NCBI GenBank assembly: GCA_028285525.1
Contig: JANQOZ010000050.1
Coordinates: 1-64,000, forward strand
From: Lysobacterales bacterium
Lineage (GTDB): Bacteria > Pseudomonadota > Gammaproteobacteria > Xanthomonadales > SZUA-38
Length of the DNA stretch: 64,000 bases
Direction: 5' to 3'
This document shows positions 1 to 64,000 of the stretch, in pieces. The stretch's first letter is position 1; each line of letters begins with the position of its first letter. The position numbers were made by a program, and so were the translations under genes. The notes under the pieces are model-generated. The model was not told where the DNA came from and made no database searches. It was given only the letters and a program-made list of their open reading frames with translations.

Positions 1-201
1 GACAATCTGATCGCCGCCCTCAGGGCCGCCAACTGGCGGGTGTCGGGTCCGGCCGGCGCAGCTCAGCTGCTGGGCATCAAACCCACCACGCTCAACAGCC
101 GGCTGCGGGCGATGAACGTCGACGTACCGGCACTGCGGCGAGGTCGGCCGGCAAATGTTGAGTCGGCGGAGCCGGAGAGCACCTCAGAGACTGCGCCATA
201 G
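1..201 (+). CDS. C-terminal end of a Fis-type HTH transcriptional regulator (partial)
   Basis: The window opens inside a reading frame that ends with TAG at 199-201. The remaining 66 residues begin with a helix-turn-helix of the Fis/HTH_8 type (pattern AANWRVSGPAGAAQLLGIKPTTLNSRL), the DNA-binding module at the C-terminus of NtrC-family sigma-54 activators. The line 'AAxxLGIxPTTLxSRxxxxxI' is the recognition helix signature of that family. A Ser/Glu/Pro-rich tail of about 20 residues follows. The AAA+ and sensor domains lie outside the window, so the signal it responds to cannot be given. A sigma-54 activator is the most likely identity; a stand-alone Fis-like protein is possible. Confidence 0.75.
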   Translation, partial: DNLIAALRAANWRVSGPAGAAQLLGIKPTTLNSRLRAMNVDVPALRRGRPANVESAEPESTSETAP

Positions 202-262
202 ACCGCCCAAGAGGCCGCGCCGGAGACCGCAGAGTCACCTTGAAATTTAGTATATTGGGCCC

Positions 263-466
263 ATGACGTATTCCATGCGCGTGGTGGTGATGCTGCTGCT
301 GTTGGTGACGGCCCTGTCGGGCTGTTCTCGCTGGGTCTCGCCCGAGCGAAATGACCAGGGATGGTTTTGCAAACCCGATTCCGCCATACGCTATCGAGGC
401 CGGCTCCCGGAAGGCAGTTTCAGCGCAAGACCGGCGCCGCCGCATGGCAGCTGCCGACAGCCCTAG
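263..466 (+). CDS. Small predicted lipoprotein
   Basis: The 67-residue product starts with a basic/hydrophobic leader (run of Leu and Val) ending in a lipobox LSGC, so it should be lipidated at Cys21 and anchored in a membrane. The mature part is only about 45 residues, Pro/Arg-rich, with no motif I recognise. A second ATG at 275 would give a shorter leader and is equally plausible; neither has a strong Shine-Dalgarno sequence. It lies between the regulator and the glutaredoxin fusion on the same strand. Function unknown; the lipobox is the main reason for calling it real. Confidence 0.5.
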   Translation: MTYSMRVVVMLLLLVTALSGCSRWVSPERNDQGWFCKPDSAIRYRGRLPEGSFSARPAPPHGSCRQP

Positions 467-520
467 CGAGGCTGACGGGGAACCGCCCACACAAAGGCTC
501 ACATTCAGGAATTTCGAGAA

Positions 521-1444
521 ATGAATCAGGATCCCGTTGCGACTATCGAATCGCTGCTCAACGAAAACCGCGTTGTGCTGTTTATGAAAGGCACGCCCCA
601 GGCGCCCCAGTGCGGTTTTTCCGCCACGGCCTCGGGCATTTTGAATTCCCTGGTGGACAGCGGTTACGCGACCTTTAACGTCCTGGAAGACAACGAGGTG
701 CGGGAGGCCATCAAAACCTATGGCGACTGGCCGACGATCCCTCAGCTGTATATCGACCGCGAACTCGTCGGCGGCAGCGACATCGTTTCGCAGATGTTTA
801 ACTCCGGTGAGCTGCACCAGATGCTGGGTATGGAGCCGCCGGACCGCACACCGCCGGAGCTGCACATCAGCGAGAAAGCGGCGGAGGCAATCCGGCAGGG
901 CATGGAGAGCCAGCCTGGTGCTGATCTCCACTTCGCTATCGACGAATACTGGCGCTGTCAGTTTTCGCTGGAGCCGGCTTCGGGTGATGAGATCCGCAGC
1001 GAAGCGGGCGGCATCACCTTCCACATGGATATCAATACCGCCCAGCGTGCCAAGGGCGCCAAGATCGATTTTGAAGACACGATGCAGGGCACGGGCCTGA
1101 CCATCGACCTGCCCGAGGCGCCGCCGCCGGTGCTCGCACTGTCGGTCACCGATCTCAAAGCGCTGGTCGACGCAGGCAACGCACCGGCGGTCTACGATGT
1201 GCGTCCGGCCAGCGAGCAGGAGCAGGTGTCGCTGCCGTTCACCACGCCGCTGACGCGGGAGGAAATGCAGACGATCAACGCGCTGCCCAAGGACACGCCG
1301 ATCGCGTTCCTGTGCCACCACGGCCGCTCGAGCGCCGGCACCGCCGAACATTTCCGCAAACAGGGCTTCACGAAGGTCTACAATGTCACTGGCGGCATCG
1401 ACGCCTGGTCCAAAGAAGTGGACAGCTCGGTACCCACGTACTGA
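521..1444 (+). CDS. Monothiol glutaredoxin / A-type-like / rhodanese fusion protein
   Basis: This 307-residue cytosolic protein has three parts. Residues 1-107 are a Grx4-type monothiol glutaredoxin with the CGFS active site at 31-34 and the WPTIPQLYI and GGSDI glutathione-binding stretches; this family binds and transfers 2Fe-2S clusters. Residues about 112-200 look like an A-type carrier (HesB/IscA) fold, but the C-terminal CGC pair is absent and only one Cys (in YWRCQF) remains, so normal cluster binding is unlikely. Residues about 208-307 are a rhodanese domain with the active-site loop CHHGRSS, Cys265. The combination suggests Fe-S or persulfide handling. The stop codon is 12 bp before tRNA-Arg. 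Confidence 0.88.
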   Translation: MNQDPVATIESLLNENRVVLFMKGTPQAPQCGFSATASGILNSLVDSGYATFNVLEDNEVREAIKTYGDWPTIPQLYIDRELVGGSDIVSQMFNSGELHQMLGMEPPDRTPPELHISEKAAEAIRQGMESQPGADLHFAIDEYWRCQFSLEPASGDEIRSEAGGITFHMDINTAQRAKGAKIDFEDTMQGTGLTIDLPEAPPPVLALSVTDLKALVDAGNAPAVYDVRPASEQEQVSLPFTTPLTREEMQTINALPKDTPIAFLCHHGRSSAGTAEHFRKQGFTKVYNVTGGIDAWSKEVDSSVPTY

Positions 1445-1456
1445 CGAAAAAATCAC

Positions 1457-1533
1457 GCGCCCGTAGCTCAGCTGGATAGAGCATCAGGCTTCGAACCTGA
1501 GGGTCGGGAGTTCGAATCTCTCCGGGCGCGCCA
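1457..1533 (+). tRNA. tRNA-Arg (anticodon TCG)
   Basis: A complete cloverleaf can be drawn: acceptor stem GCGCCCG (1457-1463) with CGGGCGC (1523-1529), D arm GCTC/GAGC, anticodon stem TCAGG (1484-1488) with CCTGA (1496-1500), seven-base loop CTTCGAA with anticodon TCG (1491-1493), and T arm GGGAG/CTCTC around TTCGAAT. Discriminator G1530 and CCA 1531-1533 are encoded. It reads CGA arginine codons. It follows the glutaredoxin-fusion stop codon by only 12 bp, so it either shares that transcript or has a promoter inside the gene. Confidence 0.97.
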
Positions 1534-1538
1534 TCCAT

Positions 1539-1566
1539 AAAAAAACGGCCTTCGGGCCGTTTTTTT
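1539..1566 (+). terminator. Rho-independent terminator after tRNA-Arg
   Basis: A-rich 5' arm and CGGCC pair with GGCCG around a TTCG tetraloop (1551-1554), and the 3' arm runs into seven T residues (1560-1566). The A-tract/T-tract symmetry means it could also act from the other strand. It sits 5 bp after the tRNA CCA end and before the tandem repeat array. Confidence 0.93.
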
Positions 1567-1612
1567 ATGGACGGCAGGCCCGGAGAACTTGAGGAGAACT
1601 CCGCGCGGCTCT

Positions 1613-1940
1613 GCCGCGCAGTTCGAGCCGAGCGCGCAAAGCGCGCGACGCATCGCGCAGGAGCGAAGCGACGAGCGACCCCCTCGAGGGGTGAGCCCGC
1701 GCAGCGGGCGAATCATCTCTCCGGGCGCAGGGCGGGGCACTGGCATAGAACGCCGGCAGTGCCGCGCAGTTCGAGCCGAGCGCGCAAAGCGCGCGACGCA
1801 TCGCGCAGGAGCGAAGCCACGAGCGACCCCCTCGAGGGGTGAGCCCGCGGCGCGGGCGAATCATCTCTCCGGGCGCAGGACGGGGCACTGGCGAAGAACG
1901 GCGGCAAAGCCGCGCAGTTCGAGCCGAGCGCGCAAAGCGC
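1613..1940. repeat. 148-bp tandem repeats (2.2 copies) carrying the tRNA-Arg 3' end
   Basis: Copy 1 is 1613-1760, copy 2 is 1761-1908, and a third copy stops matching after 32 bp (1909-1940), just before the end of the tetR gene. Copies 1 and 2 are the same length and differ at about 9 positions. Each contains ATCTCTCCGGGCGC (1715-1728 and 1863-1876), identical to the last 14 nt of the tRNA body (1516-1529). Each also holds short perfect hairpins: GCGCGC-AAA-GCGCGC, CCCCTCGAGGGG, and GCCCGC-N3-GCGGGC. Two of the differences fall in the 3-nt loop of the last hairpin, leaving its stem intact. Open frames across the array on both strands are low-complexity artefacts; the interval 1567-1957 holds no credible gene. 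Confidence 0.95.
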
Positions 1941-1957
1941 AGCACGATTCGAACGCT

Positions 1958-2542
1958 CTACCTCGCCAGGACAGCGTCCACAGTAAACGCCGCAACCCTC
2001 CGGAGCTGGGCCTCGTCACCAAAAGCCTTCTCCATCACCACCAGCCCCCGCGCTACCGCAACCAGGTGTTCCGCGGTCAGGTGTGGATCGCCATTGAACT
2101 CGCCGGTTGTGAGTGCTTCGGCGAGCGTGTCTGAAATCAGAGTGATCAGGCGCTGCAGGAGTTCTGCAAACGCCTGCCGGGTGGTGTCCTGCGTGTCCGC
2201 AATGGAGGGAATCTCCATGAGCGCCCGCGTCGTCGGGCAGCCGCGGTGCGGGGTGCCGGTGCAGTAGTTGCTGATTGAATAGTCGTAGAAGTCCGCGAGT
2301 CTCTGGCGCAACGGGCCCCGGCTGACTCGGCGCGCAACGTTTTCCAGGTAGTCATCAGCGTATTGTTGGTAGGCTCGCAGAAACAGCGCTTCCTTGCTGC
2401 CATAAGCGTTGTAAAGGCTGCCTCGCTTGACGCCCACTTCGTTGGCGATATCAGTGAGAGATGTCCCCCGCACGCCCTTGCGCCAGAACTGCTCGAAGGC
2501 GGCATCCAGTACTTCCTGTTCCTCAAACTGTCGCGGTCTCAT
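1958..2542 (-). CDS. TetR/AcrR-family transcriptional repressor
   Basis: The 194-residue protein has the N-terminal TetR helix-turn-helix at about residues 25-52 (TSLTDIANEVGVKRGSLYNAYGSKEALF pattern), followed by an all-helical ligand/dimer domain typical of the family (about 190-200 aa). Conserved CTGTPHRGC and alpha-helical regions resemble YcdC/AcuR-type members that control detoxification genes. It is transcribed away from the GST-like gene, and the 114-bp gap carries two matching palindromes that are probable binding sites. It probably represses itself and the GST gene. The 3' end abuts the tRNA-linked repeat array. Confidence 0.9.
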   Translation of the reverse strand: MRPRQFEEQEVLDAAFEQFWRKGVRGTSLTDIANEVGVKRGSLYNAYGSKEALFLRAYQQYADDYLENVARRVSRGPLRQRLADFYDYSISNYCTGTPHRGCPTTRALMEIPSIADTQDTTRQAFAELLQRLITLISDTLAEALTTGEFNGDPHLTAEHLVAVARGLVVMEKAFGDEAQLRRVAAFTVDAVLAR

Positions 2543-2579
2543 GGGATTCTCTCCATCAGTCGCTTATGGTCGCACGATA

Positions 2580-2623
2580 TTTGACACCATGACAAAAACT
2601 GCTATTTTTGACGCCTTGTCAAA
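2580..2623. promoter_or_regulatory. Two tandem palindromic operators for the TetR repressor
   Basis: Two copies of TTTGAC-N5-GTCAAA lie in the divergent intergenic region: 2607-2623 is a perfect dyad, and 2580-2596 has one mismatch (TTTGAC-N5-GACAAA). Their centres are 27 bp apart. Viewed as a whole the region is also bounded by a perfect 10-bp inverted repeat, ATATTTGACA (2577-2586) and TGTCAAATAT (2617-2626). The 17-bp dyad size and location between tetR and its divergent neighbour are typical of TetR operators. Repressor binding here is inferred. Confidence 0.75.
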
Positions 2624-2656
2624 TATTGTCGCTGCCGACGAAAAGGGGGAGTTGAG

Positions 2657-3682
2657 GTGTTCATTCCGCGCAAAGGTGAGCCGGGAAATCAGATCGATCG
2701 ACCCGGTCAGTATGTGGTCTATGGCTGGGGTCGCAGCTACTTCACGCACAAGTTGACGGCCGCGCTGGACTATTACGAGGCCAGGTGGGAGATGCGGCCG
2801 AAGACCTCAGAGGTCGAACAGGAGCTTCGACTGCGCTCGGGGACGCATCAAGTGCCCGTGCTTCACACCCCGGAAAACTGGCTGATCGCGGACACGACCC
2901 CGCTGCTCCGCATGCTTGACGCCCGGTTTCCCGACCGCGCGATGTTTCCAGACGGCCCACTGGGCGTCCTCGTGCACATGGTGGAAGAGTATTTCGACGA
3001 GTGGATTGCCCGCACCACGGTCCACTGGCGCTGGAACTACCCGGAGAATCATGAGCAGCTGTCGCTCGACGCCGCCTACGGTGACCCGGAGCTCGCGCGC
3101 AGCATTGCCGAATGGGGCGTCAAGGTCTGCCGCGCAACGGGAGTCAGCAGCCAGCGACAGCAGGAAGCCGCGGAACAAGAGTACCGACGCATTCTCGATG
3201 CGGTGGCCGCTCAGCTCGAGCAGACGCCCTATCTGCTGGGAGACCGGCCCTGCGCGGTCGACTGCATCGTGCTCGCTGGCCTTCGAGCGCACTTTTTTCA
3301 CGACCCGGCGCCCCGCGAAGCTCTCTATGACGCGTATCCTGCGGTCGTGGCGTGGGTGGAACGGGACGCGGCGCAGTGGGGCGGGGAAGGGTCGCTCGTC
3401 CCGTTTCCCGACAGCACGGCGTTTGCCAGATTTGTCCTCGCCGAGATGGTTGAGACGTATCAGCCCTACGCGTTGGGCAACCGCCGTGCGCTAAGCGACG
3501 GAGATCGGGCGTTTGTGATCAATGTCTACGATGAGGACGTCAGTTATCTCGCTCGCCCCTACATTGAGCAGTCCAGAAAGATGGTTGTCGACCACATCGC
3601 TACCGGTCTGACCAAAGCCGACCAGGGTCGGGTGCGGGCATGGCTGGGGCAGGTGAACCTCGCGCCGGCGTTTGCGCCATAG
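2657..3682 (+). CDS. Glutathione S-transferase-like protein
   Basis: The 341-residue product reads as a GST-fold protein: an N-terminal thioredoxin-like half (about residues 15-95, with TPENWLIADTTPLLRMLDARFP matching the glutathione-binding beta3-beta4/alpha3 region, including the cis-Pro loop HQVPVLH) and a helical C-terminal half with the YLLGDRPCAVDCIVLAGL helix that matches the conserved N-capping box of GST helix 6. The C-terminus is about 100 residues longer than an ordinary GST, with a tail of unknown role. The start is GTG at 2657, preceded by GGGGGAG at 2645-2651. The divergent TetR gene and operators suggest an inducible detoxification or stress function. Confidence 0.78.
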   Translation: MFIPRKGEPGNQIDRPGQYVVYGWGRSYFTHKLTAALDYYEARWEMRPKTSEVEQELRLRSGTHQVPVLHTPENWLIADTTPLLRMLDARFPDRAMFPDGPLGVLVHMVEEYFDEWIARTTVHWRWNYPENHEQLSLDAAYGDPELARSIAEWGVKVCRATGVSSQRQQEAAEQEYRRILDAVAAQLEQTPYLLGDRPCAVDCIVLAGLRAHFFHDPAPREALYDAYPAVVAWVERDAAQWGGEGSLVPFPDSTAFARFVLAEMVETYQPYALGNRRALSDGDRAFVINVYDEDVSYLARPYIEQSRKMVVDHIATGLTKADQGRVRAWLGQVNLAPAFAP

Positions 3683-3689
3683 ACCCGGT

Positions 3690-3715
3690 GGCGCCGTGAA
3701 AATAGTAACGGCGCC
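3690..3715. terminator. Hairpin between convergent genes, possible terminator
   Basis: GGCGCCGT (3690-3697) pairs perfectly with ACGGCGCC (3708-3715) around a 10-nt AT-rich loop. It lies between the stops of the GST-like gene and the SnoaL-like gene, which converge. There is no U-tract on either strand, so intrinsic termination is uncertain. Confidence 0.4.
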
Positions 3716-3739
3716 GGACGGCGATCGACGCTGAGTGGA

Positions 3740-4201
3740 TCACTCGCGGCTGAGGCGTACTTCCACGACCGGTTCTGACGGGTAGTAGTAAACCCGATGA
3801 ATTAACGATCCGGAAAACTCGTAAATCGCTACGGCCTGTTGGGACTGTAAACCGCTTTCGCTCTCCCAGCTTGCGACCTCAACGGCGATGACCCGCTGGC
3901 CCGAGTCCATCGTTGCGGCGATTACCGATCGACAGCTCTTGCAGGACTCAAAGTAGTTTTTCATTGCGGTCTCGAGCGCGGCTCGGCCCTCGACTTCAAC
4001 GGCAACGTTGTCGGCTGAGACCGAGAGCCACTGGACGTTTTCGTCCACAAGTTTGGCCATTGCGTCAGCATCATGCCGGTTGAACGCGGCGACAAACTGC
4101 TCAACGAGCGCCTGGTTGTCGGCAGGAGACGCGGCGGTGCCTGCGGCGCAGGCGCTGCCGCCCAGCAGCGCCAGTAAAACCAGCAGCCGGGGCAGGGTCA
4201 C
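3740..4201 (-). CDS. Exported SnoaL-like / NTF2-fold protein
   Basis: The 153-residue product has a signal sequence (about 20 residues, LLVLLALLGGSACA) and then an NTF2-fold domain of the SnoaL/DUF4440 kind: 'LVEQFVAAFNRHDADAMAKLVDENVQWLS' is the typical opening helix pair of that superfamily. Cys at the signal end could make it a lipoprotein, but the lipobox is poor (Gly at -3). Such domains can be enzymes or simply small-molecule-binding proteins, so no substrate is proposed. Its start overlaps the stop of the upstream VOC gene by 4 bp (ATGA), so the two are translationally coupled. Confidence 0.75.
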   Translation of the reverse strand: MTLPRLLVLLALLGGSACAAGTAASPADNQALVEQFVAAFNRHDADAMAKLVDENVQWLSVSADNVAVEVEGRAALETAMKNYFESCKSCRSVIAATMDSGQRVIAVEVASWESESGLQSQQAVAIYEFSGSLIHRVYYYPSEPVVEVRLSRE

Positions 4202-4542
4202 AGCTGCCAGTAACCGATCTCGACACCGCCCGCGATGACAATCGCGCAGGTGCCATGGCCCGGCAATTCCATCGGGGGCAGGGCGACCTGAGCCCCGGCC
4301 GCGTCCGCCGCAGCGACGGTCGCCTGAATTTCGTCGACCAGAATGTAGTGGCGGACCACAGGCGCTTCGTCCTCGCGCAGGGGTCCACGAATCCCCAACA
4401 TCCCGCCATCGGCCAACGTTGCCGTGCGGGCGCCGCCCAGGTTGGGTTCGGCATCCCCGAAGGTCACGTTGTGGAGCTTCGCATAGGTGTCGCAGAGGCT
4501 TTCGACGTCCGGGGTCACAATTTCCAGGTACTGAATTTTCAT
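4198..4542 (-). CDS. VOC (glyoxalase/bleomycin-resistance-like) family protein
   Basis: The 114-residue protein has one VOC module: MKIQYLEIVTPDVESLCDTYAKL at the start is the usual beta1-alpha1 of a glyoxalase-like fold, and RHYILVDEIQATVAAADAAGAQV with a C-terminal EIGYW strand completes the second beta-alpha unit. VOC proteins often coordinate a metal; the typical His/Glu positions are only partly evident. I chose the ATG at 4542 because it begins exactly at the domain and has AGGAG 5 bp upstream; the frame stays open further upstream without similarity. It is the first gene of a two-gene operon with the SnoaL-like protein. Confidence 0.8.
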   Translation of the reverse strand: MKIQYLEIVTPDVESLCDTYAKLHNVTFGDAEPNLGGARTATLADGGMLGIRGPLREDEAPVVRHYILVDEIQATVAAADAAGAQVALPPMELPGHGTCAIVIAGGVEIGYWQL

Positions 4543-4712
4543 CGGGGCTCCTAGTGCGGGGAGTGAGCCGTGCTCACCGCCGACTCCGAAGGGTATCGCG
4601 CGCAGCACAGTGTTGTGACCGCAAGGGTAAGTCGCCCGGCTGGGATGGGGCAAATCGCCAGGGATGGCAGGTAGCGTGATAACGCCATCCACAGCGGTGC
4701 CTGAAGGCTTCG

Positions 4713-5624
4713 TTAATCGCGTGCGATTGAGAAGCCCACGGCACGAAGCTCGGCGCTCAGCGCTTTGGCCTGTGCCTCATCCAGCGATACCAGCGGGGGA
4801 CGTACCCTTAGCCACTCAGGATCACCGTTGCCCTCGGCGATGACCGCTTTAAGCGCCGGAATCATCGGATACCGCATGATGACCTCTCGGACGGCATTCA
4901 GCTCGGCCTGCCGGGCCTCCGCATCGGTGTCCCGGTAGTTCTGCCGCAGCCGGGCGATAGCGGCGGGATTGATATTGGCCGTGGCCGAGATACAGCCTGC
5001 GCCGCCGGCACGCATGGTCTTCAGCAGGAAAGCCTCGCTGCCGGCGTAAATTCGAAAGCCGTCCCAGCCGCGCTCGAGCATCGCCGACGTGTGGCGCCAG
5101 GCGCCGCCGCTGTCCTTGATGCCGGCGATAGTCCCCGGGTAGGCGGCAAGCAGCCGTTCAATCAGCTCCAGCGACAGCCCGACGCCGGAAACCGGCGGGA
5201 TGTGGTACAGCACAATCTTGAGCCTGGCGTCGCCGACCCGCTGGATGACCTCGCTGAAGCTGGCGAACAGCCCGTCATCGCTGACGCCTTTGTAGTAAAA
5301 GGGCGGCAGCATGAGCACGCCGGCGCAGCCGCGACTCACGGCGTGGCGGGTCAGCGCGACCGTGTCGGGCAGGGCGCAGCACCCCGTGCCGGGCAGGAGC
5401 CAGGCCGGTTCGATGCCCCCTTCGAGCAGGGCGTCCAGCAGCGCTGTTTTTTCGCTGACAGCCAGGGAGTTGGCCTCGCTGTTGGTGCCGAAGACGGCCA
5501 GCCCGACCTGCTGGCTGAGCAGCCAGCGACACTGATTCAGCAGTCTGGCGGGGTCGACGGCGAGGCTGGCGTCGAAAGGGGTGACGACGGGGCTCATGAC
5601 GCCCGGCAAGCTATTTTGAGTCAT
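4713..5624 (-). CDS. DapA/NanA-family class I aldolase or lyase
   Basis: This 303-residue protein is a (beta/alpha)8 barrel of the dihydrodipicolinate synthase/N-acetylneuraminate lyase family. Catalytic Tyr140 (in LYHIPPVSG) and the Schiff-base Lys170 (in GIKDSGG) are present, and the carboxylate-binding GTTGE-like loop is modified to GTNSEANSL (46-54). The changed loop and the absence of lysine-pathway neighbours argue against housekeeping DapA; a catabolic 2-keto-acid aldolase or lyase is more likely. The substrate cannot be told from sequence. It starts at 5624 and stands alone, divergent from the PuuD-like gene. Confidence 0.82.
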   Translation of the reverse strand: MTQNSLPGVMSPVVTPFDASLAVDPARLLNQCRWLLSQQVGLAVFGTNSEANSLAVSEKTALLDALLEGGIEPAWLLPGTGCCALPDTVALTRHAVSRGCAGVLMLPPFYYKGVSDDGLFASFSEVIQRVGDARLKIVLYHIPPVSGVGLSLELIERLLAAYPGTIAGIKDSGGAWRHTSAMLERGWDGFRIYAGSEAFLLKTMRAGGAGCISATANINPAAIARLRQNYRDTDAEARQAELNAVREVIMRYPMIPALKAVIAEGNGDPEWLRVRPPLVSLDEAQAKALSAELRAVGFSIARD

Positions 5625-5786
5625 TCATTCGATCCGGTCTCCCTCGATCGGAAGCAATTCGGTCGCCGGCGCGGCCGACTCCTACAGCCGCCAAGGCTAC
5701 CCATGAAAAAGTTTCCCGAGCAAATACAGTACTATGACGCCCAATCACCAAGAATATGGCGACCACAACGTGTTAAGGGGAAATCC

Positions 5787-6428
5787 ATGATGGCATTGAT
5801 CGACTTTCTTTTTCGCTGGTTCCACGTGCTGTTTGGTATCGTGTGGATCGGGCTTCTGTACTACTTCAACTTTGTCCAGGGCGAGTACTTTAAGGAGGCA
5901 ACCGGCGAGGCCAAGGCTGACGCGCTCAAAAAACTCGCTCCCCGAGCCCTCTGGTGGTTTCGCTGGGGCGCGATGTTCACGTTCATTACGGGCCTGTATC
6001 TGATCCACACCCTGGGTGCCGGCTTCAACCAGTACATCGCCGTGGGCGCCCTCGCCGGGATCTTCATGTTTCTCAACGTCTGGCTGGTGATCTGGCCGGC
6101 GCAGAAGATCGTCTGCGGCATCGTGCCGGGTGACGCCGGCAAGGCGGGTCCGAAGGCGCTGCTGGCGTCGCGGACCAATACGCTGTTCTCCGGCCCTATG
6201 CTGTTCGGCATGCTGGCATCCAAGCACGGCACCTACAGCGCCGAAGGTTTTGGTCAAGCTCTCAGCAGTTTGGACGATATTGGGTTCCTGGCGGGGCTTG
6301 GCATCATCGTGCTGCTGGAAATCAACGCGCTGGTCGGCAAGCTTGGGCCGATCGCCAGCGTTGTCGGTGTGATCCATATGAGCGTGCTGCTGACGGCCGT
6401 TATCTTTGGTCTGATGCACTTTTTATAG
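5787..6428 (+). CDS. PuuD-like (urate oxidase N-terminal type) integral membrane protein
   Basis: The 213-residue protein has five to six predicted membrane helices. The opening stretch (FLFRWFHVLFGIVWIGLLYYFNF, then LAPRALWWFRWGAMFTFITGLYL) matches the membrane domain found at the N-terminus of PuuD urate hydroxylase (DUF989/Urate_ox_N). The conserved His and the GIxWIG motif are seen. PuuD carries a cytochrome c domain after this; here it is missing, so the protein is the membrane half alone. The start is at 5787 behind AAGGGG (5775-5780); the frame is open further upstream but without similarity. Redox or transport role unknown. Confidence 0.75.
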   Translation: MMALIDFLFRWFHVLFGIVWIGLLYYFNFVQGEYFKEATGEAKADALKKLAPRALWWFRWGAMFTFITGLYLIHTLGAGFNQYIAVGALAGIFMFLNVWLVIWPAQKIVCGIVPGDAGKAGPKALLASRTNTLFSGPMLFGMLASKHGTYSAEGFGQALSSLDDIGFLAGLGIIVLLEINALVGKLGPIASVVGVIHMSVLLTAVIFGLMHFL

Positions 6429-6436
6429 CCGAAAAA

Positions 6437-6470
6437 AGCCCGCGATCAGCACCGGTTGCTGTCGCGGGCT
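6437..6470. terminator. Hairpin downstream of the PuuD-like gene
   Basis: AGCCCGCGA (6437-6445) pairs with TCGCGGGCT (6462-6470) with a 16-nt loop that itself contains CAGC/GCTG. A run of six A (6432-6437) precedes it, so the U-tract belongs to the minus strand; on the plus strand the stem is not followed by T. It lies 9 bp after the stop codon and may still end or stabilise the transcript. Confidence 0.45.
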
Positions 6471-6557
6471 GATCACCTGGCCTTGCTGGGACATTGACAC
6501 ATCATTGGCTTTTCCAACGCTACGCTGGGGAATTGCCTGGGACGGCTGGAACCACCT

Positions 6558-7673
6558 ATGAAACGTTTTATCGGGGCGATCATCATCACCGCTGCAGCCG
6601 CTGGAGGCGGCTGGTGGTATTTTCAGTCTGATTCCAGCTCCGAGGGCAGCGCGGCGCCCGCGCGTGGGCGGTTTAACGCGACGCCCGTTGTCGGCGTTAC
6701 GCCCGTGGCGCTGCAGACGTTTGTGCAGAACGTTGAGGGCCTTGGCACGGCGCGGGCCAACGAATCCGTCACCATTACCGCCAAGCTCACCGATACGGTT
6801 CGTCGCATCAACTTCGAAGACGGCCAGTTGGTCGAGCAGGGAGCCGTGCTGGTCGAGCTCACCAATCGCGAGCAGGAGGCGCTGCTCGCCGAGGCTCGCG
6901 CGGCCCTGGGTGATGCCGAAGCGCAGCTGAAACGCATTAATGATCTGGGCGCTCGCGGCCTGGCCGCGCAGTCCGAAGTTGACCAGGCGGTCGCCGCGGC
7001 CGACGGCGCGAAGGCCCGCCTGAACACCGTGCTGGCGCGCCTCCAGGATCGCCTGATTCGCGCCCCGTTTTCCGGCTTGCTGGGCTTTCGCCAGGTGAGT
7101 CCCGGGAGCCTCGTGACGCCAACAACCCCCATCACCACGCTGGATGACGTTTCGGTCATCAAGCTCGATTTCACGCTGCCCGAGACGCAGCTGAGTTTTC
7201 TGCAGCCGGGGCTCTCGATCAACGCTCGCAGCGCCGCCTGGGGTGACCGACCCTTCACAGGGGAGATCTCTTCCATCGGTTCGCGCATTGACCCGGTGAC
7301 CCGAGCCGTTGAGGTTCGCGCGTTACTGGACAACAGCGAGGGCCTGATCCGGCCCGGCATGCTGATGTCGGTTGCGGTGGCCAGCAACGAACATCAGGGG
7401 CTGGCCGTCGACCAGGGTTCGCTGGTGTCCATCGGCAACGTCACCTACGTGTACGTGGTGGACGACACGGACACCGCGCATCGCCGCGAGGTGCAGCTGG
7501 GTCTGCGGACTTTCGGTGAGGCTGAAGTGGTGAATGGTCTGCGCCCAGGCGAACGGGTGGTCACCGAAGGCGTCGGCAACATGCGAGACGGCATCAAGGT
7601 CTCCGTTAAAGGGCAGGGCCAGGCGAGGCCTCCCGCTGTCGGCGCCGCGGGCGGTACCGCCTCTAGCCTCTAG
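6558..7673 (+). CDS. RND efflux periplasmic adaptor (membrane fusion protein)
   Basis: The 371-residue product has an uncleaved or cleaved N-terminal membrane segment (residues 4-22, no lipobox Cys), then a lipoyl-like half motif (SVTITAKLTDTVRRINFEDGQLVEQGAVLVEL), an alpha-helical hairpin (about 95-150), the second lipoyl half (RLIRAPFSGLLGFRQVSPGSLV), a beta-barrel and a membrane-proximal domain. This is the standard order of HlyD/AcrA-type adaptors that join an inner-membrane RND pump to an outer-membrane channel. The pump gene follows 20 bp downstream, so they form an operon. No TolC-like channel gene is nearby, so an outer-membrane factor encoded elsewhere must be used. Confidence 0.93.
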   Translation: MKRFIGAIIITAAAAGGGWWYFQSDSSSEGSAAPARGRFNATPVVGVTPVALQTFVQNVEGLGTARANESVTITAKLTDTVRRINFEDGQLVEQGAVLVELTNREQEALLAEARAALGDAEAQLKRINDLGARGLAAQSEVDQAVAAADGAKARLNTVLARLQDRLIRAPFSGLLGFRQVSPGSLVTPTTPITTLDDVSVIKLDFTLPETQLSFLQPGLSINARSAAWGDRPFTGEISSIGSRIDPVTRAVEVRALLDNSEGLIRPGMLMSVAVASNEHQGLAVDQGSLVSIGNVTYVYVVDDTDTAHRREVQLGLRTFGEAEVVNGLRPGERVVTEGVGNMRDGIKVSVKGQGQARPPAVGAAGGTASSL

Positions 7674-7693
7674 GGCCCAGGAGACCCAAGACC

Positions 7694-10600
7694 ATGTGGT
7701 TATCCGATACGTCGGTCAAGCGACCGGTTTTTGCGACCGTCCTGTGCGCGCTCCTGCTGGCCTTTGGCGTCCTGTCCTTCCAACAGCTTCCGCTGCGAGA
7801 ATACCCGGACGTAGCCGCGCCCATCGTGTCGGTTTCGACCGGCTACCCTGGCGCGTCTGCCGAAGTTGTTGAGAAGCGCGTCACCCAGCTCGTAGAGAGC
7901 GAGATCAGCGGTATCGAGGGCATCAAGGCCATCACCTCGCGCTCTCGCGACGAGTTCTCGAGCATCAATATCGAGTTTGAGCTCGGCCGGGAAATCGAGC
8001 AGGCCACCAACGACGTGCGAGACCGTGTGTCGCGAATCGTGCGGCGCCTGCCCGACGACGTAGATCCTCCGCGGGTAGAGCGGCAGAACTCTGACGCACG
8101 ACCCATCATGTATGTCACGGTCAACAGCTCCGAGTTCGGCCTGATGGAGCTGACCGACTACGTTGAGCGCTACGTGATCGATCGGTTTTCGAGCATCACC
8201 GGGGTTTCCCAGATCAACCTGAACGGGGGCGGACGCCCCTCCATGCGCATCTGGATCGATCGCCAGGCGCTCGCCGCCCGTGGCCTGGCGGTCACCGACG
8301 TGGAGGAAGCGCTGCAGGCCGAAAACGTCGAGCTGCCGGCCGGCCGTATCGAGACTCGCGATCTGGAGTTTACGGTCCGCATGGGGCGCAACTACGTGAC
8401 CCCAGATGATTTTCGACGGCTGGTGCTGGCGACCGGGGCTGACGGCCACAACATCCGGCTGGGTGAGGTTGCCCGGGTGGAGGTGGGTCCGCGGGAGCAG
8501 CGGCGCTTTTTCCGCACCAATGGCCAGGACGCGGTCGGCATGGGCATCATCAAACAGTCCACGGCCAACACCGTTGAGGTGCTCACGGCGGTGACCGAGA
8601 TGATGGGCCGCGTGGAGGAGGATCTCCCGGACCATATGTCCATCGCGCGCAGCCAGGACGATTCGGTTTTCATTCGGGCGGCCATCCGCTCGGTCTTCCT
8701 CACCATCGGTGCCACCGTGGGTCTGGTCGGTCTGGTGATACTGCTGTTCCTCGGCAACCTGCGAGCGACGCTGATCCCGGTGCTGACCATCCCGGTCTGC
8801 CTGATTGCCGCCTGCATCGCGCTGGCGGCCTTTGACCTGTCGGTGAACCTGATCACGCTGCTGGCGCTGGTGCTTTCCATCGGGCTGGTGGTCGACGACG
8901 CGATTGTCGTGCTGGAGAACGTTCATCGGCGCATCGACTCGGGTGAGCCACCGCTTCTGGCGGCGTTTCGTGGGTCGCGTCAGGTAGGCTTCGCCGTGAT
9001 TGCCACCACCGCCGTCCTCGTCGCCGTGTTTATCCCCATCATTTTTCTCGACGACAACATCGGGCGGATCTTTTCCGAGCTCGCGGTGACCATTTCCGCA
9101 GCGGTAATCTTTTCCAGTGTGCTGGCGCTGTCGCTGGTTCCGATGCTGTGTTCGAAGATGCTTAAGCCCACGAATGACGGCAATCCGCTGTCTCGCTGGG
9201 TGGACGCCCGCTTTGACCGGCTGGCGGCAGGCTATCAGCGCGGGGTGGCGTTTGCGCTGCGGCAGTCCTGGGCTTTTGTGTTGGGTTTGCTCGGTGTGGG
9301 CGTTGGCCTCTTCTGGCTGTTCCAGACCGTACCGCAGGAGTATGCACCGCAGGAAGACCAGGGCATGTTCTACGTGCCCTTCAAGGCGCCGCAGGGTACC
9401 AGCATCAGCAAAATGGCTGGCTACATCCCCGAGCTGGAAGGGCCGATGCTCGACCTGGTGGAAAGCGGCGACGTGCTGCGTGGCGTGACGATTATTCCCG
9501 GCTTCGGCGGGACCGCAGCCAACCAGGGCGTGCTCGCCGTTGGGATGCATGAGTTTGAACCCGACAAGATGAGCACGCAGGAAGCGATGGGCCAACTGAT
9601 GGGGCAGTGGCGCAACATCGCTGATTTGCGGATGTTCACCTTTATGCGGTCTGGCCTGTCCCGCGGGGGCGGCGGCCAGCCGGTGCAGTTTGTGATCGGT
9701 GGACCGAGCTATGAGGAGCTTGCCCGCTGGCGTGACATCATGCTGGATGCGGTGGCGGAGAACCCTGGCTTCTCGCGGGTGAGCTCAGACCTCGAGGAGA
9801 CCCAGCCGCAGCTGATGGTCCGGGTTGATAAAGATCGCGCCGCCGCACTCGGCGTCAGCGTGCGCAACGTTGGCCGCACGCTGCAGGCGATGATGACCGA
9901 ACAGGCCGTGACCACGTACGTTGTCGACGGCGAAGAGTACGACGTGGTGATCCAAGCCGTAGCATCGCAGCGCGCAACGCCGTCGGACCTTTCCAACATC
10001 TATGTGCGCTCAGACGCCTCCGGTGAGCTGGTGTCGCTGAACAACCTGATCCAGGTGGAGGCCGTGGGCGGTGCCAGCAACCTCAATCGCTACAACCGTA
10101 TCCGGGCACTGACGCTGTCCGCGAGCCTCAAGGACGACTATGCGCTCGGCGAGGCGCTGGATTTCCTGGTTGAAACGGTTCGCAGCGAGCTGCCCGCGGG
10201 GGCACAGATCGACTACAAGGGGCAGTCGCTCGAATACAAAGAGGCCTCAGGTGCCATCTACTTTTCTCTGGGCATGGCGCTGCTGGTGGTGTTCCTGGTG
10301 CTCGCCGCGCAGTTCGAGAGCTTCAGCCAGCCGCTGGTGGTGATGATCACCGTGCCTCTTGCCATTATCGGCGGTCTGCTCGGCCTGCTGGCTTCAGGCC
10401 TGACGTTCAACATCTTCAGCCAGATCGGCATCATCCTGCTGGTGGGCATCGCCGCGAAAAACGGCATCCTGATTGTGGAGTTCATCAATCAGCTCCGCGA
10501 CAGCGGGCGTGACTTCGAGGAGTCGATCCTGACGGCAGCGCGCATCCGGCTGCGTCCTGTCCTGATGACCACCGTGTCGACCACCATCGGTTCAATTCCG

Positions 10601-10816
10601 CTGATCATGGCTACCGGGCCCGGGTCTGAAGGGCGCATCGTGCTCGGCGTGGTAATGTTCTCCGGCGTGGCGGTGGCAACCGTGTTCACGCTGTTTATGG
10701 TGCCGGTCTTCTACAAGCTGCTGTCACGCGGCTCAACGTCACCGGAGGCGCTGTCCAAAGAGCTGGACGGCCTTCGGGAGCAGATGCCCAATCTCACGGT
10801 GGATCGCGGGGCTTGA
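7694..10816 (+). CDS. RND-family efflux pump permease (AcrB/MexB class)
   Basis: The 1040-residue length, a first membrane helix after SDTSVKRPVFATV, two large periplasmic loops, and 12 membrane segments match HAE-1 type drug exporters. The proton-relay aspartates are visible in TM4 (GLVVDDAIVVLEN, Asp401-Asp402), and the TM10 Lys region (LLVGIAAKNGILIVEF) is conserved. The periplasmic part contains REYPDVAAPIVSVSTGYPGA and PQGTSISKM, normal for these trimers. It forms a two-gene operon with the adaptor. Likely substrates are hydrophobic toxicants or drugs; a specific substrate cannot be assigned. Confidence 0.95.
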   Translation: MWLSDTSVKRPVFATVLCALLLAFGVLSFQQLPLREYPDVAAPIVSVSTGYPGASAEVVEKRVTQLVESEISGIEGIKAITSRSRDEFSSINIEFELGREIEQATNDVRDRVSRIVRRLPDDVDPPRVERQNSDARPIMYVTVNSSEFGLMELTDYVERYVIDRFSSITGVSQINLNGGGRPSMRIWIDRQALAARGLAVTDVEEALQAENVELPAGRIETRDLEFTVRMGRNYVTPDDFRRLVLATGADGHNIRLGEVARVEVGPREQRRFFRTNGQDAVGMGIIKQSTANTVEVLTAVTEMMGRVEEDLPDHMSIARSQDDSVFIRAAIRSVFLTIGATVGLVGLVILLFLGNLRATLIPVLTIPVCLIAACIALAAFDLSVNLITLLALVLSIGLVVDDAIVVLENVHRRIDSGEPPLLAAFRGSRQVGFAVIATTAVLVAVFIPIIFLDDNIGRIFSELAVTISAAVIFSSVLALSLVPMLCSKMLKPTNDGNPLSRWVDARFDRLAAGYQRGVAFALRQSWAFVLGLLGVGVGLFWLFQTVPQEYAPQEDQGMFYVPFKAPQGTSISKMAGYIPELEGPMLDLVESGDVLRGVTIIPGFGGTAANQGVLAVGMHEFEPDKMSTQEAMGQLMGQWRNIADLRMFTFMRSGLSRGGGGQPVQFVIGGPSYEELARWRDIMLDAVAENPGFSRVSSDLEETQPQLMVRVDKDRAAALGVSVRNVGRTLQAMMTEQAVTTYVVDGEEYDVVIQAVASQRATPSDLSNIYVRSDASGELVSLNNLIQVEAVGGASNLNRYNRIRALTLSASLKDDYALGEALDFLVETVRSELPAGAQIDYKGQSLEYKEASGAIYFSLGMALLVVFLVLAAQFESFSQPLVVMITVPLAIIGGLLGLLASGLTFNIFSQIGIILLVGIAAKNGILIVEFINQLRDSGRDFEESILTAARIRLRPVLMTTVSTTIGSIPLIMATGPGSEGRIVLGVVMFSGVAVATVFTLFMVPVFYKLLSRGSTSPEALSKELDGLREQMPNLTVDRGA

Positions 10817-10913
10817 CGACCACTGCGCGCGAGGCCCGTCAACGGGTGTCGGGAAGCACCAGCGGTTCTTAAGGATTATTGAAGCGGCTGGCAGAATGGT
10901 CTGCCGGGGAGAA

Positions 10914-10940
10914 AGCCACCTGCCAAGCCGGCAGGTGGCT
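10914..10940. terminator. Strong hairpin between convergent efflux and desaturase genes
   Basis: AGCCACCTGCC (10914-10924) and GGCAGGTGGCT (10930-10940) form a perfect 11-bp stem with the 5-nt loop AAGCC. On the minus strand the stem is followed by TTTCTC, a weak U-tract, so it best serves the desaturase gene; it could also stop the efflux operon from the other side. Confidence 0.6.
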
Positions 10941-10954
10941 CGAAAAACTCTTGG

Positions 10955-12103
10955 TCAGGCGACCGGAATCGCGGCGACCATGTGAGAAAGGCGCTTGCGC
11001 TGCATCTTGAGGCTGTACTCAAGTTCCCGCATGCGCGTGCTGATCGCGGTTCGGTTCCAACGTTCCTGAAGGTCGGCGCGCTTCTTCTGCACCCGCTGGA
11101 CCTGCAGCTCCTGCCAGGCCTTCACCGTTTCCAGAAACTGCTCGTATTCCGCGTCCAGCGTGTCCCGGAAGGTCGTCTGGCCCGCTTCGATGCGGCTCAG
11201 GCGCGCCTGGGCACGCTCAAACTGTAGCTTCACCTTGGCGCGCAGAATCTGGATCTTCGGCGTGCGGCGGAAATTCCGCGCCAGGCCAAACCAGCTGCAG
11301 ACGTTGATGAACCACTTGTTGAGGTCGATCTGCCACCAGCGCACGCCGTTGCGATAGTCGCCTTCGAACATGTGGTGGAAGTTGTGATAGCCCTCGCCGC
11401 AGGTCACCAGGGCGATCAGCCAGTTGTCCCGCGCAGTGTTCTCTTCGGTGTAAGGCTGCTTGCCCCACATGTGGGCCAGCGAGTTGATCATGAACGTCAC
11501 CTGGTGATTCAGCACCAGCCGGGCAAAGCCGGCCAGCAGCAGGCAGCCCCAGAGATCGCCCGAGATCCACCCGATGAGCGCCGGCACGCCGAGGTTGGCG
11601 GTCCAGGTCAGCAGCCAGTAGTTGCGGTGCTGCCACATGACGATCGGGTCGCGCTTGAGGTCAGGAACCTTGTCGAAACCGATCCGGGCCGGCTCGTAGT
11701 CGCGGATCATCCAGCCCATGTGGGCGTACCAGAAGCCGCGCTTGATTGAATGCGGGTCCTTCTCCTCCTCGTCGACATGACGGTGGTGAACCCGATGCCG
11801 AGCAGACCACTGAAGGATGCTGTGCTGGAGAGCGAACGCACCGCCGATCGCATAAAACAGTTTCAGCAGCCAGTGCGCTTCATAGGTGCGATGAGACCAG
11901 AGCCGGTGGTAGCCGGAGCCGATGGCGATACCGCAGTAAACCCAAAGCAGAAAGGCGCTGACCCAGGCGGTGGCGGAAAAGTCGTTAAACCACGCGTAGA
12001 CCGGCACCACGGTGATGGTGACCAGGGTGGTCACACCAAACATGATGGTGGTGGCCCACTCGATGGGCGCCGCTGTTGTCTCAGAAGAACTCACAATACA
12101 CAA
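10955..12103 (-). CDS. Membrane acyl-CoA / fatty acid desaturase
   Basis: The 382-residue protein carries the three histidine boxes of stearoyl-CoA-type desaturases: HRLWSH (66-71), HRVHH (103-107) and a later HNFHH, with membrane helices before and between them. These residues bind the di-iron centre that introduces a cis double bond, usually at delta-9, using O2. The last 95 or so residues form a charged, probably coiled-coil extension (Gln/Arg/Glu-rich), as in some gammaproteobacterial DesB-like enzymes. It is transcribed singly, divergent from the TPR glycosyltransferase gene. Likely role: membrane fluidity adjustment. Confidence 0.92.
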   Translation of the reverse strand: MCIVSSSETTAAPIEWATTIMFGVTTLVTITVVPVYAWFNDFSATAWVSAFLLWVYCGIAIGSGYHRLWSHRTYEAHWLLKLFYAIGGAFALQHSILQWSARHRVHHRHVDEEEKDPHSIKRGFWYAHMGWMIRDYEPARIGFDKVPDLKRDPIVMWQHRNYWLLTWTANLGVPALIGWISGDLWGCLLLAGFARLVLNHQVTFMINSLAHMWGKQPYTEENTARDNWLIALVTCGEGYHNFHHMFEGDYRNGVRWWQIDLNKWFINVCSWFGLARNFRRTPKIQILRAKVKLQFERAQARLSRIEAGQTTFRDTLDAEYEQFLETVKAWQELQVQRVQKKRADLQERWNRTAISTRMRELEYSLKMQRKRLSHMVAAIPVA

Positions 12104-12293
12104 ACCTGATTAGTCAGCCGAAAACGACGGGTTATCATAGCATCGGAGATCGGCGGTTACGTGTTAATTCGTTACATCAGGTATCGTCAGTTCAGTCGAT
12201 CTCTTGACCCGTGTCAGAAATTCCGTTGATCGCCCGCCGTCATCCCATAAATCATTGATTAAGATAACAATACCCGGCGGAAGCCAGCAGGCC

Positions 12294-14411
12294 ATGGCGC
12301 CGGACGAAGCGCTAAAGGCCGCGCTTCGCTGGCACCAGGGGGGCCAAACGGCGGCCGCTCGAGCAGCCTACGACGCGATTTTGGCGGCCTTCCCCGAGCA
12401 GTCCGAGGTGCTTCGGTTGTCAGCGGTGCTGTACCTGCAGCTCGGTGAACCGGGCGCCGCGGCGAGGCAGCTTGACCGGGCGCTGGGGCTGCAGCCAGAA
12501 CTTTCCGGGGCGCCGGAGATTGAGCTCAAGCTGCTGCTGGCGCGGGCAAACCGTGACAGCGGTGATGTCGAAGCGGCGCTTGAAACGTTGACCGAAACAG
12601 CGGGTCGCTACCCGAATGTAGCCCAGGTGCACGAGCAGCTGGGTGCCGCGCATCACCTGGCCGGTCAGCTCGAGACGGCCGCAAGCGCCTACCGCCGAGC
12701 GATTGCGTTGGAACCTGATGCCGCCCCGCTGAGGGCCAATCTGGCCGCCGTGCTCGCCCAGGCGGGAGACGCTGAGGGTGCGCTTGAGCACGCGGATGCT
12801 GCGCTGACGCTGATGCCGAGCCTCGGCCCGGCCTTCAAAGTGCGTGGCACGGCGCTGGCAAACCTCGGGCATTTGGAGGAAGGCCGGGTGGCGCTGGAGC
12901 GCGCGGTAGTCCTGGCGCCCGAGCCGGACAGCTGGTACCAGCTCGGCGTGCTGCTCGACGAGCTGGGATTGTGGGACGAATCGCTCACCGCCCAGGCTGA
13001 GGCGCTAAAGCTTCAGTCGGATTTTGGGCCCGCGCTCAGCGAACACCTGTTTTTGCAGCGCCGGCTCTGTCAGTGGGATGGCTCAGCAGCGCTGGAGGCC
13101 CGGTTTGAACAGGTGCTGGAGACCGAAGCGCCGGGTCTCAAACCCTTTTCCTACCTCTCCCAGGTTGACGATCCAGCGCGGCACGCGCGCTGCGCCCGGC
13201 TGTGGGCGCGCCAGGTCAGGGAACGAGCTGAATTTCTGCCGCGGCGCTCCGGTTCGGCGGCGACACTTTCCTGGGATGGTTCACGGCCCCTGACGGTGGG
13301 CTACCTCTCCTCGGGTTTTCATCGGCACCCTACGGCCTGCCTGACGGCCGAGTATTTCGAATGCACCGACACGAGCCGTTTTCGCCAGGTGGCGTTTTCC
13401 GTTGGGCCTGACGACGGCAGCGGCCTCCGCCAGCGGATTCGTGGCGCCATGGCCGCGTTTCACGAACTCCAGGGTCGCCCGCTGGCCCAGGTCGCGGCGG
13501 CAATCGTGGACGAACAGGTGGATATTCTGGTCGATCTGCGAGGCTACGGCGGCGGCGCCGTGACCGAGGTGCTGGCGACGCGCCCGGCGCCGCTGCAGGT
13601 GAGCTGGCTGGCCTATCCGGGGACGATGGGCGCGGACTTTATGGACTACGTGGTGCTCGACCCGTTTGTGGCCACCGACGAGGTCCTGGCCAACGTGGAC
13701 GAGGCGCCCCTGATTTTGCCGGGGAGCTACCAGCCCAGCGACAGCACGCGCCGCTTCGAAGACCGGGTGCCGACCCGGGAGGCGTGCGGGCTGCCGGCGC
13801 AGGGCACCGTGTTTGTCAGCTTCAATAATTCCTACAAGTTTTCGCCGACGGTTTTCGGCGCGTGGATGAGCGTGCTGCAGGCGGTTCCGGACAGCGTCCT
13901 GTGGCTGCTGGCGGGCAAGGCCGGCAGCAGCACCGATGAGAACCTGCGCCGTGAAGCAAGCCGGCACGGCGTCGATCCGAGCCGGCTGGTGATGAGCCCC
14001 AAGCTGCCGCACCTGGACTACCTGGCGCGGCTGTCGCTGTCCGACCTTTTTCTGGATACCCTGCCGTATAACGCGCATACCACGGCTTCCGACGCGCTGT
14101 GGGCCGGCTGCCCGGTGCTGACGTGTGCGGGGCGGTCGTTTGCGGCGCGGGTTGCCGGCAGCCTGCTGACCAGCGCCGGGCTGAGCGAGCTGGTGGTCGG
14201 CAGTTTGGAGGACTATCAGCAGCTGGCGATCAGCCTCGGCAACAGCCCGCAGCAGCTGCAGGCCTTGAGGGCAAAAACGAAAGCCGCCCGCCGCAGTCGA
14301 CTGTTCGATACGGCGCGGTTCTGCCGCGATCTGGAGCGGGGTTTTGCCGAGATCGCTAGCCGTGCGGCAGCCGGTCTGAAGCCGGCGCCACTGGATCTGC
14401 GTCAGCCGTGA
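12294..14411 (+). CDS. TPR protein with O-GlcNAc-transferase/SPINDLY-like GT41 domain
   Basis: The 705-residue product has about seven TPR units over residues 1-265 (for example AQVHEQLGAAHHLAGQLETAASAYRRAIALEP) and then a GT41 catalytic region: RPLTVGYLSSGFHRHPT (from 331, with the His characteristic of the family), QVSWLAYPGTMGADFMDYVVLD, FVSFNNSYKFSP, and LFLDTLPYNAHTTASDALWAGCPVLTCAG. The family transfers GlcNAc or another sugar to Ser/Thr or Asn of proteins; bacterial substrates are usually unknown. I start at ATG 12294, where the TPR region begins. Its 3' end overlaps the convergent hemY by 56 bp. Confidence 0.88.
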   Translation: MAPDEALKAALRWHQGGQTAAARAAYDAILAAFPEQSEVLRLSAVLYLQLGEPGAAARQLDRALGLQPELSGAPEIELKLLLARANRDSGDVEAALETLTETAGRYPNVAQVHEQLGAAHHLAGQLETAASAYRRAIALEPDAAPLRANLAAVLAQAGDAEGALEHADAALTLMPSLGPAFKVRGTALANLGHLEEGRVALERAVVLAPEPDSWYQLGVLLDELGLWDESLTAQAEALKLQSDFGPALSEHLFLQRRLCQWDGSAALEARFEQVLETEAPGLKPFSYLSQVDDPARHARCARLWARQVRERAEFLPRRSGSAATLSWDGSRPLTVGYLSSGFHRHPTACLTAEYFECTDTSRFRQVAFSVGPDDGSGLRQRIRGAMAAFHELQGRPLAQVAAAIVDEQVDILVDLRGYGGGAVTEVLATRPAPLQVSWLAYPGTMGADFMDYVVLDPFVATDEVLANVDEAPLILPGSYQPSDSTRRFEDRVPTREACGLPAQGTVFVSFNNSYKFSPTVFGAWMSVLQAVPDSVLWLLAGKAGSSTDENLRREASRHGVDPSRLVMSPKLPHLDYLARLSLSDLFLDTLPYNAHTTASDALWAGCPVLTCAGRSFAARVAGSLLTSAGLSELVVGSLEDYQQLAISLGNSPQQLQALRAKTKAARRSRLFDTARFCRDLERGFAEIASRAAAGLKPAPLDLRQP

Positions 14412-15573
14412 GCAGTGCAGGGCCCAGCGGCAGCGCAGACTTCTGGCTGGCCTGGCGATAGCACGCCAGCGCGCCTTCTGTATCGCCCTGGTGAGCCTTG
14501 AGTTCCGCAAGCTCGGCCCAGGCGTCGGCACTCGGACTTAAGTTGACGCTGGTCTCGAGATGTTCCTTGGCTTTGGCATACCGCTCACCCAACACCAGCT
14601 GACGCCCTAGGTGTCGGTGCAGACCGGCGCTGTCCGGGTGTTTGGTCAGCCACTTTTCGAGCTGAGTCGTCAGCTTCGAGTCTTCGCCGGCGGCGATCAC
14701 AAAATGATCGAGCAGATCGTCCGACCACTGCCGGCCGAGCGCGGCCCGCAGGTCCTTCTCGGCCATGTCGGACGCCCCCAGCGCCGCCGCGTTCGCGGCA
14801 TAGGCTTTCAGGAACACCGCCTCCTGGCGCTGGCCGCGACTCAAGTTTTTCCAGGCGGTGGTCAGCTCGGCTGAGTCCTGGGCACCTTCGAGCGCTGCGA
14901 GCAGGGCCTTGTGTTCGAGCCGGCTCTGCTGCTCCTGATCGATGATCTTGGCCTTGGTCAGCGCCGGCGCAATCGCCGCCAGCTCCGACCACCGTTCGAG
15001 CTGTTCCAGTGCCCGCGCCTTGAGCTCCAGCACCCGCGGACGGGTTTCCCGCGCCCGGCCGAGTTCGTTCAGCGTCGCCAGCGCCTCGTCAGGATGGTTG
15101 GCCGAGAGCTGCAGGGACGCGCGCGTGATCAGCACGGAGTCGTGGGCTTTACTCGTCTGATCGGCATGCTGCAGATATTCGTCGGCGCGTCCTTCGTGAC
15201 CGGTACCCGCCGCCGCCTGGGCGGCGCCGATGTAGCTGAGGGCCGACTGATCTCCCTTGCGGGCCGCCTTGGAAAGCGCCTTTTCCGCTTTCTGCCAGTT
15301 GCCCTCAGACAGGGCCAGCATGCCGATTTCCAGCTGGGCCGCGGCACGTCGCTGGAAAAACCCGCGTACGGCGTTGCCCGGCAGGTACCACAGCCAGACC
15401 GCCAGGCGGATCAGAACATACAGCGAGGCCAGCGACGCGAGCAGGACAAACACGTTCATCTCGATCGCCCAGCCGTCAGCGCGGATCAGCACGTAGCCGC
15501 GCAGGATCGGCAGAGCCCACACGGCCAGCAGGGCGAGGCCCACCGCCAGCACCAGGGAAAGCATGATCTTCAT
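14356..15573 (-). CDS. hemY: HemY-family TPR membrane protein of heme synthesis
   Basis: The 405-residue protein has two N-terminal membrane helices (about 5-25 and 40-62) with the conserved ADGWAIEMN segment between, then a cytoplasmic TPR-rich domain (NWQKAEKALSKAARKG, DEALATLNELG, HPDSAGLHRHLGRQL). This matches proteobacterial HemY, the last gene of the hemCDXY cluster; it is not the Bacillus protoporphyrinogen oxidase that shares the name. The exact biochemical role in late heme synthesis is not settled. It overlaps the hemX stop by 4 bp. Confidence 0.9.
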   Translation of the reverse strand: MKIMLSLVLAVGLALLAVWALPILRGYVLIRADGWAIEMNVFVLLASLASLYVLIRLAVWLWYLPGNAVRGFFQRRAAAQLEIGMLALSEGNWQKAEKALSKAARKGDQSALSYIGAAQAAAGTGHEGRADEYLQHADQTSKAHDSVLITRASLQLSANHPDEALATLNELGRARETRPRVLELKARALEQLERWSELAAIAPALTKAKIIDQEQQSRLEHKALLAALEGAQDSAELTTAWKNLSRGQRQEAVFLKAYAANAAALGASDMAEKDLRAALGRQWSDDLLDHFVIAAGEDSKLTTQLEKWLTKHPDSAGLHRHLGRQLVLGERYAKAKEHLETSVNLSPSADAWAELAELKAHQGDTEGALACYRQASQKSALPLGPALLTADADPVAPASDRLPHG

Positions 15574-17069
15574 GGGCCTTCGGCTCCTCCGACGGGCGCT
15601 GCCCGGTCAGCCAGGTCTTCGGTCGCGCGGATGCTGCGCAGCTGGCGCAGCGCGCCGGAGATATCGGGCAGCTCGGGGCTCAGCCGGGTCCCGGCAAGCG
15701 CGGCGAGTCTGGTAAGCGCGTCGGCCCCCGGCTCGGCGGTGGTCTGGTAGTACTCGGTGATCCAGTCGTGAACCGCAGCCACCGACGATTCGAACAGCGC
15801 CTGTTCACCGCGTGCGGCCGCCAGCTGCGCGACCTGAAGCTGCAGGCGGATATTTTCGCGCAGCAGCCGCTCTTCCTCCAGGGTGAGCAGCACGGTGGCG
15901 GTCTCCTTTTCCCGGTGCACCACCACAACGTTCGACAGGACCGACTTAAACCGGGCCCACCATCCCTCTTCGGTGGTTTCGGGCACCAGCAGGTTGGCGC
16001 CGCTGGTGTTGAGGCTGCGCCGCGCGTCGAGCGGCCATTCCGCTGAGCTGCGCGCCAGCGCCAGCAGCTCGGTGGAGAGCGCCACCCGGTCCGGCAGCTC
16101 CAGCTGACTCAAGGCCTGGCGGTGCTCGGCGAGGGCCTGGCGCACGGTGCTGTAGATCGGGTCGTCGACGCTGCTGAGCTGCTCGGCCGCCAGCGCCAGG
16201 GCGCGGCTGGCGCCCTCCGCGTCGGCAAACAGGCTCAGCCGCTCCGTCGCGGCGCGCAGCAGGTATTCGGTTTCGGCCAGCGCGAGCTGGCTGGCGGCGT
16301 CGCCGCGGGTATCGGCCAGCGCACCCATGCTCGATTCCACGTGCCCCAGCCGCCGTTCGATGGCGCTCGCCGAGCGCCGGCTGGACTCCTCGATGCCGGC
16401 CAGGGTCGCGTCCAGCCCCTCCCGATCGGCGCGGAGGCGCTGATTCTGGCGCTTGACCTCGTCCAGGTCCTGTTCCATCGCGCTCCGCGCTTCACCGAGG
16501 CTCTTGCGGAGCTCCGACAGCGCGGACTCAACCCGACTCTCAAGCTCGTCGCCCTGGCCGTCCATTCGGGTCCCAAGCTGGCGCTCCTGGCTGGCGAGCT
16601 GGCTTTCCAGCTGCTCGACGCGGGTCGTCAGCCTGTTTTCCACCTCCTGACTGCGCTGCGCGATCAGGCCGCTATAGTCGGGCAGTTCGGCCTGCTCCGC
16701 CGGCGCTGCTGCAGAGTATCCCTGATACCACTGGTAGCCTGACAGGCCGGCGGCGCCGAGGGCCAGCAGCAGCGCGAGCGAGGCCATGCCACCGCCCTTT
16801 TTGATCACAACCGGGGCCGCCTCGGTCGCCACTTCCTGCGTCGGCTGGGTGTTCCCCGGCGCTTCATCGGCCGTTTCCGCTTGAGGCTCGAGCGTGGACT
16901 CATGCACAGACTCGGGCTCCGATTCGGGTTCGGGCTCAGGCTCCTGGGTTACTTCCGCGGTCGGCTGCTCTTCGGCGGCGTCGGTGACCGCCGGCAGCTC
17001 CTGCGTGTCTGCGCCGTCGGGCGATTCGTCAGCGGCATCGTCGGCCGCTTGGGGTTTTTGATCGTCCAT
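15570..17069 (-). CDS. hemX: HemX-family membrane protein
   Basis: The 499-residue product has a long acidic Glu/Pro/Thr-rich cytoplasmic N-terminus (about 85 residues), one membrane helix (GGGMASLALLLALGAAGLSGY), a coiled-coil stretch (about 130-240) and the conserved HemX domain (LALAETEYLLRAATERLSLFADAEGA, with WWARFKSVLSNVVVVHR). Members are annotated as uroporphyrinogen III methyltransferase-like but lack that enzyme domain and are thought to be accessory proteins of the heme branch. It lies between hemD and hemY. Confidence 0.9.
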   Translation of the reverse strand: MDDQKPQAADDAADESPDGADTQELPAVTDAAEEQPTAEVTQEPEPEPESEPESVHESTLEPQAETADEAPGNTQPTQEVATEAAPVVIKKGGGMASLALLLALGAAGLSGYQWYQGYSAAAPAEQAELPDYSGLIAQRSQEVENRLTTRVEQLESQLASQERQLGTRMDGQGDELESRVESALSELRKSLGEARSAMEQDLDEVKRQNQRLRADREGLDATLAGIEESSRRSASAIERRLGHVESSMGALADTRGDAASQLALAETEYLLRAATERLSLFADAEGASRALALAAEQLSSVDDPIYSTVRQALAEHRQALSQLELPDRVALSTELLALARSSAEWPLDARRSLNTSGANLLVPETTEEGWWARFKSVLSNVVVVHREKETATVLLTLEEERLLRENIRLQLQVAQLAAARGEQALFESSVAAVHDWITEYYQTTAEPGADALTRLAALAGTRLSPELPDISGALRQLRSIRATEDLADRAAPVGGAEGP

Positions 17070-17120
17070 CCCGCGATTTTAGCGCAGTCTGGTCGATTCG
17101 CGCTTGCCGCGAGACACGTT

Positions 17121-17879
17121 TCAGCCCGCGATCCGTTCGCTGATCAGGCGCGCGGCCTGGATGACGCTGGCTAAACCCGGGCTTTGGGCGGTGATGACCT
17201 CGGCAAAGGAGAAGCGCGAGGCGGCGTCGGTGATTCGCGGGCCCAGGCTGATCAGGTACGCGTTGTTCAGCGATTCGCCGAACAGATCCATGAGTCGATC
17301 CAGTACGGCCACGCTGCTGCCGACGACCACGATGGTTTGTCCGGGCCGCGCCAGCGCGGCCGCCGCCGCCGGGTCCAGGGGCGCTGCGGAGCGACGGTAG
17401 ACGTACATATCGATAGCCTCGATCCCGCGCTGCGCCAGCGTCTCTGCCAGCACCGTTCGCCCACCCTTCGCGGCGAACAGAAAAACCCGCTCAGCGTCGG
17501 GGAAAGCCGGATCGGCCAGAAGCGCGTCAGCGCCGGACCCTTCGGCCGGTGAACGGACGGAGCGAGCGCCGGCCTCAACCAGCGCGCGGGCCGTTTGTGT
17601 CCCCACGGCCCAGGACACGGTGCGCTCCAGGCGTGCGGCCATGGCCGGCAGCAGTCGGGCGTTGGCCACCGCGGGCGTGCTGGAAAACACGGAGCAGTCG
17701 GTCGGTCTGACGTCTGCCAGGGCGGCCAGCTCTGCGGCGCCCGGTTGCGCAGGCTCGAGCTTCAGGGCCGGCTGATGAATCACGCGGGCCCCCAGCTCGC
17801 GAAAGGCCTCACACCACGCCTGGGCCTGTTCCGCCGGTCGGCCGATCAGCACGGTGAGCGGATCGAGCGGCGCCCTCAC
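17121..17879 (-). CDS. hemD: Uroporphyrinogen-III synthase
   Basis: The 252-residue protein shows the two-domain HemD pattern: LTVLIGRPAEQAQAWCEAFRELGARV at the start, SSTPAVANARLL, a central VFLFAAKGGRTVLAETLAQRGIEAIDMYVYRR and a terminal VVGSSVAVLDRLMDLF with LISLGPRITDAA. The enzyme cyclises hydroxymethylbilane with inversion of ring D. I place the start at GTG 17879, which overlaps the alr stop (GTGA) and begins right before the domain; an upstream ATG at 17996 would run through alr. Overall divergence is normal for HemD. Confidence 0.88.
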   Translation of the reverse strand: MRAPLDPLTVLIGRPAEQAQAWCEAFRELGARVIHQPALKLEPAQPGAAELAALADVRPTDCSVFSSTPAVANARLLPAMAARLERTVSWAVGTQTARALVEAGARSVRSPAEGSGADALLADPAFPDAERVFLFAAKGGRTVLAETLAQRGIEAIDMYVYRRSAAPLDPAAAAALARPGQTIVVVGSSVAVLDRLMDLFGESLNNAYLISLGPRITDAASRFSFAEVITAQSPGLASVIQAARLISERIAG

Positions 17880-18955
17880 GACAGGTAGCGCCGCCGGATT
17901 CGCGGACCAAGCCGGGCCAGCAGCTCGTAGCTGATCGTGTCCGCGGCATACGCCAGCTGATCCAGCGCCGGCGCGTCGGCAAACAGATCCACCCATCGCG
18001 CCTCCGTCCGTTGACGGGGCTCCAGGGCGCTGGCGTCCAGCGTCAGGTAATCCATGCTCACGCGGCCGACCATGGGCAGCACCGACCCATCGAAGGTGGC
18101 GCTGCCCCGGTTACCGAGGCGCCGCGGGATACCGTCGGCATAGCCCAGGGCCACGGTCAGCAGATGGCTGTCGGCCTCGGCTTGCCAGGTTGCGCCGTAG
18201 CCGACCGTTGCACCGGCGGGAATCGATCGATGCTGAAGCACCCGCGCACGAAGCCGGACGGCCGACCTGAGTGCAACCCCCGATGCCTCGGTCGCTGCGG
18301 CCGGATTGACGCCGAACAGCCCGATTCCGCAGCGGCTGAGACTCGACCGCCCGGCCTGCCCGAGCTGAGTACCGGCGGTGTTGCCAAGGCTTACCGACAC
18401 GTCGGGAAAGGCCGCTCGGATCTCGGTGATCTCCTGAAGCTGCCGGCCGTGGGCCGGGTTGCCGGTTTCGTCGGCGCAGGCGAAATGGGTCAGCAGCAGG
18501 TCCGGCGGACGATCACCCCGGGCCAGAGCCAGCGCGTCGGCGAGGTTCATGCCCAGGCGGTTCATGCCGCTGTCGACCTGCCAGACCGTCGCGCCGCCGC
18601 CGGCGGCCTGCCAGCGCTGGTGCTGCCGTGGCGAGTTGAGTACGGGAATCAGCCTGGCTTCCCTGATCGTGGGCAGATCGGTGTCGCTGAGGCCGTCCAG
18701 CAGCATGATCTCCGCTTCCGGCAGCTCCTGGCGCAGCGCCAGGCCCTCGCGAGCGTCGGCCACAAAAAACACCCGGCAACCTTCCTGGCTCACGGCCCGG
18801 GCGACCGGCGCAGCGCCCGCGCCGTAGGCGTCGGCTTTGATAACCGCGGCACAGCGGCCGGGCGCTGAGCATTCTCTCAGCGCACGGAAGTTGTATCGGA
18901 TCGCCGCCAGATCCACCTCCAGCTCACCCCGGGTGGTCAGCCCGGTACCGCTCAT
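17876..18955 (-). CDS. alr: Alanine racemase
   Basis: The 359-residue PLP enzyme makes D-alanine for peptidoglycan. The PLP lysine lies in AAVIKADAYGAGA (Lys40), the catalytic Tyr in ATVGYGATW, and the substrate-binding GRVSMDYLTLD and NTAGT segments are present; length is normal. It is unusual that it sits inside the heme operon between hemC and hemD, with 4-bp overlaps on both sides, so it is cotranscribed and translationally coupled with heme synthesis genes. Confidence 0.94.
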   Translation of the reverse strand: MSGTGLTTRGELEVDLAAIRYNFRALRECSAPGRCAAVIKADAYGAGAAPVARAVSQEGCRVFFVADAREGLALRQELPEAEIMLLDGLSDTDLPTIREARLIPVLNSPRQHQRWQAAGGGATVWQVDSGMNRLGMNLADALALARGDRPPDLLLTHFACADETGNPAHGRQLQEITEIRAAFPDVSVSLGNTAGTQLGQAGRSSLSRCGIGLFGVNPAAATEASGVALRSAVRLRARVLQHRSIPAGATVGYGATWQAEADSHLLTVALGYADGIPRRLGNRGSATFDGSVLPMVGRVSMDYLTLDASALEPRQRTEARWVDLFADAPALDQLAYAADTISYELLARLGPRIRRRYLS

Positions 18956-19866
18956 CTGGCGGCGTCCAGAATCTCGTCAGCACCGGCCTTGATGAGACTC
19001 TGGGCCAGTGCAAGGCCGAGAGCGGCCGGATCGTTCTCCGGGGCCACCATCGCCTCGCGGAGCAGCCGGCTGCCGTCAGCCGTGGCCACCAGCCCGTCGA
19101 GCCTCAGCCCCCCGCCGGTGGCCGTGGCGTTGGCGGCCATCGGCAGCTGGCAGCTGTCGGCGAGCGCTTCGCTGAAGCTGCGCTCGGCCGTCACCAGGCG
19201 GTGTGTCGGCGCGTGATGCAGGCGCCGCATCACTTCGATGCAGGCATCGTCATCCTCGCGGCACTCGATGGCCACCACGCCCTGGCCTACGGCGGGCAGC
19301 GAGTCCTCCACATCGATCCGCTGGGCGATGCGGTCAGCCATGTCCAGGCGTTCCAGCCCGGCGGTGGCCAGCACGATCGCGTCATAGTCGCCGTCATCGA
19401 GTTTTCTGACCCGCGTGTTGACGTTGCCCCGGAGACTGCGCACCGTCAGGTCGGAGCGCCGGTTGAGCAGCTGCGCCTGCCGCCGCAGGCTGGACGTACC
19501 GACCACCGCGCCGGCCGGCAGCTCGTCGAGGCTGGCGTAGTGTTGGCTGACCAGCGCGTCTCTCGGGTCGTGGCGGTCCAGCACCGCGGCCAGCGTGAAG
19601 CCGTCCGGCAGCTCGTAGGGCACGTCCTTGAGCGAGTGCACGGCGAAGTCGGCGCGATCCTCGGCCATGGCCTGCTCGAGCTCCTTCAGAAACAGCCCTT
19701 TGCCGCCGATGGCCGCCAGCGGCTGGTTGAGCTGCTGATCACCCTGCGTGGTCATCGGCACCAGTTCAACCGCCACGTCCCCGCCGCTTTGTTCGAGCAG
19801 CGAGGCGACGTGCCGCGCCTGCCAGAGTGCGAGCGGGCTCTCCCGCGTTGCCAGTCGTAGTTTCAC
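18952..19866 (-). CDS. hemC: Hydroxymethylbilane synthase (porphobilinogen deaminase)
   Basis: The 304-residue enzyme joins four porphobilinogens into hydroxymethylbilane. It starts with LRLATRESPLALWQARHV, contains GTSSLRRQAQL and LRGNVNTRVRKL with the substrate-binding arginines, and Cys239 in ADSCQLPMAAN is the attachment point of the dipyrromethane cofactor. Length and motifs are typical. The gene starts 14 bp after algR and overlaps alr by 4 bp. Confidence 0.96.
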   Translation of the reverse strand: MKLRLATRESPLALWQARHVASLLEQSGGDVAVELVPMTTQGDQQLNQPLAAIGGKGLFLKELEQAMAEDRADFAVHSLKDVPYELPDGFTLAAVLDRHDPRDALVSQHYASLDELPAGAVVGTSSLRRQAQLLNRRSDLTVRSLRGNVNTRVRKLDDGDYDAIVLATAGLERLDMADRIAQRIDVEDSLPAVGQGVVAIECREDDDACIEVMRRLHHAPTHRLVTAERSFSEALADSCQLPMAANATATGGGLRLDGLVATADGSRLLREAMVAPENDPAALGLALAQSLIKAGADEILDAAR

Positions 19867-19880
19867 TAAAGCTCCTTGCG

Positions 19881-20600
19881 TTAAAGGCCCTTAATTACTT
19901 TTCGGACGTGGGGCAGATTGCGTCGGCTGACCTCAAGCCGTCGCTCGGTCCCGTGAAGCCGGACGACAATCTGGCCGTCGTTCTTTTCCAGGCCGGCTAC
20001 GGCGTTGAGCGCCACCAGCGCGTTGCGGTGGACCCGCATGAAGCGATCGCCGAACTCGTCCTCGAGGGCCTTGAGCGGCTCCTCGATCAGCACCTCGCCA
20101 CCCTTGTAGATCACGGTGACGTACTTGTGCTCCGCGTGCAGACAGATCACGTCGTCCAGCGCGATCAGCTCGAGATTGCCGCGCACCCGGGCGCACAGGT
20201 GGCTGCGGCGCTCGGCCAGCAGGGGGGTGTTCAGGTCCTCGGCGCGAACCTGGCGGGCCTTTGCGAGCGCCTCGGTCAGGCGGTCGGCGCGTACCGGTTT
20301 CACCAGGTAGTCGATGGCGTTGGCGTCGAACGCTTCCAGCGCGTGCTGGTCGTAGGCGGTGCAGAAGATCAGTCTGGGCGGCGGCTCCAGCAACCGCAGA
20401 TGATGGGCGGCCTCCAGTCCGTCCATCACGGGCATCCGGATGTCCATGAACACCAGCTCGGGTGAGGTCTCCCGAATCTTTTCGATCGCTTCGCGGCCGT
20501 TGCCCGCGGTGGCCATGACTTCCACCCCTTCAGCCTCCTCGAGCAGCGAGGTCAGCCGCTCCCGGGCCAGCGGCTCATCGTCCACCACAATCACTTTCAT
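19881..20600 (-). CDS. algR: AlgR-like LytTR response regulator
   Basis: The 239-residue regulator has a receiver domain (DDEPLARERL, phospho-acceptor Asp53 in FMDIRMPVMDG, Lys in YLVKPV) and a C-terminal LytTR DNA-binding domain (VICLHAEHKYVTVIY, FMRVHRNALVALNAV, RLEVSRRNLPHVRKVI). Order est-algZ-algR-hemC is the same as the Pseudomonas algZ-algR-hemC arrangement, which supports the name. In Pseudomonas AlgR controls alginate, twitching and virulence; targets here are unknown. Its start overlaps the algZ stop by 4 bp. Confidence 0.9.
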   Translation of the reverse strand: MKVIVVDDEPLARERLTSLLEEAEGVEVMATAGNGREAIEKIRETSPELVFMDIRMPVMDGLEAAHHLRLLEPPPRLIFCTAYDQHALEAFDANAIDYLVKPVRADRLTEALAKARQVRAEDLNTPLLAERRSHLCARVRGNLELIALDDVICLHAEHKYVTVIYKGGEVLIEEPLKALEDEFGDRFMRVHRNALVALNAVAGLEKNDGQIVVRLHGTERRLEVSRRNLPHVRKVIKGL

Positions 20601-21664
20601 GACGCTTCTCCCATGGGGACAGCCACCGTGACGCGGAAGCTGTCTGCGTTTTTTTCGATCGCCAGTGTAGCCTCCCCGGCGTAGCGGTGCTCCAGCCGCT
20701 GCCGGATGTTGTTGAGCGCAATCTGATTGCCCTCGCGACTGCGCGCGGCCTCCGGCGCCCTCGGATTGGTGACGCTGACCGACCAGCGGTTGCGCTCCCG
20801 GCTGCCGCTGATGACCACCTCACCCCCCTCGGGCAGCGGCTGGATGCCGTGGTAAACGGCGTTCTCCACCAGCGGTTGAAGGATGAGGGAGGGCAGCGGC
20901 TCGCGGTCGGGCAACTCGTCGATTTGCCACGTGACGCGCAGGCGGTCGCCGAGGCGCAGCTGCTCGATTTCCATATAACGCTGGCAGAGCTTCAGCTCCT
21001 GGCCGAGCGTGCTGTCGTCGGCCGCATCCGAGAGGGCGGCGCGAAACAGGTCGCAGAGGTTGAGGACCGCCTCCTCGGCAACCTGGGGACGGCTGCGGAT
21101 GAGGCTGGCGATGGTGTTCATGCTGTTGAACAGGAAGTGGGGCCGGATACGGGCCTGCAGGGCGCGGACCTGGGCCTCCGACTGCGCCTGCACGCCAGCG
21201 CGCCACTGCTGCTGAATGTAGTAGTAACGCAACGCCGCCGCCGCCACCAGGGCGGCGATCAGCACGTTGTTCACGGTGTACTGGCGGATAGCCGGGCCGC
21301 CGGTGGTCAGGCCAAAGCTGGCGAAACGATCGGCGCCGACGGCGCTGATCGTTGCGAGGGCCACCAGGGCCAGCACTAGCAAGTAGGCGAGGCTCAGTCC
21401 GGTGATCACCGAACAGCGGCCGAGCAGGCCGCGCAGCTTACAGAGCGATACGGCGCACAGCAGCATGACCCATTGGCCGAACAGGCTGGCTACCGCAAGC
21501 GCTCCCAGCGAATCGGTGGGTCGGCCCGGCGCCAGCCACATCACCAGCACCACCAGCTGAGCCAGCACCATCAGGCTGAAGACGACGGTCGGGCGGCAAA
21601 AGTTGGGGAACCAGCGAGCGGCCGTCTGTTCGTTGCCGGACGCGATAGCCGGGCTCAGGCTCAA
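20597..21664 (-). CDS. algZ: AlgZ/FimS-like LytS-type sensor histidine kinase
   Basis: The 355-residue protein has four N-terminal membrane helices (about 28-140), then a His_kinase domain with the H-box ARIRPHFLFNSMNTIASLI and a GHKL ATPase part (LPSLILQPLVENAVYHGIQPL is the N-box). This is the membrane kinase partner of AlgR. The start appears to be TTG at 21664, overlapping the esterase stop; that start is uncertain but the domain boundary fits. Confidence 0.88.
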   Translation of the reverse strand: MSLSPAIASGNEQTAARWFPNFCRPTVVFSLMVLAQLVVLVMWLAPGRPTDSLGALAVASLFGQWVMLLCAVSLCKLRGLLGRCSVITGLSLAYLLVLALVALATISAVGADRFASFGLTTGGPAIRQYTVNNVLIAALVAAAALRYYYIQQQWRAGVQAQSEAQVRALQARIRPHFLFNSMNTIASLIRSRPQVAEEAVLNLCDLFRAALSDAADDSTLGQELKLCQRYMEIEQLRLGDRLRVTWQIDELPDREPLPSLILQPLVENAVYHGIQPLPEGGEVVISGSRERNRWSVSVTNPRAPEAARSREGNQIALNNIRQRLEHRYAGEATLAIEKNADSFRVTVAVPMGEAS

Positions 21665-22329
21665 GGGCGATCCAGGCAGCTTTTGAGCCAGTCACGCAGG
21701 TCGGCGATCTCCTGCGGATGCACGCCGTGAGCAACGGGGTAGTCGTGCCAGCCCACTGTATAACCCCAGCCCCGAAGCCGTGCCGCCGACATTTCGCCGA
21801 GACCATAGGCCACCACCGGGTCGACGCGGCCGTGGCCCCAGAAAATCGGGGTGTTCGCGTTCTCGGTGCTGCGCTCATCCTCCAGGCGTTCGCTCAGGGG
21901 CAGATAGGTGGACAGCGCAATGATGCCCGCCAGCGGCTTTGGATAGGTGAGCCCCAGCATCAGCGCCACCGCGCCGCCCTGGGAAAAGCCGGCCAGCACG
22001 ATGCGATCGCTGCTGATCCCTTTCTCGATCTGTTCGTCGAGAATCGCCTGCACGTGTCCTGCTGATGCCCGGATGCCGCCTTCGTCCACCCGCGACTCCA
22101 GGTCCAGGCCGAGAATGTCGTACCAGGCGCGCATCTGCATGCCGCCGTTGATCGTCACCGGCTGGACCGGCGCGTGTGGAAAGATATAGCGCACGTCCGG
22201 CGCCTCGGGCCACTTGAGCTGGGGCACGATGGGTTCGAAGTCATGCCCATCGGCGCCGAGGCCGTGGAGCCAGATGACGCAGCGGCTGGGCGCGGCGCCG
22301 GTTTCTACGGTGACGGTTTCAAGTTTCAT
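21661..22329 (-). CDS. Carboxylesterase / lysophospholipase (alpha/beta hydrolase, EstB type)
   Basis: The 222-residue enzyme has the family signature: oxyanion-hole WLHGLGADGHDF, nucleophile Ser116 in AGFSQGGA, Asp170 in GRVDPVV and His201 in VAHGVHP. It resembles Pseudomonas EstB/human acyl-protein thioesterase, which hydrolyse short esters. I start at ATG 22329 because the domain begins there; an upstream ATG only adds non-homologous sequence. It is the first gene of the operon that continues through algZ, algR and the heme genes. Confidence 0.9.
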   Translation of the reverse strand: MKLETVTVETGAAPSRCVIWLHGLGADGHDFEPIVPQLKWPEAPDVRYIFPHAPVQPVTINGGMQMRAWYDILGLDLESRVDEGGIRASAGHVQAILDEQIEKGISSDRIVLAGFSQGGAVALMLGLTYPKPLAGIIALSTYLPLSERLEDERSTENANTPIFWGHGRVDPVVAYGLGEMSAARLRGWGYTVGWHDYPVAHGVHPQEIADLRDWLKSCLDRP

Positions 22330-22381
22330 GGCGGCATTTTCCGGCATCTGCCGGGATGACGTCCAGCGGCGACCGCGCGGG

Positions 22382-22387
22382 TATACT
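22382..22387 (+). promoter_or_regulatory. Possible -10 element upstream of lptM
   Basis: TATACT at 22382-22387 lies in the 83-bp divergent gap between the esterase and lptM. No good -35 box is seen at the right distance, so this is a tentative promoter for the lptM-dapF operon; transcription would start about 20 bp before the lptM ATG. Confidence 0.3.
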
Positions 22388-22412
22388 GGCTCCTGGACAT
22401 CAGAACTCGACA

Positions 22413-22640
22413 ATGCGTGTGATGCAGCTTTCTCCTAACGCCTCATCGTCCCGGGCCCGGCTCACGCTGAACTTACGCCCGGGCCTGGCAATCTCCGCGA
22501 CGCTCATCCTCAGCGCCATGCTGGCCGGGTGCGGCAACAAGGGCGATCTGTTCCGGCCGGAAGCTGATGATGCGGCGGCTCAAAATGCGCAGGTTCAGCC
22601 CAGCAGCGGCCCTGGCGAATCTACCGTCAGCGCTCGGTAA
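22413..22640 (+). CDS. lptM: LptM (YifL) family lipoprotein
   Basis: This 75-residue lipoprotein has the motif LAGCGNKGDLFRP, which is the LptM/YifL signature; lipidated Cys40. In Escherichia coli LptM helps the LPS transport protein LptD mature. It is located, as usual, just before dapF. The region before the lipobox is longer than normal (39 residues) and Arg-rich, so a later non-ATG start is possible. Confidence 0.82.
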   Translation: MRVMQLSPNASSSRARLTLNLRPGLAISATLILSAMLAGCGNKGDLFRPEADDAAAQNAQVQPSSGPGESTVSAR

Positions 22641-22658
22641 GGCGCGCTCCCAAGAACG

Positions 22659-23495
22659 ATGCACAAGCGACTGCCGTTCACCAAGATGCACGGCCTCGGC
22701 AACGACTTTGTGGTGCTGGACGGTCGTTCAGAGGATTTGTCCCTCGATGGGCCGCAGCTGATGCGGCTGGCGAATCGACGCACCGGCATCGGCTGCGACC
22801 AGATTCTGGTGCTCGAGCAGGCGCCTGACCCGGACGCCGCCCGCTATCGGATCTTTAACCCCGACGGCGGCGAGGTTGAGCAGTGTGGCAACGGCGTTCG
22901 CTGTGTCGCTCGCTGGCTGCACGACCGTGGAGAAATCGGTGAGACCGCCTCGCTGCTGAGCGCCGCTGGCCGGATGCAGGTGACCCTGCATGAGTCTGGT
23001 GAGGTCACCGTCGGCATGGGGGCGCCGGACACCGATCCGGCGAGGGTCCCGGTGATCAGCGATGAGCCAGGGCCCGAGCATCAGCTGACGGTTGCGGAAA
23101 CATCCGGCACATTTGTTGTGCTGTCGATGGGCAATCCCCACGCGGTGCTCGAGGTGCCTGACGTCGACGCAGCGCCCGTACTGGAGCTCGGCGAAGCGCT
23201 GCAGCAGCACCCGGCTTTTCCCCGGCAGGTCAATGTCGGGTTTGTCCAGGTGCTCGACCGCAGCCGAGTCCGGCTCCGCGTTTTTGAGCGTGGCGCCGGC
23301 GAGACGCGGGCCTGCGGCAGCGGCGCCTGCGCGGCGGCGGTGGCGATGATCCTCCAGGATCGGGTCAGCAGCCCGGTCCGTATAGATTTGCCCGGCGGCG
23401 CGCTGCGGATCGAATGGTCCGGTCCCGGGGCACAGGTTATGATGACGGGGCCCGCTGAGTACGCGTTCAGCGGCACGATCGACCTCCACAGCTGA
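22659..23495 (+). CDS. dapF: Diaminopimelate epimerase
   Basis: The 278-residue enzyme converts LL- to meso-diaminopimelate for lysine and peptidoglycan. Both catalytic cysteines are visible: Cys76 in VEQCGNGVRC and Cys219 in TRACGSGACAA. MHGLGNDFVVLD and GNPHAVL are also typical. Order lptM-dapF-DUF484-xerC is standard for gammaproteobacteria, except that lysA, which lies here in Pseudomonas, is absent. Confidence 0.97.
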   Translation: MHKRLPFTKMHGLGNDFVVLDGRSEDLSLDGPQLMRLANRRTGIGCDQILVLEQAPDPDAARYRIFNPDGGEVEQCGNGVRCVARWLHDRGEIGETASLLSAAGRMQVTLHESGEVTVGMGAPDTDPARVPVISDEPGPEHQLTVAETSGTFVVLSMGNPHAVLEVPDVDAAPVLELGEALQQHPAFPRQVNVGFVQVLDRSRVRLRVFERGAGETRACGSGACAAAVAMILQDRVSSPVRIDLPGGALRIEWSGPGAQVMMTGPAEYAFSGTIDLHS

Positions 23496-23517
23496 CAACA
23501 ACAGGGGCGGCTCACTC

Positions 23518-24198
23518 ATGGCCATAGACGACAGTCAGGTTGCGCAATACCTGGCCGACCATCCGGACTTTTTGACGCGCCACGCAGAGCTGCTCGAGGT
23601 GCTGTCGATCCCGCACGACACCACTGGATCATCGTTGATCGAGCGACAGGTATCGATGCTGCAGCAGGAGATCAGGCAGCAGCGGGCGCTGCTGGAGGAA
23701 TACCGAACGGTCGCCAGCGAGAACCAGCAGATCCTGGAGCGTATGCATCGGGTGCAGCTCGAGATGGTTCAGAGCGAATCGCTTCAGGAACTTCTCGATC
23801 GGGTCAGCCAGCGCCTCAGCGAGCAGTTCGGTTGCCGACAGGTCTCCCTGGTGCTGATCGACGGTGACGGTCTACCCGAGCATCCCGTGCTGCGAGCCCC
23901 GAAGGACGAGCAGGCCCGTACCGAGCTGGCGGCGCTGACGGCGATCACCGAGCCGCTGTGCGGGCGCCTCAGCAAGCGGCGTCGGGAGCTGCTGTTTGGT
24001 GATGCCTCCGATCAGGTTCAGTCGGCCGTCTGCACGCCGCTGGATACGCAGGTCGCCATGGGTGTGCTCGCGCTGGGCAGCGACAGCGAGGATCAGTTTC
24101 ACCCGGGCATGGGAACCCTGTTCCTCAGCCTGATGGCCCAGACGCTCGGTCATTGTCTGGCCCAGCAGATGCCCGAAGCGCTGCAGCAGCAGGCCTGA
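23518..24198 (+). CDS. DUF484 (YigA-like, GAF-fold) protein
   Basis: The 226-residue cytosolic protein matches DUF484: QVAQYLADHPDFLTRHAELLEVLSIPHD at the start, a coiled coil (SMLQQEIRQQRALLEEYRTV), and a GAF-like domain ending in MGVLALGSDSEDQFHPGMGTLFL. It lies between dapF and xerC as in most gammaproteobacteria; function is unknown. Its stop overlaps the xerC start (ATGA). Confidence 0.88.
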   Translation: MAIDDSQVAQYLADHPDFLTRHAELLEVLSIPHDTTGSSLIERQVSMLQQEIRQQRALLEEYRTVASENQQILERMHRVQLEMVQSESLQELLDRVSQRLSEQFGCRQVSLVLIDGDGLPEHPVLRAPKDEQARTELAALTAITEPLCGRLSKRRRELLFGDASDQVQSAVCTPLDTQVAMGVLALGSDSEDQFHPGMGTLFLSLMAQTLGHCLAQQMPEALQQQA

Positions 24199-25118
24199 TG
24201 ACCGCGCCGGCAGCGCCTGCCGATACCGAGATCTGCCGCCAGTCGGCGCGTTTTCTGCGACATCTCACCGACGAACGTCAGCTGTCTCCCCGGACCTGTC
24301 AGGCCTATCAGCGCGATCTCGCGCGGCTCGAGGCGTTCGCAGGAAAGGCGGGCTTTGAGGCGCCCCACGAGCTCGGCGCCGACGAAATCCGGCGTTTCGC
24401 GGCGGGCATGCGGCGTGAGGGGATGTCCGGGCGCAGCATCGCGCGGACCCTGTCGGCGCTGCGCACCTGGTTTGAGTGGCTCATCCGGGAAGATCAGCTC
24501 AGCCTCAATCCGGCCCGTGGCGTCCGAGCGCCCAAGGCGGCCAAAAAGCTGCCGCGGTCGCTGGATCCCGACGAGATCCTTCGCCTGCTGAGTTTTCCGG
24601 GCGATGACCTGCTCGCGGTGCGCGACCGCGCCCTGCTCGAGCTGTTCTACTCTTCCGGGCTGCGGCTGGCGGAGCTTGGGTCCCTGCGCTGGTCAGACTT
24701 TGCCTCGGCTTTGGCGACCGTCAAGGTGACCGGAAAAGGCCGTAAGCAGCGGGTGCTGCCGGTGGGCAGCAAAGCCCGCGAGGCGCTTAAGCGGTGGCGC
24801 GAAGCCAGGCCGGCGTCAACCACAGATGCGGTGTTTGTCAGCATTCGCGGCGCGGCGCTCAGCCACCGGGCGATCCAGAGCCGGGTCGCGCTGCGCGCTC
24901 GCCAGATGGGGCTATGGCAGCGGGTCCACCCGCATATGCTGCGCCACTCTTTTGCGTCACATCTGCTCGAATCGAGCGGTCAGCTGCGGGCGATCCAGGA
25001 GCTGCTCGGCCACAGCGATATCAGCACCACGCAGGTCTACACGCACCTGGACTTCCAGCACCTGGCGAAGGTGTACGACGCCGCCCACCCGCGCGCCCGG
25101 ACCAAGCCGGGCAGTTAA
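24198..25118 (+). CDS. xerC: Tyrosine recombinase XerC
   Basis: The 306-residue site-specific recombinase has the N-terminal core-binding SAM-like domain (LSPRTCQAYQRDLARLEAF) and a catalytic domain with the RHRY residues: Arg in SSGLRLAELGSLRW, HMLRHSFASHLLE (His-x-x-Arg), LGHSDISTTQVYTHLD with the nucleophile Tyr. With XerD it resolves chromosome dimers at dif. Gene context (dapF-DUF484-xerC) rules out a mobile-element integrase. Confidence 0.95.
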   Translation: MTAPAAPADTEICRQSARFLRHLTDERQLSPRTCQAYQRDLARLEAFAGKAGFEAPHELGADEIRRFAAGMRREGMSGRSIARTLSALRTWFEWLIREDQLSLNPARGVRAPKAAKKLPRSLDPDEILRLLSFPGDDLLAVRDRALLELFYSSGLRLAELGSLRWSDFASALATVKVTGKGRKQRVLPVGSKAREALKRWREARPASTTDAVFVSIRGAALSHRAIQSRVALRARQMGLWQRVHPHMLRHSFASHLLESSGQLRAIQELLGHSDISTTQVYTHLDFQHLAKVYDAAHPRARTKPGS

Positions 25119-25161
25119 CGTCTTTCGCTCGGTTCCTGCTGCCTGGCGGGGCTCCGCGGAT

Positions 25162-25190
25162 GTTGAAGCGGCCGCTTTCGGCCCCATCTA
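25162..25190 (+). promoter_or_regulatory. RpoH (sigma-32)-type heat-shock promoter for hslVU
   Basis: GTTGAAG (25162-25168) resembles the -35 box CTTGAAA, and CCCCATCTA (25182-25190) matches the -10 box CCCCATnTA, with 13 bp between. It lies about 142 bp upstream of hslV, a classical RpoH target, in the 213-bp gap after xerC. Nothing else is seen in that gap. Confidence 0.7.
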
Positions 25191-25331
25191 TTTCTTGTCC
25201 ATACATTTCTTTGGGGCGTGCTGCCCCGTCTGACTGTCACCTTCTTCCGACCTTGAGTTCTATTCCGATGATCTGGAAGGGCTGACGGCCCCGGCGGCAA
25301 GCCCACTTGGCAAGCGAGGCCAGAAACCACC

Positions 25332-25868
25332 ATGAACATGGAAGGAACAACCATTTGCTCAGTGCGCCGCGGCAATCACGTCGTGATCGGCGGTGACGGC
25401 CAGGTCACGCTGGGCAACACGGTCATGAAAGCCAATGCCCGCAAGGTGCGCCGGCTTTACAAAGATCAGGTGCTGGCGGGCTTCGCCGGCGCGACGGCGG
25501 ATGCGTTTACGCTGTTCGAACGATTCGAAGGCAAGCTGGAGAAGCACTCCGGCCACATGGTGCGCGCTGCGGTGGAGATGGCCAAAGACTGGCGCACCGA
25601 CCGCATGCTGCGCCGGCTGGAGGCGTTGCTGGCCGTGGCGGACGAAAATACGTCGCTGATCATCAGCGGCACCGGCGACGTAATCGAGCCGGAAGACGGC
25701 CTGATTGCGATCGGCTCCGGCGGACCGTTTGCGCAGGCTGCGTGCCGTGCGCTGCTGGACGAGACTGAGCTCGGGCCGCGCGAAATCGTGGAAAAAGGCC
25801 TCCACATCGCGGCCAACATCTGCATCTACACCAACACCAACCTCACCATCGAGGAGCTGAAGTCATGA
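25332..25868 (+). CDS. hslV: ATP-dependent protease peptidase subunit HslV
   Basis: The 178-residue proteasome-like subunit forms a double hexamer with HslU. The N-terminal nucleophile Thr is in [24 protein letters not shown], with Thr6 corresponding to Thr2 of Escherichia coli HslV; a five-residue propeptide (MNMEG) must therefore be removed. [11 protein letters not shown] and [12 protein letters not shown] are conserved. It overlaps hslU by 4 bp and is preceded by an RpoH-like promoter. Confidence 0.95.
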
Positions 25869-27202
25869 GTGCCATGACGCCACGCGAAATTGTCCAGGAG
25901 CTGGACAAGCACATCATCGGTCAGAACGACGCCAAGCGCGCGGTGGCTATCGCGCTGCGCAACCGCTGGCGGCGCATGCAGGTGCCCGAGGACCTGCGCG
26001 AAGAAATCACGCCGAAGAACATTCTTATGATCGGTCCCACCGGCGTCGGCAAGACGGAAATTGCGCGGCGCCTTGCGGCGCTGGCAGGCTCCCCGTTCGT
26101 CAAGGTTGAGGCAACCAAGTTCACCGAGGTGGGCTACGTGGGCAAAGACGTCGAGTCCATCATCCGCGAACTGGCGGACGTGGCCTTCAATCTGACCCGC
26201 GAGCAGGCCATGGCGCGAGTCCAGAGCCGCGCCGAAGACGCGGCGGAAGACCGCATCCTGGACGCGCTGCTGCCCCGCCGTCAGACGATGGGATTCGCCA
26301 ACTCACCCACCGAGCCGGTCGGCGACAACGAGACCCGCCAGAAGCTGCGGCGCAAGCTGCGTGACGGTGACCTGGACGATCGGGAGATCGAGCTGGAGAT
26401 CGCCGCTAACGTCGGCGTGGAGATCATGGCGCCGCCGGGCATGGAGGAGATGACGAGCCAGCTTAGCGACATGTTCAAAAACATCGGCAACATGCGCACC
26501 CAGAGCCGCAAGATGACGGTCAAGGCCGCCCGCCCGGTGCTGATCGAAGAAGAGGCCGGCAAGCTGATCAATCAGGACGAGATCAAGCAGCAGGCGCTCG
26601 AGGCGGCTCAGGAAAACGGCATCGTGTTCATCGATGAGATGGACAAGGTCTGCAAGCGATCCGAGTACGGCGACGGCGGCAGCATCTCCCGCGAGGGTGT
26701 GCAGCGCGACCTGCTGCCGCTGGTGGAAGGCTCTACCGTCACCACCAAATACGGCATGCTGCGTACCGACCACATTTTGTTTATCGCCTCGGGTGCCTTT
26801 CACCTCGCCCGGCCGTCGGACCTGATTCCGGAGCTGCAGGGCAGGCTGCCGATCCGGGTGGAGCTGTCGGCGCTGGCCGCCGAGGATTTCGAGCGGATTC
26901 TGACCGAGCCGGACGCGTCGCTGACGCAGCAGTACCAGGCGCTGCTGGAAACCGAAGGCGTGAACCTCAAGTTTGAGAAGAGCGGCGTCAAGCGGCTGGC
27001 CGAGGTGGCCTTCCAGGTGAACGAGCGGACCGAGAACATCGGCGCCCGGCGTCTGCACACCATCATGGAGCGGCTGCTGGACAAGATCTCGTTTGAGGCG
27101 CCAGACCGCAGCGGCGACACCTTTTCGGTCAACGCCGGCTACGTCGACGAGCACCTGACCGAGCTGGTCAAAGACGAAGACCTCAGCAGATACATATTGT
27201 AA
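25865..27202 (+). CDS. hslU: HslU AAA+ ATPase of the HslVU protease
   Basis: The 445-residue unfoldase shows Walker A GPTGVGKT (57-64), Walker [14 protein letters not shown], the pore motif [10 protein letters not shown], the I-domain (about 110-240) and the C-terminal sensor-2/HslV-docking tail ending in DLSRYIL. It unfolds proteins and feeds them into HslV. Coupled to hslV, and so in the heat-shock operon. Confidence 0.97.
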
Positions 27203-27211
27203 AGTAGGCCC

Positions 27212-28420
27212 ATGAGCGCAATTCCCAAAGACGTGGTCAGCCCACTTAAGGACCAGAAGTTCGACTGGCGCGATCCGCTCGCGCTGGCCGGCCAGCTGGA
27301 TGAAGAAGAAAACCAGATCGCCGAGGCGGCGCGGCAATACTGTCAGGCGCGCCTGCAGACCCGCGTGCTGGAAGGTTTCCGCAACGAAACCTTCGATCGG
27401 GACATCATGACCGAGATGGGTGAGCTGGGTCTGCTCGGCGTCACCGTGGCGCCGGAATACGGTGGTTCGGGCATGAGCCACGTGGCGTATGGTCTGATCG
27501 CGCGGGAAGTGGAGCGGGTCGACAGCGGCTACCGCTCCGCCATGTCGGTGCAGTCTTCGCTGGTGATGTATCCCATCGAGACTTTTGCCACCGAGACGAT
27601 CAAGCAGCGCTGGTTGCCGAAGCTCGCTACCGGCGAAGCGGTTGGCTGCTTTGGTTTGAGCGAGGCGGATGGCGGGTCCGACCCGGCCGCCATGCGCACC
27701 AACGCGAAGAAGGTTGACGGCGGCTATCTGCTGAACGGCAGCAAGATGTGGATCACCAACTCACCCATTGCCGACGTGGCGGTGGTCTGGGCCAAGCTGG
27801 ACGGCAAGATTCGCGGTTTTGTCGTCGAGCGCGGCATGGAAGGTTTCACCACGCCAAAGATCGAAGGCAAGGTGTCGCTGCGGGCTTCGGTCACCGGCGA
27901 GATTGCCCTCAACGATGTGCTGGTGCCGGAGGAGAATCTGTTTCCCGAAGTCACCGGTCTGCGCGGGCCGTTCTCCTGCCTGAACAAGGCCCGCTACGGT
28001 ATTTCCTGGGGCGCCATGGGCGCCGCCGAGTTCTGCTGGCAGGCCGCCCGCGACTACGCCATGGATCGGATTGTTTTCGGCAAGCCGATCGCCGCCACCC
28101 AGCTTGTGCAGAAAAAGCTGGCCGACATGCAGACCGAGATTGCCCTCGGCCTGCAGGGTGCGCTGCAGCTCGGCCGCCTGATCGACGGTGGCGCGTTTGT
28201 CCCCGAGGCCATTTCGCTGATGAAGCGCAACAACTGTGGCAAGGCCCTGGCCATCGCCCGCGAGGCGCGCGACATTCACGGCGGCAACGGCATCACCGAC
28301 GAGTACCACGTGATCCGCCACATGGTGAACCTGGAAACGGTCAACACCTACGAGGGCACTCACGACGTGCACGCGCTGATCCTGGGACGCGCACAGACCG
28401 GTATTCAGGCCTTTTCCTGA
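27212..28420 (+). CDS. gcdH: Glutaryl-CoA dehydrogenase (acyl-CoA dehydrogenase family)
   Basis: The 402-residue flavoprotein fits Gcd[18 protein letters not shown] opening, [56 protein letters not shown], and [20 protein letters not shown] with the catalytic base Glu381. The enzyme oxidises and decarboxylates glutaryl-CoA to crotonyl-CoA in lysine/tryptophan breakdown. It starts only 9 bp after hslU, so it may be partly cotranscribed with the heat-shock operon. Confidence 0.9.
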
Positions 28421-28424
28421 GCTT

Positions 28425-28694
28425 TTGGCCAAGAAGCAAAAGCTCAAGAACGAAGCCGAACTGTTTAAGGCGGCCCTGGCCGCCGGCGTGAAGTATGCGG
28501 AAGACCGCAAGGTGGTGGAGTTCGAGCCCGGCGACTCCATGGCTGATAAAGCCCTCTACGTCTACCGACTCCTGGTGCACGACAAGCTGCTGGCCCCGCT
28601 GCCGGAAAACCAGGTCTCCCAGAAAGCTATCCGCCACCGCCTGGCGCTGTGGCACGCCCGAAATCTCCCCAAAGACGACCCTCTGCTGAAGTAG
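28425..28694 (+). CDS. Small DUF5062-like protein
   Basis: The 89-residue basic protein starts with TTG at 28425, 4 bp after the gcdH stop. It reads KNEAELFKAALAAGVKYAEDRKVVEFEPGDSMADKALYVYRLL, all helical by appearance, with a C-terminal ALWHARNLPKDDPLLK. I associate this with DUF5062 but could not confirm. No signal or membrane segment; function unknown. The tight spacing after gcdH suggests the same transcript. Confidence 0.65.
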   Translation: MAKKQKLKNEAELFKAALAAGVKYAEDRKVVEFEPGDSMADKALYVYRLLVHDKLLAPLPENQVSQKAIRHRLALWHARNLPKDDPLLK

Positions 28695-28798
28695 CGGCAG
28701 CATCGCTGTGTTCCCGGCAGCGAGGTTATTTCCGTCGACAATGAAGAAATCTGCCTGCGGTGGGTACTATCCAGTACAACCACACAGGAATACCTATC

Positions 28799-29482
28799 AT
28801 GCCGATTCGAACTGTTGTGCTGCTGGCGGCCGTGCTGCTCGTCGGCGGCTGCGAAGCTGAACAACCGATTTCCACCGACGGCGGCCAGCCGCTGCCGGTG
28901 ATCCAGACCTACGAGGTGGAAGCCGGCAAGGCCCGGGAAATCGCCTCGGTGCTGCAGCAGCTGATTCAAGATCTGGAAGCCCGCGCCCGGGCGCTCGGCA
29001 ACAATCTGGTGGTTGTCAGCGCGCCGGCGTCCGTACAGCAGGGTATTGGCACCCTGATCAAAGAGTTCGAGCGCGCGCCCGCCCCCGACCCCGTTCGCGT
29101 CAGGCTGCATTACTGGCTGGTGGGTGGAACGGCCTCGGACCAGAATGCGGTTCCCGGGACTCTGAGCGGCGTTGCCGACGCCCTGACCACGCTCACCGAC
29201 GCCGCAGGCGCGATGACCTTTCGACGGATCGACTACCTGCAGCAGGTGCTGGCCAGCGGTCGAGGCACCGGGATAGTCCACGGGGCGGTCATGTCAGCAG
29301 AGAGCCAGGTCGTGGTGGCGAACGGCAACATCGGCGTCGACCTGAGTCTACGGAAAAAGCAGCATCACGTCGGCGCCTACGTCGAGCTGGCCGACGGTGA
29401 GACCGTGCTGCTGGCGCAGATGGGCGCAGACGGGGAGGAGGATGAGACCCTGCTGTTTGTGGTGCGCGCGGAAACCTTCTGA
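28799..29482 (+). CDS. Lipoprotein with secretin N-domain (NolW)-like region
   Basis: The 227-residue product has a lipobox VGGC with Cys18. Residues about 30-85 (QTYEVEAGKAREIASVLQQLI... NNLVVVSAPASVQQGIGTLIKEFE) have the pattern of the small NolW/secretin N1-type KH-like domain: an EVxxGxAxxIA helix and a VVSAPxxxxxxIxxLIxxF strand-helix. The rest (VRVRLHYWLVGG ... DLSLRKKQHHVGAYVELADGETVLL ... ETLLFVVRAE) resembles the beta-rich start of a secretin barrel domain but is far too short for a pore. It lies just before an ECF sigma factor gene (12-bp gap). Role inferred only: an envelope protein tied to that regulator. Confidence 0.75.
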   Translation: MPIRTVVLLAAVLLVGGCEAEQPISTDGGQPLPVIQTYEVEAGKAREIASVLQQLIQDLEARARALGNNLVVVSAPASVQQGIGTLIKEFERAPAPDPVRVRLHYWLVGGTASDQNAVPGTLSGVADALTTLTDAAGAMTFRRIDYLQQVLASGRGTGIVHGAVMSAESQVVVANGNIGVDLSLRKKQHHVGAYVELADGETVLLAQMGADGEEDETLLFVVRAETF

Positions 29483-29494
29483 ACGGACCTTCCG

Positions 29495-29980
29495 TTGCTT
29501 CGGCAAGAGGATCTCGAGGCGCTGTTCGTGAAGCGGGAGCGCTCCCTGTTCAACATCGCTCTGCGCTGGACCTTTAACGAGGCCCAGGCTGACGAGCTGG
29601 TTCAGGAGGCGTTTCTAAGAGTCTGGCAGCAGCGCCGCCGCGTGGAGCCGGCTACCGCCAACGCTTACCTTTACCAGACGCTCAATCGTCTGGCCATGAA
29701 GCATGCCCGCCGGCGCACCGTGTGGCGACGGGTCAAGACGCTTCTCGGTTCCGGCGACGCCGGCCAGGAGTGGCTTTTGCCCGCTGACCAGTACGATCGC
29801 ATCGAGGTGCAGGAAGCGATTCAGGCGCTTCCGGACGCGCAACGCGCGGTGCTGCTCATGGCGGAGTTCTCGGGACTGTCTCAGAAAGAGATTGGCCAGG
29901 CGCTTAACGTACCGACCGGCACGGTGGGATCGCGCCGCCACGCCGCGCTCGCAAGACTCAAGGAGTTGCTCAATGGATGA
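29495..29980 (+). CDS. ECF-type RNA polymerase sigma factor
   Basis: The 161-residue protein has sigma region 2 (FNIALRWTFNEAQADELVQEAFLRVWQQR, with the DELVQEAFLRVW -10 recognition helix) and region 4 (DAQRAVLLMAEFSGLSQKEIGQALNVPTGTVGSRRHAALARLKELL). The start is TTG at 29495 with no strong ribosome-binding site. It is flanked by the secretin-like lipoprotein and a small membrane protein that overlaps its stop by 8 bp, suggesting a three-gene envelope-signalling unit. Confidence 0.92.
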   Translation: MLRQEDLEALFVKRERSLFNIALRWTFNEAQADELVQEAFLRVWQQRRRVEPATANAYLYQTLNRLAMKHARRRTVWRRVKTLLGSGDAGQEWLLPADQYDRIEVQEAIQALPDAQRAVLLMAEFSGLSQKEIGQALNVPTGTVGSRRHAALARLKELLNG

Positions 29981-30320
29981 CAGGTTCGGTCTGAAGAACG
30001 TCGCGCCGCCGCCCGGTGGGCTGTCCCGGCTGCAGCGCCGGCTTAGTCGCGAAAACCGCGAGCCGGCGAGGCTCGTTTGGGTCGGGGCTGCTGCCGTCAC
30101 GCTGCTCGCCGTATCCTGGGTGCTTCAGCCGCCGGCTACCGAGCTGCCCGCATGGGCCCGGGATCATCCCAGGCTGAGGATCACCGACGGCGTCAAGTCG
30201 TCACTGCTACTCAAGCAGGGAACCGCCAGGCGCCTGACCGAGTCATCCGGGGTGACGGTCTATCTGGTTGACGTGGCCGATTCACGCGACCCTGCCTCGC
30301 CGACAAGGTCACAGGATTGA
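29973..30320 (+). CDS. Single-pass membrane protein, candidate anti-sigma factor
   Basis: The 115-residue product starts at ATG 29973, overlapping the sigma factor gene by 8 bp. A short cytoplasmic part (about 35 residues) precedes one membrane helix (LVWVGAAAVTLLAVSWVL) and a periplasmic tail of about 60 residues. Position, coupling and topology fit an anti-sigma factor, but the usual zinc anti-sigma motif HxxxCxxC is absent, so the role is an inference from context. Cysteine is absent altogether. Confidence 0.65.
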   Translation: MDDRFGLKNVAPPPGGLSRLQRRLSRENREPARLVWVGAAAVTLLAVSWVLQPPATELPAWARDHPRLRITDGVKSSLLLKQGTARRLTESSGVTVYLVDVADSRDPASPTRSQD

Positions 30321-30327
30321 GCGTCTT

Positions 30328-30807
30328 TCAGTGTTCCGGCGTATCCCTGTTGCGGGCATCAGAAATGAGGTGGCTGATGATTCGCCAACCGTCGGGCTGC
30401 TTTTCGAAGACGCGCAGGTGGGTGGTCTGGCGCACGCCCAGCTCCTCACCCGCTTTGGTCTGCTGTCCGGTGCGCCGTGCGGCGGTGCGCACCAGCGCCA
30501 GCTCGTTGGACACGAAGCGAATTTCGGGCGGGCTGTATTGGGTCTTCCCGGCCATGACAAAACGCAGGCCGAAGACTTCGGTCATCAGGCCCTCAACCTC
30601 GGCGCGCCCGCGCCGCGTGTGGCCAAAGGCGTTGGTGAAGTCGGCATCGCTGCTGTAGTCCCGGGCGGCAAGTCCAGGGTCGAGCGTTTCCCAGGCGGTC
30701 AGCCAGCGCTGCAGGGCGTCGTTGATGGCCTGCTCGTCAGCAGCCGTTGAGGCGCGGCAGAGCGGTGAAGCAACAATAGCGAGCAGCAGGATCCAGCGAG
30801 TGGTCAT
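30328..30807 (-). CDS. Exported SnoaL/DUF4440-like protein
   Basis: The 159-residue product has a signal peptide (MTTRWILLLAIVASPLCRASTA) and an NTF2-fold domain: AINDALQRWLTAWETLDPGLAARDYSSDADFTNAFG, RRGRAEVEGLMTEVFG, and TTHLRVFEKQPDGWRIISHLIS, a typical DUF4440 ending. ATG 30807 is chosen because it starts the signal peptide; an upstream ATG at 30861 adds non-hydrophobic sequence. Convergent with the membrane protein gene. Function unknown. The gap 30808-30935 holds nothing recognisable. Confidence 0.78.
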   Translation of the reverse strand: MTTRWILLLAIVASPLCRASTAADEQAINDALQRWLTAWETLDPGLAARDYSSDADFTNAFGHTRRGRAEVEGLMTEVFGLRFVMAGKTQYSPPEIRFVSNELALVRTAARRTGQQTKAGEELGVRQTTHLRVFEKQPDGWRIISHLISDARNRDTPEH

Positions 30808-30935
30808 AGGTCGATCTCCAGATTGCCATATAAACCGAACGAAGCCAGTTGGCAGATACACTCAACGGATCGCGGCTTTATTGCAAGTGGTTACCGCCTG
30901 CTTTGCCACCAGTGGGCCGTGCGGAGAGTTGTACC

Positions 30936-31136
30936 TTAGAGCTGGTCTGACTCAAATCCGTTCATCAGTAGGACTTCGGGCAGGCATTCCACCTGAACCG
31001 CCGCCAGTTCGGTGTCATAGGTGATGGCGCTGTAGCGACAGGCCTGCTGGCCGCAGCTGGCAACGCGACTGAAGGGATTCACGCTCAGGGCGGGGCAGCT
31101 TGCGGTGAGCGTACCGAAGAGAAAAATCACGGTCAT
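30936..31136 (-). CDS. Small exported Cys-containing protein ending in an xGFE-type tail
   Basis: The 66-residue product has a short hydrophobic leader (VIFLFGTLTASCPAL), four cysteines (14, 28, 33, 51) and the tail LLMNGFESDQL. The NGFE motif with a preceding hydrophobic pair is the same as the tail of the 762-residue beta-propeller protein and the metalloprotease further on. No other domain is evident. There is no strong ribosome-binding site, so the call is moderate. The gap 31137-31305 holds only an AT-richer stretch with the inverted TTAATTGGCGATTAA. Confidence 0.55.
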   Translation of the reverse strand: MTVIFLFGTLTASCPALSVNPFSRVASCGQQACRYSAITYDTELAAVQVECLPEVLLMNGFESDQL

Positions 31137-31305
31137 GATGGTTGGCCTATGACAGCTGCGGGCAGTCTAGCCGCGGGACCTTAAGCTGCTGTTAATTGGC
31201 GATTAACAGCGCATTGGCGAAGGTTGGTTCCTGCGGGGCGCAAGAGCAGTTGCACCGGCGACAAAAACAGGTAGATTTCTGACCATCCTGATCACTGGCG
31301 TGCAG

Positions 31306-32721
31306 ATGGCTCTCAAAAAATCGTTTTGGCTACTCCTGGCAACGATGACGTTGTGCCTCGCGGGGCCTGCCTGGTCGCAGGATAACGGTCAGCGCAACGT
31401 AGAAGCGCCGTTTTTCGGCGATTTGGAACAGATCCGTCAGCGCCGACTGGTCCGTGTGCTGGTCTCCTACAACAACACCAACTATTTCATCGCCGGCGGC
31501 CAGCAGCGGGGGCTGGAGGCTGAGCTGATGAATGCGTTTGAGCGGTTTATCAACGCCGAGGAGGCGCTGCCGGACAGCAAGATCTACGTCGTCTTTATCT
31601 CCAAGCCCTTTGCCGAGCTGATCCCGGCTTTGCTGGCAGGACAGGGTGACATCATCGCGGCCGGCATGACGGTGACCGATGAGCGGGAGCAGCAGGTCGC
31701 CTTCAGTAACGCTTATCGGAAAAAGGTCTCTGAGGTTCTGGTTCGCTCAGCTTCAGCACCGGCGGTCGCCAGCCTGGACGAACTCGCTGGACGCTCGGTT
31801 CACGTGATGAAGGACAGCAGCTACGCCATACACCTGGCGGAGGTGAACGAACAACGCGCGACGAGCGGCGGCGAGCTGATCGATCTGGTGGAAGTTGACG
31901 CGGCGCTGGCCTCCGAGGATGTCCTTCAGATGCTGAACGCCGACATTTTTGACTACACCTTTGTCGATCGCCACATTGCGCAGGTCTGGTCCGGGGTACT
32001 GGATGACATTCGGGTCGAAGAAGACGTAATGATCAATGAGGGCGGCAACCTCGCCTGGGCGGTACGGCGCGACAATCCCAAGCTGCTGGAGCGACTCAAC
32101 GCTTTTGTTGCGGAACACAAGCAGGGCACGCTGCTGGGCAACATTTTCTTCAAGCGCTACTACCGCAACACCCAGTGGATCACCAACCCGCTGGAGGGGA
32201 GTGCGCAGGCCAAGCTGGATGAGTACCGCGATTATTTTGTGCGCTACGGCCAGGAGTACAACTTTGACTGGCTGAAGCTGGCCGCGCTGAGCTACCAGGA
32301 GTCTCAGTTTGATCAGTCCGCCAAAAGCGGCGCCGGCGCTTACGGTCTGATGCAGATCAAGCCCTCAACGGCAGCCGACCGAAACGTGGGGATCACCGGT
32401 ATTGAGGATGACGCTGAAAAGAACGTACACGCCGGGACCAAATACCTGGCGTTCCTGCGCGACCGCTACTTCTCCGACCTGCCGCCCGCGGTCCAGGCGG
32501 ATTTTGCTTTCGCCGCCTACAACGCCGGGCCGGCTCGCGTCCGCCGTTTGCGAGCGAGGGCGGAAGAAGTGGGTCTGGATCCGGACAAGTGGTTCTTTAA
32601 CGTCGAGCACATCGCCCGGCAGGAGATCGGCCGTGAAACCGTCGACTACGTGGCCAACATCAACAAGTACTACGTTGCCTTCAGCTCGATCCGGCGGCAC
32701 CTGATGCAGCGCGCCAATTAG
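31306..32721 (+). CDS. mltF: MltF-type membrane-bound lytic transglycosylase
   Basis: The roughly 471-residue protein has a signal peptide (LLLATMTLCLAGPAWSQ), an extracellular solute-binding (SBP_bac_3) domain (about 35-275; LVRVLVSYNNTNYFI, PALLAGQGDIIAAGMTVTDER) and a C-terminal SLT lysozyme-like domain with the catalytic Glu332 in ALSYQESQFDQSAKSGAGAYGLMQIKP and AYNAGPARVRRLR. This is the MltF architecture; it cleaves peptidoglycan glycan strands into 1,6-anhydro products. A GTG at 31300 is an alternative start two codons earlier. Confidence 0.93.
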   Translation: MALKKSFWLLLATMTLCLAGPAWSQDNGQRNVEAPFFGDLEQIRQRRLVRVLVSYNNTNYFIAGGQQRGLEAELMNAFERFINAEEALPDSKIYVVFISKPFAELIPALLAGQGDIIAAGMTVTDEREQQVAFSNAYRKKVSEVLVRSASAPAVASLDELAGRSVHVMKDSSYAIHLAEVNEQRATSGGELIDLVEVDAALASEDVLQMLNADIFDYTFVDRHIAQVWSGVLDDIRVEEDVMINEGGNLAWAVRRDNPKLLERLNAFVAEHKQGTLLGNIFFKRYYRNTQWITNPLEGSAQAKLDEYRDYFVRYGQEYNFDWLKLAALSYQESQFDQSAKSGAGAYGLMQIKPSTAADRNVGITGIEDDAEKNVHAGTKYLAFLRDRYFSDLPPAVQADFAFAAYNAGPARVRRLRARAEEVGLDPDKWFFNVEHIARQEIGRETVDYVANINKYYVAFSSIRRHLMQRAN

Positions 32722-32733
32722 CCGCTTCCGCGA

Positions 32734-33390
32734 TCAGCGCTCGGCCAGCACCTCCCCCATTTCCTTGATCTCCTGCAGGCGGGTCGCCAGCAGTTCAGCC
32801 CAGTCATCCAGGAGCTTTTTGACCGCCTCGCGGTTGGTCACGGCCTCCACGCCGGGTTTCCGGGCCGCAACACCGGCGTCCGCCACCTGAACCAGCAGTT
32901 CGCCGGTTGTCGCGTCGCTGAGCTCCAGCACCAGGGTCATCTCGGCGATCGAGGCAAAATAGGCGGGTGATTCGGGCGTTGCTGCACGGGCGCCGGAGCC
33001 GGGCGTCAGCCCCTGTATCGCCGCGCGCACGGTCAGCGTCCCCAGCTCCGGCTGATCAACCGTTCGGTAGTCAGTGCGGCTGGCGGCCGAGCGGACGGCC
33101 TCGCGGAAATACTCACTCATCTCGACCAGCATTTCTCGATCGACGGCGTGTGGTGCCCGCTGTCCGTCCACACCGCGCGGCCGGCGGTAGGAAATATCGA
33201 CCGGGGCGACGTAGAGACTTTGATAGAAAGACAGGCCCGCGTCGGGCAACGCAAACACGCGGTCCATGTTGGTTCCGCTGACCGGAAACAATCCGTTGAT
33301 GGTCGGCTGGGCCCGCAGGTCCAGACTGGGCTGCGCAAAGGCAAACGGGGTGACGAGTAGCAAGAATCCGATGCAGGTGGCTGTTTTCAT
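32734..33390 (-). CDS. Exported DUF3313-like protein
   Basis: The 218-residue product has a clear signal peptide (MKTATCIGFLLLVTPFAFAQ) and a soluble domain: LPDAGLSFYQSLYVAPVDISYRRP, MLVEMSEYFREAVRS, DQPELGTLTVRAAIQGL, and SIAEMTLVLELSDATTGELLVQVAD. The arrangement (surface-exposed duplicated beta/alpha with a conserved LYVAPVDI strand) suggests DUF3313, usually lipoproteins, but no lipobox is seen here. The last 30 residues are helical. Convergent with mltF with a 12-bp gap. Function unknown. Confidence 0.7.
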   Translation of the reverse strand: MKTATCIGFLLLVTPFAFAQPSLDLRAQPTINGLFPVSGTNMDRVFALPDAGLSFYQSLYVAPVDISYRRPRGVDGQRAPHAVDREMLVEMSEYFREAVRSAASRTDYRTVDQPELGTLTVRAAIQGLTPGSGARAATPESPAYFASIAEMTLVLELSDATTGELLVQVADAGVAARKPGVEAVTNREAVKKLLDDWAELLATRLQEIKEMGEVLAER

Positions 33391-33496
33391 GGGGTCGTCA
33401 AAGGCGCGAAATCGGGCAATCCGCAACTATAATCGGTTCGGCCCGCCGCGAGGAAATCGGGCGGGGCGAATATCGGGTCGCTGAACACGCTGCTCG

Positions 33497-34161
33497 CTAG
33501 CGGCGCTTCCCGGCCAGATGGGTTGCGACCAGCATGGCCAGCAGTACGGCGAGGTAAAGCTGACCGATAATCGCCTCAACCGCAGCCAGCATTCGCGCAC
33601 CGACGCTGATCGGCGTGATGTCGCCGTAACCCAGCGTCGTGAGGGTCACAAAGCTGAAGTAGAAAGCGTCGTTGTGCGGCCCCTCGGGCGTCAGTCCATC
33701 GATGGCGCCGGGCGACAGAATCACGATAGCCCGGTAGAGCAGCGCAAAGGCCAGGCCGATGGCGAGATAAATGTTGATGCCGCCATAGATCACGTCCTTC
33801 GTGATGTTTGAGCGATTCACAAAAACGTCGCGGGCCAGCGCAAACGCCACGATGGTAAACACGCGGCCCCGGAGAGCTGGGTCATCGCGGCCCCGAGGCT
33901 GTTCAGCTCGAACCACAGGCCGGTCATGGTCATGAGTGATAGCACCCCGGTGCTCACGGCCTGCAGAGCGCCCTGGCTGACGCTCCAAACAGCGGCTACC
34001 AGAACGGCGGTAAACAACACCGGCACCAGCCACCTCACCGGAACCAGCTCCGAGAGCAGCGGGCCGAGCACCAGCAGTCCGATGATGGTCAGAGTGAGCG
34101 CCTGATAACCGCCCTTGCCGGGTGTTAGACGATCGATGTTCATGCCGGCAGCGTTCGGCAT
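33497..34161 (-). pseudogene. Two-TM-pore potassium-type ion channel, frameshifted
   Basis: The N-terminal part is read from 34161 (three membrane helices: LTLTIIGLLVLGPLLSEL, WLVPVLFTAVLVAAVWS, TGVLSLMTMTGLWFEL). The C-terminal part, in another frame, holds VFTIVAFALARDVF, a helix LAIGLAFALLYRAIVIL, the selectivity filter TLTTLGYGDITPIS and a last helix. Joining them needs one extra base near the CCCC run at 33867-33870 (GGGG on the coding strand), giving ...QLSGG-RVFTIVAF. So the gene is either broken or the run has a sequence error. Intact, it would be an ion_trans_2 channel of about 221 residues, probably potassium selective. Confidence 0.82.
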
Positions 34162-34339
34162 TTGCCAACCGCCAGCGGGTTGCCGTGAGTCCGCACCCTG
34201 ACGGCTGCCTCACTACAGTCACCTGCGATCGGGTCTTGTCTCTGCATGTAAGAACGCTCTGCTTCGCGGGGGCAGTTTACCCTTTGTCTCCGCGCCGGGT
34301 TTCGGTGAAGATAGCGGAAGAAATCAAGGAGAACACTCC

Positions 34340-34792
34340 GTGCTAAAACCGTTGATTACGCTCGCCGTGCTCGCGCTTTCCAGCGCCGTGCTGGCCCAGC
34401 CGAGCGACCTGTTCGTCTACCCGGCCGCCGGTCAGTCGCCTGAGCAGACCGCCAAAGATAAGGCCGAATGCGACGGCTGGGCGCGGCAGCAGGTGGCGCC
34501 ACCGCCCGCCTCAGCACCGCCGGCCCAAACCTCTTCCGGGCCCGACGGCAGCGTAATCCGCGGCGCTGCCCGCGGCGCAATCCTGGGCGAAGTTCTCGAC
34601 GACGACGCCGGAAAGGGCGCTGCGGCCGGCGCGCTGATCGGCGGCATGCGACGTGCCGACCGTCGACGCGCCAACCGGGCCCAGCAAAAGCAACAGCAGC
34701 AGGAGCAGGCTGCGGCCCAGCAGCAATACTCCGAAGAAATTACCCGGGCCTACCGGGTTTGTCTTGAAGCGCGCAGCTACACGGTCGGATAG
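34340..34792 (+). CDS. Exported glycine-zipper protein
   Basis: The 150-residue product starts with GTG 34340 behind AAGGAG (34326-34331). It has a signal peptide ending AQPSDLF, a Pro/Ala-rich linker, a glycine-zipper segment (GSVIRGAARGAILGEVLDDDAGKGAAAGALIGGM), a Gln-rich basic stretch, and a C-terminal RVCLEARSYTVG. Glycine-zipper proteins of this kind insert in or sit on membranes; the two Cys (one near residue 44, one near the end) may pair. Exact role unknown. It is followed 11 bp on by another exported protein. Confidence 0.82.
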   Translation: MLKPLITLAVLALSSAVLAQPSDLFVYPAAGQSPEQTAKDKAECDGWARQQVAPPPASAPPAQTSSGPDGSVIRGAARGAILGEVLDDDAGKGAAAGALIGGMRRADRRRANRAQQKQQQQEQAAAQQQYSEEITRAYRVCLEARSYTVG

Positions 34793-34803
34793 GAGACGCA
34801 GCC

Positions 34804-35223
34804 ATGATGAAACGCTATATCCCGTGGCTCACCGCAGCAGTCGCATTCCTGCCGCTGTCGCTGGCCGTCGCGAAACCCAAAACCAATGTCCTTTGCGCCC
34901 TCAATTCGGTTCATCAGTGTGAGGCTGACCAGGGGTGCGAGCAGGTGGCGCCGGAGCTCGTCGGCATCCAGTCTCGCTTTGTTGAGGTAGATTTCAAAAA
35001 AGGCGTGATGCGAGGGCGTCGAACGGGCCGGCAGACCAGCTTCACCTTCAGCGAGACGCCGGGCGGTCGCTGGGTGCTGCAAGGTACCGAGGGCAACGAG
35101 GAAGGCGACCTTGGTGGCGTGGGTTACGTGATGACCATCGATCCCGAAACCGCCGATTTCTCGATGAGCGTTGCGTCTAGCGACCTGATCCTCGGTATCT
35201 TTGGGTCCTGCACAAACCTGTAG
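34804..35223 (+). CDS. Hypothetical exported protein with conserved Cys
   Basis: The 139-residue product has a signal peptide (MMKRYIPWLTAAVAFLPLSLAVA) and a beta-rich mature domain with four Cys (LCALNSVHQCEADQGCEQV and a final GSCTNL). The VAPELVGIQSRFVEVDFKKGVMRG pattern suggests a small beta-barrel or lipocalin-like fold, but I do not recognise a family. It lies 11 bp after the glycine-zipper gene, so likely an operon with it. Confidence 0.75.
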   Translation: MMKRYIPWLTAAVAFLPLSLAVAKPKTNVLCALNSVHQCEADQGCEQVAPELVGIQSRFVEVDFKKGVMRGRRTGRQTSFTFSETPGGRWVLQGTEGNEEGDLGGVGYVMTIDPETADFSMSVASSDLILGIFGSCTNL

Positions 35224-35237
35224 CTGCTAGTGGCCCA

Positions 35238-36761
35238 CTAGAGCTGGTTCTCGATCGGCAGCAGCGACAGGAAAAAGCTGCTGAAGCGGCGACCGACGCC
35301 GGCCTCCGGCTCGCTGCCTCGATGCTCGCTGTTCCAGTTCAACCGGTCGCGCTCGTCCAGCGTCAGCTTCCAGCTCCGCGCGGCCTCTAGCTGTTTTTCA
35401 ATCGCGTCCGCAAGCTGGCCGGCGAGCGCCGGGCTCTCGATGATGAGAGCCATCTCCGTATTCAGCGCGGCTGATCGCGGGTCGAGGTTGAACGTTCCGA
35501 CAAAGGCGATCCGCCGATCGAAGACCGCCACCTTGCTGTGGATGCCCCAGGTGCCGGGACGTTCCGGCTGGGAGGGCTTCAGCTCATAAAGCTCAAGGCC
35601 GTTGCGGAGCAGCGGCTTGCGGTATTTGCCGTAGCCCGAGTGGGCAATCGCATGGTTGTTGGAGGCGAGCGAGTTGGTTGAAATCGTGACCTTCGTGCCG
35701 CTTTCAACAAGCTGCCCAAGCCCCTCCACACCTGCCTTGCCGGGAATGAAATAGGCGGACTGGAGAATCACGCTGTTGCTGGTGTCGCGGATCAGATCGC
35801 GCAGGGCCGGCAGCACGTTGGACTGGTAGCGCTTCGGATCGTCTACCTTGCCCGGGTCATCGACCACCAGCCTGGCTGGCGCCCAGTGAAACAGCGGCAG
35901 CGACTCGGCGAGTATTTCTCTCGGGTCATCTTCGGTGACGGCGGCGAAATAGCCCTGGCTGAGCAGATCCTCGTAACTGGTGACGGCCCTGGACCCCGCC
36001 AGCGCGGCGACGGGGTACGCTGAGGGGCTGTTCCAGTAGGCGTCGAAACTGGCCGACACCTCGGGGACAATGGGACCTACCGCCACAACCTCGCTGTCGT
36101 AGAAGTTGAAGTCCTCACCCTGATCAAAATATTCGTCGCCGATGTTGCGCCCGCCCAGAATGGCCATCTGGTTGTCGACCGCAAAAATCTTGTTGTGCAT
36201 GCGGCGGTTGATCTGCCCGAAGCGAAACGCGAGCTCGGTCAGCTGGCGCAGCGGCGCAAACCGCTTTCGGGTTTTCTTCGGATTGAAATAGCGCACCTCG
36301 ATGTTGGGGTGGGACGAGAAGCGCGCCACCTCGATATCGCGGCCCGCCTCAAAGATGTCGTCGAGCAGGATGCGCACGCGCACCCCGCGATCTGCCGCGC
36401 GAACCAACTCCGCCGCGAGTTCCCGCCCGGAGCGGTCCCGGTTCCACAGGTAGTACTGCAGATCGATCGACTGCTCGGCGACGCGGCAGAGCTGCACCCG
36501 GGCATCCAGCGCCTTACCGCCGTCGAGCAGGAGCAGAAAACCGGACAGCCCGGGATTGACCGAGCGCTGCGGTGCGATTACCTCAGCCAGGGCGGTGTTT
36601 TGGGTATCGACGGGCGCGTAGCTGACCGGCCGCTGCGAGGGATCGATGCGCAGCGACGCGCAGCTCGCCAGCAGCAGCGTTAGAAATGCCAGCCCTGCAA
36701 GCCTCAGCTGGGCCTTTCGGCGGCTGCGGACCGGTTGGGAAAATGTCGAGGCGTCAATCAC
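35238..36761 (-). CDS. Phospholipase D-family lipoprotein (ClsC/YmdC-like)
   Basis: The 507-residue protein has a leader ending in LLLASC (lipobox) and two HKD motifs: HNKIFAVDNQMAILGGRNIG and HSKVAVFDRRIAFVGTFNLD, each with the following Gly/Asn. Other landmarks are SIDLQYYLWNRDRSGRELAAEL and VRVRILLDDIF. This is the PLD superfamily branch of cardiolipin synthase C, which makes cardiolipin from phosphatidylethanolamine and phosphatidylglycerol; a phosphodiesterase role is also possible. Divergent from the trehalose operon. Confidence 0.88.
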   Translation of the reverse strand: MIDASTFSQPVRSRRKAQLRLAGLAFLTLLLASCASLRIDPSQRPVSYAPVDTQNTALAEVIAPQRSVNPGLSGFLLLLDGGKALDARVQLCRVAEQSIDLQYYLWNRDRSGRELAAELVRAADRGVRVRILLDDIFEAGRDIEVARFSSHPNIEVRYFNPKKTRKRFAPLRQLTELAFRFGQINRRMHNKIFAVDNQMAILGGRNIGDEYFDQGEDFNFYDSEVVAVGPIVPEVSASFDAYWNSPSAYPVAALAGSRAVTSYEDLLSQGYFAAVTEDDPREILAESLPLFHWAPARLVVDDPGKVDDPKRYQSNVLPALRDLIRDTSNSVILQSAYFIPGKAGVEGLGQLVESGTKVTISTNSLASNNHAIAHSGYGKYRKPLLRNGLELYELKPSQPERPGTWGIHSKVAVFDRRIAFVGTFNLDPRSAALNTEMALIIESPALAGQLADAIEKQLEAARSWKLTLDERDRLNWNSEHRGSEPEAGVGRRFSSFFLSLLPIENQL

Positions 36762-36883
36762 GTTGCGAGTGTCTCACGCCCTTCGGCCGACCTGAAGACC
36801 GCGCCGGTGGGGCTGCATCTGCCGGTGCCGCAGGGTCTCAATCACAACGTCCGACCGTGAGTCTTTTGCGGCATAATGCGGCG

Positions 36884-37621
36884 ATGATCCTGCCCCTGCG
36901 CGAAACGGCGCTGTTTCTCGACGTCGACGGCACGCTGCTGGAAATCCAGGATCAGCCCGACGCGGTGATCAGCGATCAACGGCTGACCGACCTGCTCACG
37001 GAGCTTCAGACCCGTTCCGGCGGCGCGCTTGCCCTGGTGAGCGGTCGCCCGATCGAGGAAATCGACCGCATCTTTGCGCCGCGGGTGTTTTGTGCCGCCG
37101 GCGGACACGGTGTCGAGCTCAGGCTTCCTGATGGCGTCCAGGAGACGCACCCAACTCGCCTGCCGGAGTCAACCGTAGGGCTTCTGCACGCGGGACTGGA
37201 GGACTATCCGGGCACTTTTCTGGAGCGTAAAAGCCACGGGCTCGCGCTGCACTATCGCGCGAACCCGCAGGCTCGCGAGGCGGTGCATGAGCTGGCGAAC
37301 TCGGCGCTGGCAGACCTCACGCGCCTGGGTGAGCAATTTGAGCTGCTGTCGGGCAAAATGGTGTTTGAGCTGGTTCCGCATGACGTCAATAAAGGAGGCG
37401 CCATCAACCGTCTGATGCAGCACCCGGTTTTTGCCGGCAGGACGCCCGTGTTTGTCGGTGATGACGTCACGGATGAATATGGCTTTAAGGCGGTCAACGC
37501 GCTGGGCGGTCAAACCCTCAAGGTCGGGGTAGCCGGAAGCGCGACGGCTGCCCGCCAGCACCTGGAAGATGTCGACGCCGTGCACCGCTGGCTGCGCGGC
37601 CTGCTGGACCCAGCCGCGTGA
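36884..37621 (+). CDS. otsB: Trehalose-6-phosphate phosphatase
   Basis: The 245-residue HAD-family enzyme has the nucleophile motif LDVDGTLLEI (Asp13, Asp15), ALVSGRPIEEID, the GHGVEL loop, and the metal-binding FVGDDVTDEYGFKAVN. It removes phosphate from trehalose 6-phosphate. I start at ATG 36884, exactly at the domain; an upstream start adds about 66 unrelated residues. The stop overlaps the GH15 gene start. Confidence 0.92.
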   Translation: MILPLRETALFLDVDGTLLEIQDQPDAVISDQRLTDLLTELQTRSGGALALVSGRPIEEIDRIFAPRVFCAAGGHGVELRLPDGVQETHPTRLPESTVGLLHAGLEDYPGTFLERKSHGLALHYRANPQAREAVHELANSALADLTRLGEQFELLSGKMVFELVPHDVNKGGAINRLMQHPVFAGRTPVFVGDDVTDEYGFKAVNALGGQTLKVGVAGSATAARQHLEDVDAVHRWLRGLLDPAA

Positions 37622-39402
37622 GTCACCTGAAACTCGGCGTAATCGGCAACTGCCAGATTGCCGCGCTGCTCGACGAGACGGGCGACATGGTCTGGTGCTG
37701 CATGCCGCAGCTCGACGGTGACCCGGTGTTCTGCCGGCTGCTGCGGTCCGATGATCACGCCGACCGGCCCGGCTTCTTTCGCATCGACCTGATCGATTTC
37801 AGCCACAGCGAGCAGGAGTACCTAAGCAACACGGCCATCCTGCGCACGACGCTCTACGACACACACGGCAACGGCGTTGAGCTCACCGACTTCGCTCCCC
37901 GCTACGGCTACCTGGGGCGCACCTTTAAACCGGTCATGCTGCTGCGCCGCCTGAAGCCGATCGGTCGACCGCGGCTTCGGGTCCAGCTTCGGCCGGCGAC
38001 AGGCTATGGCGCTGCCGCCTGCAAGACCACCCACGGCAGCAATCACATACGCTACGTGGGCGAGGACCAGGTCATGCGGCTGACAACCGATCTGTCGCTG
38101 ACTCACGTGCTCGAAGAAACGCCTTTTGTGCTCGATCAGTCGCTGCACATGGTGCTCGGTCCCGACGAGTCGATTCCCGAATCGGCGGGCGACACGTTCT
38201 ACAACCACTACCGCGGAACGCGTGACTACTGGCAGACCTGGAGCCGCGGCCTCTCCATTCCCTATGAGTGGCAGCAGGCGGTGATCCGGGCCGCGATCAG
38301 CCTCAAGCTGTGCACCTTTGAAGATACCGGTGCCGTCATCGCGGCGATCACCACCTCGGTGCCCGAGGCGGCCAACAGCGGCCGCAACTGGGACTACCGC
38401 TTCTGCTGGCTCAGAGACAGCTATTTTGTGGTGCAGGCGCTGAACCGGCTGGGCGCCACCGGCACCATGGAAAGCTACCTGCGGTACATCCTCAACGTGG
38501 TCGCTGAAGCCGGCGAAGAGGAGCTGAAACCGCTCTACGGCATTCGTGGTCATTCAAATACCGACGAACGAATCGTTGAGTCGCTCGACGGCTATCGCGG
38601 CATGGGCCCGGTGCGAATCGGCAATCAGGCCTATGAGCAGGTCCAGCACGACGTTTACGGCGCGGCGGTGCTGGCCGCCACGCAATATTTTGTCGACAGC
38701 CGCCTGATCAATCCGGGTGGCGAAGAGGAGTTCCGGCGTCTGGAGGCGCTGGGGCAATGGGCAGAAAAGAAATTTGATCAGCCGGATGCGGGTCTCTGGG
38801 AATACCGGGGACGCCAGCGAGTCCACACCTTTTCTTCCATGATGTGCTGGGCGGCGTGCGACCGGCTGGCCAAGATTGCGACACACCTCGAGCTGGCCGA
38901 TCGCGCCGAGCATTGGCGAGGGTCCGCCGACCATATCCATAGCGTGATCCTGACCGAGGCCTGGGATGAGGAACAGCAGGCGTTCACCGAGAGTTTCGGG
39001 CGCCCGGAGATGGATGCGAGCCTTCTCACGATGCACGATCTAGGCTTTCTGCCGGCCGATGATCCGCGTTTTGTCAGCACCGTCGAGCGGATCGGCGAGA
39101 CGCTCAAGCAGGGGAAGCACCTCTTTCGGTATCGGGCCGCGGATGATTTCGGTGAGCCGGAGAACGCGTTCAATATCTGCACGTTCTGGTACATCGACGC
39201 GCTGGCGGCGATCGGTCGACGCGAGGAAGCCCGGGCGCTGTTCGAGAATATGCTCGCATCGCGCAATCCGCTGGGGCTGCTGTCCGAAGACATCGACCCG
39301 GAGACCAACGAGCTGTGGGGCAACTTTCCCCAGACCTACAGCATGGCCGGCGTGATCAACGTCGCGGTGCGGCTGAGCAAATCCTGGGATGAGGCGCTGT
39401 GA
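37618..39402 (+). CDS. GH15 family glucoamylase/trehalase-like hydrolase
   Basis: The 594-residue enzyme starts with GTG 37618 overlapping the otsB stop (GTGA). It has an N-terminal beta-sandwich and an (alpha/alpha)6 barrel, with NWDYRFCWLRDSYFVVQALNRLG (first catalytic acid region) and LLSEDIDPETNELWGNFPQTYSMAG (second) characteristic of GH15. Members hydrolyse alpha-glucosidic bonds; position between otsB and otsA makes trehalose or a related alpha-glucan a probable substrate. Xanthomonads are known to have a similar otsB-GH15-otsA order. Confidence 0.9.
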   Translation: MSHLKLGVIGNCQIAALLDETGDMVWCCMPQLDGDPVFCRLLRSDDHADRPGFFRIDLIDFSHSEQEYLSNTAILRTTLYDTHGNGVELTDFAPRYGYLGRTFKPVMLLRRLKPIGRPRLRVQLRPATGYGAAACKTTHGSNHIRYVGEDQVMRLTTDLSLTHVLEETPFVLDQSLHMVLGPDESIPESAGDTFYNHYRGTRDYWQTWSRGLSIPYEWQQAVIRAAISLKLCTFEDTGAVIAAITTSVPEAANSGRNWDYRFCWLRDSYFVVQALNRLGATGTMESYLRYILNVVAEAGEEELKPLYGIRGHSNTDERIVESLDGYRGMGPVRIGNQAYEQVQHDVYGAAVLAATQYFVDSRLINPGGEEEFRRLEALGQWAEKKFDQPDAGLWEYRGRQRVHTFSSMMCWAACDRLAKIATHLELADRAEHWRGSADHIHSVILTEAWDEEQQAFTESFGRPEMDASLLTMHDLGFLPADDPRFVSTVERIGETLKQGKHLFRYRAADDFGEPENAFNICTFWYIDALAAIGRREEARALFENMLASRNPLGLLSEDIDPETNELWGNFPQTYSMAGVINVAVRLSKSWDEAL

Positions 39403-39403
39403 T

Positions 39404-40786
39404 GTGAGCAAGTCGGGGCGGCTGATTATCGTTTCCAATCGGGTCGCCAAACCGAAACGACGCGGCGCCGCGGCTGGTGGTCTCGCGGTAGGCATCCTCG
39501 GGGCGCTGAAGGAATCCGGAGGCATGTGGTTCGGCTGGAGCGGCAAGCTCACCGACCGCGAGACCCGCGATCCCAAAATCAGCCGCAGCGGCAACATCGA
39601 ATACGCGACGGTGGAGCTCAACGAGCGCGACTTCGAGCATTACTACAACGGTTTTTCCAATCGCGTGCTCTGGCCGGTCTGTCACTACCTGCTGTCGTTT
39701 ATGCAATACGAGTCGGCCGACTTTGACGGCTACCGCCGGGTCAACACGGCGCTGGCGCGGAAGCTGGCTGCCCTGGTGAAGCCTGACGACGTGATCTGGG
39801 TGCACGATTATCACCTGATACCGCTGGCGGCGGAGCTGCGGGCCGCCGGCATCAGCAACCCGATCGGGTTTTTTCTGCACGTGCCCTTTCCCAGCTATGA
39901 GGCGCTGCGGGCGGTGCCGAACCACGAGTATCTGCTGCGCAGTCTATGCGCCTACGACGTGGTGGGTTTTCACACCGAGCGGGATCTTGCCTGCTTTCAG
40001 CAGTCGGTCACCCAGCCGGACATCGGCGGTTCGCTGCTGCCCGGCGGAGATATCGAGATCGGGGGCGGCCGGCTTAAGGCTGACGTTTTTCCCATCGGGA
40101 TCGACGTCGACGAACTCCAGGATCTCTCGCTCGCCGCACAGTCTCTCAGCCGGGTCAAAAGCCTGGTGCGGAGCCTTGCGGGTCGCGACCTGATGATCGG
40201 CGTCGACCGGCTGGATTACAGCAAGGCGCTCACCCAGCGCCTGCTTTCCTACGAACGGCTGCTGGAGAAGTACCCCAATACTCAGTCCAACCTCACCTAC
40301 CTGCAGATTGCGCCGCCGACGCGCTCCGGCGTTCGGGCCTACGAAGAAATCCGCGCGGAGCTGGAGCAGACGTCTGGCCGCATCAACGGACGCTTCGCGG
40401 AAGCCGACTGGGTGCCGATCCGCTACCTGAACAAGGGCGTGGATCGTAAACGACTGATGGGGTATTTCCGCAACTCGGCCATCGGCCTGGTGACGCCGAT
40501 TCGAGACGGCATGAATCTGGTCGCCAAGGAATACCTGGCGGCGCAGGACCCGGAGGATCCAGGCGTGCTGGTGCTGTCGACGCTGGCGGGCGCCGCTGCA
40601 GAGCTGTCAGAAGCAGTGCTGATCAATCCGTACGACCGCGATGCCGTGGCCGACGGTATCGGCGCGGCGCTGAACATGCCGCTGGAGGAGCGCCGCGAGC
40701 GGCATGACGTGATGCTGAAGACGCTGAGGCGCAACGATATCGTGGCCTGGCGCTCGCGCTTTGTCGAGGCGCTGCACGGCCGCTAA
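39404..40786 (+). CDS. otsA: Alpha,alpha-trehalose-phosphate synthase (UDP-forming)
   Basis: The 460-residue GT20 enzyme joins UDP-glucose and glucose 6-phosphate. Key segments: [92 protein letters not shown] and [15 protein letters not shown] choose GTG 39404, 1 bp after the GH15 stop; an ATG at 39389 inside GH15 is possible. The three genes form one operon for trehalose metabolism, an osmotic and desiccation protectant. Confidence 0.93.
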
Positions 40787-40899
40787 TACCGCAGCCGGCC
40801 TCATGCTGGAAAACCACCCCATTCGGCGCCGGATCGCGCTAGACTTGGCGGCTCGTCAGGCCGCAGGGCCAGATCATCTCTCAGGAGGCTGTTACACCC

Positions 40900-41610
40900 A
40901 TGAAACGCATGATTACGACCTGGCTGATTGCGGCCACGTGGCTGGGCGGGTTTTCCTCGTTCGCCAACGCTGAAGACAACGCGGTGCTGGTATTCGGCGC
41001 CACCGGCGGTACCGGGCTGGCTACCGTCGAGCGCCTGCGCGAACGCGGCATTCCGGTAACGGCTTTTGTCAGGCCGACCTCCAATCGCGAGAAGCTGACG
41101 CCGATGGGCGTCTCCTTTGCTGTCGGCGACGCGCTGTCGGCTGAGGACGTCGAAAAGGCCGTGGCCGACGGCGGCTTCATGGCTATTGTGAGTGCGATCG
41201 GGGGGCGCCCCGACCAGCCCCGACCCGACTTTACCGGCGTGAAGAACATGGTCGACGCGGCGAAGAAGCACGGCGTTGAGCGGATGGTGCTGGTCAGCTC
41301 CATCGGCGCCGGCGACGAAGCGCGCGAAAAGCCCGCTCCGGACGCCGGTTTTTTCAAGACGATCCTGCACGAAAAAACGCTCGGCGAAGACTATCTGATC
41401 GCCAGCGGCATGGACTATACGATCATTCGCCCGGGCGGACTGCGCAGCGAGCCGGCGACCGGCAACGGTCAGCTCAGCGAAGCCCCGACCATGGGCATGA
41501 TTCATCGCGAGGACGTCGGTGCGCTCATCGTGCAGACGCTGATGGATCCGGCCGCCTACGGCAAGGTCTACCACGCGATTGATCCCAACCTGAAGCGGGA
41601 GGAGCGCTAG
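40900..41610 (+). CDS. Exported NmrA-like/SDR NAD(P)-binding protein
   Basis: The 236-residue protein starts with a Sec-type signal peptide (MKRMITTWLIAATWLGGFSSFANA) followed by an atypical-SDR Rossmann domain: NAVLVFGATGGTGLATVERL (GxxGxxG nucleotide loop), FVRPTSNREKL, VSAIGGRPDQPRPDFTGVKNMVDAAKKHGVERMVLVSSIG and TIIRPGGLRSEPATG. Such domains are normally cytosolic, so export is unusual; it may instead be a membrane anchor. AGGAGG lies at 40882-40887. Likely role: redox sensor or epimerase-like protein; substrate unknown. Confidence 0.8.
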   Translation: MKRMITTWLIAATWLGGFSSFANAEDNAVLVFGATGGTGLATVERLRERGIPVTAFVRPTSNREKLTPMGVSFAVGDALSAEDVEKAVADGGFMAIVSAIGGRPDQPRPDFTGVKNMVDAAKKHGVERMVLVSSIGAGDEAREKPAPDAGFFKTILHEKTLGEDYLIASGMDYTIIRPGGLRSEPATGNGQLSEAPTMGMIHREDVGALIVQTLMDPAAYGKVYHAIDPNLKREER

Positions 41611-41662
41611 CTCCTATTCAAAGGCTGGTCCGGCGCCTGCCGCGCCGGACCGGCAGTCCCTC

Positions 41663-42850
41663 ATGACCAACTTCGACGTGGTGATCCTCGGCGGCGGCGC
41701 GGCCGGCCTGATGTGCGCGATCACCGCCGGCCGGCGTGGCCGCCGGGTGCTGGTGCTCGAGGGGTCTAACAAGATCGGCAAAAAGATCCTGATGTCCGGG
41801 GGCGGCCGCTGCAACTTCACCAATCTCAATACCCGCCCCTCCCACTTTCTGTCGGCCAATCCCCACTTCTGCAAATCGGCCCTGAGCCGCTACAGCCCGG
41901 AGGAGTTTGTTGACCTCGTTGAGGCCCACCAGATTGCCTACCACGAGAAAACGGCTGGCCAGCTGTTTTGCGACGAGAGCTCGAAGCAGATTGTGGCGAT
42001 GCTCAAGGCTGAGTGTGACGCCGCCGGCGTCCGGGTCGAGACCCAAAGCGCGATCACCGACGTTGCGTCGCAAGCGGGCGGCTACCGGGTAAGCTGCCGA
42101 CTGGGTGAGGTTTACTGTGAATCGCTGGTGGTCGCGACCGGCGGGCTTTCCATTCCGCGCATGGGCGCCAGCGATTTTGGGTTCAGGCTGGCGCGTCAGT
42201 TTGGGCTCAAGGTTCGGCCAACCCGAGCAGGCCTGGTCCCCTTTACCTTTTCCGGAAAGATTGGCGAGATGGTGGCGCGGCTCTCGGGCGTTTCCGTACC
42301 CAGCTCGATGTCGTGCGGCCCGGCGGTGTTCGACGAAAACCTGCTGTTTACGCACCGTGGACTCAGCGGCCCGGCCGCGCTGCAGCTCTCCAGCTATTGG
42401 CGGGAAGGGCAGCAGATCTCGGTCAACCTGCTGCCAAACCTCGCGGCGTCGGAGGACCTGGTGACGCGCAAGGGTGATGAGCCCCGGCAGCGCCTGCGGA
42501 CGTTGCTTGGCCGCTGGCTGCCCAAAGCGCTGGTGAACGAGCTGCAGCGCGATTTCTGGCCAGGGCTCGCAGAGCTGCCGCTGGCAGAAATTGCGGACCA
42601 GAAACTTCGAGACCTTGCCCGCAGGCTCAGCGATTGGCGTCTGCTGCCCTCAGGTACCGAAGGCTATCGGACCGCGGAGGTGACCCTGGGCGGCGTGGAT
42701 ACCGATGAGCTGTCCTCCACCACGATGGAATGCCGGCGCCATAAAGGTCTTTTCTTCATCGGTGAAGTGGTTGACGTCACCGGGCATCTCGGGGGATTCA
42801 ATTTTCAATGGGCCTGGGCATCAGCGGTCGCTGCAGGCCAGGTTGTCTAG
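41663..42850 (+). CDS. YhiN/HI0933-family FAD-dependent flavoprotein
   Basis: The 395-residue protein has the FAD dinucleotide fold FDVVILGGGAAGLMCAITAGRRGRRVLVLE, followed by KIGKKILMSGGGRCNFTN, which is the HI0933 family hallmark, LVVATGGLSIPRMGASDFG, TEGYRTAEVTLGGVDTDEL and the C-terminal GLFFIGEVVDVTGHLGGFNFQWAWASAVAAG. Family function is not established (YhiN; possible tRNA or thiol redox role). It ends just before a strong bidirectional terminator. Confidence 0.9.
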   Translation: MTNFDVVILGGGAAGLMCAITAGRRGRRVLVLEGSNKIGKKILMSGGGRCNFTNLNTRPSHFLSANPHFCKSALSRYSPEEFVDLVEAHQIAYHEKTAGQLFCDESSKQIVAMLKAECDAAGVRVETQSAITDVASQAGGYRVSCRLGEVYCESLVVATGGLSIPRMGASDFGFRLARQFGLKVRPTRAGLVPFTFSGKIGEMVARLSGVSVPSSMSCGPAVFDENLLFTHRGLSGPAALQLSSYWREGQQISVNLLPNLAASEDLVTRKGDEPRQRLRTLLGRWLPKALVNELQRDFWPGLAELPLAEIADQKLRDLARRLSDWRLLPSGTEGYRTAEVTLGGVDTDELSSTTMECRRHKGLFFIGEVVDVTGHLGGFNFQWAWASAVAAGQVV

Positions 42851-42870
42851 CGTGCAATTGCGGCAGGCCC

Positions 42871-42900
42871 AAAAAAAGCAGGGCCGTTTGGCCCTGCTTT
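42871..42900. terminator. Bidirectional Rho-independent terminator
   Basis: AAAGCAGGGCC (42875-42885) pairs with GGCCCTGCTTT (42890-42900) around the loop GTTT. On the minus strand the stem runs into seven T (complement of A 42871-42877), a strong terminator for the cold-shock gene; on the plus strand it ends with TTT for the YhiN gene. Confidence 0.9.
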
Positions 42901-42957
42901 GCTGCAGCTCATTCGAGCCGCTCGTCTCTGCTGCCGTAGGGCAGCGGACTGACCGTC

Positions 42958-43164
42958 TTAGATAACGGTGATGTTGTCCGCCTGAAGACCTTTCTGGCCC
43001 TGGGTGACGGTGAACTGCACCTTTTGGCCTTCGATCAGGGTTCGGTGACCTTCAGCATTGATGGCCTTGAAATGGGCGAACACGTCCGGGCCGGACTCCT
43101 GTTCGATAAAACCATAACCCTTAGCGTCGTTGAACCACTTAACGGTGCCAGTAGTAGTAGACAT
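42958..43164 (-). CDS. Cold-shock domain protein (CspA family)
   Basis: The 68-residue protein is a single cold-shock domain with RNP1 (GYGFIEQ, in KGYGFI) and RNP2 (DVFAHF, normally VFVHF), starting [15 protein letters not shown] and ending [10 protein letters not shown]. It binds single-stranded RNA/DNA and acts as an RNA chaperone. The gene has a long leader (see promoter) and ends at a strong terminator. Which Csp paralogue it is cannot be told. Confidence 0.96.
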
Positions 43165-43323
43165 GAAAACTTCCTATTTGCGATTAATCAATGGGTGACC
43201 GCCGCGGCGGCCGACTAACGGCTGGATCTATTGCTTTTACTTATGCCAAACAGGACGAGGTACTACAGAGGTGCCATCGAAATGGAATACATAAATATCG
43301 GGCTAAATCTACGAGCCGAGGGC

Positions 43324-43351
43324 AAAATACACTGCTGTCGAAGAAAGTCAA
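43324..43351 (-). promoter_or_regulatory. Sigma-70 promoter and long leader of the cold-shock gene
   Basis: Read on the minus strand: -35 TTGACT (43346-43351), 16-bp spacer, -10 TATTTT (43324-43329). Transcription should start near 43317, giving a 5' leader of about 150 nt to the ATG at 43164, as in cspA-type genes whose leaders act as cold sensors. The 303-bp stretch 43165-43467 holds no gene; the rest is this leader and the palindrome listed separately. The leader contains GC-rich GCCGCCGCGGCGG. Confidence 0.6.
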
Positions 43352-43358
43352 TGAATAT

Positions 43359-43374
43359 CTTCACATTTGTGAAG
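43359..43374. promoter_or_regulatory. 16-bp palindrome upstream of the csp promoter
   Basis: CTTCACA-TT-TGTGAAG has 7-bp perfect arms and lies 8 bp upstream of the csp -35 box. It sits in the divergent gap between csp and the DUF971 gene, so it could be an operator for either. The TCACA/TGTGA arms are those of a CRP-like site but in the inverted orientation and spacing, so the binding protein is unknown. Confidence 0.45.
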
Positions 43375-43467
43375 CCCAAATTGACATTTTCTCTGCGCGC
43401 GTGAAGCGGGTGGGTGCAGACCCCGGTCGATCTGGCGACAGGCCGCGCCAGGCCTTATCCTTGCGGC

Positions 43468-43827
43468 ATGGACCAGCCCGTTCCCACGGATATTACGCTG
43501 CACCAGAGCTCTCGAATTCTGGAGGTGGCGTTCGACGACGGCCAGCGATTTAAGCTGCCCTGCGAATACCTTCGCGTGCATTCACCGTCAGCCGAAGTTC
43601 AGGGCCACGGACCCGGTCAGCGGGTGCTGCAGACCGGCAAGCGCGACGTGAATATCATGAACGTGGTCCCGGTCGGCAACTACGCAGTGGGTTTACACTT
43701 CTCCGACGGCCACTCGACCGGGCTCTACTCCTGGAAGACCCTTTACGATCTCGGCACAAACCATGAGCAATACTGGCAGGCTTACCTCAATGAGCTGTCG
43801 GCCGCCGGCGCCAGCCGTGACTCCTGA
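43468..43827 (+). CDS. DUF971 (GBBH-like N-terminal) protein
   Basis: The 119-residue protein matches DUF971: [46 protein letters not shown] and [28 protein letters not shown], the small domain also found at the N-terminus of gamma-butyrobetaine hydroxylase. It is often next to ubiE or Fe-S genes. I start at ATG 43468; the upstream ATG at 43414 adds unrelated sequence. It is followed by ubiE 23 bp on and probably leads the ubiquinone operon. Confidence 0.88.
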
Positions 43828-43850
43828 ACAAAACTCGAAACCTTTCCCCG

Positions 43851-44624
43851 ATGAATAAACCCCTTGAGCCTTCCGGCGTCGGAACCGAAACCACCCACTT
43901 CGGTTTTCGCGACGTGCCGGTGGCAGAAAAACAAAAGCTGGTCGGTGAGGTTTTTACCTCGGTAGCAACCCGCTACGACCTGATGAACGACCTGATGTCG
44001 CTCGGCATCCATCGCCTGTGGAAGCGTCACTTTGCCTCGACCGCACGGGTTCGCGCCGGGGCCAAGGTGCTGGATCTGGCGGGCGGAACCGGAGACATCG
44101 CCTCGCTCCTGTATCCCAAGCTTGGCGAGACCGGTTCGGTAGTGGTCGCCGACATCAACGCGGCCATGCTGGACTGCGGGCGCGACCGGCTGCTGGACGA
44201 AGGCAAGCTGCGCCGAAGCCATTTCATTCAGGCCAACGCCGAAGCGCTGCCGTTTGCCGACAAGTCTTTTGACCTGGTGACGATGGCCTTCGGGCTGCGC
44301 AATGTCACCGACAAAGACGCCGCGCTGCGCAGCATCTACCGGGTCCTCAAGCCCGGCGGGCGTGTCATGGTGCTGGAGTTTTCCCAGCTGCGCCCGCCGC
44401 TGCTGCGACCGGCTTACGACTGGTATTCCTTTAACGTGCTGCCGGCGCTGGGCTCGCGGGTCGCCGGTGACGCCGAAAGCTATCGGTACCTCGCCGAGTC
44501 GATCCGCAAGCATCCGGATCAGGCGACGCTTGACGAAATGATCGCTGAGGCGGGTTTTGTGCTCGGCGGACACCGAAACCTGAGCGCCGGCCTGGTCGCT
44601 ATCCACCATGGGGTCAGACCATGA
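43851..44624 (+). CDS. ubiE: Ubiquinone/menaquinone C-methyltransferase
   Basis: The 257-residue SAM methyltransferase has the UbiE signatures: [45 protein letters not shown] and [15 protein letters not shown] (SAM motif I), plus [34 protein letters not shown] and [22 protein letters not shown]. It methylates the ring carbon of the quinone precursor. Overlaps ubiJ by 4 bp (ATGA). Confidence 0.97.
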
Positions 44625-45250
44625 GCGAAGTCCGCGAGGAAGCGGTCAGCGACGGCGCCAGGCGTTTGGCCGACGGCGTCAATCGGCTGCTGGCCCGGTT
44701 CCTGAAGCTGGATCCCGAGGTAAGCCGGAAGCTGCGCTCCCTCGAGGGTCGATCGCTGGCTGTGACGCTGGACGGGCCGGACCTGTCCTTTCACCTGCGC
44801 TGCGATGATCGACAGCTCAGGGCCGTTGCGGGCCTGCCCGAGGCGCCCGGCGCGGTGCTGAAGGCAACGCCGGGGGCTTTTATGGCGCTGGCGGCGAGCG
44901 GCGGCACGGGTGCGGTTGGCAGGGTCTCGGTGGAGGGAGACGCTGAAACCGCTCGCCGCTTCCAGCAGTTCTTTACGGATCTCAGCCCGGACTGGGAAGA
45001 GGCGCTGACGTCGCTGTTTGGCGACGTGCTCGGCTTTCAGGTGTCGCAGTTCATGGGGCGCGGCTTTTCGTGGCTGAAGTCCGCCGGTCGGGGGCTGTCC
45101 GAGACCGGCAGCGAATATCTGCGCGAGGAGAGCCGGCAGCTGGTGACGCGGCCCGAAATGGAGCTGTTTCTGGACGCGGTGGACGACCTTCGAGAGGACG
45201 TCGATCGGCTGGAGGCCAGGATTCGGGCGCGGCGTCGCCGAGCCGACTAA
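44621..45250 (+). CDS. ubiJ: UbiJ, ubiquinone biosynthesis accessory protein (SCP2 domain)
   Basis: The 209-residue protein has an SCP2/sterol-carrier lipid-binding region (about 15-125: [54 protein letters not shown]) and a C-terminal coiled coil ([14 protein letters not shown]). It sits between ubiE and ubiB as in other gammaproteobacteria, where UbiJ and UbiK hold the Ubi enzyme complex. Sequence conservation is weak as expected. Confidence 0.88.
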
Positions 45251-45253
45251 ACC

Positions 45254-46909
45254 GTGATTCGCTTCAGGCAGATTCGCCGGCTCGCCGGCATTGCGTCGGT
45301 GCTGGCCAAATACCGGCTGGAGGACGTGTTGGCGAAAACGAGCCTGGCGCGGCTCGCCCGGCTCATTGCCTGGGTCCAGCCGTGGCGGGCCAAGGCCACC
45401 GATGAACCCCTGGGGCGGCGCCTGCGCATGGCGCTGGACGACCTCGGGCCGATCTTCGTCAAGCTCGGTCAGATGCTTTCCACCCGCCGGGATCTGCTGC
45501 CCAAGGACATCGCCGACGAGCTGGCTCTGCTGCAGGATCGCGTGGCGCCGTTTCCCGGTGACCAGGCCCGGGTCGCGGTGGAAAAGGCCCTTGGCCAGCC
45601 GATCATCGAGGTGTTTTCCGAGTTCGAGGATGAGGCGCTGGCTTCAGCCTCCGTGGCGCAGGTGCATGCAGCGGTGCTCACCAACGGCGACGAGGTTGTG
45701 GTGAAGGTGCTGCGCCCCGGGATCGCGGCGCGAGTGCGGCGGGATCTGGAGCTGATCAACATCATCGCCCTGATGGTGGATCGCTTCTGGACCGGGGCGG
45801 TCAACGTTCGCCCGGTAGAGCTGGTCGCGGAACTGTCCGGCACGCTCTACAACGAGCTCGACCTGCAGCGAGAGGCTGCAAACGCGTCGCAGCTCAAGCG
45901 GAATTTTGCCGGCGACCGGGAGCTCTACGTCCCCGCCATCTACTGGGACTACACCTATCAGCAGGTGATGGTGATGGAGCGGGTCTACGGCATACCCATC
46001 GATAACGTTGATGCCCTGCGGGAGGCCGGGGTCAACATGAAGCTGCTGGCGGAACGGGGCAACCGCATCTTCTACACCCAGGTGTTCCGCGACAACTTTT
46101 TTCATGCCGACATGCATCCGGGCAACATCCTGGTCAACGCCACCGATCCGGCGGACCCGACCTACATTGCGCTCGACTTCGGCATCGTGGGCAGTATGCC
46201 GTCGGAACACCTTTACTATCTCGCGGAAAACTTCCTCGCGTTCTTTAACCAGGACTATCGCCGGGTCGCCGTACTGCATATGGAAGCAGGCTGGATTCCG
46301 CCCGATTCCCGCATCGACCAGGTTGAGTCGGCGGTGCGCGCCGTGTGCGAACCGCAGCTGGTCAAGCCGCTGGCTGAGATTTCCATTGCGCAGGTGCTGT
46401 TCCAGCTTTTTGACGTGGCGCGGCAGTTCCAGCTGACCGCCCAGCCCGAGCTGATCCTGCTGCAGAAGACGCTCCTGAACATCGAGGGAGTCGGGCGCCA
46501 GGTCTACCCGGAGCTCGACATCTGGACCACGTCCAAGCCGGTGCTGGAAAAGATCATGGCCGAACGGCTGGGCGTCGATGCGGCTGCCAAAGATCTGCAG
46601 GAACATTTGCCTGCCTGGCTGGCACGGGCTCCGAGGGTGCCCGGCATGCTCTTTGACTCCCTGGAAAAGGTGAGCGCCGGCAAGCTTGAAACGCGGCTGA
46701 AGAGTGATGATCTGAAGGCCATCAGTGACCTGATCCAGCAGCGCAGCAACAACACCGCGTGGGCGGTGTTTGCGGCGGGATTTGCCATGATCGCCACGCT
46801 GCTGGGGCTGTTTGGGCAGCCGCACACCCAGTTCCTGGGCATGCCGCTTTGGCCGACGCTGTCCGGCCTGGCGGCCGTCTGGTGCGGGTGGCGCGCGGTC
46901 GGTCGCTAA
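45254..46909 (+). CDS. ubiB: UbiB, ubiquinone biosynthesis ADCK/ABC1-type ATPase
   Basis: The 551-residue protein is the atypical kinase/ATPase of coenzyme Q synthesis: KLGQMLSTRRDLLPKDIADELALLQDRV (KxGQ motif), SASVAQVHAAVLTNGDEVVVKVLRPGI (Ala-rich loop with Lys), ELDLQREAANASQLKRNF, and FFHADMHPGNILVN with ALDFGIVGSM (metal-binding). Two C-terminal membrane helices (about 500-550) anchor it. GTG start at 45254, 3 bp after the ubiJ stop. Confidence 0.95.
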   Translation: MIRFRQIRRLAGIASVLAKYRLEDVLAKTSLARLARLIAWVQPWRAKATDEPLGRRLRMALDDLGPIFVKLGQMLSTRRDLLPKDIADELALLQDRVAPFPGDQARVAVEKALGQPIIEVFSEFEDEALASASVAQVHAAVLTNGDEVVVKVLRPGIAARVRRDLELINIIALMVDRFWTGAVNVRPVELVAELSGTLYNELDLQREAANASQLKRNFAGDRELYVPAIYWDYTYQQVMVMERVYGIPIDNVDALREAGVNMKLLAERGNRIFYTQVFRDNFFHADMHPGNILVNATDPADPTYIALDFGIVGSMPSEHLYYLAENFLAFFNQDYRRVAVLHMEAGWIPPDSRIDQVESAVRAVCEPQLVKPLAEISIAQVLFQLFDVARQFQLTAQPELILLQKTLLNIEGVGRQVYPELDIWTTSKPVLEKIMAERLGVDAAAKDLQEHLPAWLARAPRVPGMLFDSLEKVSAGKLETRLKSDDLKAISDLIQQRSNNTAWAVFAAGFAMIATLLGLFGQPHTQFLGMPLWPTLSGLAAVWCGWRAVGR

Positions 46910-46924
46910 TAGCCTCCTTTTCCC

Positions 46925-47410
46925 TTACTCCAGGTTTTTGATGACGGTGAGCACCGCCTGACGACACCGGTCCAGCGTTTCGGTCAGCGCCTCGTCGGCC
47001 TCCTGCGCAGCCGCCCGATCGTCGCCGCGCAGCGTATCGACCGAGGCTGACCAATCATCCACGAGGGTTTGCATTGTCTGCGGTACCGGATCGGGCAGCA
47101 GCGTGCTCAAGGTCAGACCCGCCTTCAGTTCGCCCCAGCCGTCCACCCACAGCTCGGTGCGTCGGTCGGTGGGATAGACCATGGCGTTCACCACCGACTG
47201 GAACTGCTCGAGGTGATTGATGACCTCAAAAGCTGCATGGCGCAGATTGCGCTGCTGCTCGGTGGTCTCGTTACGCCACGTGTTGTAGCTGAGGCTGCAA
47301 ACTGCGATCGCCAGACTGATCAGGGCGACGGCGTTGCGCTGCACCTGGGCGGCAACTGACGACCGTGGCTCGGCACCAGCGTCGGTTGGCGTCTCGCCGC
47401 TGGCGCTCAC
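46925..47410 (-). CDS. Single-pass membrane protein of unknown function
   Basis: The 161-residue product has one membrane helix (AVALISLAIAVCSLSYNTW, about 30-48) and a helical C-terminal part (NLRHAAFEVINHLEQFQSVVNAMVY, LRGDDRAAAQEADEALTETLDRCRQAVL). I place the start at GTG 47410, overlapping the stop of the AhpD-like gene upstream (GTGA); the frame is open further upstream but antisense-like. Residue pattern EVxxHLxQxxxxVxAM suggests a helical sensor or scaffold. I do not recognise a family. Confidence 0.7.
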   Translation of the reverse strand: MSASGETPTDAGAEPRSSVAAQVQRNAVALISLAIAVCSLSYNTWRNETTEQQRNLRHAAFEVINHLEQFQSVVNAMVYPTDRRTELWVDGWGELKAGLTLSTLLPDPVPQTMQTLVDDWSASVDTLRGDDRAAAQEADEALTETLDRCRQAVLTVIKNLE

Positions 47411-48000
47411 GGGCGGTGCTTGCCGCCATCCCAGCCGCCGGAGGCGAGCACCCGCTCGCCCATCCGGGTCGGCGAATCTTCGATCTGCGTTGCCATGGAG
47501 TCGTTCCAGCGGTTGAGAAACCCGTAAAGGCAAACGGCACCCAGGATTTCGCAGATCTGGTTATCGGTCCAGTGTTCGCGCATGCGCACCATCAGCGGCT
47601 CATCGACCGCGTTGGGCACCGAGCCTGCGGCCAGCGCATAGTCCAACGCCACCCGCTCAGCTTCGCTGTAGTGATCGCTGGTCTGGTAATCCCAGATCGC
47701 GTCGATCTTGGCCTGGCTGATGCCGTGAATCTCGGCCGCGACCAGGGAATGCGCCTCGCAGTACTGGCAGCCCGCCGCGCGGCTCGCGAAATGGGCGATC
47801 AGCCGCTTGAAGCCCAGGTCGACCTCACCCTCAGGATCCATCACGGCATTGGTGAGCACGCCGAAGCCTTCCACCATCTTCGGCTTCCGCTGCATCGTTT
47901 TGAGGCTGTTCGGCACAAACCCGAGGATGCGTTCAAAGGTCTCGAAGGTGTCGGCGAGCTCCGGCGTGGTGGACGTTGGCAGCGGGGTCATATGAGCCAT
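47407..48000 (-). CDS. AhpD-like / carboxymuconolactone decarboxylase-family protein
   Basis: The 197-residue all-helical protein contains the CxxCxxxH-type motif in AAGCQYCEAHSLVAAEIHGIS, preceded by RLIAHFASRA, and ends with a paired helical repeat (DNQICEILGAVCLYGFLNRWNDSMA). This is the AhpD/CMD fold; members are thiol antioxidants or ring-opening decarboxylases. The Cys-x-x-Cys with the following His supports a peroxidase-type redox activity. It starts at ATG 48000 and is coupled to the downstream membrane protein gene. Divergent from the sulfotransferase-like gene. Confidence 0.85.
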   Translation of the reverse strand: MAHMTPLPTSTTPELADTFETFERILGFVPNSLKTMQRKPKMVEGFGVLTNAVMDPEGEVDLGFKRLIAHFASRAAGCQYCEAHSLVAAEIHGISQAKIDAIWDYQTSDHYSEAERVALDYALAAGSVPNAVDEPLMVRMREHWTDNQICEILGAVCLYGFLNRWNDSMATQIEDSPTRMGERVLASGGWDGGKHRP

Positions 48001-48094
48001 GTGGGTGGTTCTCCAGGTGAACAGAAATCGTTGTTTTGAGCCCCTTGGCGAGGGTTCGGCAGGCCGATATGATGCGCCATTTTGGGGGGCAAAA

Positions 48095-48835
48095 ATGAAC
48101 AGCGGGCATTGTAAGCGAATCTGTTTATGGTCGGGGCCTCGCAACGTATCAACCGCGGTGCTCTACGCATTCAACCAGCGTGACGATACGGTGGCGGTGG
48201 ACGAGCCGCTCTACGGCTATTACCTCAGTAACTCCCAGGCTGATCACCCGGGCGCGGCCGAGATCCTGCCGCGGCTCGAGCATGACGGCGAGAAGGTGAT
48301 CCGGGAACTGGTGCTGGGGCCATGCGAGAAACCGGTGCTGTTTCTCAAGCTGATGGCCCATCACCTGCCTGGTCTGGACCGCGCGTTTATGGACCAGACC
48401 AGCAACGTGATCCTGACCCGGGACCCACGTGAGGTGCTGGCCACGCTTCGCTTCCAGGTGAAGCAGCCCGCCATGGCCGACGCCGGCTACGATCAGCAGG
48501 TTGCGCTGCTGGAGCGCTACCCTGACATGCCGGTGCTGGACGCCAAACAGCTGCTGCTCAATCCGGAGGCGGTGCTGCGCGAGCTTTGTGACCGCCTGCA
48601 GATCCCGTTTGACGAGACGATGCTGAGCTGGCCGGAGGGCGCTAAAGCCTGCGACGGGCCCTGGGCGCCGTACTGGTATCACAACGTGCACAAATCCCGG
48701 GGCTTTGCGCCCTACCAACCCTCCGCCAAGGTGATGCCGCCCGAGCTTCAGCCGCTGCTCGAGGAGTGCCAGCCTCTTTACGAAACGTTACTCGAGCGCG
48801 CGATCCGCGCGCCCGAGCTGGAGTCCACTCGATGA
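48095..48835 (+). CDS. Sulfotransferase-family protein
   Basis: The 246-residue protein has a P-loop-like start (CKRICLWSGPRNVSTAVLYAFNQRDD, the 5' PSB loop equivalent) and NVILTRDPREVLATLRFQ (3' phosphate-binding equivalent), as in PAPS-dependent sulfotransferases. ATG 48095 has a G-rich ribosome-binding site. It overlaps the class IV aminotransferase gene by 4 bp. Fused versions of exactly this pair, of similar total size, are known to me as the branched-chain-aminotransferase-like proteins of plants. Acceptor and whether it uses PAPS are unknown. Confidence 0.82.
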   Translation: MNSGHCKRICLWSGPRNVSTAVLYAFNQRDDTVAVDEPLYGYYLSNSQADHPGAAEILPRLEHDGEKVIRELVLGPCEKPVLFLKLMAHHLPGLDRAFMDQTSNVILTRDPREVLATLRFQVKQPAMADAGYDQQVALLERYPDMPVLDAKQLLLNPEAVLRELCDRLQIPFDETMLSWPEGAKACDGPWAPYWYHNVHKSRGFAPYQPSAKVMPPELQPLLEECQPLYETLLERAIRAPELESTR

Positions 48836-49758
48836 TTGATCGAGAACAGCTGCTGCCCCATCTGGGTGACCCCCGCAATGCCGACATCCTGGTCCACGTC
48901 GGCGGCCGGCTGCTGCCCAGGCAGGACGCCCGCGTGTCCGTGTTTGATTCGGTTGTGCAGGGCGGGGATGCGGTCTGGGAAGGACTGCGCGTCTACGATG
49001 GCCGGATCTTTATGCTCGATCCGCACCTCGACCGCATGATCGATTCGGCCAAAGCGCTCGCGTTTGCCGACGTGCCTGACCGCAGCTCGATCAAGCAGGC
49101 CATCTTCGAAACGCTCGAAGCCAACGGCATGCGCGACGGCGCCCATATCCGGCTGACGCTGACGCGGGGAGAGAAGATCACCTCCGGCATGAGCCCCGCC
49201 TTCAATCGCTTCGGGCCCACGCTGATCGTGCTGGCGGAGTGGAAGCCGCCGGTCTACGACAACGCGGCCGGCATTCGGCTGATCACGTCAGCGATCCGGC
49301 GCAACACGAGCCAGTGCCTGGACTCGAAGATTCACCACAACAACCTGCTCAACAACATCCTGGCGAAGATCCAGGCCAACGTGGCGGGTGTCGACGATGC
49401 GCTGATGCTGGACGTGGCGGGCTTTCTGTCGGAAACCAACGCCACCAACGTGTTTGTCGTGCACGGCGGCAGGCTGCTGACGCCGCACGCCGACTCCTGC
49501 GTTCCTGGCGTCACCCGGGCGACGGTGCTGGAGCTCGCCGGGGAACTCGGCATCCCGATCGAAGAGCGCAACGTATCGCTGACCGAAGCCCACGCCGCGC
49601 AGGAGATGTTTACGACGGGCACCATGGGTGAATTGTCGCCGGTGATCGAGCTCGACGGCCGGCAAATCGGCGACGGCGCATGCGGCGCCGTCACCCGCCG
49701 GCTGCAGGACGAGTACGCGAAACGCACTCAGTTGCTGGGGGAACCGCTGCCGTTCTGA
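48832..49758 (+). CDS. Class IV PLP aminotransferase (BCAT/IlvE-like)
   Basis: The 308-residue fold-type IV enzyme has ARVSVFDSVVQGGDAVWEGLRVYDGRIFMLDPHLDRM, the PLP lysine in CLDSKIHHNNLLNNILAK (Lys166), ETNATNVFVVHGG and FTTGTMGELSPVIELDG. Family members transfer amino groups of branched-chain or D-amino acids, or lyse aminodeoxychorismate. Length is normal. The tight coupling to the sulfotransferase-like gene suggests a shared, non-housekeeping substrate rather than plain isoleucine/valine synthesis. Confidence 0.88.
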   Translation: MIDREQLLPHLGDPRNADILVHVGGRLLPRQDARVSVFDSVVQGGDAVWEGLRVYDGRIFMLDPHLDRMIDSAKALAFADVPDRSSIKQAIFETLEANGMRDGAHIRLTLTRGEKITSGMSPAFNRFGPTLIVLAEWKPPVYDNAAGIRLITSAIRRNTSQCLDSKIHHNNLLNNILAKIQANVAGVDDALMLDVAGFLSETNATNVFVVHGGRLLTPHADSCVPGVTRATVLELAGELGIPIEERNVSLTEAHAAQEMFTTGTMGELSPVIELDGRQIGDGACGAVTRRLQDEYAKRTQLLGEPLPF

Positions 49759-49832
49759 AAACCGGGCATAGCGCACTCAACTGGCAATCGGCCTGGGCTA
49801 TACTCGGCGTTGACTTGAATGAGGCACAGGTC

Positions 49833-50069
49833 ATGAAACGACACCTATTTCCCGCAGCGGTGCTGCTGGTCCCGGCGGTGCTCACCGCCGGCTGTTTCAA
49901 GCAGCCGACCAAAGAGGAGCTGTGGGAGGCCGACACGGCGCGGCGCGAGCAGTGCGACGAGATGCTGAAGGAGCTGCAGAACGCCAAAGATCGGCCGCTC
50001 ATCCGTCTGACGCTTCAGGAAAACTACAACCAGACCTGCGTCAACAACTATCCGGATCCCCCGGGCTGA
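49833..50069 (+). CDS. Small lipoprotein
   Basis: The 78-residue product has a leader with lipobox LTAGC and a short acidic/basic mature part (KQPTKEELWEADTARREQCDEMLKELQNAKDRP, ending NYPDPPG) with two further Cys. No family recognised. It lies 8 bp before the DUF938 methyltransferase gene. Confidence 0.7.
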   Translation: MKRHLFPAAVLLVPAVLTAGCFKQPTKEELWEADTARREQCDEMLKELQNAKDRPLIRLTLQENYNQTCVNNYPDPPG

Positions 50070-50077
50070 CGATCCCC

Positions 50078-50683
50078 TTGGAGCTGCCTTTTGCGCCGGC
50101 CTGCGAACGAAACCAGGAACCGATTCGGCAGGCGTTGAGCGAAGTCTTCCCCCGGCCGGCGCACATCCTTGAGCTCGCTTCCGGCACGGGTCAGCACGGG
50201 GTGTACCTGGCTCGCCATCTCAACTATCTCACCTGGCAATGCACCGACCTCAAGCCGGCGCTGGCTGGGCTGGGCGCCCGCATCGCGCAGGCCGAGCTGC
50301 CCAACCTACCGCCGCCCCGCGAGCTGGACGTGAGTCATCCAGCCTGGCTTCACGACTGGCCGGATCTCAAGGCGGACGGCGTGTTTGCCTGCAACCTGCT
50401 GCACATCGCGAGCTGGGACGCGGTGCTGGCCATGTTCCGCGGCTGCGCTCAGCTGCTGCATGCCGGGTCGACGCTGGCCATTTATGGGCCCTTCAACGAG
50501 AACGGCTTTACCTCGGACGGCAATGCGTCGCTGGATGCCTGGGCCCGTGAGTCATTTCCCGGCGGCGGGCTGCGCGAGCTGGAGGCGGTCGCCGGTGTTG
50601 CGGTGGACAGCGGTTTCCAGGAGCCCGAAGTGAAGCGCATGCCGGCAAACAACCTGCTGCTCACCCTGGTGCGAAACGCTTGA
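50078..50683 (+). CDS. DUF938-family SAM-dependent methyltransferase
   Basis: The 201-residue protein matches DUF938: FAPACERNQEPIRQALSEVFPRPAHILELASGTGQHGVYLARHL (SAM motif I LELASGTGQH), LKADGVFACNLLHIASWDAV, IYGPFNENGFTSDGNASLDAWARES. There is no ATG at the domain start; TTG at 50078 is the best candidate and is near the previous stop. Substrate unknown. Its end overlaps the start of the beta-propeller gene. Confidence 0.85.
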   Translation: MELPFAPACERNQEPIRQALSEVFPRPAHILELASGTGQHGVYLARHLNYLTWQCTDLKPALAGLGARIAQAELPNLPPPRELDVSHPAWLHDWPDLKADGVFACNLLHIASWDAVLAMFRGCAQLLHAGSTLAIYGPFNENGFTSDGNASLDAWARESFPGGGLRELEAVAGVAVDSGFQEPEVKRMPANNLLLTLVRNA

Positions 50684-52968
50684 TCACCCAGGCTGCCCTG
50701 GCGCTGCTGCTGCTGCCGGGACAGAGCACCTGGCAGCCGCAGGGGCCAGCACCTATCAGTGGAGGCCAGGTGGAAAACGTCGCCGGCTCGCCGGTGGCGG
50801 GGGCGGTCAACACGCTGGCGCCGCACCCCGAAGACCCGGACATCCTGTTTATCGGCAGCGTCAACGGCGGCATCTGGCGCACGACGACCGCGACCGCTCT
50901 GGTGCCCCAGTGGGAGCCGCTGACGGACGATCAGCCATCGATGTCCATCGGGGCAATCAGGTTTGACCCCACCGACATGACGCGCCAGACGCTGGTCGCC
51001 AGCTTCGCCAGAACGTCTGCCTTCAACACCGAGGGCGGCAGCCGCAGCGGCGCGCTGCGCACCACCGATGGTGGCGATACCTGGAGTCTGTTGAGCGGCT
51101 TGGCGGGCCGCAACCTGGTGGCGATCGAGGCCAGCGGTGATGTGCTGCTGGCCGCGAGCGACGGCGGGGACAGCGGTACCTGTGAGGACCTGGGGCTGTT
51201 TCGCAGCGTCGATGCGGGGTTGAGCTGGGAGGTGGTCGACAACGGCTTGCCGGTTGCGGTTGTTGAGGCGCTGGCACGCGACCCGGTTGACCCGGACGTA
51301 CTTTACGCGGCGGTCCTGCTGGCGGCGCTCTGTCAGCCGGATGGTCAGAACGGCCTGTATCGGAGCGATGACTTCGGCGAGAGCTGGGTTAAGGTGAGTC
51401 CGCCGGCGGCCGTGTCGGCGATCGACACGCTCCTGGAAGACGTGCCCGGCAGCCATGCGGAGCTTGCTGTCGGCCGCAAGGGCAACGTATTTGCGGCGCT
51501 GGTGCCCGGCAGCACCCGCCGGCTTGAAGGCGTGTTCTTCAGCGATGACGGCGGCGACACGTGGCTACCGCTGGACCTCCCTGGAAGCTTCGAGCCGGAC
51601 TTCCGCGGCGTGAATCCCGGTCGTCAGGGGTTCATTCATCTGTCCCTGGCGGCCGACCCGCAGAGTCCCAACCTCGTGTATGTCGGCGGTGACCGGCAGC
51701 CGCAGACAGACGCCGGTGGGTTTCCCAATTCGATTGGTGCGGTCGATTTCTCCGGCCGACTGTTTCGGGGCGACGCCGACCAGCCGGCCGGGTTTCAGTG
51801 GACCGCGCTGACCCACGCGGGGACGTTTGGCGGGTCCTCACCCCATGCCGACTCGCGGGAGATGGCGTTTGACGCGGCCGGGTCGCTGCTGGAAGTGGAC
51901 GACGGCGGCGTCTATCGCCAGTCGGCGCCTCAGGGGTTCTTCGGCGACTGGTTTTCCGTAAACGGCAATCTGCAGATCACCGAAACGCATGACGGCGTGC
52001 TCGACACGCTGGCAAACGTGGCGCTTGGCGGCAACCAGGACAACGGCTCAACCCAGCAGGTGGCGGCAGGCCAGCTCGAATGGGAGACGGTCAACACAGG
52101 TGACGGTGGCGATGTGGTTGTCGTCGACCTGGGGAACGAGTCCGTCCGCTACCACAGCTTCTCCTTTTTCGGCAGGCCAACGCGCAGCGTCTATCTCGCC
52201 GACAATTCCCTTCAGTCGCAGACTGAACTGGCGCTGGTGCCGGTCAGCAAGAGTCCAGAGCTGACGGGGCAGTTCAACACACCGCTGGCGGTGAACCGTG
52301 CTGACCCGATGGCGCTGCTGATCGGGGCTGAAAACGGATTGTTTGAATCGCTCGACCAGGGGGACACGGTCCGGCAGCTCACGGCAGACGTGGTGCCGAC
52401 CGGCTTCCAGGGAAATCCGTTGATTTTTGGTGCGCTCGGCGCGCCGGGCCTGATCTATGCGGCGGGCTGCAGCGTCCCTTGCGGGGCGAGTCAAATCGGC
52501 CAGCTCTGGCTGCGCAGGCACGGCGAGCAGGACTTCACCAGTATCTACACCGGGCAGGATGCGGGCGGCCTTACCGCCATCGCCGCGGGACCGGATGCCG
52601 GAACGGTGTTTGTGATGGAGCGCAGCCGCATCGTTGAGCTGCGGGCGTTCGGTGAATTCGCGTTCGACGTGAGCGGCGATCTGGCCAGTCTCGACCCGGG
52701 AAGGTTTCGGAGTCTGCTGTGGGTCGGAGGTGATGCGGATGCCGCGCTGCTGGCAGGTACCGATCGCGGTGTTTTTGTGGCCTTCGCGTCCGGCGATTTC
52801 GACACCTGGTCGAGGGTCGGGGACGGGCTTCCCCAGACGCTGGTTTTCGACCTGGACGTGGACGCAGCGCGCGATCGCGTGCTGGCGTCAACGTTGGGCC
52901 GGGGGAGTTTTTCGCTAAACGGCCTGCTCCAGCGGCTGCCGCGGATCTTCGCCAACGGTTTCGAATAG
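50680..52968 (+). CDS. Secreted BNR/sialidase-like beta-propeller protein with xGFE tail
   Basis: The 762-residue product has a short N-terminal hydrophobic stretch (ITQAALALLLLPGQS) and repeated beta-propeller units of the BNR/Vps10 kind, each with Asp-box-like turns such as RTTDGGDTWSLL, RSVDAGLSWEVV, RSDDFGESWVKV, FSDDGGDTWLPL and FESLDQGDTVRQL. It ends in RIFANGFE, the tail seen in other secreted proteins here. Start is TTG 50680, overlapping the DUF938 stop (TTGA). No catalytic motif is evident; probable exported binding or matrix protein. Confidence 0.85.
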   Translation: MITQAALALLLLPGQSTWQPQGPAPISGGQVENVAGSPVAGAVNTLAPHPEDPDILFIGSVNGGIWRTTTATALVPQWEPLTDDQPSMSIGAIRFDPTDMTRQTLVASFARTSAFNTEGGSRSGALRTTDGGDTWSLLSGLAGRNLVAIEASGDVLLAASDGGDSGTCEDLGLFRSVDAGLSWEVVDNGLPVAVVEALARDPVDPDVLYAAVLLAALCQPDGQNGLYRSDDFGESWVKVSPPAAVSAIDTLLEDVPGSHAELAVGRKGNVFAALVPGSTRRLEGVFFSDDGGDTWLPLDLPGSFEPDFRGVNPGRQGFIHLSLAADPQSPNLVYVGGDRQPQTDAGGFPNSIGAVDFSGRLFRGDADQPAGFQWTALTHAGTFGGSSPHADSREMAFDAAGSLLEVDDGGVYRQSAPQGFFGDWFSVNGNLQITETHDGVLDTLANVALGGNQDNGSTQQVAAGQLEWETVNTGDGGDVVVVDLGNESVRYHSFSFFGRPTRSVYLADNSLQSQTELALVPVSKSPELTGQFNTPLAVNRADPMALLIGAENGLFESLDQGDTVRQLTADVVPTGFQGNPLIFGALGAPGLIYAAGCSVPCGASQIGQLWLRRHGEQDFTSIYTGQDAGGLTAIAAGPDAGTVFVMERSRIVELRAFGEFAFDVSGDLASLDPGRFRSLLWVGGDADAALLAGTDRGVFVAFASGDFDTWSRVGDGLPQTLVFDLDVDAARDRVLASTLGRGSFSLNGLLQRLPRIFANGFE

Positions 52969-53028
52969 TGGCGCACTCACTCCTCCGAATTCGCATTAAT
53001 AGACAAATGAGAGAAAGGCGTATCTGTC

Positions 53029-53106
53029 ATGAAACCTGTAACCCGTGCCGTGTCGGTTCCGGCGGCGGATCTGGTGTTTGCCTCGGGTTTTGAGGGCGGG
53101 CCCTGA
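53029..53106 (+). CDS. 25-codon ORF that is essentially only an xGFE tail
   Basis: ATG 53029 follows AGAAAGG (53012-53018) by 10 bp and runs to TGA at 53104-53106, 25 residues: MKPVTRAVSVPAADL then VFASGFEGGP. The last part is the same kind of tail as RIFANGFE of the protein just upstream and LLYRDGFE of the metalloprotease just downstream. It has a good ribosome-binding site but no signal peptide or domain. It could be a gene remnant, a moving tail module, or a real small peptide. Upstream, 52969-53028 shows no coding similarity that I can see. Confidence 0.4.
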   Translation: MKPVTRAVSVPAADLVFASGFEGGP

Positions 53107-53236
53107 CCCCGAATGTGACGAAGCGCACATTTCTCGCCATCGGTCTGTAAGGCAATGCCAAGCAGGGGCATAGGTCACGGTTTTTACAGGTTTTTTGTAG
53201 CAGTTTCTCCCAAACTTCGGTCGCAGGACGCGCCTT

Positions 53237-54715
53237 ATGGGGAAACGAGCAGGGAAACATCTTTCGCAGCGAGGTCTGTGCGCCGCCGGGGTCATGGCGC
53301 TACTGCTGGCACTCGCGTCTGGGCCGGCTTTCGCTCAAGACCCGGCTTTCGACCATCAGCCCAAGTTTCTGGAGTCGCTTCAGGCGCCCGAAAGTCCGAC
53401 GATCTCGCAGACCGTTTCGTTGAGTCGTGCTGACGTGGCAAGGCTGAACGCCGCGGTGATCGGTGACCCGGTGTCGATTTCGGCCCTCAGCTTCGGCCTG
53501 GCCAAAGGCGCTTCCCTGGAGTTCAAGCGGATTGCTATCCGTGCGCCCGGCGCGCGGGTCCTGGTGCATGACGGCCGCAGCACTCGAGAATTGAAGCCCA
53601 GCGGGCGGCGGTTTTTTCTCGCTCACAGTCCCACCGGCGGCGCCAGCTTCTCGCTGGACCCCGAGAGCGGGCGAGTTCACGGTCTGCTGGTGGACGGCGG
53701 CCACAGCTACCAGATCGACGGCGACGCGGACAGCGGCGGCGGCCTGACCATGAACCTCAAGAGCCTGCGCGAGGGGCGCAGCCGGGCGGGCTTTTCCTGC
53801 GGCCAGAATGACACCCACCGTCCCGAGTATCGGGCGCCTGCGCTCGGTAAGGCGCTGGCCGCCGGGCGCACGCCGGGCGTGACGCCGGTGGCGCCGAGCA
53901 TGCGGCTGGGGCGCAAGGGCAGTGGCCAGGTGCTCTACCAGGCCGTGATCGCCGTGGATACCGACAACGAGTTTCTCTTCGACAAATTTGCCAACAATAC
54001 CGGCAGCGCCCAGGCGTGGGTGGAAGACGTTTTTGTCGCCATGAACGCCTTTTACGAACCCGATCTGGGACTGCGACTGCTGCTGGGTGATCTGATACTG
54101 CGAGTCGACAGCACGCCGGCAGGCGGCCCGGACTACAACGCCGACCCCGATGGCTTCAATTCCGGACTATCTCAGTTTCGAAGCTTCTTCCAGAGTAACC
54201 ACAACGGCCTGTCGCGGAGCTTTACGGCGCTGTTCTCGGGCAGAAATATTTCTTCGCGCTCCTTCAGCGGCGTGGCCTACGTCGGCGCCTACTGCAGCAG
54301 CTTCAGCTATTCGCTCAACCGTATCGGCAGCCGGGCCAGTCCGGCCTTTATCGCCGGCGGTGTGGGCCATGAGATCGGCCATAACCTCGGCTCATCACAC
54401 ACGCACTGCGAAGCGCTGCGCCCAAACGGCGGTTTTGTCGACGAGTGCTACTCCCGGCAGCGCAGCGGCTGCTACGAGGGCCCCACCTCCTGCCCGTCTG
54501 GCGTCGACGGCAGCCTGATGAGCTACTGTCATGCCGGCGCGTCCGGCTTCGACGGTAGCGGCCCTGCCGAGGGAACCAGCGAGCGGTGCAGCGTCAGCGA
54601 CTATTTTCATCCGCTGATTATCGGCATGCTCGACGACCGGATCGCCAGCAATAATCCTTCCTGCATCGCAGATTTTGCTGATCTGGGCCTCTTGTATCGC
54701 GACGGCTTCGAGTAA
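53237..54715 (+). CDS. Secreted metzincin-type zinc metalloprotease with xGFE tail
   Basis: The 492-residue product has a signal peptide (MALLLALASGPAFAQ), a propeptide-like region (to about 200), and a catalytic domain with zinc motif HEIGHNLGSSH (His378, His382, His388), HExGHxxGxxH, plus a Met-turn (LMSYCH) typical of reprolysin-like M12B enzymes. Cys-rich loops follow and the protein ends LLYRDGFE. It follows the tail-only ORF and the beta-propeller protein on the same strand. Gap 53107-53236 holds nothing I recognise. Confidence 0.9.
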   Translation: MGKRAGKHLSQRGLCAAGVMALLLALASGPAFAQDPAFDHQPKFLESLQAPESPTISQTVSLSRADVARLNAAVIGDPVSISALSFGLAKGASLEFKRIAIRAPGARVLVHDGRSTRELKPSGRRFFLAHSPTGGASFSLDPESGRVHGLLVDGGHSYQIDGDADSGGGLTMNLKSLREGRSRAGFSCGQNDTHRPEYRAPALGKALAAGRTPGVTPVAPSMRLGRKGSGQVLYQAVIAVDTDNEFLFDKFANNTGSAQAWVEDVFVAMNAFYEPDLGLRLLLGDLILRVDSTPAGGPDYNADPDGFNSGLSQFRSFFQSNHNGLSRSFTALFSGRNISSRSFSGVAYVGAYCSSFSYSLNRIGSRASPAFIAGGVGHEIGHNLGSSHTHCEALRPNGGFVDECYSRQRSGCYEGPTSCPSGVDGSLMSYCHAGASGFDGSGPAEGTSERCSVSDYFHPLIIGMLDDRIASNNPSCIADFADLGLLYRDGFE

Positions 54716-54791
54716 AGCGGAGCTCGCGCCAGCGTACGCACCGGGTTGCTGAGCTGCTAGCATATGCGGCCCCTCACGCCGGTGCACTCAC

Positions 54792-55277
54792 ATGAGCTTT
54801 GCCTTCGCAATTGATCCCAGACAGTCTCCGGCCGACTTCTATGAGGCGCTGCACGACGCGGCTAAAAGCCTGCTGCAGGGCGAGCACGATCGGGTGGCGA
54901 ACGCGGCCAATCTGAGCGCGCTGATCTATTCTCAGGTACCGGATCTCAACTGGGCGGGTTTCTACCTGTTTGACGGCAGCGAGCTCGTGGTCGGACCGTT
55001 TCAGGGTCTGCCGGCCTGTGTTCGTATTCCGCTGGGCAAGGGCGTGTGCGGTACGGCAGCTTTGGAACGGCGGGTCCTGCGGGTTGACGACGTCGATCAG
55101 TTCCCCGGGCACATCGCCTGCGATAGCGCCAGCCGTTCGGAGCTGGTAATTCCGCTGTTTAAAGATGAGCAGCTCCTCGGCGTACTCGATCTGGACAGTC
55201 CGAAGGCTGCACGCTTCGGTGAGGCGGATGAACGGGGGATCACCAGGCTGGCTGAGCTTTGGTTGGAGGCCTGTTGA
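54792..55277 (+). CDS. msrC: Free methionine-(R)-sulfoxide reductase (GAF-domain MsrC)
   Basis: The 161-residue GAF-domain enzyme has the three fRMsr cysteines Cys76 (PACVRI), Cys86 (GVCGTA) and Cys110 (HIACDSAS), spaced 10 and 24 like Cys84, Cys94 and Cys118 of the Escherichia coli enzyme. It reduces free methionine-R-sulfoxide with thioredoxin. NWAGFYLFDGSELVVGPFQG is the typical ligand pocket segment. Single gene. Confidence 0.93.
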   Translation: MSFAFAIDPRQSPADFYEALHDAAKSLLQGEHDRVANAANLSALIYSQVPDLNWAGFYLFDGSELVVGPFQGLPACVRIPLGKGVCGTAALERRVLRVDDVDQFPGHIACDSASRSELVIPLFKDEQLLGVLDLDSPKAARFGEADERGITRLAELWLEAC

Positions 55278-55362
55278 CGCCGAGGTGATTGTCATAAAAC
55301 TGTAATATTTCGGCCCGTGGGGCGGTCCAGGTAGAAATCGGGCCAATTCCGGAGGGCCGAAA

Positions 55363-56079
55363 ATGACAACAAGCAATGCGCCCGGCGCCATATTTTGCCC
55401 CATCATTCAGGGGCTTAAGTCCTGGGGGACGGGTTTTCGACTGACCGTCTACTTTGTCCTGATCGGGCTGTTGGCCCTGGTACCGGTCCTGGATCTGGAT
55501 CGGCCCAACCTGCTCCTTGAGAACCAGCTTTTCACCGAATCCTCGTTTGTCGAGCTGTCCCAGCTGGCGCTCCTGGGGGCCTCGCTGCTCGCCGTCAGCA
55601 GCCTGTGGCGGATTCCTCACTACAATCCTGTGGGCACCCTCCTGGCTTTCCTGCTCGCCGGCGCGATGGTCCGAGAAATGGATTACTTTCTCGATCGATG
55701 GCTCTTCGACGGCGGATGGCAGGTACTGCTTACCGGCCTGCTGGTGAGCACTACCATCGTCCTGTGGCCGCGGCGACACATGCTGCGGCAACGCCTTGGC
55801 GACGTCACCCAAACGGTTGGATTCGGGATGATGTTCAGCGGCTTTGCCGTGGTCATGGGCTTCTCGCGCCTGTTTGGTCGCGACAGCTTTTGGCGCGAGG
55901 TTATGGCCGGCGGGTACAACCGATCCGTCAAGAACCTGGCCGAGGAAAGCGTGGAGCTCCTGGGCTACGCGATTCTCACAATCGGCGTTGTCGAGTGTGT
56001 GCTGGCGCTTCGCGCGGCCGCTGCTCGAGAAGCGACGTGCGGCCGAGCCTGGTCCGGCAGCGCCAAGGTTCCTCGCTAA
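55363..56079 (+). CDS. Polytopic membrane protein of unknown function
   Basis: The 238-residue protein has about six membrane helices (for example FRLTVYFVLIGLLALVPVL, FVELSQLALLGASLLAVSSLW, TLLAFLLAGAMVREMDYFL, VLLTGLLVSTTIVLW, VGFGMMFSGFAVVMGF, LGYAILTIGVVECVLAL). Conserved-looking acidic spots are VREMDYFLD and AEESVELLGY. I do not recognise the family. Its stop overlaps that of the convergent sixA gene. Confidence 0.75.
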   Translation: MTTSNAPGAIFCPIIQGLKSWGTGFRLTVYFVLIGLLALVPVLDLDRPNLLLENQLFTESSFVELSQLALLGASLLAVSSLWRIPHYNPVGTLLAFLLAGAMVREMDYFLDRWLFDGGWQVLLTGLLVSTTIVLWPRRHMLRQRLGDVTQTVGFGMMFSGFAVVMGFSRLFGRDSFWREVMAGGYNRSVKNLAEESVELLGYAILTIGVVECVLALRAAAAREATCGRAWSGSAKVPR

Positions 56080-56597
56080 ACCGCGGTCAGGTTTTCCAGT
56101 ACCTCGGCGCTGAGGGGCTGAAGCGGACCTTCCTGTGGTTGGGTCATACTGAGGATCAGCGCGTCACCCGGCGCCAGCGCCTGCGGGCGGCCGGTGAGCA
56201 GGCTGGCCAGATCGGACAGCCCGGGGTTATGCCCAACCAGCACGGTACAGCCGGTGCCGAAGCGTTCCAGGACGGTGATGAGGTCGCCGGCGGTGGCCTC
56301 GTAGATGCTCTCGACAATCTGAGGATCAGGCCCGTCCGGCATCGCCATGGTTGCGGTCTGGCGGGTCCGGACCGCCGGCGATACCAGCAGCCGATCGACG
56401 GCCGGGACTTTCTGCCCCAGCTGCCGTCCCCTGGCCAGGGCCGTATGCTCCCCGTCCTGCGTCAGCGGGCGCTCACGATCAGGCCCGTCGAAATGGTAGT
56501 CGGCGGCGGCGTGGCGCAGGATCACCAGCCGACGGATTGGACCGCCCGAGCTTTCGGGCCTGGCGTCTGACGCCCCCGAAACGCTGTCTGAACTCAC
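56076..56597 (-). CDS. sixA: SixA-like phosphohistidine phosphatase
   Basis: The about 173-residue histidine phosphatase has the RHA motif (LVILRHAAADYHFDGPDRERPLT), LLVSPAVRTRQTA, and VLVGHNPGLSDLASLL. In Escherichia coli SixA removes phosphate from HPt domains of phosphorelay or NPr. I use GTG 56597; a TTG at 56609 directly after the protease stop is an alternative. Likely cotranscribed with the protease gene upstream. Confidence 0.85.
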   Translation of the reverse strand: MSSDSVSGASDARPESSGGPIRRLVILRHAAADYHFDGPDRERPLTQDGEHTALARGRQLGQKVPAVDRLLVSPAVRTRQTATMAMPDGPDPQIVESIYEATAGDLITVLERFGTGCTVLVGHNPGLSDLASLLTGRPQALAPGDALILSMTQPQEGPLQPLSAEVLENLTAV

Positions 56598-56609
56598 GGG
56601 CGCCCGCAA

Positions 56610-59600
56610 TCAGTTCGGCGGCGTGATCTGCTGCAGCGGGAGGTTGCTGCGCTGCCACTGGATGTCGACGTCACCGCCGACCTGCACGTCCATGCTGTCG
56701 AGCAGCTGACTGCCGTCACCGTTGATCGTCCGCTCCATCGTGCCGCCGTTGAGGATGCTGGGTGAGGTCCAGGTGCACCCGGGGCAGTGGGCCTTGAAGC
56801 TGGCCAGGTCGGCGGAACCCTGGCTGCTCAGAACGGTGCCGTCAGAAGCCACCACAACCCAGCGTGGCTGCCCCTCGGTATCGTAGAAATACACCGCGCT
56901 GAACTCCTGATCACCCTGGCGATGGGTGCCGATACCCCAGCCGCCCTCGTCACGGTTGAAATACTGATCGGTGGTCACCGGGTCAACATCTGCGGTGGTG
57001 GTCAGATCGAAGAAGCTCAGCAGCTCGCCGCTGGTCTCGCCGTCGATGTCGAAGGTCATCACGGCCTCCGACTCGTTGAGGAAGCTGATTCTCGCCTGGC
57101 CGACAACCTGGCCGACCGGGGCGTTCTGGCGGATGTCGCCGCTGAGCTCGAACTTGAAGATGTCCGCGGTGACCGTGTCGTTCACCAGCGACTGCTCGCC
57201 GATGGACTGAACGTAGTACCACAGCGGCAGGCGGTTTTTCTCCGCCGTGTACCAGGCTGAATAAAGCTGGTCGCCGGCAAAGTGAACCTCGATGCCGTTG
57301 CCCGGCCGCAGGGCGTTGAACCAGAAGCCCTGTCTCGGCGCCACGGTGGGGGCACTTTCACCCTGACAGCTGGTGATGACGTCGCAGGTCTGCGCGACCT
57401 GACCGGAGATGATCGAGGTTGACCCGGTGCTGGAGAAGCCCCCGGCATGGACGCTGCCAAGGTAGTCAACGGCAAAGCTGTCGCCGCAGGCGAACGATTC
57501 GTTGAGCTGCACCGTCACGTCCACCTGGGACGTCCCGCCGCTGCCCACGGCGCCGACCGCCAGGGCGCCGCTTTCGAGCTTGATGTCGCCGGACAGACCG
57601 GGGCTGTCGGAGCTCGGATGGAAGATACACACGGCGCTGTTGTCCGGCACCGATTCCGGCTCATTGCAGGCATAGGTCAGGCCGTCGAAGGGCGCGTTGG
57701 CCATGCTCTGGATGCCAACCGTCTGCGAGTCGCCGCGGCGCCCGTTCCCGGGCCCGTACTGATACACAATCTGGTTGGTGTTGTCGTAGAGGATGGCCTG
57801 GAAGTCGAAGTTCGGCGAGCTCGGCCCGCCGAAGAATCCGTCGACGTTCCACTGGAAGATATTGCAGCCGGCGGAACCGGCGGATTCGCCCGGCCTCGGG
57901 CAGTTCTCGAAGTACTGGTGGTAGGCCGACTGGATGATCACATCGTCATGCAGCGGGTAAATGCGGCCACCCGTGCCTGAGCTGACCGACGCCGGCAGCG
58001 GACAGTCGTTACTGACGTCGCCGCCGATATCCTGCTGACTGGTTGAGATGTAGCCGTTCGTTGAAACCGTGACGCCCGTCAGGTTCGTGCCGTAGAAGTC
58101 GAAGCCGGTGCCGCCCAGCGTGACGTCAGCCCAGCCGTCGTCTTCTGCCGCCGCCTGGTTACCATCGGTGGCAGTGAAGTTGAGCTGGGTGCCGGAACCT
58201 GAAATGTCCTGAAAGCTGAAGCTGCAGGACGGCTCCTGGCTGTCGGCAAACGTGTAGCCGAAGCCGTCGGGGCCGCCAAAGCGCTTCGCGGCACCGCTGC
58301 CCCCACCGGCCGGCGCAAACGCGGCAAACGTATCCACCGCGGAGGCGCTGCCGCTGTTGCGCAGCGTCACGGGATACGACCACGACTCGCCCGGCTCGAT
58401 CTGGCTGTCGCCGTCACCGCACACCTCTGCCGGCTGGCCAACCTGAGACAGGTCCAGCGCCGGCGCTTCAACCACAGCGCCCAGGCTCGCGCTGGTGCGA
58501 CAGCCAGCGCCGTCGATGATGCCCAGGGTAATCGTGCCCGAGAACGGCTCGTGGTAGATCGCCGAAACGTTCGCTTCGGTTGAGTCGGTGAGGCCGTCAC
58601 CGTCGACGTCCCAGCTGAAGGTGTACGGGGCCTGCCCGCCGCTGACCGCGGCGCTGTAGCCGGCCACCTCGCCGACGGAAAAAACGCCGCCTTTGGTGCT
58701 GGACATCTGCACCTGCGGCGCGTCGCAGCCCTCGCGGCCGTTAAAGGTTGTGGCGCCCGTACCCGTTGGATCCAGCCAGTCCGACATGCGCCCGCTGGGG
58801 CTGCCGTTGCCGGTCCAAGATACGTCCATCCGCCCATACCAGTCCGGCTGGTCGTTATCTTCGGCCGTCCCGCCGCTGCACGCGGCGAAGCCACCTTCAA
58901 GCTGCCCGATAAACAGACCGTTCTGGTTCCAGATGCCCGAGCCGGATGAGCCGCCTTCGGTTGTGCCCGTATCCCAGGCGGCAATCCGCCAGTGGGTGCT
59001 CGAGCCGTTGCAGCCGCCGAGATACGGTGACTTACACAGCTCGTCGAAGTCGAAGCTGATCCGCTTGGCGTGACCCGCCGGATGGTGGATACCGGTGACG
59101 CCGGCCACGCCGTTGCCGGTGCGATCCCAGCCTGAGTAGAACACGTTGTAGGACGCCGGCGGCGTCTGATTGAGGCGCAGCAGCGTGAAGTCGGACGGCG
59201 CGTAGGTGGCCAGCAGCGAGGTTCCCTCAATCGTGTCGGTGAAGCTGCTGCGGGAGATGGCCTGGCCGCTGCTGACGCTGCCCGGCGCGCGGCACTGGTC
59301 GCTTTCGTAGTTGAAGTACACCACCACCGTGTTCGCTTCCGCCTCGGTGGACAGGCAGTGATTGGCGGAACTGAAAATGCGGTCGTCGTTGCTGGTCGTG
59401 TTGAGCATCTGGCCGCTGCAGACAAAGGAGCTGCCGCCGCTCCGGAAGGTGAAGTGCCCGACGGACGCTATCTGATCTTCCCAGGTGCTGCGGTCAGGGC
59501 ACGCAACGTCCACATTGCAGGCGCCGGATTTCTGCAGCTCGCCCGGCTTCCAGAATTCCCGGTAGCCGGAGGAGACGTGTCCAACCTTGAGTTTCGCGTG

Positions 59601-60104
59601 AGCCAAAGCCGCGGCGTCCCCCGTGATCTCGATGGTGAGCGAGTCGCCGGGCACAAACGGCATCGGCAGAACGTTCTGCGCGTTGTTGTGCTGATCCGTG
59701 TAGGGCCCCCGGACCCATTCCCGAGAGCTGTCGTAAACGTAGACCGAGACGCCGTCGGGGAGCCAGAAGTGGGAAAAGACCAGGTCGAGTGAGGTAGCGC
59801 CCGGCGATGAGATGTTCCAGGCGAGGCTGCCGGCGCCAGCGTCAGCCGGCTCCAGCCACTGCTGCACGGGCTGGCTCAGCGCATAGCGCACCCGGCCGCT
59901 GACATAGCCACCCTCAGCAAACTTCCGGGCGTCATCAGCCCGCTCGGCGGCGGCGTCGACGCCGGCTACCTTAAATTCACCAAGCATGCGGGCGCCGCCG
60001 AATTTGGGCTCCGGTGTGCTCGAGTTCGCTGCACTCGTCTGAGCCAGCGTTTGACCGGCCGCAGCCAGCAGTAGGAAAGCGGTGGCAACTAGCGTGTTCT
60101 TCAT
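56610..60104 (-). CDS. Large secreted lysyl-endopeptidase-like serine protease with PKD and WYT-repeat domains
   Basis: The 1164-residue product has a signal peptide (MKNTLVATAFLLLAAAGQTLAQ). A chymotrypsin-fold domain (about 200-455) has His249 (SSANHC), Asp305 (SDFTLL) and Ser387 (EGGSSGSG), with GLFIGQLEGG after it, the pattern of Achromobacter/Lysobacter lysyl endopeptidase. Then come a PKD-like domain (AVSGGQAPYTFSWDVDGDG), an EPGE-type linker (IEPGESWSYPVTLRNSG) and a nidogen-like region. Near the end are two repeats of a GFWFNALRPGNG...WYT...LWYYV pattern. No xGFE tail. It is exported and cleaves after lysine or a similar residue by analogy. Confidence 0.9.
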   Translation of the reverse strand: MKNTLVATAFLLLAAAGQTLAQTSAANSSTPEPKFGGARMLGEFKVAGVDAAAERADDARKFAEGGYVSGRVRYALSQPVQQWLEPADAGAGSLAWNISSPGATSLDLVFSHFWLPDGVSVYVYDSSREWVRGPYTDQHNNAQNVLPMPFVPGDSLTIEITGDAAALAHAKLKVGHVSSGYREFWKPGELQKSGACNVDVACPDRSTWEDQIASVGHFTFRSGGSSFVCSGQMLNTTSNDDRIFSSANHCLSTEAEANTVVVYFNYESDQCRAPGSVSSGQAISRSSFTDTIEGTSLLATYAPSDFTLLRLNQTPPASYNVFYSGWDRTGNGVAGVTGIHHPAGHAKRISFDFDELCKSPYLGGCNGSSTHWRIAAWDTGTTEGGSSGSGIWNQNGLFIGQLEGGFAACSGGTAEDNDQPDWYGRMDVSWTGNGSPSGRMSDWLDPTGTGATTFNGREGCDAPQVQMSSTKGGVFSVGEVAGYSAAVSGGQAPYTFSWDVDGDGLTDSTEANVSAIYHEPFSGTITLGIIDGAGCRTSASLGAVVEAPALDLSQVGQPAEVCGDGDSQIEPGESWSYPVTLRNSGSASAVDTFAAFAPAGGGSGAAKRFGGPDGFGYTFADSQEPSCSFSFQDISGSGTQLNFTATDGNQAAAEDDGWADVTLGGTGFDFYGTNLTGVTVSTNGYISTSQQDIGGDVSNDCPLPASVSSGTGGRIYPLHDDVIIQSAYHQYFENCPRPGESAGSAGCNIFQWNVDGFFGGPSSPNFDFQAILYDNTNQIVYQYGPGNGRRGDSQTVGIQSMANAPFDGLTYACNEPESVPDNSAVCIFHPSSDSPGLSGDIKLESGALAVGAVGSGGTSQVDVTVQLNESFACGDSFAVDYLGSVHAGGFSSTGSTSIISGQVAQTCDVITSCQGESAPTVAPRQGFWFNALRPGNGIEVHFAGDQLYSAWYTAEKNRLPLWYYVQSIGEQSLVNDTVTADIFKFELSGDIRQNAPVGQVVGQARISFLNESEAVMTFDIDGETSGELLSFFDLTTTADVDPVTTDQYFNRDEGGWGIGTHRQGDQEFSAVYFYDTEGQPRWVVVASDGTVLSSQGSADLASFKAHCPGCTWTSPSILNGGTMERTINGDGSQLLDSMDVQVGGDVDIQWQRSNLPLQQITPPN

Positions 60105-60193
60105 CGATTTAACGTCCAAATCGGTCATGTCTCAATGATATACCGTCTTCATCAAAAATCCGTTGTCGGCAGGACCGCCTTTTTTGGTGACGC

Positions 60194-61933
60194 CTATCGC
60201 ACTTTTGTGAAGCGATAGCCCGCAAACTGAAATTCCTGGCTTTCCGGATCGAAAACGAGGCGTTCGCCGAGACCGGTGCCGAGGCCAGGGATATAAAACT
60301 GATTCGCGCCAGGGCCCGGGATGAAGGGGATTTTGGGTTTCAGCGAAATGAACACCGGCAGCTTGTATTCACCGAACAGGCGCCCGTTCTCCACCTCGAG
60401 CTGCACCGTCTTAAGTTTAAGTCGGTCGCTGAAAAAGTCGGGATTGACGATCTCGTAACGTCCGGACGGCGGCAGATAAGCGCCGGCCGCAGTTTTGACC
60501 TGCGGCGGCAGCGCCGTGCCGAGCAAAAAGCTCTGGCCCTGGTAACGGGCCAGCAGCGCCTCGCGGTCTGCGAGCTGCACCGGTCGCACCAGGATTTCCT
60601 CCATGATGCTGAACTGAATATCCAGGACCCCCAGGAGCCGATAGGCCAGCTCGTACCAGCCGTCGTCGCGAACCGTGGCGCGGAAAGACCGCCCCATCAT
60701 GGTCATTTTGTAGCGCTCCGGCTTGCCCTCGAATTCCAGCAGACCCACGGGACTCACATAGCTGGTCGCCATGGCGGAAGGCAGCGCGTCGCCGGGTAGC
60801 GGAATCCGGTCGGGCAGGGCCTTCTTTTCCCGGTCCGGAGGCTCGATGCCCGCCGTCTCCTCGAGCCAGCGGTCCAAAATATGCCGCGACTCGTCGACGA
60901 CAAAATCGATGCCGTTGGCCGAGTTTGCCACCAGGGCCAGCCCGAGCCCCTGGTCGGGCAGCACAATGATGTTCTCGCGAAAGTTCAGCGTGTTGGCGTT
61001 GACACGCCAAACCCGGTCGACCGTAAATCCTTCGGTATTGGTAAGCTGCCACCCAAGGCCCGACCGATTGTCGAGGTCCAGAGGTACGTCGAGGTTCTGG
61101 GGTGTCCCCATCTTTTCGCGCGCCGCCAGCGACAGGACGTTCGACTCCTTCCGGCTTAGAAAAAACGTGAGCAGCCTGCCGACGTCAACGATCGAACCGC
61201 GCAGGCCCAGGGCCGCCAGGTTGCTGGCATAGACATCGGGCTCGACGCGCCGCCGCTTGTCGTGGCCGCGGGAGTCGTTGGGGTGGGGTCCAAAGCCGCT
61301 GTGACTCATGTCCAGAGGCGTCAGGATCCGCTGCTGAACATAGTCTCGGTAGGTCAGGCCGCTGCGCCGCTCCACGACGTGCCCCAGCACCCCGTAGGCC
61401 AGATTGGAGTAGCCGTATATCTGCCCGGGCGGACTGGCCAGGTAGAGCTCCGGCAGGGGCGCCAGCGCGCTCGGCGGTTCAGGCTGGTAGTAGCCGGCGA
61501 GCACGTTGCTGGGCAGACCGCTGTGGTGGCTGAGGAGCTGCTGCAGCACGGGCCCGGTCGTCTGGCTGAACCGGCTGGTAAAGCGAGCCTCCGGAAGCAC
61601 TTCGGTCAGGGAAGCGGTGAGCGACACTCGGTCATCCTCCACCAGCTGCATGGCGGCTATCGCGGTGACGAGGTGCGTCAGGTTAGCGTAGGGGAAGCGG
61701 GTGGTTTCCGTAAACGGGCTCTTGGCCTTGCGGTCTGCGTACCCCATGGTCATCGTCAGCAGCGGCCCGTTCCGATCCACCAGGACCAGGGCGGCACCGG
61801 CGATTTTTTCTTTGCGGGCCGCGCTCCGAATGTCCTGTTTCAGGTCATCCAGCCAGCCGGCTTCCTGAGCTGTGACGGGTGTCGCAGGAGGCAGTCCAAG
61901 CCACAGTGCTCCCAGCAAGATCAACCTCCGCAT
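60194..61933 (-). CDS. Beta-lactamase/class C-fold exported protein with degraded active site
   Basis: The about 579-residue protein has a signal peptide (LILLGALWLGLPPATPVTAQ) and a beta-lactamase (Pfam Beta-lactamase, serine hydrolase) fold: IAGAALVLVDRNGPLLTMTMGYADRKAKSPFTETTRFPY. The nucleophile motif SxxK is replaced by NLTH (Asn84-His87), and the HxG-type third motif is also lost (VNAN); the YSN motif is kept (GYSNLAYG). So it is probably a non-catalytic pseudoenzyme. A C-terminal beta domain (about 420-579) follows. ATG 61933 is chosen; a TTG lies 6 codons upstream. Divergent from an intact relative. Confidence 0.85.
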   Translation of the reverse strand: MRRLILLGALWLGLPPATPVTAQEAGWLDDLKQDIRSAARKEKIAGAALVLVDRNGPLLTMTMGYADRKAKSPFTETTRFPYANLTHLVTAIAAMQLVEDDRVSLTASLTEVLPEARFTSRFSQTTGPVLQQLLSHHSGLPSNVLAGYYQPEPPSALAPLPELYLASPPGQIYGYSNLAYGVLGHVVERRSGLTYRDYVQQRILTPLDMSHSGFGPHPNDSRGHDKRRRVEPDVYASNLAALGLRGSIVDVGRLLTFFLSRKESNVLSLAAREKMGTPQNLDVPLDLDNRSGLGWQLTNTEGFTVDRVWRVNANTLNFRENIIVLPDQGLGLALVANSANGIDFVVDESRHILDRWLEETAGIEPPDREKKALPDRIPLPGDALPSAMATSYVSPVGLLEFEGKPERYKMTMMGRSFRATVRDDGWYELAYRLLGVLDIQFSIMEEILVRPVQLADREALLARYQGQSFLLGTALPPQVKTAAGAYLPPSGRYEIVNPDFFSDRLKLKTVQLEVENGRLFGEYKLPVFISLKPKIPFIPGPGANQFYIPGLGTGLGERLVFDPESQEFQFAGYRFTKVR

Positions 61934-62095
61934 CGCTTCATCATAGTTCAAGCGAGGTTGGAGGTCTCCCCATGGCCGCAGCGCGAAAGCGGACGCTGCG
62001 GATCAGTCGTGTGCCGTCCAGCAGATGTCCAGGCCTCTCGCCAGCCGATACACTGCCGACCGGGACGTCGCACTAGTTCAGGAGGAAACGCTCTC

Positions 62096-63703
62096 ATGTT
62101 GACGCATATCGTGGCATTCGGAATGGGCATCTGGACAGCCGCCGTACCGCCGACGCTGGACAGCGTTGCGGCCGGCATCGAAAAACGCCTCGAGCGCGAA
62201 GAAATCCGAGGTGCGGTGCTCGGCGTGCAGCTCGGTGAGCAGAATCGGGTCACCGGCTTCGGCCAAATCAGCCGGGAGAATCCGGACTCACCCGGCCCGG
62301 ACACTCTGTTTGAGATCGGTTCCATCAGCAAGGTGTTTACGGCGCTGCTGGCTCAGCGGCAGGTCGAGACCGGCCGCGCGTCCTGGGACGAGCCGATCAG
62401 CCGGCGAATCAGCGGCACTTTTGCCAATCCGAGCGTCGGCGCCATCACCTGGCGGGAGCTTGCCAGCCACAGCTCGGGGCTGCCCCGACTCCCGGACAAC
62501 ATGCCGATGGAAAACGCGCTGGATCCCTACGCCGGCTATGACCGAGCCCTGCTGGAGTCGTACCTGCTGGGCTACAACCCAGCGACGCTCGAAAAGCGCT
62601 ACGCGTATTCAAACCTGGGAATGGGGCTCCTCGGCGAGCTCGCGGCGGAGGCTGCGGGCCTGCCCTATGCCGAGGCGCTGCGGCGAGACGTATTCGATCC
62701 GCTCGGCATGGGCGACACGAGCGTTGTACCCAGCGAACAGCAGCTTACGCGGATGGCCGAAGGCTTCAGCCAGGGAGCGGACATGCCTCGTTGGGGTGGC
62801 TTTGACGCACTGGCGGGTGCCGGCGCGATCGTCTCAACTGCCTCTGACCTTCTCAGGTTTGCGCGCCTCAACGCCGACCCGGCCAAGGCCGGCGCGATGG
62901 CTGATTCACTGGCCGCCATTCGAGAGCTACAGGGCACCGGAGAAACCGCGCTGGGCTGGCACCTCGATCAGGATGTCGGCGACAGCACCGTCTATTGGCA
63001 CAACGGCGGGACCGGCGGCTTCGCCAGCGCGCTGGCCGTGGAGCCGTCAACCGGTCTGGCCGTGGTGCTGCTGGCGGCTTCAACCGACTACAACGGCATC
63101 ACCGAGCTGGCTTTGGCGCAGCTGGCCGGCCAGGCCGAGGCGCCTGTTGAGGGGCCGGATCTGTCGCCCTACGTTGGCACCTTCCAGGTGTCGCCGGCGA
63201 TGATGCTGACGTTTTTTCTCGACGAGGGTCAGCTCTTTGGCCAGGCGACCGGCCAGGGCGCTTTTCCGCTCAAAGTCGAGGGTGAGCACGCGTTTTCGTT
63301 CAAACCGGCCGACATCAGCCTGACTTTTGAAGATTTCACCGACGACAAGGCGCAGCAGATGGTGATGATCCAGGCGGGTCGGACCACCCGAGCGCCCCGG
63401 GTGGCTGACGACAAGGGCATTAAGCGTATGACGGCCATCGAGATTGACGCGGCCTCGCTGGAGCCGCTGGTGGGCGTCTACGCGCTGGCGCCGGCCGTCA
63501 AGATCACCGTCGAAGCCCGCGACGGCCAGCTCTTTGCGCAGCTGACCGGTCAGCCGGCGTTTCCCGTGTTCCCGTTCGAAGCAGATAAATTCTTCTACAA
63601 GGTGGTCGACGCGCAGCTGCACTTTGAGCGCGACGACGCAGGTGCGGTCGCCGGCTTGACGCTTGTCCAGGGAGGGCGACAATACGCGCCGAAGCAGCCG
63701 TAG
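62096..63703 (+). CDS. Serine beta-lactamase-like hydrolase (class C fold)
   Basis: The 535-residue protein has the three active-site motifs: SISK (Ser76-Lys79, in FEIGSISKVFTALL), YSN (171-173, in YAYSNLGMG), and HNGGTGGF (His302). These are as in class C beta-lactamase/D-aminopeptidase/esterase relatives. The last 200 residues are a duplicated beta domain (SPYVGTFQVSPAMMLTFFLDEGQLFGQATGQGAFPLK and VGVYALAPAVKITVEARDGQLFAQLTGQPAFPVF). The leader (MLTHIVAFGMGIWTAAVPP) is a weak signal peptide. ATG 62096 has AGGAGG upstream. Substrate unknown. Confidence 0.9.
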   Translation: MLTHIVAFGMGIWTAAVPPTLDSVAAGIEKRLEREEIRGAVLGVQLGEQNRVTGFGQISRENPDSPGPDTLFEIGSISKVFTALLAQRQVETGRASWDEPISRRISGTFANPSVGAITWRELASHSSGLPRLPDNMPMENALDPYAGYDRALLESYLLGYNPATLEKRYAYSNLGMGLLGELAAEAAGLPYAEALRRDVFDPLGMGDTSVVPSEQQLTRMAEGFSQGADMPRWGGFDALAGAGAIVSTASDLLRFARLNADPAKAGAMADSLAAIRELQGTGETALGWHLDQDVGDSTVYWHNGGTGGFASALAVEPSTGLAVVLLAASTDYNGITELALAQLAGQAEAPVEGPDLSPYVGTFQVSPAMMLTFFLDEGQLFGQATGQGAFPLKVEGEHAFSFKPADISLTFEDFTDDKAQQMVMIQAGRTTRAPRVADDKGIKRMTAIEIDAASLEPLVGVYALAPAVKITVEARDGQLFAQLTGQPAFPVFPFEADKFFYKVVDAQLHFERDDAGAVAGLTLVQGGRQYAPKQP

Positions 63704-63775
63704 CCGGGAACAAAAAGATGGAGCCGATCGACAGCAGGTCAGAGATAGGCGCTAAGCGTCAGGCGGGTTTCTGAC

Positions 63776-64000
63776 GTGAGTACGCTGACTGGATATATGC
63801 TCCTCGGAGCGCTGCTGGCAGGGCCGGCGGCCGACGGCGACTTTGCCGATTGGAGCGACGAGCCCGCCGTCGACGAACCCTTCGGAGACGCGGCGGGGCC
63901 CGTCGACCTCGGGCCCCTGCAGTGGCGGCTGGACCGGCACGGCCTGTGGCTGCGCGTCAGCGCCGCGGAGCCGGCCAACATCGCCCAGTCCGGTCGAACG
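63776..64000 (+). CDS. Start of an exported protein (partial at window end)
   Basis: GTG 63776 opens a frame that stays open to the last base (75 codons). It has a hydrophobic leader (LTGYMLLGALLAGPAA) and an Asp/Pro-rich start of the mature part with DFADWSDEPAVDEPFGDAAG, reminiscent of the start of a carbohydrate-binding or DUF-type sugar-recognition domain. The rest is outside the window. Start GTG is inferred; other starts are possible. Confidence 0.6.
   Translation, partial: MSTLTGYMLLGALLAGPAADGDFADWSDEPAVDEPFGDAAGPVDLGPLQWRLDRHGLWLRVSAAEPANIAQSGRT

Follow-up and report, generated by a model that had tools for sequence, protein, structure and literature searches.

Repeats that follow a tRNA gene and carry copies of its 3' end have so far been described mainly as a feature of the Escherichia coli tyrT locus, where they are called rtT. 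In E. coli K-12, a unit behind tyrT or tyrV reads, in order, GGGGAAGG (an inverted tail), TGAGAACCTT, AAGGTTCGA, hairpins, CCCGAAGGGTGAG and GAATA-ATCCTTCCCCCACCACCA. A role as a decoy or regulator in starvation was once proposed for these repeats. In Salmonella, rtT behaves as a 175-bp VNTR (PMC2658671).

The array considered here lies in a stretch of 64,000 nucleotides from a Lysobacterales bacterium, called the window throughout; its features are collected in Table 1. The original prediction, made from the letters of the window, held that the last 14 nucleotides of a tRNA-Arg body recur in tandem 148-bp units behind the gene, the third of them broken at 1941. An exact search bears this out. 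The 14-mer ATCTCTCCGGGCGC, which comprises the 14 bases preceding the last four of tRNA-Arg(TCG), stands at 1516, 1715 and 1863, and at no other site on either strand of the window; by estimate, some 1e-6 exact copies would be expected by chance in 350 bp. TRF, for its part, reports a single array at 1612-1940 with a period of 148, 2.2 copies, 95% matches and a score of 595. Unit 2 departs from unit 1 at 8 of 148 positions. Both contain the three perfect hairpins that had been predicted, and the replacement of CA by GC at 1702-1703 alters the loop of the last hairpin alone, leaving its stem intact, again as had been claimed.

Table 1. Features of the tRNA-Arg(TCG) locus, in positions of the window.
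Feature	Positions	Strand	Basis or remark
Upstream gene, glutaredoxin-like/rhodanese-like protein	521-1444	+	ORF; identity read off the translation, without family search
tRNA-Arg(TCG), T-loop TTCGAAT	1457-1533	+	ARAGORN; Rfam RF00005, 69.7 bits
Intrinsic terminator: 17-bp perfect stem, TTCG loop, T7	1534-1571	+	Sits between tRNA-Arg(TCG) and the array
Inverted (reverse-complement) copy of the tRNA 3' end	1572-1602	+	5' strand of outer helix P1
Helix P2, GAACT ... AGTTC with extended GCGCGGC/GCCGCGC hairpin	1596-1624	+	RNA fold; position homologous to GAGAACC...GGTTC elsewhere
Unit 1 core: T-arm 5' half (GTTCGA), hairpin insert, T-arm 3' half, acceptor 3' strand copy	1621-1728	+	
Perfect hairpin GCGCGC/AAA/GCGCGC	1632-1646, 1780-1794		
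Perfect hairpin ACCCC/CTCGA/GGGGT	1678-1692, 1826-1840		
Perfect hairpin GCCCGC/loop/GCGGGC	1695-1709, 1843-1857		
First distal copy of the tRNA 3' end	1715-1728	+	14/14
Unit 2 core	1769-1876	+	94% identical to unit 1 across the 148-bp unit; no preceding inverted arm
Second distal copy of the tRNA 3' end	1863-1876	+	14/14
Truncated third unit	1907-1940	+	34 bases match, two differences; ends about 1941
Downstream gene, TetR-like regulator, convergent	1958-2542	-	ORF; TetR from reading the translation

Overlooked in that first reading was an inverted copy of the tRNA 3' end, which stands directly behind the terminator and was found as a minus-strand BLAST self-match (1519-1586, 85%). In the RNA fold of unit 1, positions 1579-1586 of this inverted arm pair with 1718-1725 to give P1. 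The arm stands in front of unit 1 only, and is missing before units 2 and 3. Because the unit opens with GTTCGA, continues through hairpins, and closes with AATC, a T-stem and an acceptor strand, it can be read as a further 3' end of a tRNA whose T-loop houses a hairpin-rich insert.

The strong terminator that had been said to separate the tRNA from the array, unlike the arrangement in rtT, is a perfect palindrome, and as such possibly bidirectional. Its presence makes it doubtful that the array is cotranscribed with the tRNA. No sigma-70-like promoter was found in 1380-2100, and tRNA was the only known RNA family that Rfam placed above threshold in 1300-2200. Elsewhere in the window, a short 12-bp tandem repeat occupies 185-230 (3.8 copies, 70% matches).

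How does this locus compare with rtT? Both arrays lie on the same strand as a tRNA gene and downstream of it (directly so in the window), both are tandem, and each unit is closed by a copy of that tRNA's 3' end, which in the window matches at 14 of 14 bases in two units. Common to the two are, further, an inverted T-arm copy with GAGAA (in the window before unit 1 alone), the GTTCGA before and AAT(C) after the hairpin insert, and a CCC...GGGNGAG motif. The original prediction, that this is the idea of rtT in another lineage and with another tRNA, is therefore supported in architecture, with E. coli rtT following the same grammar.

Homology is a separate matter. The Rfam RtT model (RF00391) gives no match up to an E value of 1 in 1300-2200 and none in the window's own genome (G000), which leaves the array below the gathering score of 45 bits that marks membership. 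With a covariance model of our own (R1, built from 25 units of the wider family discussed below), the window reaches at most 4.9 bits, which is not significant. Window units thus score about 5 bits or less with R1 and nothing with RtT, so their homology to rtT runs through intermediates. Such intermediates exist. A related unit behind tRNA-Ser(TGA) in another genome (G003) is matched both by a window unit (BLAST E 3e-6) and, over its full length, by the RtT model (25.4 bits). In the window's order, the RtT model has matches in 41 of 151 genomes, 8 above the cut-off and many tandem; those that could be read follow tRNAs for Ser, Tyr and Glu, whose tails they match, and a small number sit at contig ends. 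Among 14 control genomes it matches in E. coli only. The array is real and conserved, a divergent one of the rtT type whose likeness to rtT in architecture is well supported.

The unit is not widespread away from tRNA genes, so that the refutation named beforehand for the prediction fails. Exact core matches in the same genome are confined to the window array, to a site behind tRNA-Arg(ACG), and to island-displaced fragments of a tRNA-Arg(CCG) tail; a core 18-mer, allowed up to two mismatches, likewise occurs outside the window array only behind tRNA-Arg(ACG) and at the Arg(CCG) tail fragments on contig C35. A dispersed genomic repeat was rejected on these grounds. In relatives, too, homologous units stand at Arg-ACG and Arg-CCG. 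The window's genome also has units built to this plan around other inserts, downstream of tRNA-Glu, tRNA-Ser(GCT) and tRNA-Tyr. All unit hosts there have the T-loop TTCGAAT, a sequence found in about 13 of the genome's 44 tRNAs. On contig C52 (L008, about 1780-1835), a run of CCTCCCTAA-type short repeats directly follows the second, partial unit after tRNA-Arg(ACG).

The Arg(CCG) fragments raise a different explanation of the tail copies, namely that they are attL/attR scars left by integrases that use tRNA 3' ends. Islands do, of course, move units. A phage-type integrase (PF00589) lies directly beside the intact tRNA-Arg(CCG), and a fragment of this tRNA's tail, with terminator and unit, lies at C35:23255; these two junctions suggest that an island carried the tRNA's former tail, with terminator and unit, away to the island's distal end. 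Viral contigs that bear units also do so as displaced tRNA-Ser tails. Yet scars would be unrelated between tRNAs, whereas here homology extends from one tRNA type to another in insert, inverted arm and motifs alike, and the gap between tRNA and unit is just 2-69 nt at most loci. The viral cases number only 4 contigs among 2.9 million, all of them displaced tRNA-Ser tails, and a phage-borne element was accordingly rejected as the main carrier. In the window, the array lacks the pairing of identical tRNA-end repeats with an adjoining integrase gene; the adjoining reading frames are glutaredoxin/rhodanese-like on the 5' side and TetR-like on the 3' side. This and the homology across tRNA types largely exclude an attachment scar as the origin, which makes the explanation highly improbable. 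As a separate observation on contig C35 (L007), the displaced Arg(CCG) tail, terminator and unit (2245-2620) are accompanied about 5.3 kb on by a second, partly duplicated unit (7660-7830); agactgtgcgagatttgtgcgag lies upstream of both, and these are probably nested genomic island junctions.

Are the repeats maintained, or do they merely accumulate? In a genome of the same genus (G001), the array is trailed by the same TetR-like neighbour gene. Between it and the window the core is 87% identical, as against 59% for the spacer and 79% for the flanking gene. Identity within an array is 94% in the window and 100% over 64 nt in G001, compared with 82% between species. Judged from these identities, the units show concerted evolution, and the core has not simply been left to decay. 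Part of this conservation of the core could come from gene conversion among paralogous arrays. The suggestion that the array might be a remnant holds in part for units 2 and 3, which lack the inverted arm; it does not hold for the core, which is well conserved.

The stems of the hairpins covary in relatives. In seven Arg-type units from three genomes, 100% of cells are paired over 16 pairs, and the insert between GTTCGA and AATC holds 8 double-change cells against 2.1 after shuffling (0 of 500 shuffles as high), located in the first and last hairpins. Among 99 diverse units, 260 double-change cells were counted, compared with 92 when shuffled and at most 87 when slid. These cell-based counts replaced a MAFFT/RNAalifold analysis of 25 units, whose signal was weak because P3, P4 and P6 misalign and because the search pattern fixes P2 and P5. 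Covariation in P1 is not independent evidence of selection, since tail tracking by itself makes P1 covary. At sites of disagreement between tRNA and tail copy, the inverted arm agrees with the tRNA in 11 cases and with the copy in 2, a ratio that drift of the copy alone would produce and that decides nothing, though it was counted against a tight coupling of arm to copy.

These results bear on a third explanation, in which the array is a neutral by-product. Here, the units would arise again and again by template switching at the palindrome of the terminator and by slippage from one tail copy to another, gene conversion would keep them like the tRNA, and the array would do nothing. Such events would leave a direct-inverted-direct order about a palindromic terminator, as seen in this lineage, and also the VNTR behaviour in Salmonella and E. 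coli and the truncated, arm-less units of the window. Such a process does not, however, account for a core that outlasts its spacer and neighbouring gene between species, for covarying helices, or for the same motifs behind different tRNAs in bacteria as distant as E. coli. The neutral explanation is thus unlikely.

The last point comes from a wider family. GTDB species genomes were scanned with a pattern made from inverted arm, T-arm and P5 motifs, and 98 matches were examined. Among the matches listed are Enterobacterales, Lysobacteraceae, Alteromonadales, Oceanospirillales, Thioalkalivibrio, Woeseiaceae and others. Ninety of the 98 follow a same-strand tRNA at a distance of 33-497 nt, and the other eight are within 300 nt of the end of the sequence examined. 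At least 12 of 14 positions match the 3' 14-mer of the unit's own tRNA in 78% of pattern units, compared with 0.6% for tRNAs of other amino acids. The plan, shared with E. coli rtT, is an inverted 3' end of the local tRNA, a T-arm 5' half, a hairpin insert, a T-arm 3' half, an acceptor strand and CCA. The invariance of TGAGAACC, GGTTCGA and CCGNAGGG in these units is partly built in, as the pattern fixed them.

The R1 model finds the family in 111 of 274 sampled genomes of the class (about 40%) and in 69 of 299 of the phylum; in the window's own genome it gives weak matches to the Tyr, Ser, Arg-ACG and Glu units. Among the best 59 R1 loci, 57 are downstream of a same-strand tRNA (54 of them within 69 nt), and in 46 of the 57 the tail is identical to that tRNA at 14 of 14 positions; the tRNAs are Gln, Tyr, Ser, Lys, Glu, Asp and Arg. 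Host tRNAs have the T-loop TTCGAAT in 188 of 196 cases, as opposed to 102 of 242 other tRNAs. A terminator lies between tRNA and unit in 85 of the 196, and never for Tyr or Gln-TTG. Outside the window's class, one family of the phylum sample (f201) forms a second stronghold, with units in many of the genomes sampled and as many as 8 in one genome. Two tRNA-Ser(GCT) loci may be noted besides. In one genome (G093, L088 1500-1800), the hairpin insert lies within the T-loop of a tRNA-Ser(GCT) body, and an intact tRNA-Ser(GCT) comes next; it looks as though genuine tRNA genes could house the insert or acquire it by recombination. In G003 (L074 1990-2060), tail and terminator form a long palindrome that microRNA models match with E about 1e-9, below their cut-offs.

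E. coli K-12, whose regions were read individually, has more members than those at tyrT and tyrV. Six matches to the family model lie in MG1655 after lysT, lysW, lysY, lysZ, lysQ and proK, without annotation in that record. Four of the lys units are short forms lacking the P2/T-arm part; the proK and lysQ units are full and canonical, which the window's are not. Terminators flank the proK unit on either side, and the window array is likewise preceded by one. E. coli genomes have 1-9 unit places each. In genomes other than MG1655, the same proK/lysQ-type sequences are labelled RtT sRNA by automatic annotation, so part of the family's spread is already in databases. A general account of such units behind many tRNAs was not found in the open-access literature. 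This broader family is the interesting part of the result: its members stand behind tRNAs for at least eight amino acids (Arg, Ser, Tyr, Gln, Lys, Pro, Glu and Asp), with ends that track the local tRNA. Because K-12 has members after tyrT, tyrV, proK and the lys tRNAs, the old question of the purpose and spread of these repeats becomes testable in a laboratory strain.

What, then, might the element be? The preferred reading, to which a probability of about 0.55 may be given, is an rtT-type tail array that is maintained by recombination and most likely acts at the level of DNA in this lineage. The element duplicates the 3' end of the preceding tRNA (T-arm and acceptor 3' strand), with a hairpin chain of some 80-90 nt in the T-loop; in the complete form, represented by unit 1, the inverted tRNA end makes of it a closed, multi-helix structure. 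It would be maintained by unequal recombination and gene conversion among the tRNA and its tail copies. As direct repeats, the tail copies would permit change in copy number, homogenisation of units, and matching to the local tRNA; for rtT, the Salmonella VNTR and the 1-9 places per E. coli genome speak for such change in copy number. The conserved object is the folded sense strand. The strong terminator before the array makes a DNA role, as sense-strand hairpins and spare tRNA 3' ends at a tRNA anchor site, the most likely one in this lineage; this step is the least certain of those proposed.

The hairpin loops can be brought to bear here. GNA triloops make up 39% of the insert hairpin loops, compared with 2% after shuffling and 0 of 59 nearby terminators; in a less biased subset (no P5, no pattern-chosen loci), the count is 75 of 247. 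GNA loops on G-C stems form very stable DNA mini-hairpins (PMC4686876). They are not the GNRA or UNCG loops usual for RNA, and this tells against the main rival of a DNA role. That rival is a trailer RNA, read through from the tRNA, in which the outer helix mimics the acceptor and T-stem and which acts once processed, for instance as the decoy or starvation regulator once suggested for rtT. In K-12, of course, RttR carries an annotation as a small RNA. No terminator precedes the Tyr and Gln-TTG units, and in the K-12 lys operon the units lie in between clustered tRNA genes. Unit 1, on its sense strand, gives a better fold than any of 200 shuffles (z -2.7), as against z -1.6 for the antisense strand, and there are conserved unpaired motifs such as GAGAA, present in 90 of 119 loci that were not chosen by the pattern, compared with a background of 10%. 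A strand bias in G-T over A-C mismatches was rejected as proof of RNA, the cases being too few (6 against 1) and P1 mixed except at one position. Against such an RNA stand the strong terminator before the window array, the lack of a sigma-70-like promoter in 1380-2100, and the terminators that precede units at many other loci. Here, a trailer RNA is therefore possible but doubtful, and we lean, with modest confidence, towards a DNA-level role at loci like this one. Behind tRNA-Tyr, tRNA-Gln(TTG) and in the E. coli lys operon, the element is probably also cotranscribed as a trailer or spacer RNA.

A bolder form of the DNA reading may be entertained, although it seems quite improbable. Here, the units would be folded single-stranded DNA recombination sites, in which inverted arm and tail copy rebuild a double-stranded T-arm target from which the GNA hairpins protrude, and a putative recombinase would insert and multiply them in palindromic TTCGAAT T-arms. 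No protein acting on the element was found. Were this true, the family would stand beside integron attC as its tRNA-targeted counterpart, with a wide distribution in Pseudomonadota.

The attC site is a folded single-stranded recombination site, and the likeness is by analogy: one strand of the unit would fold, with the inverted arm restoring a double-stranded core with bulged parts, as in attC. The two differ in that no integron integrase or cassette gene was seen with the unit. A second comparison is with REP/BIME elements, which are likewise short, hairpin-forming chromosomal repeats, and one program indeed classes rttR as REP-containing (PMC12306157); the units differ by their strict linkage to tRNA genes and by their tRNA-specific tails. 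With rtT, the differences are these. The window units measure 148 bp and those of E. coli 178 bp; the tail copies have 14 bases without CCA in the window and about 19 in E. coli; and the window array follows a tRNA-Arg, begins behind a terminator, and lacks the inverted arm in its second and third units.
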